The translations under genes were made by a program, and so were the position numbers. This document shows, piece by piece, positions 1 to 41,861 of a stretch of 41,861 nucleotides of DNA. How positions within the stretch are numbered: the stretch's first letter is position 1; every line of letters starts with the position of its first letter. This DNA is from Candidatus Omnitrophota bacterium (GTDB lineage Bacteria > Omnitrophota > Gorgyraeia > JAFGIU01), in contig JAFGIU010000078.1 of assembly GCA_016929445.1 (NCBI GenBank), forward strand, positions 1 to 41,861, read 5' to 3'. A model generated the notes under the pieces. That model did not search any database. It was given only the letters and a program-made list of their open reading frames with translations, and was not told the DNA's origin.

Positions 1-1494
1 CAGGATTTTGACGGCCTTTTGCTGGTCGGGGTCGGGGGGGAGAGGGGTTTTTGCTTTGTCATCCCGAACCCTGGCGGGGACGTGGGGATCTTTGTCCCGC
101 AAAGATGGCCGCGGCTCTGCTGGGCCTCGCCATGACGTATTCGTGTTACATTGCTTTACGGAATTCGCCACGGACAAAGTGAAGGCATTTGCATCCACCT
201 CTACCAAAGTCCCAATCGTGGCACGCTGCTTGAGCTCCTCAGGATCAAAAAGCCGGATCACGCCGAACTCGCCGTCATATCCTGCCTGGCGGATCACTCG
301 CCCTTGCCGCATGCGTTCAATGGCTTCGGTGAGCAAGGAAAATTGCAGCTTCTCGAGTTGCTCCGGCGGCAGCTCGTTGAGAATATGAAACTCGCTCCCG
401 AATTTTGCCAGCAGCTTCTCGTATTGCTGTTGTACCTTCTTGCTCCCGGGCCCGACTCCCAAAATTTCGGAAAGGATCTCCGGCAGAGGAATGATGCTGC
501 GGAACGCATCCGTGTGTGCCGGTCTCTCCAGAGGAGCCCGGTCTGCCAGTTCTTCCACGCGGTACAGGACGCCGAGAGTCAGCGGTTTATTGCATACCGG
601 ACAAATCCCTCCATGACTCCGGCTTTCTTTTGGAGACAGTTGAACTCCGCACTTGCGGTGTCCGTCTGCATGGTATTTGCCTTCTTCGGGGAAGAACTCG
701 CAGGTTCCGCCGTATCCCTCTCCGGTTTCCAAAGCACGGCGCATGGAAAAGTAGTCCATGGGCGTTTCAAACAAGCAGGCCTCCCGTCCGAGTTTGGAGG
801 GAGAGTGAGCGTCGGAGTTGGAAACCAGCCGGTACTTGTCCAAGTCTGAGACCCGCCAATTCATTTCCGGATCCGAAGAGAGCCCTGTCTCCACAGCAAA
901 TAGATGACCAGCCAAGTCTCCGTAGCAGCCGGCTACGGAATCGAAGCCCGACTTGGACCCGAGCACAGCAAACCAGGGGGTCCAGATATGCGCGGGCACC
1001 AGATAACAGTCCTCTCCGCCAGACTCCAAAGTGATCTCCAACAGGTCGCGGGAATCCAGGCCCAGGATCGGGCGGCCGTCGGAGCGGATATTACCGATGC
1101 TTCCGAGTTTGGCGTTGATCTTTTCAGCCTGTTCGACTGTGGGACTGTAAATGAGGTGGTGGATCTTTCGCGTGCGCTCGCCCTTCTTATAAATCGTGGA
1201 AATCTCCACGGAGAGCATAAAGCGCACGGGGCCTCTGCAAGAAGCGGGTAAGCGATTGGCGATGCCGCGTTCCAGGTCTTCCCGCAAACGAAAGAGCCCC
1301 TGTTCCGCAGGCACGAGCTTGCTCTTGATCTCCTCAATCCAGGCCGGGTGCGTGAAATCGCCGGTCCCGATCACCTGGATCCCTTTTTTCTGCCCCCAAT
1401 AGGCCAGATTTTCCAGGTCGCAATCCTTGCTTGTGGCACGGGAATACTTGGAGTGAATATGCAGGTCCGCGTAGAAGCGGGGATGCTTGCTCAT
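1..1494 (-). CDS. EndoQ-UvrD fusion protein (PHP-domain endonuclease Q fused to a superfamily 1 helicase), N-terminal part, cut by the window edge
   Basis: The gene reads leftwards from ATG at 1494 and is open to base 1 (498 codons). Residues 1 to about 440 match the endonuclease Q family: a PHP metal motif DLHIHS at residues 10-15, a second motif NSDAHSPSKLG further on, and paired cysteines (KCGVQ, then GICPVCNKPL) that look like the family's zinc site. EndoQ cuts DNA 5' of deaminated bases such as uracil and hypoxanthine. The last visible codons read DPDQQKAVKIL, the usual start (Q motif) of a UvrD/Rep helicase, so a helicase domain should continue outside the window. Between the two lies a Pro/Arg/Lys/Asp-rich linker of about 40 residues that looks like translated repeat DNA. 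The gene is divergent from the 1588 gene. Family assignment is confident; the full helicase part is inferred. Confidence 0.85.
   Translation of the reverse strand, partial: MSKHPRFYADLHIHSKYSRATSKDCDLENLAYWGQKKGIQVIGTGDFTHPAWIEEIKSKLVPAEQGLFRLREDLERGIANRLPASCRGPVRFMLSVEISTIYKKGERTRKIHHLIYSPTVEQAEKINAKLGSIGNIRSDGRPILGLDSRDLLEITLESGGEDCYLVPAHIWTPWFAVLGSKSGFDSVAGCYGDLAGHLFAVETGLSSDPEMNWRVSDLDKYRLVSNSDAHSPSKLGREACLFETPMDYFSMRRALETGEGYGGTCEFFPEEGKYHADGHRKCGVQLSPKESRSHGGICPVCNKPLTLGVLYRVEELADRAPLERPAHTDAFRSIIPLPEILSEILGVGPGSKKVQQQYEKLLAKFGSEFHILNELPPEQLEKLQFSLLTEAIERMRQGRVIRQAGYDGEFGVIRLFDPEELKQRATIGTLVEVDANAFTLSVANSVKQCNTNTSWRGPAEPRPSLRDKDPHVPARVRDDKAKTPLPPDPDQQKAVKIL
57..155. repeat. Putative dispersed repeat translated as the EndoQ-UvrD linker
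   Basis: This stretch holds a perfect inverted repeat, ATCTTTG (88-94) and CAAAGAT (100-106) around TCCCG, and looks unlike the coding sequence on either side. It stays open in the frame of the minus-strand gene and encodes a low-complexity basic linker with no recognisable fold. The interpretation as an in-frame insertion of a dispersed palindromic repeat is inference. Only one copy is visible here, and the edges are approximate. Confidence 0.35.
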
Positions 1495-1502
1495 AATCTG
1501 GA

Positions 1503-1533
1503 TTGTCCGTCCTTTCGAGAAATCCATTATAAT
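1503..1533 (+). promoter_or_regulatory. Possible sigma70-type promoter
   Basis: TTGTCC (1503-1508) and a perfect TATAAT (1528-1533) are separated by 19 bases, longer than the optimal 17. It lies in the 93-base gap between the divergent repair gene and the solute-binding protein and would start transcription near 1540. Confidence 0.35.
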
Positions 1534-1587
1534 TAACCCACCGCAATGAGGATATCTATTCGGGGCGTGCAAAGAGGAGGGGTTGAG

Positions 1588-2370
1588 GTGAGACGGCAAA
1601 CTCTTTTGAGAGTTGTGTTTGGGGTCCTTCTGGGCGCCGGTATCTTGTTGGGATTCGCAGGCGCGTCCGCACTTGCGCAGGAGAGCAGCCTCACCTTGCG
1701 GGTCGGGGTTGCTCCCAACAACCCGCCGCTTATTTATAAGGAGGGCCAGAACATCGCCGGGTTGGAGGCGGACTTTGCGCGCAAGCTCGCCTGGGCTCTG
1801 GGCAAGGAAGTCCAATTTGTCGAACTCCAGTTCGATGAGCTTATCTCCGCACTGAATGACGGCCGTGTGGACATTATTATGTCCGGCATGTCCGTGTCAG
1901 AGCCGCGCAGCCTGAACATCGCATTTACGGAGCCGTATTTACGAACAGGGCAGACAGCCTTGATCCGCCGGGAGGATTCATCCCGCTATCTCAATCCTGA
2001 TGAGGCTCTTTCCACAGAGGCCAAGGTCGGTGTGGAGCGGGGGACCACCGGGGATCTTCTGGTGCAGGAGCGTTTTCGCAATGCCCAGCGCATGGTCTAC
2101 AAGGATCCTCAGCGTGCGGTGCGGGCTCTGAAGAAGAGGAAAATAGGATTATTTGTTCACGACGCCCCGGTGATTTGGTGGCTGGCTGCGGAAAACGAGG
2201 CAGATGGTTTGATTGCAATGAGCCGGGGGCTGACCGAGGAGTATCTTGCGTGGGGGGTTCGTCAAAGTGACACGGAGCTCCTGGAGGATATCAACTATCG
2301 CGTTGCACTGTGGCGGCAGGACGGGACCTTGGGAGATATTCTGCGCCGCTGGGTTCCCTGCGCGGAGTAA
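1588..2370 (+). CDS. Periplasmic amino-acid-type solute-binding protein (SBP_bac_3 family)
   Basis: The 260-residue product starts with a signal peptide (basic RRQ, a Leu/Val/Gly-rich core, then ASALAQ). It continues with the fold of family 3 solute-binding proteins: LRVGVAPNNPPL at the first strand, GLEADFARKLAWALG, a region ending in DGRVDIIMSGMSVSEPR, and FTEPYL. Such proteins bind amino acids or other small organic acids for an ABC importer, or act as sensor domains. No permease or ATPase lies nearby, so it may serve a distant transporter. I chose GTG 1588 because AGGAGG (1575-1580) sits 7 bases upstream. An in-frame ATG at 1546 lacks a ribosome binding site and would place extra residues before the signal peptide. 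The ligand cannot be told from sequence. Confidence 0.8.
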   Translation: MRRQTLLRVVFGVLLGAGILLGFAGASALAQESSLTLRVGVAPNNPPLIYKEGQNIAGLEADFARKLAWALGKEVQFVELQFDELISALNDGRVDIIMSGMSVSEPRSLNIAFTEPYLRTGQTALIRREDSSRYLNPDEALSTEAKVGVERGTTGDLLVQERFRNAQRMVYKDPQRAVRALKKRKIGLFVHDAPVIWWLAAENEADGLIAMSRGLTEEYLAWGVRQSDTELLEDINYRVALWRQDGTLGDILRRWVPCAE

Positions 2371-2457
2371 GCACTGAATAATATCACCGCCTACCTAAAA
2401 ACGAGTGGCGCCCCGGAGGCTTTATGTGTCCGGGGGCTTCCCTATTCCTTTGACCGC

Positions 2458-3681
2458 GTGCTCGTGGTGCCGGCTTGTCAAGAGCCGGTGTCTTTACTCA
2501 ATCGCTTGTTCTCCATCCCAACGGGCGGCCAGTCTGTTTTGTGTGTGCTGGTCCTCAATGGCTTCGGCAGTCAGGGGCTCCGGCGATCCCGGAAGCTGTT
2601 GAGCCGGCTCCGGAATCATTACCCGGCCATTTGGCAAACCCCGGGTTGTTCCCAGTTGTCGCTGCATTGTTCCCAGCCACTTTGGAAGCGGGCAATTCTC
2701 GCCGTGGATTGCTGCACACAGGGCCGTCTTTTGTCTCCTGAACATGGAACAGGCCTGGCGCGCAAGATCGGGGCGGACATCGCCTGCCGGCTTATTGATG
2801 TGGGAGCAGTGAAGCATCCGTTCATCCATTGCACGGATGCGGACGTGGTTTTGCCCGTAGGATATTTTGATGTGCAGCCCGCCCCGGAAGACGTGGCATT
2901 AGTGTATCCTTTTGAGCTTTGGTGCGCCGGGGACTCGAGCGCGCAAAGAGTTCAACTGATGCAAATGTACAAACTCCATTACGAGCGTAGCGGATTGGAT
3001 TGGGCTCGTTCTCCGTACACCTTTCACACCGCGGCAAGGGCGCTGGCCGTGGATTCCGGTGACTACGCTGCGGCAGGGGGTTTTCCGAAAATTGCGGACA
3101 ACGAGGCCTTTTATCTTCTGAATGAACTCTCGAAATTGGGCCGGGTCCGGAGTCTTTCCTCTCCCACCCTGGGGGTCCATCAGAACGGGGATAGCATGGG
3201 CCCTCTGGAGGAGCCGCGATTTTTGCATCCTCAGGTGTTTTTCTACCTAAAAACCTGGCTCAAGCAAATGAGTGAGTTTTGGGGCAAGAGGAAAACCTTT
3301 TGCCAGCTGGGATTTGGGCGTATCCTAACCCGGGGTTTGGCCTATGAACGTGCTTCCGGTCTTTCGGCGGAGATTTTGCAGAAAGTCCTGGAGTCCATGG
3401 GGGCGGAGCAAGCCGTGCGTCATGGGTTGGAGCGTGCCCGGACGCGGGAGGAGTTTCTGAAGTCCCTGCACACTTGGTTTGATGCCGCGAAAACGCGCCG
3501 CTTCCTCAATCTGTTGTCTTGCTCCTACTACCCTTCGGTGAGTTTGCCGCAGACTTTGCTTAGAGCTCCCTTTACGCCCAAGTTAAGCCAGAATTGGGGG
3601 CATGGCATTGATCCCTTGCAGACAGCAGTAGCTGCCTTTAGAGAAAGAGAAATCCTTCAAGCAATAAAAGCAGAAAGCTAA
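2458..3681 (+). CDS. Glycosyltransferase family 2-like protein
   Basis: A protein of 407 residues with a GT-A-like layout: LVVPACQEP at the N-terminus resembles the first strand of GT2 enzymes, and HCTDADVVLP near residue 125 provides an Asp-x-Asp motif for the metal and sugar nucleotide. GGFPKIADNEAFYLL resembles the acceptor-side ED-containing segment. No membrane segments are obvious, so a cytoplasmic or membrane-associated transferase is likely. The start is uncertain: GTG 2458 gives a tidy first strand, but the frame is open upstream to 2371 and residues such as PYSFDR before the start may belong to the protein. The next gene follows after 7 bases, probably in the same operon. The sugar and acceptor are unknown. 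Confidence 0.65.
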   Translation: MLVVPACQEPVSLLNRLFSIPTGGQSVLCVLVLNGFGSQGLRRSRKLLSRLRNHYPAIWQTPGCSQLSLHCSQPLWKRAILAVDCCTQGRLLSPEHGTGLARKIGADIACRLIDVGAVKHPFIHCTDADVVLPVGYFDVQPAPEDVALVYPFELWCAGDSSAQRVQLMQMYKLHYERSGLDWARSPYTFHTAARALAVDSGDYAAAGGFPKIADNEAFYLLNELSKLGRVRSLSSPTLGVHQNGDSMGPLEEPRFLHPQVFFYLKTWLKQMSEFWGKRKTFCQLGFGRILTRGLAYERASGLSAEILQKVLESMGAEQAVRHGLERARTREEFLKSLHTWFDAAKTRRFLNLLSCSYYPSVSLPQTLLRAPFTPKLSQNWGHGIDPLQTAVAAFREREILQAIKAES

Positions 3682-3688
3682 TTGACGC

Positions 3689-4612
3689 ATGAGTTTGCCT
3701 GATAGGAGTTTTGTGGAGCAAAAGAAAGTCAAGGAGTGCCCCAGGGGGCATTGTGTGTGGATTTACCGAAAGTCCGAGGCCTATGTCAGCAGAGTTCTCG
3801 AATACAATCAGCTCCATCCTGAGACGCCGATCCGGATTCTTTTTGTGTGCGGCGGACTCATTGAGGTCACCCGGAATGGAGGGCATCTGCCTCCGATGGA
3901 GACGGAGAGGCTGCGATGGTTCCGGGCCCGGCTTCCGCAGGGGGTGGAGATTCATGCTTGTTTGGAAACCCCGCAGGGAGAGACGCTTGCTGCCCTGGAA
4001 TGGTCTCAACAAGAAGCCCTTGCTCAAGAGGTGGCCAAGGCCATTGATACGAATCCGGATATTCAGGGAGTGCACTTTGATATTGAGCCTTACCGGCCCG
4101 GCGCCCTTCCCTTCTACATCTACATGAAGAAGTATTGCGCGAAATCCGTGGGCGCGGCGGTTAGCGGGGCAGATGCGCAACTCCTCGGTGTTTTGGATTT
4201 TCCGGTTCTGATGGGCTATGACTTGGCCTCGGAACCGCCTCATTCACCCAAGGCTTTCGGCGCTGCCGCAGCCAGAATCTACACGGAGTATGCCCGTGCG
4301 GCTTCCGCGGCCGGCACCTGTTATTTTGTGGGCGTTCCGTTTATCTCTACCTGGTGCGAATTTGAATACCGGAAAAACCGTAAGACAAATATTGTCGAAC
4401 ATACGCCATGGCGCATGGAAGCTTACGTGCGCGAAGCTCTTCACGTTTTTGAAAAGGAGCATTTCAAATCAGATCCTTATTACGCGGGTGTCGGGATCTG
4501 GGGCTTTCTGGAACCTTCCGAACCAGGCGTGAGTCCGCTGCGTCTGGAGTGGGGGACTTACCCTCACCTCATTAAAGAGGAGTGTTGGGCACTTTTGCCC
4601 CGCTTTGCCTGA
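3689..4612 (+). CDS. Hypothetical protein with a GH18-like TIM-barrel signature
   Basis: This 307-residue protein has no signal peptide. Its best landmark is GVHFDIEPYRPG near residue 129, which resembles the strand-4 motif of GH18-type barrels, where the final acidic residue is catalytic (DxxDxDxE in classical chitinases). Here the pattern is reduced to D-x-E, and the other acidic positions are not visible. Later LDFPVLMGYDL and YAGVGIWGFLEP look like barrel strands 6 and 8. It is tightly placed: 7 bases after the glycosyltransferase-like gene and directly abutting the next start codon. A role in processing a sugar polymer is plausible but inferred. It may equally be a non-catalytic barrel protein. 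Confidence 0.5.
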   Translation: MSLPDRSFVEQKKVKECPRGHCVWIYRKSEAYVSRVLEYNQLHPETPIRILFVCGGLIEVTRNGGHLPPMETERLRWFRARLPQGVEIHACLETPQGETLAALEWSQQEALAQEVAKAIDTNPDIQGVHFDIEPYRPGALPFYIYMKKYCAKSVGAAVSGADAQLLGVLDFPVLMGYDLASEPPHSPKAFGAAAARIYTEYARAASAAGTCYFVGVPFISTWCEFEYRKNRKTNIVEHTPWRMEAYVREALHVFEKEHFKSDPYYAGVGIWGFLEPSEPGVSPLRLEWGTYPHLIKEECWALLPRFA

Positions 4613-6286
4613 GTGAAACTCATTCGACTCTTTTTTGCCCTTGCTTTGCTTTCTACAATCACCCCTTCCTTTGCTGCTCAGACAGGAGGAGTGATTGCCA
4701 CACCCCATCCCATTGCCACTGAAGCCGGAAAGCAAGTCTACGCGCGCGGCGGGAATGCCGTGGATGCCGCAGTGGCGGCGGCGCTCACCCTGGGGGTGGT
4801 GGACGGATACAATTCCGGGATCGGCGGGGGCTGTTTGATGCTGGTGCGCTGGTCCTCCGGGGAGATCGCGGCCTTTGACGGCCGGGAAACTGCGCCTGCC
4901 TTGGCAACCTCAGACATGTTTATCCGAGAGGGACAGGTGGATTCCAAGCTCAGCCGTTTGGGGGCTTTGGCAGTGGGCGTTCCCGGTTCTTTGGCCGTGT
5001 ACGATCATGCGTTGCGGGTAGGCGGCCGCTTCTCACTTGCCGAACTTCTGGCCGGGGCCGCGTATTTGGCCGAAGAAGGCTTTGAGATTGACGGAAATTA
5101 TTCAGAGCGCTTGGCCCGCGCCGCGCCGTATCTTCTGAATTTTAAGAGTTCCAGCGAAGTGTTTCTGGATGAGAGGGGATTTGCCTGGCCCGAAGGGCAC
5201 CGGCTCAGACAACCGGATCTGGCCCGAACCTACCGCAGTCTTTCCCGGCAGGGCATTGACTATTTTTACGGCGGGCCCTTTGCCGAGGCGGTCGAGGACT
5301 GGATGAACCAAAACGGCGGCCTGCTTAGTACACAGGACTTCAGGGATTATCAGATGCGTTTCCGCGAGCCGGTTGCCTGCATCTATCGCGGTTATACGGT
5401 TGTGGGATTCCCTCCGCCGAGTTCCGGGGGGATTCAGGTGGCTGAAATCCTCAATATCCTGGAAAACTTTGATCTTAAAGCCCTGGATCAAGAGTCCCGC
5501 TCTCTTCGCTGGCACGTGATGGGGGAGGCCATGAAGCGGGCCTTTGCTGACCGGGCTTACTGGTTAGGCGATTCGGATTATGTGTCCGTGCCCCGGGGCC
5601 TTGCCGGCAAATCCTATGCGCGTGCCCTGGCCGGACAAATCAATCTCGATAAAACATCCCCGGTTTCCACACACGGGATGCCCCCGAAGGCTGCCGAGGA
5701 TCTCTTTGGCAAACATACGGCGCATATCAGCGCAGCGGATGCGCAGGGGAATTGGGTGGCGCTGACCGCATCGCTCAACACGAGCTTTGGCTCCAAGGTG
5801 GTGATCCCTGGGACAGGGGTCCTGCTCAATAACCAGATGGACGATTTTTCTGCGCTGCCGGATTCGGCCAATGCCTATGGTTTGGTCGGGTTTGAGGCCA
5901 ATAGTGTGGGGCCTCGTAAACGTCCGCTTTCCAGCATGAGCCCGACCTTGGTCTTGGAGGGCCAAAGGCCGGTGCTTGTTTTGGGCGCAGCCGGCGGGCC
6001 GACGATCATCAGCCAGGTTGTGCAGGTGATCGTTAATTACCTGGATTTGGGTATGCCTTTGGAGGAGGCGGTGGCGGCCCCGCGGATTCATCACCAGTGG
6101 AAACCCGACCGTCTGCGCACGGAAGAGTCTGTGCAGCACGATCAGGTGCGTGAACTCTTGTCCTACGGCCACTTGCTGGAGATGACGGAATTCATGGGGG
6201 CAACCCAGGCTGTGGGCTACGATGCCGGCGGCGCACTTGTGGCCGTGGAAGATCCTCGCCTGAATTCGCGGCGGTCCTCCCATTGA
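4613..6286 (+). CDS. ggt: Gamma-glutamyltransferase (Ntn hydrolase)
   Basis: A 557-residue secreted proenzyme, the usual size for bacterial GGT. Residues 1-21 form a signal peptide ending SFAA. The small subunit should begin at Thr369 in KHTAHISAAD, where autocleavage exposes the nucleophile. The following LNTSFG, NNQMDDFS, GLVGFEANSVGPRKRPLSSMSPT, GAAGG and HHQW segments match conserved substrate-pocket motifs. The position after the catalytic Thr is Ala rather than the more common Thr. GGT transfers or hydrolyses the gamma-glutamyl group of glutathione and related peptides in the periplasm. The GTG start follows the previous stop codon with no gap, so translation is probably coupled. Confidence 0.95.
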   Translation: MKLIRLFFALALLSTITPSFAAQTGGVIATPHPIATEAGKQVYARGGNAVDAAVAAALTLGVVDGYNSGIGGGCLMLVRWSSGEIAAFDGRETAPALATSDMFIREGQVDSKLSRLGALAVGVPGSLAVYDHALRVGGRFSLAELLAGAAYLAEEGFEIDGNYSERLARAAPYLLNFKSSSEVFLDERGFAWPEGHRLRQPDLARTYRSLSRQGIDYFYGGPFAEAVEDWMNQNGGLLSTQDFRDYQMRFREPVACIYRGYTVVGFPPPSSGGIQVAEILNILENFDLKALDQESRSLRWHVMGEAMKRAFADRAYWLGDSDYVSVPRGLAGKSYARALAGQINLDKTSPVSTHGMPPKAAEDLFGKHTAHISAADAQGNWVALTASLNTSFGSKVVIPGTGVLLNNQMDDFSALPDSANAYGLVGFEANSVGPRKRPLSSMSPTLVLEGQRPVLVLGAAGGPTIISQVVQVIVNYLDLGMPLEEAVAAPRIHHQWKPDRLRTEESVQHDQVRELLSYGHLLEMTEFMGATQAVGYDAGGALVAVEDPRLNSRRSSH

Positions 6287-6311
6287 CAGAGATCTGAGCC
6301 GGGCCTAGAGT
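6283..6311 (+). promoter_or_regulatory. Predicted sigma70-type promoter of the metal-uptake unit
   Basis: A perfect TTGACA (6283-6288), overlapping the ggt stop codon, is followed after 17 bases by TAGAGT (6306-6311), a 4 of 6 match to TATAAT. Initiation about 7 bases later would fall at or next to the ATG at 6319, giving a leaderless or nearly leaderless mRNA. Confidence 0.5.
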
Positions 6312-6317
6312 AGGCCC
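6301..6317. repeat. Perfect inverted repeat over the predicted -10 element (possible operator)
   Basis: GGGCCTA (6301-6307) and TAGGCCC (6311-6317) are perfect 7-base arms around GAG. The palindrome covers the predicted -10 hexamer, a natural place for a repressor such as a Zur or Fur-type regulator. It does not resemble a known Zur or Fur box. A hairpin terminator for ggt is less likely because no T run follows. Confidence 0.4.
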
Positions 6318-6318
6318 C

Positions 6319-6642
6319 ATGTTGCGGAAGCTTTTTATCCCTCACAGGAATTTTCTGGTTGGTCTGCTGATTGCGGGTTTGCTCCTGTTGGTTGTTCTGG
6401 GCGCGATGCCCCATAACCATGCTTTGGATCCGGAACACGGTTCCTCTGAATCCGGTCAGTGTTTAATCTGCAAGGCTGTCCGGGGCTTTATTTCCGCAGA
6501 TCCATCACCCCCGGTGCTGTTCTCTGAGAGTGAAAGTCGTTCTCAAATCATTCCGGAATTTTCCGAGAAGTGCCCCTTGTTGACTGCAAAGGCGTCCTGC
6601 CCCCAACGTGCGCCGCCTTGTTGGGTTTCCAACACCGTCTAA
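6319..6642 (+). CDS. Small membrane-anchored or secreted His/Cys protein, DUF2946-like
   Basis: A 107-residue protein with a basic N-terminus, one long hydrophobic stretch (residues 13-28) and then a short soluble part. This carries MPHNHALDPEH and a Cys-x2-Cys pair (CLICK), followed by a variable tail with two more cysteines. Small proteins of this general design, often assigned to DUF2946-like families, are common next to metal transport genes, and the His and Cys residues could bind metal. It leads the metal-uptake unit and is 57 bases upstream of the barrel protein. No ribosome binding site precedes the ATG, consistent with the promoter placing the transcript start at the ATG. Function is inferred from context only. 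Confidence 0.55.
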   Translation: MLRKLFIPHRNFLVGLLIAGLLLLVVLGAMPHNHALDPEHGSSESGQCLICKAVRGFISADPSPPVLFSESESRSQIIPEFSEKCPLLTAKASCPQRAPPCWVSNTV

Positions 6643-6699
6643 CGCAGTTCGATACCTGACATTCAATCATCGAATCAACCCGCAGAATAGGAGACTCGT

Positions 6700-7956
6700 A
6701 TGCGAAGAGTCATTGCAACCTTGCTTGCATTCTGCCTCCTCCCGGCCCCGGCCTTTGCCGGGCTTGCGGAGGCGGAGGCGAACGCACTGAAAGACGAAAT
6801 CCGCCATTTGACCGAGGCGGTTGAGGCCTTGACCCGGACGGTTCAGCGCCAGGAATCCCGTATCCAGGAACTGGAAGCGGAAAAACGTGAACCGGAAGCC
6901 AAGGCAGAGCGTCCGGCTCCGGTTTCGCTTCCGGTGGTGCGCGCGGAGGCGCCCAAGGGTTTGTCTGTGTTCAATCCCGAAATCGGTGCAGTGGCCGATA
7001 TTGTGGCAAAGCTGACGGAAAGCGGGGAGGACGGCGAAGGAAATGACAAGATCAGCGTGCGCCACCTGGAACTGGTCTTGGGACATGATGTGGATCCCTT
7101 CACCCGCATGGATGTGGTTCTCGGACTCTCGGATTATGAGCACCACATTCATGTTGGGGAAGCCTATATCACGCGCTGGGAACTGCCCTGGGACACCAAA
7201 ATCCGTTTGGGCCGGGTCCGTCCCAAGGTGGGCAAGTCCGCGCCTTTGCATTTGGGCATGCTCGATACCGTGGACCAGCCCTTGGTGGTGCAGAGTTATT
7301 TGGGGCACGAAGGGCTCGCGCGCACCGGGATCGAGGGGAACTGGTTTTTGCCGGAGTTTGCCGATACTCTCACCCAAGAGCTCAGCCTCAATTTGAGCGA
7401 AGGCGGCGTGGGCGAAGGCGGAGCCCTGTTTGGGGAAACAAGCAGGCGTCCCTCTTTCTTCGGGCATCTCAAGAATGCCTGGGACATCAACGACGAAAAC
7501 ACTTTTGAGTTGGGAGCGACTTATCTCACGGGTGCGAAGGGAGAGGAGGAAAATTTTGATGTTCACTCCCTGGGACTGGACGCGACCTGGATTGCCTACC
7601 CGACCCCCAGTACCCGCCTGAAGTGGCAGAGTGAGGTTTACCTCCAGCACCGCGAGGACACCGATCCTGGACTTTCCAACGATCCATGGGGCATGTATAG
7701 CTTGTTGGACTATCGTTTGGGGCCCAAGTGGGGAACCGGCCTGCGTTTCGATTATGTGGAGTTGGTGGATGCCCCGATAAGCAATCCCAGGTCCGCAGAT
7801 ATGGGAGCCGCTGCCTATCTCACCTTTTACCAAAGCGAATTTGCGCGTTGGCGCGCTCAAGTGCAGCATGTGGAATGTGCCGAAGGAGGGAACGACAACC
7901 GTTTCTACCTGCAGGGCACATTTGCGATCGGTGTTCATAAGCACCAGTTGCAGTAG
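6700..7956 (+). CDS. Outer-membrane beta-barrel protein of a metal-uptake operon
   Basis: 418 residues. A signal peptide ends PAFAG at about residue 21. A predicted coiled coil (residues 23-70, heptad-like ALKDEIRHLTEAVEALTRTVQRQ) may trimerise or touch peptidoglycan. A Pro-rich spacer follows, then a long region of alternating amphipathic strands such as FELGATYLTG and WGTGLRFDYVELVD, typical of a porin-like barrel. The chain ends HKHQLQ rather than with the usual terminal Phe, so the last strand is slightly atypical. It lies 18 bases upstream of the ZnuA-like binding protein, which suggests that it lets the same metal, probably zinc, cross the outer membrane. Several His residues (YEHHIHVGEAYITRW) may bind the metal. 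Confidence 0.65.
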   Translation: MRRVIATLLAFCLLPAPAFAGLAEAEANALKDEIRHLTEAVEALTRTVQRQESRIQELEAEKREPEAKAERPAPVSLPVVRAEAPKGLSVFNPEIGAVADIVAKLTESGEDGEGNDKISVRHLELVLGHDVDPFTRMDVVLGLSDYEHHIHVGEAYITRWELPWDTKIRLGRVRPKVGKSAPLHLGMLDTVDQPLVVQSYLGHEGLARTGIEGNWFLPEFADTLTQELSLNLSEGGVGEGGALFGETSRRPSFFGHLKNAWDINDENTFELGATYLTGAKGEEENFDVHSLGLDATWIAYPTPSTRLKWQSEVYLQHREDTDPGLSNDPWGMYSLLDYRLGPKWGTGLRFDYVELVDAPISNPRSADMGAAAYLTFYQSEFARWRAQVQHVECAEGGNDNRFYLQGTFAIGVHKHQLQ

Positions 7957-7974
7957 GCACAGGAGATTCAGATC

Positions 7975-8883
7975 ATGAAAAGAATTCTGACGGTTCTAGG
8001 TATCGCAATGTTTACGATGACCCCCGTGGTTCAAGCCAAACCCTTGCGTGTGGTGGCGACACTCTCCACCTTTGCGGATTTGGCTCAGACCGTGGGCGGA
8101 GAGCATGTGAAGGTTTCTTATATAGCTTCTCCAAAATTCAACCCGCACTTTATCGAACCCCGGCCCAGCGATGTGCTCAAGGTCAAGAAGGCCGGACTTT
8201 TCATTCATGCGGGCCTGGATCTGGAGATGTGGCGGTGGCCTTTGGTGGATGCGGCAGGCAACGGAGCGGTGCGGCCCGGAGGGGAGAGGGAACTGGATCT
8301 TTCCCGGGGGATTTCACTCATCGAGATCCCCACTAGCGCAGTCAGCCGGTCCCAGGGCGATATCCATATCTACGGCAATCCGCATTATTGGGTGGCGCCG
8401 GCGAACGCCGGAATCATGGCTCAGACAATTGCGGACAAGTTGACGGAGATCGATCCTGCGAATGAGGCGGACTACCAGGCGGCGGCGAGTGCTTTTGTGC
8501 AGAAACTCAACGCGGCGATTGTGCGCTGGCGGCAAGAAATCGCGCCTTTGCAAGGGAAGGAGGCGGTGGCCTATCACAACGAGTGGCCTTACTTGACAAA
8601 CTTTGCGGGTCTTCGCGTGGACTATTTTCTGGAACCCAAGCCCGGGATTCCGCCCACTCCAAAGCATGTCCAGTTCCTGGAAAACTATATGCGCCAAAAG
8701 GGAATTCACGTGATTCTACAGTCCAATTCTTCGCCTAACGCGGCCTCCCGGAAACTTGCTGAAGCTACCGGAGCGCGCCTCGTGACGCTCTGCCATAATG
8801 TGGGCGGGCTTCCCGGTTGCGACGACTATTTTGCGATGATGGATTACAACCTGAATCAGCTCACGGAGGTTTTTGAAAACTAA
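7975..8883 (+). CDS. Metal ABC transporter substrate-binding protein (ZnuA/cluster A-I)
   Basis: 302 residues with a signal peptide ending QAKP and the cluster A-I fold: RVVATLSTFADLAQTVGG at the first strand. Likely metal ligands are His57 (FNPHFIEPRPSD), His137 (GNPHYWV) and His201 (YHNEWPYL), with an Asp near the C-terminus (GCDDYF). Three His ligands favour zinc over manganese, though cluster A-I proteins vary. The His-rich loop typical of many ZnuA proteins is missing. It captures the metal in the periplasm and delivers it to the permease, whose ATG overlaps this stop codon by one base (TAATG). Confidence 0.85.
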   Translation: MKRILTVLGIAMFTMTPVVQAKPLRVVATLSTFADLAQTVGGEHVKVSYIASPKFNPHFIEPRPSDVLKVKKAGLFIHAGLDLEMWRWPLVDAAGNGAVRPGGERELDLSRGISLIEIPTSAVSRSQGDIHIYGNPHYWVAPANAGIMAQTIADKLTEIDPANEADYQAAASAFVQKLNAAIVRWRQEIAPLQGKEAVAYHNEWPYLTNFAGLRVDYFLEPKPGIPPTPKHVQFLENYMRQKGIHVILQSNSSPNAASRKLAEATGARLVTLCHNVGGLPGCDDYFAMMDYNLNQLTEVFEN

Positions 8884-9707
8884 TGGAATTTTTGCAACTG
8901 ATGGCGGCTCCGTTCCTGGCCTGTCTGGTTCTAACCGGCATCCATGCCTACTTAGGCTTGCATGTGATCGAGCGCGAGGTTATTTTTGTGGATTTGGCTT
9001 TGGCTCAGGTCGCGGCCTTTGGGGCAACCGTGGGGTATCTCTGGGGATTCGGGTTGCACTCCTCTCAGGGCTATCTCACGGCCCTGGGCTTCACAATGGC
9101 GGGGGCAGCGGTCTTTGCCTTTACGCGGACCCGCAAACCCGTGGTTCCGCAGGAGGCGCTTATCGGGATTGTCTACGCGGTGGCGGCTGCAGCCTCCATT
9201 CTGGTCCTGAGCCGGGCCCCTGAAGGCGGGGAGGAACTTAAATCCCTCATGGTGGGGCATCTCTTATTTGTCCGGTGGCCGGAGATTCTTAAGGTGTTTC
9301 TTCTTTACAGCGCGATCGGGTTCCTGCACTGGCGTTTGCGCAGGCCTTTCTTGGAGATCTCTCAAGATGTCGAGGCTGCCTTTGCCAGGGGAATGCGGGT
9401 GAGGCTGTGGGATTTCCTTTTCTATGCGACCTTCGGTTTTGTGGTTACCAGCTCCGTGGAGCTGGGAGGTGTGCTGGTGGTCTTCTCCTTCCTGATTGTG
9501 CCTGCGGTGTGCGGAGTCCTGCTGGTCCGGAGTGTTCTGGCGCGTCTGGTGGTGGGTTGGATGTGCGGGACGCTCACGAGTGCGGCGGGAATCGTGGCCA
9601 GCTACGTGTGGGATTTGCCTACGGGGGCCAGTGTTGTTTGTTGTTTCGGGATTTGCCTGATTCTTTGTGCTCTCTTTGCGGGGGTGCGGGGCCGCCCTTC
9701 TCATTGA
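8883..9707 (+). CDS. Metal ABC transporter permease (ZnuB/MntB family)
   Basis: 274 residues, nearly all hydrophobic, with about eight membrane segments, the standard size for ABC-3 family permeases. The N-terminal LACLVLTGIHAYLGLHVIEREVIFVDLALAQVAAFGATVG segment (shown here only as a landmark) contains the family's characteristic loop, with DLALAQVAAFGA corresponding to the conserved ALSHA-type helix. It forms the inner-membrane channel with the preceding binding protein. No ATP-binding gene precedes or follows it: the next gene, after 44 bases, encodes an unrelated protein with its own promoter. The ATPase must be elsewhere or be shared with another transporter. Confidence 0.85.
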   Translation: MEFLQLMAAPFLACLVLTGIHAYLGLHVIEREVIFVDLALAQVAAFGATVGYLWGFGLHSSQGYLTALGFTMAGAAVFAFTRTRKPVVPQEALIGIVYAVAAAASILVLSRAPEGGEELKSLMVGHLLFVRWPEILKVFLLYSAIGFLHWRLRRPFLEISQDVEAAFARGMRVRLWDFLFYATFGFVVTSSVELGGVLVVFSFLIVPAVCGVLLVRSVLARLVVGWMCGTLTSAAGIVASYVWDLPTGASVVCCFGICLILCALFAGVRGRPSH

Positions 9708-9731
9708 AGCTCTGACGACTTTACCTATAAT
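9704..9731 (+). promoter_or_regulatory. Predicted sigma70-type promoter
   Basis: TTGAAG (9704-9709) and a perfect TATAAT (9726-9731) are 16 bases apart. Transcription would begin near 9738 and leave a short leader containing GGAGGGG before the ATG at 9752. Confidence 0.55.
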
Positions 9732-9751
9732 AGGGAGCGGAGGGGCTGATC

Positions 9752-10804
9752 ATGATACGTTGGGGGCTGACTATCGTAGGGGTCGGGATGCTTATCCTGG
9801 CCGTGGTTCAACGCGTTTCTTTCCCGCCTATTTCCACGACTCCTGAAGTGGTGACGACTGAAAGAGCGGTGGAGTATCTTCAGGATTATGGCCAATACCG
9901 GTATTTAAGCATTCAAAGCGCACCGGACTTGGATCGCCGCATCTACGAGGCTGTTTCCGTGCGGCCCGCGAACGCAGCGCGTCCCACAGACAAAGTCTAC
10001 TCGCCGCTCGGTCCGGGCGATGGTTTTCCTGCAGATTTGGAATCCTACCTTGGGACTTTGGTGCGTGTGAACAGGCGCTCCACAGGGCACAAGGTCTCCT
10101 TGGGTATGGTTGAAGACAAGAAGGCGGGAAAGGAGGAGATGGTGCAGGAGCGGATCCTCACTCCCATTGAGGGAAGCGATTACCGGCTTTGGGTGATTTC
10201 TCCCTCTTTTGACGGGGGTGACCCGGGCGGGTGGCACAGGTACTCTTCTTTTGAGGGGGTGCTTACGCGTTTCAGGGATCTCAAGGAGAATGTCAGACGG
10301 CCGGATGTCGAGCATAGCTACAAAGAGCTGGTTCAGTTCATTGAAAAGGAATTTGGCATAGCCGTGCCGGAGGACGCCTACTTATTGGTCTGTGATGTGG
10401 ACTGGGACCACAAGCCTTACTATTACTGTCCCCTGAAGGGAAGCCAAAACCAGATTTTTTATATGATGAGCGATGCGATCCTGAATAAGGTTCAATCGCA
10501 GTCTTTGCTGACCGGGATCTTCAAGCCTTGGAACTCTGCGGTCTACGGTGACTTCGGAAAGATTCTGGGGATTGATATGCCCAAGACCATTGGCATTTTG
10601 GACCAACGCAACGGTGAGGACTACAATCGCGACCGGAGCGTAGACTTTTCCAATATGGTCGTTATGGGGTCCTTTTTTACCCTGCTCGGTATCATCGGAA
10701 TCATCCGGCACCGTTTTAAGATGAAAAAACTGGCTAAGCAGAGAATACAATCCCCCTTGCACAATCCCCAACACCTGGAGAGGAACGTCGATGACCAAAC
10801 TTAA
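9752..10804 (+). CDS. Hypothetical inner-membrane protein with two terminal membrane segments
   Basis: 350 residues that I do not recognise. A membrane segment at residues 4-20 (WGLTIVGVGMLILAVV) and another near residues 305-322 (MVVMGSFFTLLGIIGII) flank a hydrophilic domain of about 280 residues, presumably periplasmic. A basic tail (RHRFKMKKLAKQR) fits a cytoplasmic C-terminus. The soluble part includes CDVDWDHKPYYYCP, with two cysteines that might pair. It overlaps the next gene by 14 bases and so is probably co-expressed with it and with the antiporter that follows. No function can be assigned. Confidence 0.6.
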   Translation: MIRWGLTIVGVGMLILAVVQRVSFPPISTTPEVVTTERAVEYLQDYGQYRYLSIQSAPDLDRRIYEAVSVRPANAARPTDKVYSPLGPGDGFPADLESYLGTLVRVNRRSTGHKVSLGMVEDKKAGKEEMVQERILTPIEGSDYRLWVISPSFDGGDPGGWHRYSSFEGVLTRFRDLKENVRRPDVEHSYKELVQFIEKEFGIAVPEDAYLLVCDVDWDHKPYYYCPLKGSQNQIFYMMSDAILNKVQSQSLLTGIFKPWNSAVYGDFGKILGIDMPKTIGILDQRNGEDYNRDRSVDFSNMVVMGSFFTLLGIIGIIRHRFKMKKLAKQRIQSPLHNPQHLERNVDDQT

Positions 10805-11213
10805 GGTTTGTTTTGTGATCCTGATCTTGTCTTCGGTTGGGATAAGTCCCGTGGCCCTGGCTGATGAAGATTCCGGCCGCATTATTAGCGGGGTTCTCGG
10901 AAGCTTGCTCGGGGTGCCTCCGCAAGAGCAGGAGCAGCCGGATGCCGTTTATATTGCTCAAGAAAAAGAAAAGCTCGTGTACTTGCTCCAGAGCGGGGAA
11001 TATGCGACCAGCCGCCAAGGCGAGCCGGTGGACGCGATGTTGCTGGGTATTCCTTTGACGCGTGCGGACCATGTGTACAAGGCCACGCCGTTTCCGCCCC
11101 CGGGCGGCGCCTATCGAGCGACGAATCCCTATTCCGCGCAGCCGGGATCTTCGACGAGCGCTCCTTCAGGGTCTTATCAACAACAGTTGGAACAAATGCG
11201 CCAAGGGTACTGA
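10791..11213 (+). CDS. Hypothetical secreted protein
   Basis: 140 residues. A signal peptide (KLKVCFVILILSSVGISPVALA) is followed by a short mature domain with a glycine-containing hydrophobic stretch (IISGVLGSLLGV), then VYLLQSGEYATSRQGEPVDAMLLGIPLTRADHVYK-like sequence (landmark: residues 63-96) and a low-complexity Pro/Ser/Gln tail. No family is recognised. An AGAGGA motif precedes its ATG inside the end of the upstream gene, and the antiporter gene starts 9 bases after its stop. Confidence 0.6.
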   Translation: MTKLKVCFVILILSSVGISPVALADEDSGRIISGVLGSLLGVPPQEQEQPDAVYIAQEKEKLVYLLQSGEYATSRQGEPVDAMLLGIPLTRADHVYKATPFPPPGGAYRATNPYSAQPGSSTSAPSGSYQQQLEQMRQGY

Positions 11214-11222
11214 TCCAAGCCG

Positions 11223-12947
11223 ATGGATCAAGTTCCTCTTTTCACAGATCTCTTCCTGGTTCTCGGCCTCGCCACTCTGGTGGCCGTGGTTCTTGAGCGT
11301 TTTCGTCTCCCCACGATCATAGGTTTTCTGTTAGCCGGTCTGGCAATGGGTCCGCACGGCTTTGGTTTGCTCCCGGATGTAGACCGCATTCACCATGTGG
11401 CGGAGTTGGGGGTGGCTTTACTCATGCTCACAATCGGGCTGGAGCTTTCCTTTGATCGTTTGAAAGGGATGGGCCGCGTCGCAGTCTTGGGCGGAGGCCT
11501 GCAACTGGTGCTTTCCAACTTGATCGGCATGGGCTTTGCCTATTGGAAAGGGTGGCCGCTCTTCCAGGGGTTCCTCCTTGGGTCGATGATTGCGCTCAGC
11601 TCTACGGCCATTGTTCTCAAATACTTGATTGACCGCGGTGAGACAGATGCAGTCCACGGGCGCATGGCAGTGGCTATTCTTATCTTTCAAGACCTGGCCA
11701 TTGTTCCGCTCATGATCCTGGCCGGAGCCGGGTCAGGAAACGGGGGTATTTTTGAGGAACTGCTCACACCGATTGCCAAGGCCCTGGTATTTTTGCTTGC
11801 GATTATCTTGGCCTCGAAATATGTGTTGCCGTGGGTTTTGAGGCAAGTCGCCCTGCATCGAAGCCGGGAAATATTCTTTTTGTCCGGCGTGGCCCTTTGT
11901 TTGGTCACTATGTGGGCCGGGGAAAAGATGGGCTTGTCGATTGCGATCGGAGCCTTCTTTGCCGGACTGATGTTTGCGAACAGTGATTACAGCCATCAGC
12001 TCCTGGGCGATATCACACCCTTCAGGCATCTCTTTGTCAGTTTCTTTTTCGTGTCACTCGGCATCCTTTTTGATATCCACTTTGCCTTGGAAAATATCTG
12101 GTTGATCCTGCGTGTGGTCGGGCTTGTGCTCCTGGTCAACTTTGTGCTCATGAGTGTCTTGCTCACGGTTTTGGGTTACGCTCCGAGAATAGCGTTGACT
12201 GTCGGCATTATTCTGTCGCAGGTTGGGGAGTTTTCTTTCCTTTTTCTGGAAACGGCGCGTTCATCGGGCGCTGTGGGCCCGAGGCTCTACCAGGTGCTTA
12301 TCTCTTGCGCTTTTATTACCATGTGCATGACCCCGATCCTGTTCGCAATGGTGACTCCGATTTCACGTTTTGCTCAACGCCGCCCCCGGATGGGACTGCC
12401 CCCGACTCAGTGGGGACCTGACCAGGGAGTCTCGGGCGCGCTGCGGGAGCACATCATTCTTTGCGGGTTTGGACCCACAGGCCAGGACATGAGTTCCGCC
12501 TTTCAGGAAGAGAAGATTCCCTTTGTCTTGGTCGAGATGAATCCGCGGCAGATTGCCAAGGCCCGCGAACGGCGCGTGCGTGTGATTTACGGGGATGCGG
12601 CCAACCGTGAGGTTATGCACAAGGCCGGGATTGAGCGCGCCAAGGCCGTGGTCGTGAGTTTTGGGGATCCGGTGGGAATGGCGCAGATGATCCGGGTGGT
12701 AGAGGCCCTGAACCCTGGAATCTTGTTAGTGGTACGGACTCGTTTCGAACGCGATGCGGCGCGTCTGTACGGATTGGGAGCGGACATTGTGATTGTGGAG
12801 GAATGGGAGGCGAGTTTTGAGTTGCACCGGACGGTCTTGGCGGCTCTGCAAGTGCCTCCCGAACACATTAACCGGCATTTGGAGCGCATCCGCACACGAA
12901 AAGAGCTAATTGTCGAGGATTCTATCCTGAACACCGAGAGCAACTAG
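11223..12947 (+). CDS. Monovalent cation:proton antiporter of the CPA2 family with a TrkA-N domain (KefB/KefC-like)
   Basis: 574 residues in two parts. Residues 1 to about 385 form a Na+/H+-exchanger-type membrane domain with some 12 hydrophobic segments (for example LPTIIGFLLAGLAMGPHG, ALLMLTIGLELSFDRL, GSMIALSSTAIVLKYL). Residues 410-545 form a Rossmann-fold TrkA-N domain with HIILCGFGPTG as the nucleotide-binding loop. Proteins of this plan exchange K+ or Na+ for H+ and are gated by nucleotides or, in KefB/C, by glutathione adducts. A glutathione link is tempting given ggt a few genes upstream, but the two are in different units. It is the third gene of the 9752 operon. Confidence 0.85.
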   Translation: MDQVPLFTDLFLVLGLATLVAVVLERFRLPTIIGFLLAGLAMGPHGFGLLPDVDRIHHVAELGVALLMLTIGLELSFDRLKGMGRVAVLGGGLQLVLSNLIGMGFAYWKGWPLFQGFLLGSMIALSSTAIVLKYLIDRGETDAVHGRMAVAILIFQDLAIVPLMILAGAGSGNGGIFEELLTPIAKALVFLLAIILASKYVLPWVLRQVALHRSREIFFLSGVALCLVTMWAGEKMGLSIAIGAFFAGLMFANSDYSHQLLGDITPFRHLFVSFFFVSLGILFDIHFALENIWLILRVVGLVLLVNFVLMSVLLTVLGYAPRIALTVGIILSQVGEFSFLFLETARSSGAVGPRLYQVLISCAFITMCMTPILFAMVTPISRFAQRRPRMGLPPTQWGPDQGVSGALREHIILCGFGPTGQDMSSAFQEEKIPFVLVEMNPRQIAKARERRVRVIYGDAANREVMHKAGIERAKAVVVSFGDPVGMAQMIRVVEALNPGILLVVRTRFERDAARLYGLGADIVIVEEWEASFELHRTVLAALQVPPEHINRHLERIRTRKELIVEDSILNTESN

Positions 12948-12955
12948 ATCCCCTA

Positions 12956-13341
12956 CAGGGACGGTTCTCGCCTATTCCTTTCGCAGCAAGGAGTTACGTG
13001 AGAACCGTCCCCCCAACCGCATCCGTCTTGTTAGAGCGGTGAGCAGTTCTCCACCGCGCTGCCAGCCAGCAAACTCCTCGTGAGTCTGTATGCGATTGGG
13101 GATGGACGGCGCCTCGCAGAGGAGCTCAAAATCGCTGAAGCCACAGATGTCTTGGCTGCGTGTGCCCTGCGATTTTGGGCAGCCCCCCGTACTTTACTGT
13201 TTGATGAAGCGACTTTATAAGGCGATCCGGCGCGAGGTGACCGGCCCGATCCCTAGGGAATGCAGACCCGAAATCCACACTCATGGGGACGACCCTTACA
13301 TAACTCCCATTGCTGTAAATAGTTGGCGAGAACCGTCCCTG
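12956..13341. repeat. Degenerate element bounded by 17-bp inverted repeats (REP/RAYT-type remnant)
   Basis: Bases 12956-12972 (CAGGGACGGTTCTCGCC) recur exactly as the reverse complement at 13325-13341. A third partial copy, GAGAACCGTCCC at 13000-13011, is inverted relative to the left end and can fold with it into a hairpin. Arms of this kind often flank REP-associated tyrosine transposases. The 386-base interior has no recognisable transposase, and its short open frames resemble no known protein. It is most likely a deletion remnant or a non-autonomous mobile repeat. This accounts for the whole gap between the antiporter and the ATP-grasp gene. Confidence 0.6.
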
Positions 13342-13350
13342 GTGTATAAT
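13323..13350 (+). promoter_or_regulatory. Predicted promoter straddling the right end of the repeat element
   Basis: TTGGCG (13323-13328) and a perfect TATAAT (13345-13350) are 16 bases apart. The -35 box overlaps the start of the right 17-bp arm and the -10 box lies just outside it. Initiation would fall at about 13357, next to the GTG at 13358. Confidence 0.45.
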
Positions 13351-13357
13351 GGGCCCC

Positions 13358-14707
13358 GTGATCAACCCGCTCTACGACTCCATTGCGATTGAGAACTCCG
13401 CCCAAATGAGGGAGGCTCAACGCCAAGTCAACGAAGAGATGATTCGCCGCGATTGTCTCTTTGACGGCAAACCCCTGCCGCACTTCCTTAAACCGTATTT
13501 TCTCTCCGAAAAGCAAACGGAGCTTCTGGGGGATATGTCCGCGTGTCTTATCGGCGTTTTGGAGAAGATCACCAAGATCTACTTTGAGCGTCCGGAGCTG
13601 CAATCCAAGTTCGGCCTCAGTCCTTTGGCCGCGGAACTCATGGAGATCCACCCGGGCTATTCCAGGAACATTGTGATCTCCAGGCCGGATGCCTTTCTGG
13701 ACGGGGAGGACCTGCAGTTTATCGAGTTCAACTGCGACAGTCCGGCCGGGGCGGTGTTCACGGACCTGGAAGAGGAAATCTTTCTCAATGCCTTCCCGAT
13801 GACAGAGTTGGGTAAGCAGGTGGATTGGGTGCGCTTCAGCCGCACAGAGGCTGTGGTCGACGCACTCTTGGATTGCTATATGGATTTCGGCGGACGGCGT
13901 GAGCACCCGAGCATTGCCATTGTGGATTGGAGAGATGTGAAGACCCAGGGGGAGTTCAAGCTTCTCCAAAATTACCTCAATCAGGAAGGTTACGAGGCCG
14001 TGATTGCGGACCCCAGGGATTTGGTCTACAAGCAGGGGGAGCTTTATGCCGGAGGCGTGCGCATTGACTTGGTCTACCGGCGTGTGATTTTTAATGAACT
14101 CATGGAGAGCATTTACGAGGTCCAAGACTTTATCCGCGCCTATCGCGATAAAAAGGTTTGTGTGGTGAATCCTCTGCGTTCGCGGCTTGCGGCCAACAAG
14201 GCCATGCTCTCTCTTCTCACCAATAACGCTTATGACCATTTCTTCACCGACAAAGAAAATGAGGCTAAGAAGAAGTATATTGCCTGGACGCGCCGGCTGG
14301 TCGACGCCGAGCACTTTTACGGGGGGCGGAAGAAACTGGTGATCGATCTGGTGTTGAATCACCAGGAGGATATGGTGCTCAAGCCGGCCGACGGCTATGG
14401 CGGCAAGAATGTTTTCATCGGAAGAGAGACCTCCAAAGAAGAATGGCGGAGGCTTGCGGAAAAGGCGTTGGATGCTGAGGAGGAGTGGGTGGTTCAGGAA
14501 TACGTGCCTATTCCCGAGCAGACTGTGCCGGTGATCGAAGGCAATGCCGTCAAGCTGGTGAAGAAGAAGGTGAATATCAATCCCTATGTTTTTAACGGTC
14601 GTTATGCGGGCGCCATTGCCCGCCTGTCCGACGACTCGGTCATCAATGTGAGTGCCGGCGGCGGATTGGTGCCGGCCATTACCTATGCGGAGAGAGAAGA
14701 GACTTGA
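13358..14707 (+). CDS. ATP-grasp domain protein (glutathionylspermidine synthase-like or circularly permuted ATP-grasp)
   Basis: 449 residues. The clearest landmark is MVLKPADGYGGKNVFIG near residue 345, the ATP-grasp nucleotide-binding strand and Gly-rich loop, followed by WVVQEYVPIPE, which supplies the usual linker and adenine-contact Glu. Earlier, LQFIEFNCDSPAG resembles an N-substrate-binding segment of glutathionylspermidine synthase-like proteins. Such enzymes activate a carboxylate with ATP and join it to an amine or thiol. The substrate is unknown. The start could be ATG 13349 or GTG 13358. I prefer GTG because the ATG overlaps the predicted -10 element; neither has a ribosome binding site. 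The stop overlaps the TTG start of the next gene by four bases. Confidence 0.75.
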   Translation: MINPLYDSIAIENSAQMREAQRQVNEEMIRRDCLFDGKPLPHFLKPYFLSEKQTELLGDMSACLIGVLEKITKIYFERPELQSKFGLSPLAAELMEIHPGYSRNIVISRPDAFLDGEDLQFIEFNCDSPAGAVFTDLEEEIFLNAFPMTELGKQVDWVRFSRTEAVVDALLDCYMDFGGRREHPSIAIVDWRDVKTQGEFKLLQNYLNQEGYEAVIADPRDLVYKQGELYAGGVRIDLVYRRVIFNELMESIYEVQDFIRAYRDKKVCVVNPLRSRLAANKAMLSLLTNNAYDHFFTDKENEAKKKYIAWTRRLVDAEHFYGGRKKLVIDLVLNHQEDMVLKPADGYGGKNVFIGRETSKEEWRRLAEKALDAEEEWVVQEYVPIPEQTVPVIEGNAVKLVKKKVNINPYVFNGRYAGAIARLSDDSVINVSAGGGLVPAITYAEREET

Positions 14708-15447
14708 TCATTGACGTGCACAATCACATCGGGCGAAGCGGGGACGGCTGCGAATCCCGTTTGGAAGATTTGTTTAGGGCCATGGAAGCGGGCGGAGTCG
14801 ACCGGACCGTGCTCTTTCCCGTTGACGACAAAGCTGAAGGGGCGGGCTACCGGAGCGCGAATGACCGGGTTTTGGAAGCCGCGCAGCAGCATCCGGGGAA
14901 GATCATTCCCTTCTGCCGCGTGAAGCCCGCAGAGGGAGAACCGGCTCTGCAAGAGCTGCGGCGCTGCGCAGAGCGGGGCCACCGGGGTGTGAAGCTGCAC
15001 CCGCGCTCCGACGAATTCAGCCCCGGACAGGCGCACGGCGTTCTGGAACTTGCCCAGGAGCTTGGGCTCCGCGTTGTGATCCATACCGAAAAAGAAGAGA
15101 ACTGCCGGCCGGATGAGTGGCGTCCGTTCTTTGAAGAATTCCAGGGCATCCATTTTCTTATCACGCACGGCGGTAAAGGGACCTACCGGACGCTGCACGA
15201 AGTGATCGGCCATTTGCGGAATGTCTGGGTGGATACGAGCGTGCTTTCCATGTTTCGCACCAGCTTCATTATGCAGCATTTGGGTTTGGACCGGATCGTC
15301 TACGGCACGGACTTTCCCTATTCCCACCCTTTATTGGAAACAAAGAAGCACGAACTCATCCTGAGCGAAGCGGATGACCGGGACAGGGTGTTCTACCGGA
15401 ATGCCTTGGATTTCCTGGGCGAGGTGAAAGGCGCTTTCTTGCTCTGA
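14704..15447 (+). CDS. Amidohydrolase-family (TIM-barrel) metal-dependent hydrolase
   Basis: 247 residues. IIDVHNHIG at the start supplies the HxH metal motif, GVKLHPRSDEF a third His, VVIHTEKEE a fourth and IVYGTDFPYSHP the terminal Asp, in the order expected for the amidohydrolase_2 family. These enzymes hydrolyse or decarboxylate small molecules. The start is TTG, within the TTGA that also ends the ATP-grasp gene, so the two are translationally coupled and may act on one compound, one making a bond and the other breaking it. Its last 55 bases overlap the 3' end of the convergent CHAD gene. Confidence 0.8.
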   Translation: MIIDVHNHIGRSGDGCESRLEDLFRAMEAGGVDRTVLFPVDDKAEGAGYRSANDRVLEAAQQHPGKIIPFCRVKPAEGEPALQELRRCAERGHRGVKLHPRSDEFSPGQAHGVLELAQELGLRVVIHTEKEENCRPDEWRPFFEEFQGIHFLITHGGKGTYRTLHEVIGHLRNVWVDTSVLSMFRTSFIMQHLGLDRIVYGTDFPYSHPLLETKKHELILSEADDRDRVFYRNALDFLGEVKGAFLL

Positions 15448-16994
15448 AAACGTTTCCACTGCGCGGGGAGCTTAGCCTCCAGAGATTGTATTTTGCGGTG
15501 CTGCTGCTCGATCATCCGGCCGAAAGCCAAAAGGAGTTCGGGGGAAGTGGGCTCCTTCGCATCTGTGTCGAAAGCGCTTTTCCTTAATAGCTCTGCCGCA
15601 AGATGCGTGTCGCGATGATTTCCGAGCAGTGTTTGCAGGGAGCTCAGACGCAGAATGAACTTGTCAAATCCCTTCCCATAGATTCCGCTGAACCACTCGC
15701 TCGTATAACGCAGTTGTTTGCAGGCGAGGCGCAGTTTATGCCAATCGCCTGGGTTCCCGTTTTGCAGGGCCTTTTTGCCCCAGCGTAGGACTTTGTTGTA
15801 TTGCCCTTCCAGGAGTTTAACCGCGGCCTCGGAGGCGGGGGTGCATGCCAAAGGGGCTCGGGGCCGCTGAGCAGGACCCTGCTCAAGAAAGGCTGTGAGG
15901 TTTGCGAGGAAGCTCTGGTAACGCGCGGAATCCAGAACCTCCAACATCTCTTGCCGGACGATTTCACGTTTCTCCATGAGCCGGGCCTGATACTGTCCCA
16001 CCGCATCCCCGTCCTCCTGGGCGGTGTAGAGATACCTGGAAATCATTTCCAAGTGATTATCATAATCCCGCACCCGGCCCAGGGCTTCCGCTATCCATTT
16101 GAGTGTGTTGTCGAAACTGATGACTTTGGAGGCCGGAAGCGCGTCTCCAAAGGTGACCCATGCAGCGCGCATCCGGCGGATCGCCACGCGCATGTCATGC
16201 ACAAATTCGGGATCCAAGCCCAAGCGGGCGCCGGGCTCGTTGGCCCGCATGAACTGAAAATGCGCGGCCAGGACCCGGTAAGCCAAATCAATGAGGCGGT
16301 CTTGGTGCCTTGCCGTGGGCCGCAGCGGCACTGCCGGCGCCGGGGGCTTGAGCTCCAAGGCCTGAAGGCTCCGGTTGAACTTGCTGCCGGCAGAGGCGGG
16401 GATCGAAGTCTTCTCGCACAGCTCGCGCAGGATTGTTTCCGTGACATGGACCGGCCCGTTCCAGTGCTCGATTTCAACTTCCCTAAATGTGTCTGTCAGG
16501 ACCGGGCGTTTCCCGTTGAGACGGAAAATGCGTGTGTGATCAATGGAGAGGGCCAACTCATGGTCTTCTCCGCGGCGCGCTGTGGCACAGGTGCGCTGGG
16601 TCTGGATTCTAAACAGGGGTTTGAGCCGCAGCGGGGCCCCGCATTGCTTGAGGTAGGCGCGGATCGCTCCCGGCGGAAGTGTGTTGAGGACTTTGCGAAT
16701 CGGGGCCTGCACTTCTTCGATTTCAGCGCGTTGGGCCACCCCGCTCTTGGCCTCAGTCAGAGCCTTGAGAAAAATCTGCAGGCCGGATTTGCTTTGACGC
16801 ACGCGAAGCGCGGCTCCGGCCCGGTAAAACCACCAATCCCGGGTATCCAGATAGATATCGCGGATTTGTTCCTCCCTGCGCACACCTTGTTTGAATTGGT
16901 AGTCGTTTTCCAGCAGAGAGAGCAAGGCCTCAAAGGCCTTTTCGTCCGCGTCCAGCTTGAGTTCCAATTCTTCTCTTCGCAGAAATCCGCTCAT
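15393..16994 (-). CDS. CYTH-CHAD domain protein (inorganic triphosphatase/polyphosphate-binding type)
   Basis: 533 residues. The N-terminal CYTH domain (about 1-215) carries the ExExK signature at residues 9-13 (ELELK) and alternating charged strands such as AALRVRQSKSG and LFRIQTQRTC. CYTH enzymes hydrolyse tripolyphosphate or related phosphates in an acidic-basic tunnel. The C-terminal CHAD domain (about 230-500) shows HDMRVAIRRMRAAW and HKLRLACKQLRY, the conserved His/Arg/Lys helices that bind polyphosphate. It is read from ATG 16994, opposite to its neighbours, and converges on the amidohydrolase gene with a 55-base overlap. Location beside SixA and the phosphate regulon supports a role in polyphosphate metabolism. 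Its leader contains the structured element at 17041-17286. Confidence 0.9.
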   Translation of the reverse strand: MSGFLRREELELKLDADEKAFEALLSLLENDYQFKQGVRREEQIRDIYLDTRDWWFYRAGAALRVRQSKSGLQIFLKALTEAKSGVAQRAEIEEVQAPIRKVLNTLPPGAIRAYLKQCGAPLRLKPLFRIQTQRTCATARRGEDHELALSIDHTRIFRLNGKRPVLTDTFREVEIEHWNGPVHVTETILRELCEKTSIPASAGSKFNRSLQALELKPPAPAVPLRPTARHQDRLIDLAYRVLAAHFQFMRANEPGARLGLDPEFVHDMRVAIRRMRAAWVTFGDALPASKVISFDNTLKWIAEALGRVRDYDNHLEMISRYLYTAQEDGDAVGQYQARLMEKREIVRQEMLEVLDSARYQSFLANLTAFLEQGPAQRPRAPLACTPASEAAVKLLEGQYNKVLRWGKKALQNGNPGDWHKLRLACKQLRYTSEWFSGIYGKGFDKFILRLSSLQTLLGNHRDTHLAAELLRKSAFDTDAKEPTSPELLLAFGRMIEQQHRKIQSLEAKLPAQWKRFQSKKAPFTSPRKSKAFR

Positions 16995-17015
16995 GGCAAA
17001 TCCTTGTATGGTAGG

Positions 17016-17032
17016 CCCCGCAGCCTGCGGGG
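17016..17032. repeat. Short perfect hairpin (CCCCGCA/TGCGGGG) in the CHAD leader
   Basis: Perfect 7-base arms at 17016-17022 and 17026-17032 around GCC. No T run follows on either strand, so a terminator is unlikely. It sits just outside the larger structured element and may be part of the same dispersed sequence. Confidence 0.4.
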
Positions 17033-17040
17033 TGTTAGCA

Positions 17041-17286
17041 TAGCACTGCGCTTGGGCCCGCGCAATCGCGGTCCAGCTTGGGTGTCAGGGCCACAGTCTA
17101 TGCAGCGAACCCTGAGGAGCCGCGTAGCGGCGTCTGGAAGGGCACAAGGGGTGCCTGCCACACGGTCAGGTCAAGACTCGGTTCACTCAGGAAGCTAAAG
17201 AAAGTATTCGCAAGGGGATGTAAGCTCCCGGTAAGTTCTTGGAGCCCCCACCACCAATGGCTTGACCTGCCTGAAGCGCAGTGTTA
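17041..17286. other. Highly structured intergenic element: candidate non-coding RNA or palindromic mobile element
   Basis: The two ends pair perfectly over ten bases, CACTGCGCTT (17044-17053) with AAGCGCAGTG (17274-17283), and extend outwards by three pairs including one G-U. A second long-range helix joins CAGGTCAAG (17167-17175) and CTTGACCTG (17261-17269). Between them lie several local hairpins: CCGCG/CGCGG at 17058-17071, CAGGG/CCCTG at 17086-17114, GCCGC/GCGGC around 17119-17131 and GGCAC/GTGCC around 17141-17155. Such nested structure fits a structured RNA of about 245 nucleotides. I do not match it to tmRNA, RNase P, SRP or a known riboswitch; one loop (TTCGCAAGGGG) faintly recalls 6S RNA. 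A folded dispersed repeat is the main alternative. The strand is not settled. Confidence 0.5.
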
Positions 17287-17322
17287 GTTGTAGCATGCAT
17301 TTAGGCAAGGAGAGATCGGATT

Positions 17323-17829
17323 TTGAGACTTTTATTAATGCGCCATGCCACGGCGGTTCCCCGGGGGATTTTGAAACCTGGCCAGGATGCGGCGCGGCCC
17401 CTGACTGAGCAGGGGCGCCAAGAAGCCCGGGCCGTAGCTAATGGGTTGCAGAGAATAGAGTTAAAGATCGATCTGATTTTGAGCAGTCCATGGTTGAGAG
17501 CAAAGGAAACCGCCGAGAATGTTCTCGACGTATACAAAGGGGTGCCGGAGCTGTGTCTGTGCGAGGCCATGCAGGGGGATGCGAGCCCGCAAGAAACTTT
17601 CAATGCTCTGAGAGCCTACGTTGAATTTGGGATTATTCTGCTTGTAGGCCATGAGCCACACCTGAGCCGGCTCTTGGCTGAGCTAGTGACCCAGCGCGCC
17701 GACTTGGATGCGGTGTTCAAAAAGGCCGGAGTGGCATGCGCGGACTCCCACACGCGTCCTCCCCAGGCAGGCTCAGGTGTGTTACGCTGGCTGATGACCC
17801 GCAAGCAACTGGAATTGATCGGCAAGTAG
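17323..17829 (+). CDS. sixA: Phosphohistidine phosphatase SixA-like (histidine phosphatase superfamily)
   Basis: 168 residues, the usual SixA length. RLLLMRHATAVPRG places the RH catalytic pair at Arg7-His8, SSPWLRAKETAENV contains the conserved Ser-Pro and Arg, and LLVGHEPHLSRL holds the second catalytic His. SixA removes phosphate from histidine in phosphotransfer proteins. The start is TTG 17323, with AAGGAG (17307-17312) ten bases upstream, so LLLMRH sits at the very N-terminus as in other members. The kinase-like gene follows after 19 bases in the same direction. The real substrate could be a small phosphorylated metabolite instead of a phosphoprotein. Confidence 0.85.
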   Translation: MRLLLMRHATAVPRGILKPGQDAARPLTEQGRQEARAVANGLQRIELKIDLILSSPWLRAKETAENVLDVYKGVPELCLCEAMQGDASPQETFNALRAYVEFGIILLVGHEPHLSRLLAELVTQRADLDAVFKKAGVACADSHTRPPQAGSGVLRWLMTRKQLELIGK

Positions 17830-17848
17830 TCGATTGTGGAGACTGACA

Positions 17849-18541
17849 ATGGCAGAAGCCCCGCGACAGCAGAGACACCCCTATCCGGGAAGACTTATTA
17901 TCGTTGAAGGTATCGACGGCTCCGGCAAGAGCACCCAGCTGCAACTTATGGCTCGCTGGCTTGAGGCGCAGAGACACACTGTTTTCTTTACAGAGTGGAA
18001 CTCCTCGAAGCTGGTCAAGGAAACCACTCGTAAAGGCAAGAAATCCAAGACGCTGACTCCTCTCACATTCAGTTTGCTTCACGCAACGGACTTTGCAGAC
18101 CGTCTTTTCTACAATATTCTCCCTCCACTCAAGGCCGGAATGATTGTTTTGGCTGACCGCTATATGTACACGGCCTTTGCGCGCGATGTGGCACGCGGCT
18201 GTGACCGGGATTGGGTTCGCAAGCTTTACAGTTTTGCCATCAAACCCGACCTGGCTTTGTACTTCCGGGTTCCTGTGGAAATTTCTTTGGGACGTATTCT
18301 TTCGGGACGGGAGGCAATCAAGTATTACGAAGCGGGCATGGACCTTAACATGGGGGATGATCCGGTAGAAAGTTTTGTTAATTTCCAGACCAAGATCCTG
18401 GCAGAGTACGACCGTGTGGTTGACGAGTGCGAGATGCATGTGATTGACGCCTCTGCGGATATTGATGAGCAGCAGGATATTGTGCGTAAGACGGTTGTTG
18501 AAATGCTGCAAGACTACGAATCGGGGAAGCGGAATGGGTAA
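17849..18541 (+). CDS. Thymidylate kinase-like P-loop NMP kinase, first of a tandem pair
   Basis: 230 residues. RLIIVEGIDGSGKSTQ gives a canonical Walker A with Lys27. ATDFADRL is the substrate-binding Arg segment and DRYMYTAFAR corresponds to the DRY motif of dTMP kinases, but the following AYQ-type contact is replaced by AFAR. Near the C-terminus a lid-like YYEAGMDLNMGDD differs from standard Tmk. It clusters with CHAD, SixA and Pho genes rather than with DNA synthesis genes, so it is probably not the housekeeping Tmk and may use another phosphorylated substrate, perhaps linked to polyphosphate. I chose ATG 17849, preceded by GGAG at 17838-17841. It overlaps the next gene by 8 bases. Confidence 0.75.
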   Translation: MAEAPRQQRHPYPGRLIIVEGIDGSGKSTQLQLMARWLEAQRHTVFFTEWNSSKLVKETTRKGKKSKTLTPLTFSLLHATDFADRLFYNILPPLKAGMIVLADRYMYTAFARDVARGCDRDWVRKLYSFAIKPDLALYFRVPVEISLGRILSGREAIKYYEAGMDLNMGDDPVESFVNFQTKILAEYDRVVDECEMHVIDASADIDEQQDIVRKTVVEMLQDYESGKRNG

Positions 18542-19265
18542 AGTCAAATTTCTGGGAGAGGGAATACCGTATCTGGATTCATCCTCACTCAACCTGAAGG
18601 GCAAGCTGATTATTATTGAGGGGACTGATGGAGTGGGCCGGACCAGCCAGGTCGAAAAGCTGCGCAATCACCTGGAGATTCAGGGCTATGGGGTTGTGGA
18701 GACGGGCTGGACCCGCTCCAACCTGATGTCCAAACTTATCGAGCTGGCCAAAGAGGGAAATTCGCTGACACGGGAAACTTTTAGCATGCTTTATGCCACG
18801 GATTTTGCGGATCGCCTGGAAAATCAGGTGATCCCGGCTCTTCGCAGCGGTTTTGTGGTGATTTCGGATCGCTATGTTTACACTGCCTTTGCGCGTCACG
18901 GCGCCCGCGGGGGCAATCGCGAATGGATACGGGATGTTTACGGATTTTCACTGGTGCCGGACATCGTTCTTTATCTGAAGGTCGACGCAAAGACGCTTAT
19001 CCCCCGAGTTATCAAGGCCTCGGGTATGAATTTTTGGGAATCCGGTATGGACATGCGCATGGGGGAGGATCTGTACGACAGTTTTTGTGTTTACCAGGAA
19101 AAACTGATCAAAGAGTACGATGCCATGGCTGAAGAATACGGTTTTGAAGTTGTGGAAGCCCGCGACAGGTCCATTGGGCAGATCCACGAGGATATTTGCG
19201 GCCGGATCGAGCCGATTCTAAGGCGCTCCCGCGGCGTGGATCTCGCCAAGCTGCAGCAAAAATGA
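18534..19265 (+). CDS. Thymidylate kinase-like protein, second of a tandem pair, with Arg in place of the Walker A Lys
   Basis: 243 residues, clearly paralogous to the preceding protein: both have ATDFADRL, DRYxYTAFAR and a GMD(L/M)xMG(D/E)D segment. The P-loop here reads GTDGVGRTSQ, with Arg36 (codon CGG at 18639-18641) where the catalytic Lys should be. Arg at this place usually weakens or abolishes phosphoryl transfer, so it may be a regulatory partner of the first protein or use a changed mechanism. The N-terminus has about 20 extra residues before the first strand. I chose ATG 18534; the longer upstream frame runs inside the previous gene. Overlap with the first kinase gene implies coupled synthesis and perhaps a heterodimer. 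Confidence 0.75.
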   Translation: MGKVKFLGEGIPYLDSSSLNLKGKLIIIEGTDGVGRTSQVEKLRNHLEIQGYGVVETGWTRSNLMSKLIELAKEGNSLTRETFSMLYATDFADRLENQVIPALRSGFVVISDRYVYTAFARHGARGGNREWIRDVYGFSLVPDIVLYLKVDAKTLIPRVIKASGMNFWESGMDMRMGEDLYDSFCVYQEKLIKEYDAMAEEYGFEVVEARDRSIGQIHEDICGRIEPILRRSRGVDLAKLQQK

Positions 19266-19340
19266 AAGGCTTGGCGACATTGGCAAACCAGTCAGAGGCA
19301 TCAACGTGAAGCAGAGCTGTTGCGAATAGCGAGGCGGGTA

Positions 19341-20036
19341 ATGGAAAAGAAGATTCTGGTGGTCGAAGACGAAAAGAATATCGTCGAGACAGTAAAGTAC
19401 AATCTCGAGAAAGACGGCTACCGTGTGACTGTTTGCATGGACGGGGAATCAGCGTTGAAGGCGTGTATGAAGGACAAGCCTGATTTGGTTGTGCTGGATC
19501 TGATGTTGCCCAAGCTCGATGGACTGGAAGTCTGCCGTGCTTTGAGGGAGGCGCCCGAGACCCGGGGGATCGCCATCCTGATGTTGACTGCAAAGGCCGA
19601 AGAGGCTGACAAGATCGTGGGTTTGGAACTGGGTGCAGACGACTACATGACCAAGCCCTTTAGTCCCCGGGAGCTGGTTGCCCGTGTGAAAGCTATCCTG
19701 CGCCGCTCCAAGAAAGGCGTGATGCAGGAGGAGGACATCAGTGAAGTCGGCAAAGTGCGCGTGGATTGGGGCAAGTACAAGATTACCGTCGACGGAAAGA
19801 CCGTGACGCTGACGGCCAAGGAATTCGCTTTGTTGAGGACTTTGCTGAATGCAAGGGGGCGTGTGCTTACTCGTGATGCACTGTTGGAGCGGGTCTGGGG
19901 CTATGAGCGTTCCTTAGAGATTGAGACGCGTACGGTCGATTTGCATGTCAGTCAACTTAGGCGGAAATTGGGCGAGGACGGAAAGCGTATTCTTACGGTC
20001 AAGAATGTGGGTTACCGTTTCGTCCTGGACGAATAG
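19341..20036 (+). CDS. phoB: Phosphate regulon response regulator PhoB (OmpR/PhoB family)
   Basis: 231 residues. The receiver domain (1-120) has acidic residues EDE at 9-11, the phosphoacceptor Asp53 in VVLDLMLP, a Thr in LMLTAKA and Lys in TKPFSP. The C-terminal winged helix (about 135-230) has LTAKEFALLRTLL, RDALLERVWG and RTVDLHVSQLRRKLG, typical of PhoB-type DNA-binding domains. Phosphorylated PhoB binds Pho boxes and activates phosphate-starvation genes. ATG 19341 gives the standard N-terminus; an in-frame TTG at 19320 would add seven residues. It is 6 bases upstream of the kinase gene and 75 bases downstream of the tandem kinases. Confidence 0.9.
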   Translation: MEKKILVVEDEKNIVETVKYNLEKDGYRVTVCMDGESALKACMKDKPDLVVLDLMLPKLDGLEVCRALREAPETRGIAILMLTAKAEEADKIVGLELGADDYMTKPFSPRELVARVKAILRRSKKGVMQEEDISEVGKVRVDWGKYKITVDGKTVTLTAKEFALLRTLLNARGRVLTRDALLERVWGYERSLEIETRTVDLHVSQLRRKLGEDGKRILTVKNVGYRFVLDE

Positions 20037-20042
20037 CGAGCC

Positions 20043-21824
20043 ATGCGTCAGCCTCTTTATAAAACTTTGCTTTTGAACATGCTGGCCGTAATCGTTATTT
20101 CTTTCCTATGCGCCGCAATCATTGGAGACACACTCGGCGCCAAATGGGTTGTTAAGCAGCGCACCGCTTCTCTGGAACAACTTGGCCGAGTCATGCTTCC
20201 TCAGGCGCGGGATGGTTTCGGCCCCCCGGCCCCAAATTCTGAATCGCAGGCTGTAGCCCGGCGCTTGGGAAGCCTGGGCAACTGCCGGGTCACATTGATT
20301 TCTAATGACGGCGTTGTCATCGGAGATTCGGAGAGAAACTCCGAATCTCTTCCGCTGATGGAATCCCACCGCAACCGCCCCGAATTTATTCAAGCCGTGG
20401 ATGAAGGTCTCGGCTTCGGGTTTCGTTACAGCCGCACCCTGAAGAAGGATTTTCTGTATGTGGCATTCCGCGTTGAAAAGGAGGGGCGCTCAGCAGGGGT
20501 GTTTCGTTTGGCCATTTCCTTAACGGAGCTGGAGCAATTGAGGGGCTCCATGCGCCAAGCTGCATTCGTCAGTCTGGGGCTTGGGTTGCTCTTTGCGGTT
20601 TTATTGAGCCTGTGGTTTTCCAGGCGCTTGACCCGGCCTATTGCGCACATGACTCAGGTGGCTCGCCGGATGGCTGAGGGGGATCTGGATGAGGAGATCA
20701 GAACCAGTGAAATTGAAGAGGTAGCGGAGTTGGGGATAACTCTGAATGGGATGGCTCGTTCTCTACGGGGTCACATGGACAGTCTTTTGGCCGAAAAGAA
20801 CCAAGCCACAGCGATCGTCCAAAGCATGGCTGAAGGTGTGGTGGCCCTGGATGAAATAGGCCGTGTTTTGATGATCAATCCAGCCGCGGCTCAGATGTTC
20901 GATGTGGCGGTTGCAAGACCCAGAGGCCTGCCGTTGGTTGAAGTGATCCGGCAGCACGAGATGAATGAGTTGGTGGAACAAGTACAGCTCAAGAAGAAGA
21001 CCGCGCGGCGAGACATCCATGTTTATCAGCCGGTGGAAAGGGTTCTGACCGCCCAGGCTGTTTTGACGGGCAGTTTCGGACCTGGAGATCCTCATACGGT
21101 CATTGTGATTCAGGACCTTACTGAGCAACAACGCTATGAGCGCTTGAGGCGGGAGTTTGTGGCCAACGTTTCCCATGAATTGAGGACACCGCTCACATCA
21201 ATCCGGGGTCTTGCGGAAACCCTGGAAGAGGGGGCTTTAGAGGATCCGAAGAATAACCGGCGCTTTCTCGGGATCATACGTGAAGAGAGCAGCCGGCTGG
21301 AGCGTCTTATCGAGGACTTGCTGCAGCTTGCGCGCATCGAGTCCCAAGAGGCCGCTTTTAAAACACAGGAAGTGGATTTGGAAAAATTAGTCTTGGGCTT
21401 GGCCAAAACTTTCCAGTCTGAACTCAAGAAGCGAAGCCAAAAACTGCAGATTGAGCTCGGCAATCTGCCGCCAGTCCAAGGGGATCCGCGGCGATTGGAG
21501 CAAGTTTTTATCAATCTGATGGACAATGCCATTAAGTACAACAAGGACTGCGGAGAGATTAGGATTTCTGCTCAAAAGGCGGACGGGAAATTAAGAATTT
21601 CCGTTCAGGATACGGGCATCGGTATTCCCGAAGAGGATCTTCCCCGAATCTTCGAGCGCTTCTATCGTGTGGACAAAGCACGCTCCCGGGAGCTTGGAGG
21701 AACCGGCCTGGGGCTGTCCATCGTCAAACACATTGTGGAGGAGCACGGGGGGGAAGTTTCTGTGACCAGCGAGTTGTCCAAAGGATCGGTTTTCTTGATT
21801 ACCTTGCGGCTGGCCGCGGGATAA
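20043..21824 (+). CDS. phoR: Phosphate regulon sensor histidine kinase PhoR
   Basis: 593 residues. Membrane segments at about 10-30 and 172-192 flank a periplasmic domain. HAMP follows (about 190-245), then a PAS domain (about 250-355), HisKA with the phosphorylated His378 in VANVSHELRTPL, and the HATPase domain with N box (LMDNAIKYN), G1 (DTGIGIPEED), F box (IFERFYRVD) and G2 (GGTGLGLSIV). It phosphorylates PhoB when phosphate is scarce, normally under control of PhoU and the Pst transporter, all encoded downstream. It is longer than E. coli PhoR because it has a true periplasmic domain, as in many non-enteric bacteria. Confidence 0.9.
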   Translation: MRQPLYKTLLLNMLAVIVISFLCAAIIGDTLGAKWVVKQRTASLEQLGRVMLPQARDGFGPPAPNSESQAVARRLGSLGNCRVTLISNDGVVIGDSERNSESLPLMESHRNRPEFIQAVDEGLGFGFRYSRTLKKDFLYVAFRVEKEGRSAGVFRLAISLTELEQLRGSMRQAAFVSLGLGLLFAVLLSLWFSRRLTRPIAHMTQVARRMAEGDLDEEIRTSEIEEVAELGITLNGMARSLRGHMDSLLAEKNQATAIVQSMAEGVVALDEIGRVLMINPAAAQMFDVAVARPRGLPLVEVIRQHEMNELVEQVQLKKKTARRDIHVYQPVERVLTAQAVLTGSFGPGDPHTVIVIQDLTEQQRYERLRREFVANVSHELRTPLTSIRGLAETLEEGALEDPKNNRRFLGIIREESSRLERLIEDLLQLARIESQEAAFKTQEVDLEKLVLGLAKTFQSELKKRSQKLQIELGNLPPVQGDPRRLEQVFINLMDNAIKYNKDCGEIRISAQKADGKLRISVQDTGIGIPEEDLPRIFERFYRVDKARSRELGGTGLGLSIVKHIVEEHGGEVSVTSELSKGSVFLITLRLAAG

Positions 21825-21825
21825 C

Positions 21826-21848
21826 CTTACACAGAGCTTACATAGAAT
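21826..21848 (+). promoter_or_regulatory. Pho-box-like direct repeat with adjoining -10 element
   Basis: CTTACAC (21826-21832) and CTTACAT (21837-21843) repeat with an 11-base period, the spacing of PhoB/PhoP half-sites. TAGAAT (21843-21848) overlaps the second copy and resembles a -10 box. It lies just after the phoR stop and upstream of the porin-pst genes. A very similar arrangement occurs at 38414-38435. Confidence 0.5.
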
Positions 21849-21934
21849 AGTTCTCCTGCTGACATCATCCTTCCACAATACTCCCCGGGTGGGTTAGGTA
21901 GAGGATGGTTGTGTCACAAAAAGGAGGATGTCCG

Positions 21935-23179
21935 ATGCGTAAGTGGACAGCTTTGGCTGCAGCCTTTCTGGTTGCATGCTTTTTGTCGCCATCACAGCTC
22001 TTTGCAAGTGAAGTGGATGTTCTGCTCGATAAGCTGGTCGAGAAAGGTCTTTTGACTCGTGCCGATGCCGAAGAAGTGCGGGGCGAAATGAAGGCCGAGT
22101 CCCGCGCAGCAATCTCATCAACAGAAGATGTTGCTGTGGTGAAGACTGCAGGGCCGGAGTGGAAGGTCAGCGGTGACATCCGGCTTCGAAATGAGTACCG
22201 GGAACGAACGGGTAGCACAAGTCAGAACCGGCAAAGAGTCCGTTTTCGCGTAGGTGTGGACGCGAAAATTAGCGACGAGCTGAAGGTTGGAGCTCGTGTG
22301 GCTACGGGCAGCCTGACAGACCCGGTTTCCACGAATCAGACCTTCGACGATACCTTTGTGAAGAAGAACTTCAATCTGGACCGTGCTTATATCAAGTGGA
22401 CTCCGGATACAGAGTCAAGTGTGAAGGTTATGGCCGAAGGAGGAATTTTCGGAAATCCGTTCCATACTGTGAGTCCGATGATATGGGATGACGACCTTTC
22501 CTTTGCCGGTGTTGCAGGTAAGTTGACGCACGAAGGGGAAATCGGGGATGTGTTCCTGGTTTTGGGCGTATTTCCGGTTGATTCGGATGGGTATGGCAGC
22601 GACGCCCCCACACTGTATTCGACTCAGTTGGGCGCCAGCGTAAAACCATTCGAGAACGCCCGCTCCGAATTCGCCGGCAATCTGAAGGTGACCGGAGCTT
22701 TTGCCTTTCATATCTTCCAAAACACCGCAAACAAGGCAATCATTAACACCCAAACAGGCAATACAGCCGCAGCCAGTGATTTCAACGAGTTCAACCCTTC
22801 GATTCAACTTGACACCAAAATTGCCGCCGTTCCCTTCAAGCTTTTTGCGGATTATGTTAATAATGACGGCGGGGGCAGCCAGGATACCGGTTATCTGGTT
22901 GGTTTTAAGCTCGGCAAGGCAAAAGAGCCGTGGTCTCTCAAGAAGGGTGTGGAGGTCGGTTACTTCTATGAAAAGCTGGAGGCAGACGCCGCCTTTGACG
23001 CGTTTGTGGATTCGGACTTCGGTTCTGGCGGGACCAACCACAAAGGACACAAAGTCTGGTTGAAGCTGGCCACACTCGAAAACTCCAGCCTTCAATTCGC
23101 CTATTTTGATACCAAAGCTGTCACAGGGGCTGTGGCAGATAACGATACCTTTCAGGTTGATTGGGTTACTAAGTTCTAA
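21935..23179 (+). CDS. Phosphate-regulon outer-membrane porin
   Basis: 414 residues. Signal peptide ending SQLFAS, a short helical N-terminal segment ([22 protein letters not shown]) that resembles a periplasmic SLH-like or coiled anchor, then a beta barrel beginning [16 protein letters not shown]. The chain ends in VDWVTKF, the terminal Phe expected for BAM-dependent barrels. It resembles the putative porin family rather than enteric PhoE. As the first gene after the Pho-box-like repeat and 32 bases before pstS, it probably brings phosphate or other anions across the outer membrane. ATG 21935 has AAGGAGG seven bases upstream; the ATG at 21905 does not. Confidence 0.8.
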
Positions 23180-23211
23180 AACCAGTAGCCCTCACACAGG
23201 AGGAACGGCAA

Positions 23212-24174
23212 ATGCGTAAGACTGGAATATTCTTGGCGGCATCCGCTCTCATTTTTTTGGGCGCGTCTGTGAGCTATGCTGCCTCAGTTGATTCCCAGCT
23301 TCCGAAGTATGCGAAAGTATCTGGGATTTCTGGGAATCTCAACAGCGTGGGTTCGGATACGCTGAACAATCTGATGACTCTCTGGGCTGAGGGGTTTGCC
23401 AAGCACTATCCGAACGTGAAGATTCAGATTGAGGGCAAGGGTTCTTCAACCGCGCCGCCGGCTTTGATTGAAGGGACGGCTCATTTGGGCCCCATGTCGC
23501 GTCCGATGAAGTCCAAGGAGATTGACGCATTTGAAGCAAAGTACGGATACAAACCCACGGTTTTCCGCGTGGCTCTGGATGCCTTGGCGGTCTATGTGAA
23601 CAAGGACAATCCCATCTCTTTTATGACCATGGAGCAGGTGGACTCGATCTTTTCCACGACTCGTAATTTGGGAGGGAGTACGGATATCACGACCTGGCGC
23701 CAGTTGGGTTTGACAGGGGCCTGGGATAAGCCCGTTAGTATTTATGGACGCAACTCCGCATCCGGAACCTATGGGTATTTTCGAGAAATTGCCATGGGTA
23801 AGGGCGATTACAAACCAGTGGTGAAGGAACAGCCGGGTTCTGCGGCCGTGGTCGAAGGTGTGACCAATGACCTCTTTGGGATTGGGTATAGTGGTGTGGG
23901 CTACAAGACTGCCGGGGTCAAGGCCTTGCCGCTTACGGCCAAAGGGAGTGTGGAAGCATTTGCTCCGGTCGAGGAGAATGTTTATTCCGGAGACTACCCC
24001 TTGAGCCGCTACCTGTATGTCTACGTGAACAAGGCGCCTGGCCAGGGGCTTGATCCGTTGACCTCTGAGTTCCTGAAGTTTGTCCTCAGTCAGGAAGGCC
24101 AGGAACAGGTCATCAAGGATGGCTATGTTCCTCTGGTTTGGGACATTGCCAAGGATGATCTAGCAGAACTCTGA
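23212..24174 (+). CDS. pstS: Phosphate ABC transporter substrate-binding protein PstS
   Basis: 320 residues, signal peptide ending [16 protein letters not shown] provides the first phosphate-binding loop, [14 protein letters not shown] the second, GPMSRPM the third and [12 protein letters not shown] the fourth, the usual arrangement of Ser, Thr, Asp and Arg contacts in PstS. It takes up phosphate in the periplasm for PstCAB. An AGGAGGAACGG ribosome binding region precedes the ATG. Its stop overlaps the pstC start (TGATG). It differs from the second PstS at 37277-38152, so the genome holds at least two versions. Confidence 0.92.
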
Positions 24175-26450
24175 TGAATGTTTCGGCCGTTCTCCATTCT
24201 GGAACGGAATCGCAGCCGCCGCAGTCGTTCGCCCTGAGCGATGCGGCGGCTCGGTCTTTTCGAGCGCGCACCCAGCGAATAGACCGCTTTGCCCGGGTTT
24301 TGATTTCCATCAGTGGTATCTCAGTGATTGCTGCAGTGCTTGGAATCGGTATCTTTCTTCTCACGGAACTGGCTCCGCTTTTTGGGGGCGCGGACGTGGT
24401 CCAGATTCAGCAGCTTTCGACTTCCGTTAACGGTTCCGGCTTAGTGGTGCTTTCCGACGAGCACCAGGAGAAGTTTCTTACTATTGATACGGAGCCCTGG
24501 GTGCGGGTGCAGTCCCTTTTGCCGGAAAAGGCCCCTCAGAAATTGGAGTTGGAAGGGCTTAGCGGCCAAAAGCTTCTTTCGGTCTACAGACAGAATCAAT
24601 CCTCCAGAGTGGCTTTTGGGACGAATCAGGGAAAGGTGTGGGTCGGCAGCATTGCCTTGAACACAGTGTTTGTAGGTTCGGAGCGCACCATCCAGGCTGC
24701 TGTGGAAAGGGAAGTCTTACTCGATATCGCAGAAGGGGAGATCAGCAAAGTCGCTTTCAGAGCCGCTGAAGATGTTGAATTAGCGATTTCTCTTGTCGAT
24801 GGTTCCAACCTTGTAGCCACCCGCGTTGCCGTAAAACGGCCTTTAGTGGGCCCGGTTAAGCGAACACCTTCCAATGGGGTGATTCCCATGGACGCTCCTC
24901 AAACGGTAACCGGAATTCTGATTAAGGAGGACTGCCAGGAAGTCCTGTTGGGTACCTCCGGAGGGGAATTGCAGCGCTGGCGAGTGCCTTCCGTCGGCCC
25001 CCCTGTTCTTTTGGAATGCCTCCGGGTGGTAGAGGAAGGAGGCGTGAATTTTATGGCCTTCATCCTCGGGGATAGGTCCGTAGCGATTGGGAGCGGTAAC
25101 GGAGAAGTCCAGACTTGGTCTCCGGTGAGGGATCCGGGCAGTGAGGATGGTTGGACTTATGAGCGCGTGCATTCCTTCAAAAAGCACGATACGGCCATTG
25201 CCCAGATTGTGGGCTCGCCCAGGGACAAAGGGTTTGTGACTGCCTCAACAGACGGAGCCCTGAAGCTGCACTACATGACCACGGATGCGACTCTGGCGGA
25301 ATGGGAGATGAACAGCGCGCCTGTTGCTCTGGAGTTTACGCCAAAAGCCGATGGCCTGCTCGCGTTGGATTCGGATGGCCGGATGCATCAGTGGAGGGTG
25401 GATAATCCCCATCCGGAAATTAGTTGGAAAGCTCTTTTTGGAAAGGTTCGCTATGAAGGCTATGACGAGCCCAAATATGTCTGGCAGTCGCATGGAGCAA
25501 CCGATGACTTTGAGGCCAAGTTCAGCATGGTGCCCTTGGTCTTCGGAACACTGAAGGGCACTCTTTATGCCATGCTCTTTGCCGCGCCCATTGCTTTGTT
25601 TGGAGCCTTGTACAGTTCCCAGTTTTTGGACAAGCGGTTGCGCAACCCGGTAAAGTCCTTTGTTGAGTTAATGGCGGCGCTTCCGAGCGTTGTCCTGGGT
25701 TTTGTAGCGGGTGTGATTCTGGCTCCGTTTTGTCAGGGCTATGTGGTCTCAATCTTGATCTTGCCGGTGCTGCTTCCTATTGTGGTGATTCTCGGAATGA
25801 CCTTGTTGTCCAATTTTTCCCCAGTTGTCTTGCAAGCGCTCATTCGAAAGTCCGAACTCTGGGTGATGTTAGGTTTTCTCTGCGTGGGCTGCTGGCTGGC
25901 CTTGGTCCTGGGGCCTTTGTTGGAACGGCTGGTTTTTGGAGGGGATTTTCAAGACTGGCTGTTGGATTTGTTTGGGACCCGTTATGACCAGCGGAATGCT
26001 TTGGTTGTTGGAATGATCATGGGCTTCGCGGTAGTCCCGCTCATTTTTACCATTTGCGAGGACGCATTTTCATCCGTGCCTCAGCGTTTGGTGTCGGGCT
26101 CCCTGGCTTGCGGGGCTTCGCCCTGGCAGACTGCGTGGAAAGTGGTTTTGCCTGCGGCAGGATCCGGTGTGTTTTCAGCCGTTATGGTGGGTTTCGGCCG
26201 TGCGGTGGGGGAGACCATGATTGTTCTTATGGCAACCGGCAATACTCCGATTATGGATTGGTCCGCCTTTAATGGATTTCGAGCCTTGTCTGCGAATATA
26301 GCGGTTGAAATTCCGGAGGCACCCTGGGGCAGCACGCACTACCGGGTACTTTTTGTGGCTGCGCTCCTTCTTTTCTGTATGACATTTATCGTTAATACAG
26401 TCGCGGAAATGGTTCGTCTAAGACTTCGAAAGCGATTGCAGGGGATGTAG
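24174..26450 (+). CDS. pstC: Phosphate ABC transporter permease PstC with a large propeller-like periplasmic insert
   Basis: 758 residues, more than twice the size of E. coli PstC. A first membrane segment near residues 40-65 is followed by some 400 soluble residues with repeated strands such as GSGNGEVQTW, ASTDGALKLHY and ALDSDGRMHQWRV, which look like WD40/beta-propeller blades. The transport core then starts at VPLVFGTLKGTLYAM and includes GSLACGASPWQTAWKVVLPAA, the EAA-type loop that contacts PstB. Large PstC proteins with such inserts occur in several phyla. The insert probably faces the periplasm and may dock PstS or the porin, which is inference. Confidence 0.9.
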   Translation: MNVSAVLHSGTESQPPQSFALSDAAARSFRARTQRIDRFARVLISISGISVIAAVLGIGIFLLTELAPLFGGADVVQIQQLSTSVNGSGLVVLSDEHQEKFLTIDTEPWVRVQSLLPEKAPQKLELEGLSGQKLLSVYRQNQSSRVAFGTNQGKVWVGSIALNTVFVGSERTIQAAVEREVLLDIAEGEISKVAFRAAEDVELAISLVDGSNLVATRVAVKRPLVGPVKRTPSNGVIPMDAPQTVTGILIKEDCQEVLLGTSGGELQRWRVPSVGPPVLLECLRVVEEGGVNFMAFILGDRSVAIGSGNGEVQTWSPVRDPGSEDGWTYERVHSFKKHDTAIAQIVGSPRDKGFVTASTDGALKLHYMTTDATLAEWEMNSAPVALEFTPKADGLLALDSDGRMHQWRVDNPHPEISWKALFGKVRYEGYDEPKYVWQSHGATDDFEAKFSMVPLVFGTLKGTLYAMLFAAPIALFGALYSSQFLDKRLRNPVKSFVELMAALPSVVLGFVAGVILAPFCQGYVVSILILPVLLPIVVILGMTLLSNFSPVVLQALIRKSELWVMLGFLCVGCWLALVLGPLLERLVFGGDFQDWLLDLFGTRYDQRNALVVGMIMGFAVVPLIFTICEDAFSSVPQRLVSGSLACGASPWQTAWKVVLPAAGSGVFSAVMVGFGRAVGETMIVLMATGNTPIMDWSAFNGFRALSANIAVEIPEAPWGSTHYRVLFVAALLLFCMTFIVNTVAEMVRLRLRKRLQGM

Positions 26451-26452
26451 TA

Positions 26453-28099
26453 GTGGGCATGAAACGATCCAAAATCAAGAATACATTGGATACGGTCCCG
26501 ATTTGGGTCACCGGCAGCATGCTGGGCGTTGCCCTTTTGATGATTGTGGCTCTCCTTGGACTGATCCTTGTTCAAGGGCTGGGGGCTTTTTGGCCCCAAC
26601 CCTTGTGGAAAATTTCACTCAATAACGGCCAAGAGTATTTGGCGCTGGACCATCGTGGCGAGGTGATTCCCGCCCAGGAGGATAGCGCCGGTGAACCCTT
26701 GCGCCGGACTTTGTACCGGATCGGAAATAAGGATCTGTACGGGAAAGACTTTGTCTGGATTGACCACAGCGAAATCAAATCTCTGGAAAGGCCAAGGGAG
26801 GCGGTGGCAGTAGAGCGTCTGGAATGGGGGCCTTTGTATGGGTACGTTCAAGCTGTGATCGCGCGGGGTGTGCAGAGTTCCGGGCGGTCCGACGAGGTTT
26901 GGAATAAGCTTCAGGAACAGCTCCCATTAGCTGCCAAGCGCCGGAAGAAGATTCATGAGCTTGAGAAGGCGGAGATCGGAAGGATTAGCGGCAAAATCAG
27001 CCAAGCCCGCCTGGACATCAAGAAGGTGGAGCTGAAAATGGACCCCGGGTCTCTGCGCGCCCGGGAAATGATTGATGCCCAACAAAAACGCATCAAAGAT
27101 CTGAATGAGAAGTATGAGGAAGCGGCGAAGACACTGGCTGAGCTCCGTGCCGAAGACCGGGAATTTGAAGTGCTGTTTCGGACGGTGGAGGGGCATGAGA
27201 AGAGTCTGCCCATCTCTTCTATTGTCCGGCTCTACGAACCAAACCGTCTGACATGGTTCGGGAAAGCGGGGGTCTATCTGTCCAGAATGGCCGAGTTTAT
27301 TTTGGGGCAGCCGCGGGAGGCCAACTCCGAAGGAGGCGTGGCCCCTGCGATCTTTGGAACGGTCATGATGACTCTGATCATGACAATCGCGGTTGTCCCG
27401 CTCGGGGTGCTTGCGGCATTTTATTTGCATGAATACGCGAAGCAGGGGCCGATGGTTTCCGGAGTCCGGATCGCGGTAAATAATTTGGCCGGAGTGCCGT
27501 CCATTGTCTTCGGGGTTTTCGGAGTGGGTTTCTTCTGCTACATGGTAGGAGGAACCATCGACCAGCTCTTCTATCCGGAGCGTCTGCCGAGCCCGACGTT
27601 TGGAGGAGGTGGGATTCTTTGGGCCTCGCTCACCCTGGCGCTTCTGACGTTGCCTGTGGTAATCGTTTCCACAGAGGAGGCTTTGGCTGCAGTGCCCAAT
27701 TCGGTCCGCGAGGCTTCTCTGGCTTGCGGGGCCACCAAGTTTCAGACGGTTTGGAAAGTCGTGATGAAGGCTGCAACGCCGGGTATTTTGACCGGCGCTA
27801 TTTTAGCCATGGCGCGCGGTGCGGGGGAGGTTGCGCCCCTTATGATTACGGGGGTTGTAAAGCTGGCGCCCGATTTGCCTGTGGATGCGGTCTGGCCTTA
27901 TCTGCACTTTGATCGCAAGTTTATGCATCTAGGTTTTCATATTTATGACGTGGGATTTCAGTCCCCAAATATCGAAGCCTCCAAGGCGATGGTCTATATG
28001 ACCAGTCTTTTGCTGTTAACAATTGTCGTTTGTTTGAATATCTCCGCCATGCAGATTCGTGCCCGCTTGCGCGGAGAACTGCGCGACGCAGCGACATAG
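26453..28099 (+). CDS. pstA: Phosphate ABC transporter permease PstA with a coiled-coil insert
   Basis: 548 residues, long for PstA. A first membrane segment (about 18-45) is followed by a soluble region of about 230 residues containing a heptad-rich stretch (KIHELEKAEIGRISGKISQA and LNEKYEEAAKTLAELRAE). The transport core begins at VAPAIFGTVMMTLIMTIAVV. REASLACGATKFQTVWKVVM is the EAA-type loop. It pairs with PstC, and both carry unusually big soluble inserts in the same place, which may pack together. GTG 26453 lies two bases after the pstC stop; ATG 26459 is the alternative. Confidence 0.9.
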   Translation: MGMKRSKIKNTLDTVPIWVTGSMLGVALLMIVALLGLILVQGLGAFWPQPLWKISLNNGQEYLALDHRGEVIPAQEDSAGEPLRRTLYRIGNKDLYGKDFVWIDHSEIKSLERPREAVAVERLEWGPLYGYVQAVIARGVQSSGRSDEVWNKLQEQLPLAAKRRKKIHELEKAEIGRISGKISQARLDIKKVELKMDPGSLRAREMIDAQQKRIKDLNEKYEEAAKTLAELRAEDREFEVLFRTVEGHEKSLPISSIVRLYEPNRLTWFGKAGVYLSRMAEFILGQPREANSEGGVAPAIFGTVMMTLIMTIAVVPLGVLAAFYLHEYAKQGPMVSGVRIAVNNLAGVPSIVFGVFGVGFFCYMVGGTIDQLFYPERLPSPTFGGGGILWASLTLALLTLPVVIVSTEEALAAVPNSVREASLACGATKFQTVWKVVMKAATPGILTGAILAMARGAGEVAPLMITGVVKLAPDLPVDAVWPYLHFDRKFMHLGFHIYDVGFQSPNIEASKAMVYMTSLLLLTIVVCLNISAMQIRARLRGELRDAAT

Positions 28100-28139
28100 G
28101 TCTGACACCCACTCAACCCGTAAATGAGAGGTGTCGGAC
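28100..28139. repeat. REP-like hairpin between pstA and pstB
   Basis: GTCTGACACC (28100-28109) pairs with GGTGTCGGAC (28130-28139) over ten positions with one G-U; an inner CTCA/TGAG helix (28112-28115 with 28125-28128) extends it. There is no T run, so it is not an obvious terminator. It may slow or protect the transcript between permease and ATPase genes. Confidence 0.45.
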
Positions 28140-28153
28140 AGAGTGAGGGGGTT

Positions 28154-28996
28154 ATGGTAAAGACTATGGATAAGCAAAAAGAGTCTAATCAATCGCGAAT
28201 ACCCAAAGCACAGGTCGGGCCTGATAGTCTGCAAAGTTCGTCCAAGCCCGCGTTGACTGTACAAGAGCTGGATGTCTATTATGGAAAGACGCAAGCTCTC
28301 AAGCAGATCAACATGACAGTGCCTGAGCACCGGATATCGGCTTTGATTGGCCCCTCAGGCTGCGGCAAGTCCACCTTGTTGCGCTGCTTTAACCGGATCA
28401 ATGACCTGATCGAGGAGTTTAGGGCGGAGGGGAAGATTCTTCTGTATGATGAGAACATTTTAGATCCCGGGATTGATGTGACCGGATTGCGCAAGAAAAT
28501 CGGAATGGTTTTCCAGAAGCCGAACCCGTTCCCTATGACCATTTATGAGAATGTGGCCTACGGTTTGCGTGTGGACGGAATCAATAACCGGGAGTATTTG
28601 AGGCAGGCTGTTGAAGAGAGCTTGAAGAGCGCAGCTCTTTGGGATGAAGTCAAGGACCGTCTTGAGAGTAACGCCTTACGTTTGAGCGGGGGCCAGCAGC
28701 AACGCCTTTGTATTGCGCGCGCTATTGCCAACAAGCCGTCTGTCTTGCTGTTGGATGAGCCGTGTTCAGCCCTGGATCCGATATCCACTGCCAAGATCGA
28801 AGAGTTGTTGCACCAGCTCAAAGAGAGATATACGATTGTGATTGTGACTCACAATATGCAGCAGGCTGCGCGGGTTTCAGATATAACGGGGTTTATGTTG
28901 CTGGGAGATTTGGTGGAGGTAGGCAAGACGGATGAGCTCTTCACAAACCCCGAGGATGAGCGCACTGAGGCTTACATAACCGGAAGATTCGGCTAG
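28154..28996 (+). CDS. pstB: Phosphate ABC transporter ATP-binding protein PstB
   Basis: 280 residues. Walker [11 protein letters not shown] loop [12 protein letters not shown] (the PNPFP variant is characteristic of PstB), signature LSGGQQQRL, Walker [14 protein letters not shown] and the H loop VTHNMQQA. The first 30 or so residues are a poorly conserved extension, so the start could be ATG 28154 (GAGGGG just upstream) or ATG 28166. It powers phosphate import with PstC and PstA. Hairpins sharing a GGTGTC core lie on both sides of the gene. Confidence 0.95.
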
Positions 28997-29010
28997 GGTG
29001 TCAGGCACCC
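28996..29010. repeat. Short hairpin GGGTG/CACCC after pstB
   Basis: Arms at 28996-29000 and 29006-29010 around TCAGG. Its GGTGTCAGG core resembles that of the hairpin before pstB, suggesting the same repeat family. No T run follows. Confidence 0.3.
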
Positions 29011-29052
29011 GGTCAACCAGTAGATTCGGGTTTGAAGAATCGAGAGTAAATA

Positions 29053-29715
29053 GTGAACAGACAATTTGACTCAGAACAAATCGAGCTTCAGGGGAAACTG
29101 CTCCACATGGCCGGCCTTGCGGAAGAGGCGATCGGCAATGCGGTGCGCGCTCTGGAATCCCGTGATTCCGCCTTGGCGGATGCTGTTATTCAAAATGACG
29201 AGGCGATCAATCTTTCGGAGATCGAGATCGAGAATCAATGCCTGAGACTCCTTGCGCTGCGGTCTCCCGAAGCTACAGATCTCCGGTTTATCACAATGAT
29301 TTTCAAAATCAATAATGATTTGGAGCGTATTGGTGACTTAGCTGTCAATATCGCTGAGCGAAGTCTGGATCTTTTGCGCTCCCCCCTCCTTAAACCGCTT
29401 ATCGATATTCCACGCATGGCGGATATTGCCCAAGGGATGGTCAAGGATGCTCTGGATGCTTTTGTGCGTAGGGATGCCGATCTGGCTGTAGAAGTCTGCC
29501 GCCGTGATGACCAGGTTGACCTGATTAACGATCAGCTCTTTCGGGAACTGTTGACATATATGCTTCAGGACCCGACGAGCATCGAACGCGCTGTGGGTCT
29601 GATTTTCGTGGGGCGCCATTTGGAGCGCATTGCAGACCACTCGACCAATATCGCGGAAGACGTTGTCTATTTAGTCAAAGGCAAAACGATTAAGCACCAT
29701 ACAGGGCTAGGCTAA
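29053..29715 (+). CDS. phoU: Phosphate signalling protein PhoU
   Basis: 220 residues, the standard length, built of two three-helix PhoU repeats. Each repeat carries the metal-binding signature: MIFKINNDLERIGDLAVNIA near residue 85-105 and FVGRHLERIADHSTNIAEDV near 185-205. PhoU represses PhoR signalling when phosphate is plentiful and adjusts Pst activity. The GTG start 29053 is 56 bases after pstB. It ends the phosphate unit; the next gene, for a glycosyltransferase, follows after 77 bases and belongs to a different pathway. Confidence 0.93.
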   Translation: MNRQFDSEQIELQGKLLHMAGLAEEAIGNAVRALESRDSALADAVIQNDEAINLSEIEIENQCLRLLALRSPEATDLRFITMIFKINNDLERIGDLAVNIAERSLDLLRSPLLKPLIDIPRMADIAQGMVKDALDAFVRRDADLAVEVCRRDDQVDLINDQLFRELLTYMLQDPTSIERAVGLIFVGRHLERIADHSTNIAEDVVYLVKGKTIKHHTGLG

Positions 29716-29792
29716 GCTCTGGCCCGAATCCTCAGGTATCTGTGCCGCCGGGAAGTCTGACCAGCCCTTCCGATCACTAGAGATGTCTCCCT

Positions 29793-30695
29793 ATGATTAG
29801 TGTCATTATCAATACAAAAGACAGGCCGGAAGATCTCAAGGTTTGCGTGCGCTCAATCCTGAAACAGGCGCGGCCGGTTCAGGAGCTGGTTATTGTAGAC
29901 GCCAGCCGGAATCCTGAGGAAGCAAGGGCAGAGATGGAACAACTGTTGCAAGAGAGTTCTATTGTCCTGAAGTACCTCCATACCAAGGCAGGGAATGCCT
30001 ATCAGCGCAACGTGGGGATTGCGAATCTGGACCCGGATTCGCAATATGTCTGGTTTTGCGATGATGATGTTGTGCTGCCTGAATATGCGGCACAGACGTA
30101 TATCAAGAAGTTTGAGCAGCACCCGGATGTTGCCGCAGTGCAGGGTATTGAAGTAAACAGAACCCGGCAGCATGCTCTTGGGAATATTGTGAGAAGAATA
30201 TTTTGTGTCGGTTATGAAGGGAAATCCTGGAAGTTCTTGCCGTCCGGGGAGCACGTGATGGTGATTCATCCGGTTGGGGACCAATATGTGGGTAGCTTCA
30301 TGGTGGGTCTCACCTGCGTAAGGAAGAGGATTCTGGACGAATTCCGGTTTGACGAATGGTTTGAAAGCTATGCGTGGCTCGAGGACTATGATTTCTCCTA
30401 CAGGATAGGCAGAAAATACAAGATGTTGATTACACCGGATGTCAAAATTACCCACAATCGATCAAATGTGTCACGGCTTGGCCCTTTTATATCCAGCCGG
30501 ATGCTAATGCTCAATAAGAGATACTTCTTCTGCAAGAATGTAGACAAGTCCGCCGGGCGATATTGTGCCTTTTTGTGGTCTCTGGCAGGCCACTTGGTCC
30601 TCAATTGCGGGAAGAGCATTTACAAATGGGACTGCGGGTATTTTCTGGGAACCCTCTCGGGAATTGGGAGGATGTCCTTGGGGAGAGACTGTTGA
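29793..30695 (+). CDS. Glycosyltransferase family 2
   Basis: 300 residues. ISVIINTKDRPEDLKVCVRSI opens a GT-A fold (landmark: residues 2-22), AYQRNVGI binds the nucleotide, WFCDDDVVLP gives the acidic DDD motif for the metal, and WLEDYDFSYRIGRK the ED base motif. It transfers a sugar during exopolysaccharide or glycan assembly; donor and acceptor are unknown. Two or so C-terminal hydrophobic stretches (YCAFLWSLAGHLVLNCG) may touch the membrane. It overlaps the O-antigen-ligase-like gene by four bases and heads the exosortase-linked polysaccharide cluster. Confidence 0.85.
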   Translation: MISVIINTKDRPEDLKVCVRSILKQARPVQELVIVDASRNPEEARAEMEQLLQESSIVLKYLHTKAGNAYQRNVGIANLDPDSQYVWFCDDDVVLPEYAAQTYIKKFEQHPDVAAVQGIEVNRTRQHALGNIVRRIFCVGYEGKSWKFLPSGEHVMVIHPVGDQYVGSFMVGLTCVRKRILDEFRFDEWFESYAWLEDYDFSYRIGRKYKMLITPDVKITHNRSNVSRLGPFISSRMLMLNKRYFFCKNVDKSAGRYCAFLWSLAGHLVLNCGKSIYKWDCGYFLGTLSGIGRMSLGRDC

Positions 30696-32101
30696 AGATT
30701 CTTGTGGCAGTAGCGGTCACTGTTGTCATTACCTATGTGTTTCTCCTTTTCGTACAGGTGCCTGTGCTGGCGATTCTCTTTTTGGGCACCATTGCCTTCT
30801 GTGCCGTCTTTTGGGTGTTTCCCAAATCCTCGGTGTTTTTCTTTTTGATCTTTATGCTCTTTCAGGGGCCTATCGCCTACTTTGCGAAGGCGGGAGTCGT
30901 TTATAACCTGGAAGAGCTGGGGATTGTGCTGATGGCGGTGCTTGTGGCTGTAAAGAAGCTGGTTCTCCGGAAGCCCTTTTATAGGTCGGGTGTGGATTTG
31001 CCCTTGCTCAGCTTGGTCCTGATCGGCACGGTGAGTTCCTTTGTATACAGGATTGTGCCGCCGGTGGTTGCGTTCGGAGGGTTGGTGCTGTTCCTCAAGG
31101 GATTCCTGCTTTTCTACATATTTCTCAATTTGGACTTAGAGGAAGATGATATCCGGAAGTTCAAGACCTGGTTTTATATGCTGGGGATTTTCACAGTGTT
31201 GTACGGAGTCTTGGCCGGAATCTGGCCGGGAATCTTTCTGGCGGCTGTCGGATCTGTTCCCTACACCCGTTTTGGTATGCCGGCCTTGCAGGCATATCTG
31301 GGGCATCCGGGGAGCTTCTCTGCCTTGATGGGTGTGCTGTTCTGCTTTGCTTTTGCCGACAGGCTTTCCAGGAAATCTCCGAAGTCTACGCTGCTTGTGG
31401 TCATTTTTCTGGCAGGTATTATCTTGTCACTCAGGAGAACAACGTTTCTTGGAGTGCTCTGCGGCTCTGTGTGCGTTCTCTTGTCTAAGCAGGTCCGGCA
31501 GAAGCTTCAGAAGGAGACGTCCGTAAAGATTCTGGGAATCGTTCTCGCAGTTTGCGTTTTGTTTTCGGGACTTATTGTCGTGCTATATCGGGACTTAGCG
31601 GTGTCGTACTTAACGAGCGAGTCTCCCCGTTCGATGTTGTTCCAGGCCGGCGTGCAGGGCGCGGCAGACCATTTCCCCCTGGGCTCGGGATTTGGCACAT
31701 TTAGCGGAGGTATGGGACAGAAATTCTATAGCCCGCTCTTCTACAAGTATAGATTGAGCAGCACCTGGGGACTTTCCAAAGCAAATCCGGGCTTTATTAA
31801 TGATACGTTCTGGCCCCATATAATTGCCGAAACAGGAGTTTTCGGGTTTCTATGCTACGCGGGAATCATTTGGGCTCTGTTCAGAGTTTGTTTCCGGGCC
31901 CTAAGAGTTTTCCGGAGCGAAACAGGGATGGGGTTGGCCATTGCTGCTTTCATGCTGTTGGTCTTGAGTTTGGTGGAATCAACCAAGGCTCCTTTTTATG
32001 AGATGGCTTTGTGGACTTTTTTCTATTTTGGGAGTGTCGGCGTCCTCCAATCCTGGATGAGCAAGCAGCGGAGTTCTGATGAAGATCCTGCAGGTCAATA
32101 A
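30692..32101 (+). CDS. O-antigen ligase/polymerase-like membrane protein (Wzy/WaaL type)
   Basis: 469 residues with about 11 hydrophobic segments. A long periplasmic loop late in the protein (from LTSESPRSMLFQAGVQGAAD to TGVFGFLCYAG) contains HFPLGSGFGTFSGG and INDTFWPHIIAETG, typical of the Wzy_C family where His and Arg in this loop take part in polymerisation or ligation of undecaprenyl-linked glycans. The start is TTG 30692, inside the TTGA that ends the upstream gene, preceded by GGGGAGAG. A longer frame from 30563 lies entirely inside the upstream gene and is unlikely. It overlaps the next gene by 23 bases. Confidence 0.75.
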   Translation: MKILVAVAVTVVITYVFLLFVQVPVLAILFLGTIAFCAVFWVFPKSSVFFFLIFMLFQGPIAYFAKAGVVYNLEELGIVLMAVLVAVKKLVLRKPFYRSGVDLPLLSLVLIGTVSSFVYRIVPPVVAFGGLVLFLKGFLLFYIFLNLDLEEDDIRKFKTWFYMLGIFTVLYGVLAGIWPGIFLAAVGSVPYTRFGMPALQAYLGHPGSFSALMGVLFCFAFADRLSRKSPKSTLLVVIFLAGIILSLRRTTFLGVLCGSVCVLLSKQVRQKLQKETSVKILGIVLAVCVLFSGLIVVLYRDLAVSYLTSESPRSMLFQAGVQGAADHFPLGSGFGTFSGGMGQKFYSPLFYKYRLSSTWGLSKANPGFINDTFWPHIIAETGVFGFLCYAGIIWALFRVCFRALRVFRSETGMGLAIAAFMLLVLSLVESTKAPFYEMALWTFFYFGSVGVLQSWMSKQRSSDEDPAGQ

Positions 32102-33311
32102 ATTCCTGTACCCAAAGGGTGGCGACGCCGTATCGATGCTTGCCACCGGAGAGCTGCTCAGGCAGAAGGGGCACCGGGTTCTGTTCTGGGGCATGGCGGA
32201 CGCGCGCAACCAGCCGCAGGAGTATCCTGAGACCTTTGTTCCTCTTGTAGACCTCAATGCCGCAGGGGGAGTCATGGAGAGTCTAAAAGTAGGAGCGAGG
32301 CTGCTATATTCCTTTGATGCCAAGCATCGTATCCAAGATCTTGTGCAAAGAGAGAGACCGGATCTTGTGCACTTGCACAACATTGCCCACCAGATTTCAC
32401 CGTCAATTCTCGATGTGCTCAAGAAGCACAAAATCCCTTGTGTAATGACAATGCATGATTACAAGGTGGTTTGCGGATCCTACACCCTATTGTCGCACGG
32501 ACGCATATGTGAATTGTGTGCCAACGGGAAGTACTACCACTGTCTTTTGGAAGGCTGCGTAAAGGGGTCCAGGGCGAAAAGTTTCCTGACAATGGTTGAA
32601 ATGTATCTGCATCACAACATACTTGATATTTACGGCACTGTCAGTTGTTTCATCTCTCCGAGTCGCTTTCTAAAGGATAAGATTGTCTCGATGGGCTTCA
32701 AGAAGAGGGTCAAACACCTATCGAATTTCGCCGATTTGGATCGCTTCAGTCCTGATCACCATGTGGCGGGGCGGTCGGTCGTTTATGCAGGAAGGCTTTC
32801 AAAAGAGAAGGGGCTTATGACGCTTGTTGATGCCGCTGCTCAGATTCCTGAAATTGATTTCAAGATTATCGGGGAAGGCCCTCTGAAAAGAGAACTGGAG
32901 ATACGGGTTAAGGGCTTGAAGACGGGAAATGTGCAGTTGCTGGGGCACATGCCGGCAGAGGAGCTGCGCAAAGAGGTGGGAAAGTCGATGTGTGTTGTGC
33001 TGCCTTCGGAATGCAATGAAAACCATCCCAGAGTCGTTGTTGAGGCTTTTGCTCTTGGAAAGCCTGTGGTGGGATCGAGAATTGGGGGAATCCCCGAGGC
33101 TGTTAAGGACGGGGAAACGGGACTGACATTTTGTCCGGGTGACGCGGAGGATTTGGCAGAAAAGTTGCGGTATGCCACTGACGATGCCGGGCGGCTGAAG
33201 AAATGGGGGCGGAGCGCGCGCAACTTTGCGGAAGCCGAATATAGTGCGGACAAGCATTACGCCGGGCTTATGGCGATTTACGATGAGGCGCTATCCGATG
33301 CCGCGGGTTAA
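32079..33311 (+). CDS. Glycosyltransferase family 4 (GT-B)
   Basis: 410 residues. KILQVNKFLYPKGGDAV matches the N-terminal domain of GT4 enzymes (glycine-rich acceptor loop) and PDLVHLHNIAHQ a conserved His region. The C-terminal domain shows VVYAGRLSKEKGL, LLGHMPAEEL and the ExxxxxxE motif in ECNENHPRVVVEAFALGKPVVGSRIGG (Glu residues of PRVVVEAF region contact the nucleotide sugar). A cysteine-rich patch in the N-domain (CELCANGKYYHCLLEGC) could bind a metal. It is a cytoplasmic, retaining transferase in the polysaccharide cluster and overlaps both neighbours. Confidence 0.88.
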   Translation: MKILQVNKFLYPKGGDAVSMLATGELLRQKGHRVLFWGMADARNQPQEYPETFVPLVDLNAAGGVMESLKVGARLLYSFDAKHRIQDLVQRERPDLVHLHNIAHQISPSILDVLKKHKIPCVMTMHDYKVVCGSYTLLSHGRICELCANGKYYHCLLEGCVKGSRAKSFLTMVEMYLHHNILDIYGTVSCFISPSRFLKDKIVSMGFKKRVKHLSNFADLDRFSPDHHVAGRSVVYAGRLSKEKGLMTLVDAAAQIPEIDFKIIGEGPLKRELEIRVKGLKTGNVQLLGHMPAEELRKEVGKSMCVVLPSECNENHPRVVVEAFALGKPVVGSRIGGIPEAVKDGETGLTFCPGDAEDLAEKLRYATDDAGRLKKWGRSARNFAEAEYSADKHYAGLMAIYDEALSDAAG

Positions 33312-34887
33312 GGGCATGCGGGGACAGATGCTCTTGTTTCTCCTGTCCCTTGTGCCGCTGATTGCCAGCGCTCCCCCGGCGGCCGGTTCAGAGAGTCCCG
33401 GAGAGATCAAGGTTTTGGCCGCTCAGGAGCGCGGCGAGGTCAACAAGTGGGTTTTTGGGAACAATCTTTGCGGTTATGACCCGATGACGTATGAAGATTG
33501 GGCCAAGGAGTACAGAGGATTCTCCGATTTCGGCGAAGGTTTTTGGGACCCGCTCAACAAAAGGCCTGTGCCTGCTGTTCTCAATTTGGCGCGGGAGGCC
33601 GGAATTACTGCGGTGCGCTTTCCCGGAGGCTGCGGAACGCATCATTACAATTGGAAACGGGCGGTCGGAAAGGACCGTAGCGATTTCCTTTTTGGAATTG
33701 AAGAGTTTTTGCAGGTGGCTCGCCGGCTTGATGCCGAGCCTGTCATTACGGTTAGCTACTTTACGGGAAATCAAGGCGATGCGGCGGATTTAGTTGAATA
33801 CCTGAACACTTTGAATGACGGGAGCAATTGGAACGGGGGCAAAGATTGGGCGGCCGAGAGGGCAAGGAACGGACACCCTGAACCCTACGGTGTCAGGTAT
33901 TTTGAAATCGGGAATGAGGTTTGGCATGGGGATCACAAGGATATCAGCCAGGTTTCCCCGCAGGAGTATGCGGTGCGTTATCTGGCCTATTATGCGGGCA
34001 TGAAGGCCGTGGATTCGAGTATTCAGATCGGGGCTTTGCTCAAAGACGAGGCCTGGACTCGGGAGCTTACAGCCGTGATCGGGGGACGGCTGGACTTCGG
34101 GGTGACGCATTTCTATTTCTCCTCCGGATGGGCTCACAAGGAGCTGTCCGGTAAAGATGTGGACCGGGTCTTTTATGAAACACTGAACGAACCCCAGTAC
34201 TATGCATTCAGGCTGCAAACAATGCTCCGTTTGATTCGCAATGCAGCGGGGCGCGAGCTCCCCATTGCCTTCACCGAGTACAATACGGCTTTTCATCAAA
34301 ACAAACCGGTTCCTTACAGGCACTGCCTGGGCGCGGCCCTTGTGAATGCTGAAGTACTGAGAGTCATTATGGATCCGGAGAATCATATCCTGATGGCGAA
34401 CTACTGGGATTTGCTGAGCCGGTTTTGGGGGATGCTGAATAACTTCCAACCCATTGAGCAGAAATATCTCGGACATCCGTATACGAAGCGTCCGAATTTC
34501 TACGTTTATGAGTTGTATCACAAACACTTCGGGCAAATCCTGCTGGAGACTTCCGCAAAAGGCAATGCCGCCGGGTTGTCGATTAATGCGAGCAAGAGCA
34601 AAGAAGGGGATTGCTTGTATCTGATGGTAATCAACAAGTCGATGGATCGAAGTGTGGAGTGTTCCATTCTGCTGGAGGGTTTTGCCCCTGCTTCCCCAGG
34701 GCAGGCCTGGGTCCTGAATGGGCCGGGTGTGGATGCCACGAATGAAGAGGAACCCGATTGTGTCAAAGTGACCCGCAGGGCAGTCGACAACTCGAAGGGT
34801 GTGTCCGGATTTGCTTTTGAGCCGCATTCCCTTACGGCCATTGAGTTTAGAAGTGAAATATCCGGGTTAGGCGGCCGCAAGAACTGA
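33298..34887 (+). CDS. Secreted alpha-L-arabinofuranosidase-like glycoside hydrolase (GH51-like)
   Basis: 529 residues with an N-terminal hydrophobic signal (MLLFLLSLVPLIASAPPAAG). AVRFPGGCGTHHYNWK is the conserved segment after the first strand of GH51-type enzymes. The likely acid/base is Glu207 in YFEIGNEVWHG and the nucleophile Glu327 in IAFTEYN, the clan GH-A arrangement. A C-terminal beta-sandwich follows. Located among transferases, it probably trims or recycles the exported polymer and is a good pointer to arabinofuranose-like or similar sugars in it, though substrate is not proven. ATG 33298 has GAGG nine bases upstream and overlaps the GT4 gene by 14 bases; ATG 33316 is an alternative. 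Confidence 0.75.
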   Translation: MPRVKGMRGQMLLFLLSLVPLIASAPPAAGSESPGEIKVLAAQERGEVNKWVFGNNLCGYDPMTYEDWAKEYRGFSDFGEGFWDPLNKRPVPAVLNLAREAGITAVRFPGGCGTHHYNWKRAVGKDRSDFLFGIEEFLQVARRLDAEPVITVSYFTGNQGDAADLVEYLNTLNDGSNWNGGKDWAAERARNGHPEPYGVRYFEIGNEVWHGDHKDISQVSPQEYAVRYLAYYAGMKAVDSSIQIGALLKDEAWTRELTAVIGGRLDFGVTHFYFSSGWAHKELSGKDVDRVFYETLNEPQYYAFRLQTMLRLIRNAAGRELPIAFTEYNTAFHQNKPVPYRHCLGAALVNAEVLRVIMDPENHILMANYWDLLSRFWGMLNNFQPIEQKYLGHPYTKRPNFYVYELYHKHFGQILLETSAKGNAAGLSINASKSKEGDCLYLMVINKSMDRSVECSILLEGFAPASPGQAWVLNGPGVDATNEEEPDCVKVTRRAVDNSKGVSGFAFEPHSLTAIEFRSEISGLGGRKN

Positions 34888-34909
34888 AGATAGAGAGTTT
34901 TCAGCATGC

Positions 34910-34938
34910 TTACAAGTCGCATACGTGGATGTTACAAG
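34910..34938 (+). promoter_or_regulatory. Direct repeat TTACAAG with 22-base spacing upstream of the PEP-CTERM gene
   Basis: TTACAAG occurs at 34910-34916 and 34932-34938, exactly two helical turns apart. It resembles the TTACA half-sites at 21826 and 38414 but with double spacing. A weak -10-like GATAAT follows at 34945-34950. It may be a regulator-binding site; support is thin. Confidence 0.25.
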
Positions 34939-35009
34939 AAAAAGGATAATAGCTACGCTTACTATACGCCTAAATAATGGCTGTTTTAAAACCCAGGGAG
35001 GACGCTCCA

Positions 35010-35750
35010 ATGCGTCAGCAAGCTTTGTTGAGAGGATTTGCGGTAAGCTTCATTGTTCTTGGCGCCTTATTGCTCGGACAACATGAGGCCTATTCACAGT
35101 TTGATGTTGATTTTGGTTACAGCAAGGACGCAGGCCTGAAAGACAAGACCGGTGATGAACTTATCGCGGCTTGGCTTGTCAGCAACGGGTATTATTCTGA
35201 TTTTGGTGATGCCCGGAACTTTGCGAATACCGGTTATATCGGTTACAAGGCCGCTGATTCAGATCCGTTCTATTGGAGCTCGGCTTTGCCCTATACCATT
35301 GAGGTTGTCCAAGAGAGGGCGGGATATGCCGACTACAATGTTTTGGGCTACTACACGGGTATGGGAGCCGGCAAGAATCTTGAGCAGCTTCTTGGCGGGA
35401 CCCAAGACGGACCTGCACCCTTCACAGTGAATGATCCCTTCGGGTTGTATTTGGGCACGCCCGGGGGCAACTTGTGGTTCACCGGAAGAGGAGAAAATGT
35501 CCAGCAGGCCGGTGTTGCAGGCAATGTAGGCGGCGATCCCCAGGCGCTGATCTACGAGCTGGCGCCGGGTACGGAATGGTTGATTACTTGGGAAGATCTG
35601 GATTCCACTCTTTGCAAGAGTGATAACGACTACAATGATATGTACGCAAGACTGAGCGTGGCTCCGGAGCCTTTTGGGGGCGTGCTGTTTTTACTTGGCG
35701 GAGGCATATTTGCAGCGGTGCGTCGCAGGAATAGGAAGCGGAAACAGTAG
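35010..35750 (+). CDS. PEP-CTERM sorting-signal protein
   Basis: 246 residues. A signal peptide ends AYSQ at about residue 31. The mature part is acidic and Gly/Tyr-rich, and has SDNDYNDMYARLSVAPEP near its end, the form seen before the sorting signal of many PEP-CTERM proteins with DUF4114-like domains. The last 30 residues are PEP, a hydrophobic helix (GGVLFLLGGGIFAAV) and a basic tail (RRRNRKRK): a textbook exosortase substrate. The exosortase gene follows after only 8 bases, so this is probably its dedicated substrate. ATG 35010 is preceded by AGGGAGGA; the frame upstream to 34977 lacks one. Confidence 0.85.
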   Translation: MRQQALLRGFAVSFIVLGALLLGQHEAYSQFDVDFGYSKDAGLKDKTGDELIAAWLVSNGYYSDFGDARNFANTGYIGYKAADSDPFYWSSALPYTIEVVQERAGYADYNVLGYYTGMGAGKNLEQLLGGTQDGPAPFTVNDPFGLYLGTPGGNLWFTGRGENVQQAGVAGNVGGDPQALIYELAPGTEWLITWEDLDSTLCKSDNDYNDMYARLSVAPEPFGGVLFLLGGGIFAAVRRRNRKRKQ

Positions 35751-35758
35751 TCCGAAGA

Positions 35759-36634
35759 ATGGGTGACATGCGTTTTGCCTATCTTAGAAAGCCGGACCAT
35801 GTGATGTACTACTTGGCCTGGCTTTTTATAGCCATCATTTATGCGCCTGTCTTTCACGAGCTCTACGGCTCTCGCTGGGAGACCATCGACTACACACATG
35901 CGTACTTTGTGCTGCCTGTATCTTTATGGGTTGTGTGGAAGAAGAGGGAAATTCTGAGAGACCGTTCTTTCCAGTCCACATCCCGGCATTGGGACATATT
36001 CAGCCTGACAGCAGTCTGTTCCGGCCTGCTGATGTTTCTTTTCGGTTGGCGCCAGGAATTTCTATCCATCTCAACCCTGTCCCTAATTCCGGTATTATGG
36101 GGTGTTACCGCCTATTTATATGGAATCCCGGCGGTGAAGACCCTAAGCTTCCCTATTTTGTTCCTGCTCTTCCTTGTTCCTCCGCCCCTGGGGGTCTTGG
36201 ACTCCGTAACGCTGCCTATGCGCTACGGGATTTCCGCTGCAACCGAAACGCTTCTGCGCATGCTGGGGTATCCCATTACCCGCATCGGGCTTTTGCTAAG
36301 TATGGATGGCAGGGAAATCTTTATGGGAGCTCCTTGCAGCGGGTTCCGTTCTCTGATTACCCTGTTTGCTCTGGCTGTGGCTTATGTGTATTTCGTTGGA
36401 GGAAGTTGGAGAAAAAGGCTTGCGCTAATCGGTGCGGCTGTTCCTCTGGCACTTTTTGGCAACCTGCTGCGGGTGACAGCTCTGTGTCTGGTCACCTATT
36501 ATGCGGGGCAAAAAGCTGCGCAGGGATTTTTCCACGAGCTTAGCGGGGTGCTCATCTTTTTGATCATGATTCTGGGTTTGATGGGATTGGAATCCTGGAT
36601 CGAAAGACCACAGAAGAATCCCGATGAGTTTTGA
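35759..36634 (+). CDS. Exosortase (membrane cysteine protease/transpeptidase for PEP-CTERM proteins)
   Basis: 291 residues with about eight membrane helices. The catalytic triad expected for exosortases is present: Cys193 in GAPCSGFRSL, Arg238 in NLLRVTAL and His259 in FFHELSGV. It should cleave substrates at the PEP motif and probably pass them on to a surface glycan, which fits the neighbouring polysaccharide genes. It overlaps the EpsI-like gene by 11 bases. ATG 35759 or the ATG at 35768 could be the start. The exact exosortase subtype cannot be told by eye. Confidence 0.92.
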   Translation: MGDMRFAYLRKPDHVMYYLAWLFIAIIYAPVFHELYGSRWETIDYTHAYFVLPVSLWVVWKKREILRDRSFQSTSRHWDIFSLTAVCSGLLMFLFGWRQEFLSISTLSLIPVLWGVTAYLYGIPAVKTLSFPILFLLFLVPPPLGVLDSVTLPMRYGISAATETLLRMLGYPITRIGLLLSMDGREIFMGAPCSGFRSLITLFALAVAYVYFVGGSWRKRLALIGAAVPLALFGNLLRVTALCLVTYYAGQKAAQGFFHELSGVLIFLIMILGLMGLESWIERPQKNPDEF

Positions 36635-37265
36635 AACGAGAAGACCCCTTCCGATTTTGGCTCTATTGCTGGCCATAATGGGGGCGGCATTTTTGCTTCC
36701 CAAACCCCGATACGCGAGCCTCGATATCCTGGCTGAACTGGATATACCTATGGCCTTTGCCGATTGGAAGGGCAGGGAAGTGGCCGGAGAGCTGAACTTG
36801 AAGGATGACCGGTATAACTTCGTTAATGATGTTTGCGCCCGAATCTATCAGAACAGTAAGGGAGAACAGCTGTTATTCCTGGTGTTGGACGCAGGCAATT
36901 TTCACAATCCCAAGGTTTGCTACACAAGTTCCGGATTTGTTGTGAAGGATTTGGGAAACAAGCAGTTTGAAGCGGGGGACACAAGTTTTGAGGCTCAGGC
37001 ATTGAGTATGCAGAGACAAAGCTATGAAGTGCTTCTTTTCTACTGGCTCTGCATCGATAGAAAGATTAAAAGTTGGACAGGACAGAAAGTGTCGGAACTC
37101 TGGGCTTCCCTAACCAACCGGAAAAAGGCAGGACTTATGGTACGTTTGGAGATTCTGGCAAAGGAAAGACAGCAGGAGCAGGGATATGCGCTGGGCCGCC
37201 GGTTTATCGGGGACCTGAGCAAGTCAATCAGCACAGAAGACAGGGAGTATCTTTTTGGAACCTAG
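36624..37265 (+). CDS. EpsI-family exosortase-associated protein (DUF3485)
   Basis: 213 residues. An N-terminal membrane anchor (LPILALLLAIMGAAFLL) is followed by a periplasmic domain with FHNPKVCYTSSGF, matching the conserved His-x-Pro-x2-Cys-Tyr segment of the EpsI family. EpsI proteins are encoded next to, or fused to, exosortases and are needed for exopolysaccharide or surface protein processing. Their exact chemistry is unclear. The gene overlaps the exosortase gene and ends 11 bases from the convergent pstS-like gene. Confidence 0.85.
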   Translation: MSFETRRPLPILALLLAIMGAAFLLPKPRYASLDILAELDIPMAFADWKGREVAGELNLKDDRYNFVNDVCARIYQNSKGEQLLFLVLDAGNFHNPKVCYTSSGFVVKDLGNKQFEAGDTSFEAQALSMQRQSYEVLLFYWLCIDRKIKSWTGQKVSELWASLTNRKKAGLMVRLEILAKERQQEQGYALGRRFIGDLSKSISTEDREYLFGT

Positions 37266-37276
37266 TCCGGCGATGC

Positions 37277-38152
37277 CTAATTGCCGGCCACCTGGGCCAG
37301 CTCAGCTCGATAATACCCCACCATTTGCACATAGTCCTGGCCGTCAGTCAAAATCCAGTCCACAAAAGCCTTCACTTCTTTGTTCATAGAAGCGGGATTG
37401 ATGTAGAAGTGAAGGGGACGGCTCAGCGGGTATGTTCCGGCGGCCACATTCTCTACACTGGGCCAAACTGCCTCTCCTTCAGGTTGCCTCTTCAGGCGTA
37501 TGACATGGGCTCCCTCAGAGTACGCAAAGATACCGCCGTAACCAATGGCGTTTGGATTGCGGGACACGGCTGCGATCAGGGATGTGGTTGTGGGGACTTC
37601 TACCATCTCGTCGGAGAAGTCTTTGCCTTGCAATATTTGTTCCTTGAGATAGGTCCGTGTGCCGGAATGCCTGTCCCGGCTGTAAATATCAATACGCCGG
37701 TCGGCGCCACCCACTTCGCTCCAGTTCCGGATTTGGCCGCTCAGGATTCCGGCCAAATCCGTGACAGTGAGGTCGCTGCGGGGATTGGTGTTGTGAACAT
37801 ACACACCCAGACCATCCATGGCCACTACAAACGGAACCGGCCGCATCCCGAATTTGTCTTCAAAGGCGAGCAATTCGGATTCTTTCATGGCCCGGGAGGC
37901 AGCTGCGATATCGATTCTGCCGGCCATCAGGGCATCAAATCCCGTTTCCGAACCGCCGCCACTGACTTCAATCTTCAGGTTAGGATTGATTTTGGAGTAT
38001 TCTTCAGCCCAGCGCTTGTTGAGATGAAACATGGTATCCGAGCCCTGGAGAACGATAAAGTTTTGAGCAGTGGATTCGAAGGGAAGCACGAGCAAGGCTG
38101 AAAGCCCGAAGGCCGCGGCGAAGAAGTATTTATAATTAGCAGATTTAGCCAT
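37277..38152 (-). CDS. Second phosphate-binding protein, PstS family
   Basis: 291 residues. Signal peptide ending STAQN, then IVLQGSDTMFHLNKRW (first binding loop), EVSGGGSETGFDALMAGR (second), AAASRAM (third) and YSRDRHSGTRTYL (fourth), all with the Ser/Thr/Asp/Arg pattern of PstS. It is closer in layout to the PstS forms of the PBP_like family than to the pst-operon PstS at 23212, and stands alone without permease genes. ATG 38152 has GGGAGG seven bases upstream; the frame upstream of it contains non-coding-like sequence. It has its own strong promoter. It may be a high-affinity variant or a sensor. Confidence 0.88.
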   Translation of the reverse strand: MAKSANYKYFFAAAFGLSALLVLPFESTAQNFIVLQGSDTMFHLNKRWAEEYSKINPNLKIEVSGGGSETGFDALMAGRIDIAAASRAMKESELLAFEDKFGMRPVPFVVAMDGLGVYVHNTNPRSDLTVTDLAGILSGQIRNWSEVGGADRRIDIYSRDRHSGTRTYLKEQILQGKDFSDEMVEVPTTTSLIAAVSRNPNAIGYGGIFAYSEGAHVIRLKRQPEGEAVWPSVENVAAGTYPLSRPLHFYINPASMNKEVKAFVDWILTDGQDYVQMVGYYRAELAQVAGN

Positions 38153-38200
38153 AGAGCACCTCCCAGGTCTTATGTAAGTTAAAAGTATGTTCTGTGTATT

Positions 38201-38229
38201 ATTATAGTAAGGCGAACTTCTTTTGTCAG
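38201..38229 (-). promoter_or_regulatory. Predicted sigma70 promoter of the second pstS
   Basis: On the minus strand CTGACA (38229-38224) and TATAAT (38206-38201) are exactly 17 bases apart. This gives a leader of about 40 bases before ATG 38152. A single CTTACAT (38178-38172 on the minus strand) lies in the leader. Confidence 0.6.
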
Positions 38230-38413
38230 CGTTAGATTTCTTGCAAGCCCCCGTTGCCACCTGTCTTCCGTGAAAGACTCCTTCCTTCAGGCTTTGATCA
38301 CCCATAGCAGATTTCCGACACGCCCCGGAGGCGGCACGTCTGTGGCCGGAGCGCAATCCGGATGAGGCATTTGCTTCCTCTCCGGCGCTCTCGATGTAAG
38401 AGAACAGGGTAAT

Positions 38414-38435
38414 TTACAGCCTCCTTACATAAAGT
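38414..38435 (+). promoter_or_regulatory. Second Pho-box-like direct repeat
   Basis: TTACA at 38414-38418 and 38425-38429 repeats with an 11-base period, and TAAAGT follows at 38430-38435. The pattern matches that at 21826-21848 (TTACAC, CTTACAT, then TAGAAT) in order and spacing. It points towards the TIGR02597/PEP-CTERM genes but is 260 bases upstream of the first start codon. Confidence 0.45.
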
Positions 38436-38695
38436 GCATTGGAACCAAACACTTGGTCGCTAATCTGCCTGCGGTAGCTCAAAAAAACCTGGTGTTGACC
38501 GGCTTTGACAAGCATCTTTCAGTCTATGGTTGCGGCTTCCGCCATCAGTCGCTCGGTAACCGGACACGTTGGCAGACTTCTCTTGACTGCCATACCCAGG
38601 AGGGCAGCCTACAGGTAGTTGGAAGTGTGAAATAGGCCAGTGGTAGCGCGAATCACGATTGGAGTACTGATGCAAGGAAGCTTAAGGAGGAGAAT
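38436..38695 (+). other. Long possibly structured leader before the TIGR02597 gene
   Basis: This gap holds no open frame that resembles a gene. Local hairpins are ACCAA/TTGGT (38444-38457), ATG-GCGG/CCGC-CAT (38526-38545) and CTGCC/GGCAG (38587-38607). I looked for a c-di-GMP riboswitch, common before exosortase substrates, and could not fit its conserved core. The end carries a strong AAGGAGGAGA ribosome binding site directly before the GTG at 38696. A regulatory RNA function is speculative. Confidence 0.3.
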
Positions 38696-39652
38696 GTGAA
38701 GACGAGAGCAGCGATTGCAATCGCAGCGGCAATTATGTTTGTGGTGCCTCTGCAGTCTGCTTCTGCAGCGGAAGTCGTGGGAGTTAGCCGCGTCGTAGTG
38801 CCGCCTCAGACAGATGTGCACCTCTCACTTCCGTTCAGCCGGAACCCCGTAGGTGAATATACGGTAGCCAGTATTGTGCCGGGCAGTGGGGTGACGGTGG
38901 CGGACGTGTTGGTGCCAGGAGCATACGCAGACACGTACTATGTGCGTTTTGTAGACCAAGACGCTGAAGGACTCTGGGCAACCATCGATGACAACGGGAC
39001 AGGCAGCATCACTCTTTTAGATCCGGCAATTCTTAATTTTGTGGACCCGGGTGATACGTTCCGCGTGTATGAGCACCACACGCTGGGCAGTGTCTTTCCT
39101 CCCTTTATGTTTGGGAAGTCCTATGTTGCGGGCACCAAAGTCCTCATTTTCAAGAATGATCTTTCCGCGATGGCACAGAACCTTTCAGCCGATCGGGTTG
39201 CGACTTACACGACCGCGGCCGGGGGCGTTTGGTTTGGTTCCGGCGGCGTTACCAGCGCGACGATCCTGGAGCCCGAGACACAGTTCATTCTCCGTAATGT
39301 CTCAGACTCTGAGTTGCAGTTCATTGCGTTCGGCAAGGCTGCGGATTTTTCTGTTAGCCGGTTGGTCGCAGCAAATGGCGATCTGAACATCGGTACAGGC
39401 TATCCGGTCCCTGTCGTTCTCAAGAATGCCGGGATTGAGGGAAATCAGCGCAAGGTACTGTTTTACGACAACGCTGCTAGCGGGCAGAACAAGTCGGCGT
39501 CCAAGGTCGCTTCCTATACCACTGGGGCCGGTGGCCTCTGGTTTGGCAATGGAGTTACCGGGAATGAGCTGATCAATCCTTCGGAGTCGATCACTTTTCG
39601 TTTGCCTGTTAGCGAGGCCGGCACGAAGGTGACGTTTACCAAGCCTTATTAA
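38696..39652 (+). CDS. Secreted TIGR02597-like protein
   Basis: 318 residues with a signal peptide ending SASAAE. Two similar halves carry repeated segments (VATYTTAAGGVWFGSGG and VASYTTGAGGLWFGNG), an internal duplication. VSRVVVPPQTDVHLSLPFSR at the start, YEHHTLGSVFPP in the middle and EPETQFILRN are shared with the TIGR02597 family, known chiefly from Verrucomicrobia and other PVC bacteria and often found near PEP-CTERM proteins. It has no PEP-CTERM tail of its own. The GTG start follows AAGGAGGAGA. The PEP-CTERM gene follows after 18 bases, so the two probably form one operon. Function is unknown. Confidence 0.7.
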   Translation: MKTRAAIAIAAAIMFVVPLQSASAAEVVGVSRVVVPPQTDVHLSLPFSRNPVGEYTVASIVPGSGVTVADVLVPGAYADTYYVRFVDQDAEGLWATIDDNGTGSITLLDPAILNFVDPGDTFRVYEHHTLGSVFPPFMFGKSYVAGTKVLIFKNDLSAMAQNLSADRVATYTTAAGGVWFGSGGVTSATILEPETQFILRNVSDSELQFIAFGKAADFSVSRLVAANGDLNIGTGYPVPVVLKNAGIEGNQRKVLFYDNAASGQNKSASKVASYTTGAGGLWFGNGVTGNELINPSESITFRLPVSEAGTKVTFTKPY

Positions 39653-39670
39653 GGAAAGGACAAGAGCAAG

Positions 39671-40294
39671 ATGAAAAACCTTATGGTGATCGCGCTTTTG
39701 GCAAGTGCCTTGATGCTGACAGGCACTGCTTATGCGAACGTGACCTACGAAGTGGGGGTGGAAACCGCCTTCGACGCTTCCGGGGATCCGATTATCGACG
39801 GGACCTATGCGATGGTTCTGGATCGCGACAACGACGGATGGAATGGGAATTCCTATCTCACGCAGTCGCCGGGTGATGCAAACGGATTCTCCTGGCTTTG
39901 GGATTCGGACGACTACTTGATGGATTACGGCCAGGTTGGGGATATCGGTTTCCCGCTGCCCGGGTTCGCCACTCCCAATGCCGCTTATACGACGGGCGCG
40001 GATGCTGCCGCCGGCGGTTTTCCTGCCGGTTATGACGCTGGTGTGGATCAGTACTACCTGCTCTGGTTCGATAAGCCGTTTGATGTGGCGTCGGCAGGGC
40101 CGGGTGGGAATGTAGATTATGGCGCCGAGCTCCTGGGTTTCGCAGGTCAGGATCCGGGAACCTACACTCCGACCTTTATTGGTGGCAATGCCTACTTGAC
40201 AACGGTTGTTCCGGAGCCGATATCCGCTGCTTTGGCGTTGATCGGTGCTGGAGCTATGATCACGCGCCGTCGCTGGAAGCATGTCCGGGTTTAA
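39671..40294 (+). CDS. PEP-CTERM sorting-signal protein
   Basis: 207 residues. Signal peptide ending AYANV. The mature domain is Asp/Gly/Tyr-rich with possible calcium sites (LDRDNDGWNGN). The C-terminus is VVPEP, a hydrophobic helix (ISAALALIGAGAMI) and TRRRWK, a full exosortase sorting signal. It should be processed by the exosortase encoded at 35759. GAAAGGACAAGAGCA precedes the ATG. The mature part does not resemble the PEP-CTERM protein at 35010. Confidence 0.85.
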   Translation: MKNLMVIALLASALMLTGTAYANVTYEVGVETAFDASGDPIIDGTYAMVLDRDNDGWNGNSYLTQSPGDANGFSWLWDSDDYLMDYGQVGDIGFPLPGFATPNAAYTTGADAAAGGFPAGYDAGVDQYYLLWFDKPFDVASAGPGGNVDYGAELLGFAGQDPGTYTPTFIGGNAYLTTVVPEPISAALALIGAGAMITRRRWKHVRV

Positions 40295-40339
40295 GGGAAC
40301 TTATTGACTTGCAACCTCACACACAAGGAAGAGGACGAA

Positions 40340-41861
40340 ATGAACAAAATAGCAAGAATTGCATTTGCAGCCATGATGACCTTCTGTATGGTCGGCACTG
40401 CCAATGCGGCCATTGTGAATGTTTCCAGTGATATTGGGGCATCCACTACATGGACCTCTGACAATACGTACAATTTGACCAAACAAATCTATGTTCTGCC
40501 GGGCGCAACCCTGACGATTGATGCCGGAACGCTTGTCCAAAGCACGGCAAATGTGGGAGGCAGCCTTGCTGTGACCCGCGGTGCCAGGATTTATGTGAAC
40601 GGCACCCAGGAGAATCCGGTTATCATGACCTCCACCAATGACAACCTCACTTCCTGGCGTGAGGCCGTTAACGAGTGGGGCAACTTGACGGTTATGGGCG
40701 ATGCCCTGATCTCCGCTTCCCACTTTGGCGGAAGCCCCGTTGGCTCCAACACGAAAACCCCCACGGGCCTGAATGTGAAGCAAATGGAAGGTTTAACCGC
40801 AGGGTTTCCCGGCGATACCAAGGTGATGTACGGCGGCGACAATGATGACGACGACAGCGGCGCCATCCAGTACCTTTCCATTCGGTACGGCGGCAAGGTT
40901 CTCGGTCTCGGAAACGAGCTCAACGGTCTTTCCATGGGCGGCATCGGCCGTGAGACCGATGTGCATCATGTGGAGATCATGAATAACGTCGACGATGGTA
41001 TTGAGATCTGGGGCGGCACGGTGAACTTCAAGTACTGCTCGATCTGGAATGTGGGCGATGACAGCTTTGATGTTGACCAGGGATGGCGCGGAAAGGCTCA
41101 GTTTATTTTCATTGTGCAGGGCTACAGCACGGATGCCAGTCAGGGTTCGGGCGTGGGCGACAACTGTTTTGAAACGGACGGAGCAGAGGATTCCGATGCG
41201 CAGCCTGTGACCACGACTACCATTTACAACGCGACGGTTATCGGCCAGCCTCTCGACGGGGACGGCGGAACCGTATGGCGTGACAACGCCCGCGTACAAT
41301 ACCGCAACTGCGTGTTCATGGATCTGGGTTATAAGCTGGTTCAACCCGATGGAGATGACGGAGACGGTGCCTCAGGTTATGGCTATAGCGGCACCTTGTC
41401 CTTTGCGGATACATGGACCACGGATGCGGGCATTCATTCTTTGGTGAACGCAATTTCGCCAGTGCCGGCGCCGGGTACCTTTAATCATCCGGATACGCTC
41501 TATCAAGTCCAGCAGGATGGAAAGCTTGCGGAGATCACAGGTTCTGTCTTCTTCCGCAATCAGAACGGAAGCGCCTACACGGATTCCGATACGTTCGGCG
41601 TTACGGTCAGCGGAGGCAGCAACCCGGCTCTCGACAATATCGTGATCCCGGGCACCGCAGCAGCGGATGCGCCGATCAAGAGCATTGCTCGCGGCGGAGT
41701 TGTGGTTCGCGGCGGTAAGAACATGGTTCCGGTCACCAGCGTGGATCCTCGCGCCAACAACGAAGCCACAAGTCTTGTGACGGCAAGTGCGGCGCCGGCT
41801 GACGGCTTCTTCACACCGGTTCCGTATCGCGGTGCTTTCAGTCCCACGTACAACTGGCTGG
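40340..41861 (+). CDS. Secreted right-handed beta-helix-like protein, 3' end outside the window
   Basis: The frame is open from ATG 40340 to the window edge (507 codons, no stop). Signal peptide ending ANAAI. Repeated short strands such as YVLPGATLTIDAGTLV, SIRYGGKVLG and VHHVEIMNNVDDGIEIWGG (landmarks) suggest a parallel beta helix, the fold of many surface adhesins and polysaccharide-acting proteins. The last visible residues (PVPYRGAFSPTYNW) resemble the end of this family, so the gene probably stops shortly after. Whether a PEP-CTERM tail follows cannot be seen. It lies 45 bases after a PEP-CTERM gene, with GAAGAGGACGAA before the start. Confidence 0.75.
   Translation, partial: MNKIARIAFAAMMTFCMVGTANAAIVNVSSDIGASTTWTSDNTYNLTKQIYVLPGATLTIDAGTLVQSTANVGGSLAVTRGARIYVNGTQENPVIMTSTNDNLTSWREAVNEWGNLTVMGDALISASHFGGSPVGSNTKTPTGLNVKQMEGLTAGFPGDTKVMYGGDNDDDDSGAIQYLSIRYGGKVLGLGNELNGLSMGGIGRETDVHHVEIMNNVDDGIEIWGGTVNFKYCSIWNVGDDSFDVDQGWRGKAQFIFIVQGYSTDASQGSGVGDNCFETDGAEDSDAQPVTTTTIYNATVIGQPLDGDGGTVWRDNARVQYRNCVFMDLGYKLVQPDGDDGDGASGYGYSGTLSFADTWTTDAGIHSLVNAISPVPAPGTFNHPDTLYQVQQDGKLAEITGSVFFRNQNGSAYTDSDTFGVTVSGGSNPALDNIVIPGTAAADAPIKSIARGGVVVRGGKNMVPVTSVDPRANNEATSLVTASAAPADGFFTPVPYRGAFSPTYNWL

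Follow-up and report, generated by a model that had tools for sequence, protein, structure and literature searches.

The 246 bases at positions 17041-17286 of the window, by which we mean the whole analysed stretch of 41,861 nucleotides, are very probably a normal divergent intergenic region holding a fossil REP doublet, i.e. a REPIN/BIME-like non-autonomous repeat, together with a 43-bp tail. As claimed in an earlier note on this DNA, the region is placed between two divergent genes, one for a CYTH-CHAD protein of 533 aa (15393-16994, minus strand; Pfam PF05235 and PF01928) and the other for a SixA-type phosphohistidine phosphatase of 168 aa (17323-17829, plus strand; TIGR00249 above cut-off). 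Both long-range pairings described there are also present, namely a perfect terminal helix of 10 bp (CACTGCGCTT at 17044-17053 with AAGCGCAGTG at 17274-17283) and an inner helix of 9 bp (CAGGTCAAG at 17167-17175 with CTTGACCTG at 17261-17269). If the arms of the terminal helix are taken as 17041-17053 and 17274-17286, 12 of 13 positions match. The claimed 246-nt structured element is, however, not a unit. A search of the own genome with 17041-17286 returned one full copy and several partial copies, all of which cover the middle only, and neither 17041-17077 nor 17212-17286, the two parts that include the terminal arms, has a second copy in the genome. Accordingly, the idea of a non-autonomous mobile element holds for the core at 17078-17168, a REP doublet whose palindrome family is RAYT-associated and spread over the whole genome, but not for the 246-bp delimitation, since the arms of the terminal helix are single-copy and lie outside the shared part.

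The palindrome defining this family, GTGCCTGACAC, occurs in 108 exact copies in the 2.43 Mb of the genome, whereas the reversed control has 2. In the list of 100 sites, 26 neighbouring pairs are at most 100 bp apart, where about 0.4 would be expected, and the pairs within 100 bp have a fixed polarity: 15 are in the order -/+ (GTGTCAGGCAC...GTGCCTGACAC) and none in the order +/-. Family copies are organised either as inverted doublets, e.g. GGGTGTCAGGCACCAC-N(23)-GTGGTGCCTGACACCC, or as tandem 13-bp arrays, and paralogues of a doublet variant with an internal GAGGAGCCGC hairpin, full-length or partial, are present on contigs 113, 18, 61 and 104. On contig 36, five exact REP copies are clustered around a tRNA-Met gene (C36:501-940). 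Inside the window, REP copies are found at 17078-17168 and at 28996-29013, both of them intergenic. The latter is a singlet, GGGTGTCAGGCACCCGGTCAACC, located between a PhoU-domain gene and the end of the gene upstream, which by its appearance resembles a phosphate-type ABC ATPase gene.

Homology of the region to other loci extends over 17078-17211. Its first part, 17078-17168 on the plus strand, is a decayed doublet of the variant with the internal GAGGAGCCGC hairpin (E 1.2e-23 in the own-genome search), sharing 86% identity with the family sequence over 95/98 positions. According to the sequence and the alignment of the paralogues, the left REP arm (17080-17094, minus strand) reads GGGTGTCAGGGCCAC instead of the family form GGGTGTCAGGCACCAC, and the right arm (17148-17163, plus strand) reads GGGGTGCCTGCCACAC instead of GTGGTGCCTGACACCC; both are degenerate. 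Between them lies the internal hairpin GAGGAGCCGC-GTA-GCGGCGTCTG (17114-17136, plus strand), whose closing pair is gone in the window copy, with G/G in place of G/C. The second part of the homology is the 43-bp tail (17169-17211, plus strand), which pattern search, alignment and the neighbouring genes place beside REP doublets at two other loci: on contig 36 upstream of tRNA-Met and on contig 113 upstream of phosphofructokinase. Allowing up to three mismatches, the tail pattern matches exactly three sites of the genome, and the reversed control none. To the right of the tail, 17212-17286 is unique sequence with a bulged GC-rich hairpin at about 17214-17246; 17209-17286 alone has a fold z of about 0.

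In order to assess the state of the window copy, we compared it with its paralogues. An intact doublet gives fold z values of -6.5 and -7.2, the window copy +0.6 and -2.0. Relative to the family, the window copy carries uncompensated substitutions and an indel, and in a five-copy alignment it breaks five base pairs that are intact in the paralogue on contig 113. None of the five aligned core copies has a pair changed on both sides; compensatory changes in homologues, whose lack had been named in the earlier note as the sign against a conserved RNA, are therefore absent for the core. The loss of five base pairs together with zero compensatory changes indicates that the window copy is decaying DNA and not a conserved RNA. 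Most likely, it is a fossil without an RNA role, which presumably has lost its mobility.

The abundance of structure had been described as far more than expected by chance, which was not borne out by comparison with shuffled sequences. Perfect 10-mer inverted matches spaced by 60-260 nt number 9 in the window and 9.8 +/- 4.2 in dinucleotide shuffles, and for 9-mers at the same spacing the values are 38 and 37.6 +/- 7.5. At the exact 246 bases, the fold z is -1.8 on the plus strand and -3.0 on the minus strand, and equally low values are reached by 9% and 1.3%, respectively, of 226 evenly spaced windows of 246 nt from the same contig. In all six frames shifted by 25 to 100 nt, the z lies between -1.24 and +0.55; the signal is therefore carried by the terminal helix, on which the ends of the region had been chosen. 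Frames built on other chance 10-mer helices yield z values that include -2.5 to -3.8, and with the arms of 17041-17286 fixed and the interior shuffled, z is +0.2 (plus) and -1.4 (minus), so the real interior does no better than shuffled interiors. Taken together, the 10- and 9-mer counts, the shifted frames, the chance-anchored frames and the fixed-arm shuffles show that 17041-17286 is not unusually structured if one corrects for how its ends were picked. In a window of this length, matches as long as the outer 10-bp and inner 9-bp ones are to be expected, and both are coincidences. The minus-strand z of about -3 at the exact ends is still mildly low, which counts against the reading as a REP fossil.

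These results leave little room for a regulatory RNA of about 246 nt, either an sRNA or a minus-strand leader of the CHAD mRNA, that would act in the phosphate/polyphosphate module. Such a role would agree with the same minus-strand z, with the placement between divergent genes and with the vicinity of CHAD and SixA to PhoB/PhoR-like genes and a phoU-like gene, but the core is a dispersed repeat that is found upstream of unrelated genes, its pairs are lost without compensation and, in the fixed-arm shuffles, the real interior had no advantage over shuffled ones. Moreover, no Rfam family reached its gathering score, the best relaxed match being RsmY with 13.4 bits where 57 are needed, 39 sampled relatives from the class had no match, and no consensus promoter or terminator was found. 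Searches for orthologous CHAD loci gave none in the searched genome contigs and only distant domain-level matches in 147 genomes of the class, so that the outer helices have no homologues in any of these relatives, contigs and genomes. With nothing credible in Rfam, no match in the 39 relatives, five broken pairs and an interior at chance level, neither a novel structured RNA nor a leader of the CHAD gene finds support. A faint tRNA-likeness of 17215-17257 was also followed, and the tRNA/tmRNA reading was rejected, as ARAGORN found neither on the window.

We also considered that the REP doublet and its tail (17078-17208) might have been inserted into an older, perfect-ended hairpin element of about 115 nt, MITE-like or regulatory, composed of 17041-17077 joined to 17209-17286. 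The joined flanks do fold into a single long hairpin with z values of -4.1 (plus) and -3.1 (minus); yet, with the arms fixed, the interior z is about -1.1, and deletions of 131 nt elsewhere give similar values, down to -4.9. The strong joined-flank hairpin was therefore rejected as a pre-insertion element, the effect being due to the arms alone. As the joined sequence is single-copy in the genome and no clean target-site duplication was seen, we regard this scenario as quite improbable, and a role of such an older long hairpin as regulatory RNA or DNA at a CHAD/SixA divergent promoter, interrupted by the doublet and tail, as just as improbable. An integron attC-like recombination site, which the ends recall through their imperfect hairpin and a right edge reading ...GTTAG, is extremely improbable: by inspection, the left end has no RYYYAAC box and the pairing is continuous without an unpaired spacer between boxes, and the site is single-copy in the genome.

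The preferred reading, a fossil REP doublet in an ordinary intergenic region, is consistent with the presence of a transposase gene on contig 38. This Y1_Tnp gene (L040:1186-1938, minus strand; 250 aa) scores above the Pfam cut-off and has REP arrays directly at both sides in inverted orientation. The flanking triplets consist of conserved 13-bp palindromes, GGTGCCAGGCACC, GGTGCCTGGCACC and AGTGCCTGACACC, at L040 1183-1222 and 2449-2498, and the downstream triplet runs into the transposase gene, where it codes for the last residues. The only NCBIfam match of the protein is the REP-associated tyrosine transposase NF047646, with 70 and 72.4 bits at a cut-off of 80. The arrays at this gene are of the tandem 13-bp variant and differ from the doublet type of the window, which is a point against the fossil reading, as are the NCBIfam score below cut-off and the absence of the conserved GTAG foot of classical REPs. 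A RAYT gene flanked by inverted REPs is a described arrangement (PMC2817692), likewise for REPINs (PMC3116915), and in these systems the doublets are regarded as the mobile unit and degenerate copies as defunct remnants. Intact copies form near-perfect hairpins as single-stranded DNA, and by analogy to the studied REP/RAYT systems such hairpins would be cleaved and joined by an HUH/Y1 transposase. The candidate enzyme for this reaction is the contig 38 transposase, whose gene has the same palindromes in inverted orientation on either side, and a REP-associated transposase is probably what spread the family. A REP doublet probably once settled in the CHAD/SixA divergent intergenic region, along with the tail that is seen beside doublets at two other loci.

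The family resembles REPINs and BIMEs (PMC3116915, PMC2817692) in its short palindrome with about 100 copies, its fixed-polarity inverted doublets forming a hairpin, its tandem clusters, its Y1 transposase gene between inverted REPs and its decayed singlets and doublets. It differs from them in the perfect 13-bp units of GGTGCCWGGCACC type that form tandem triplets beside the RAYT gene, and in the additional internal hairpin and the tail of the doublet variant found in the window, where the copy itself is degenerate. In size, dispersal and dimer organisation, it is also similar to the GTAG- and CGTC-tagged REP superfamilies (PMC3733652), but neither tag was noticed by eye at the palindrome ends; in the listed contexts, inspected by eye, there is no common GTAG before the palindrome at its foot, unlike in the classical groups 2 and 3. 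With the ends of the IS200/IS605 family, whose transposases are of the Y1 HUH type, it shares a Y1_Tnp domain gene with palindromic flanks; unlike in an autonomous IS, the repeats far outnumber the gene, in RAYT fashion.

These findings dispose of an apparent lead to a structured RNA, which proved false. As a side result, they document a RAYT/REP-type system whose GGTGCCTGACACC palindrome is untagged, in a lineage for which the searched collections contain no close relatives. Several Neobacillus/Bacillus-type genomes also carry the inverted palindrome pair GGTGTCAGGCACC...GGTGCCTGACACC, there embedded in AT-rich sequence, through either horizontal spread or convergence, so that the transposases could be compared. 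In the literature searched, no mention of the GGTGTCAGGCACC palindrome was found and GGTGCCTGACACC appeared only in unrelated papers; a distant-mode search of plasmid records gave no match. Two further observations concern the neighbourhood of the region. Just outside of it, upstream of the CHAD start codon by about 20 bp, lies a perfect hairpin with an 8-bp stem, CCCCGCAG-C-CTGCGGGG (17016-17032), the sequence of which, CCCCGCAGCCTGCGGGG, occurs only once in the genome. Downstream of sixA, at 17834-19265, two thymidylate-kinase-like genes are arranged in tandem, adjacent and overlapping.
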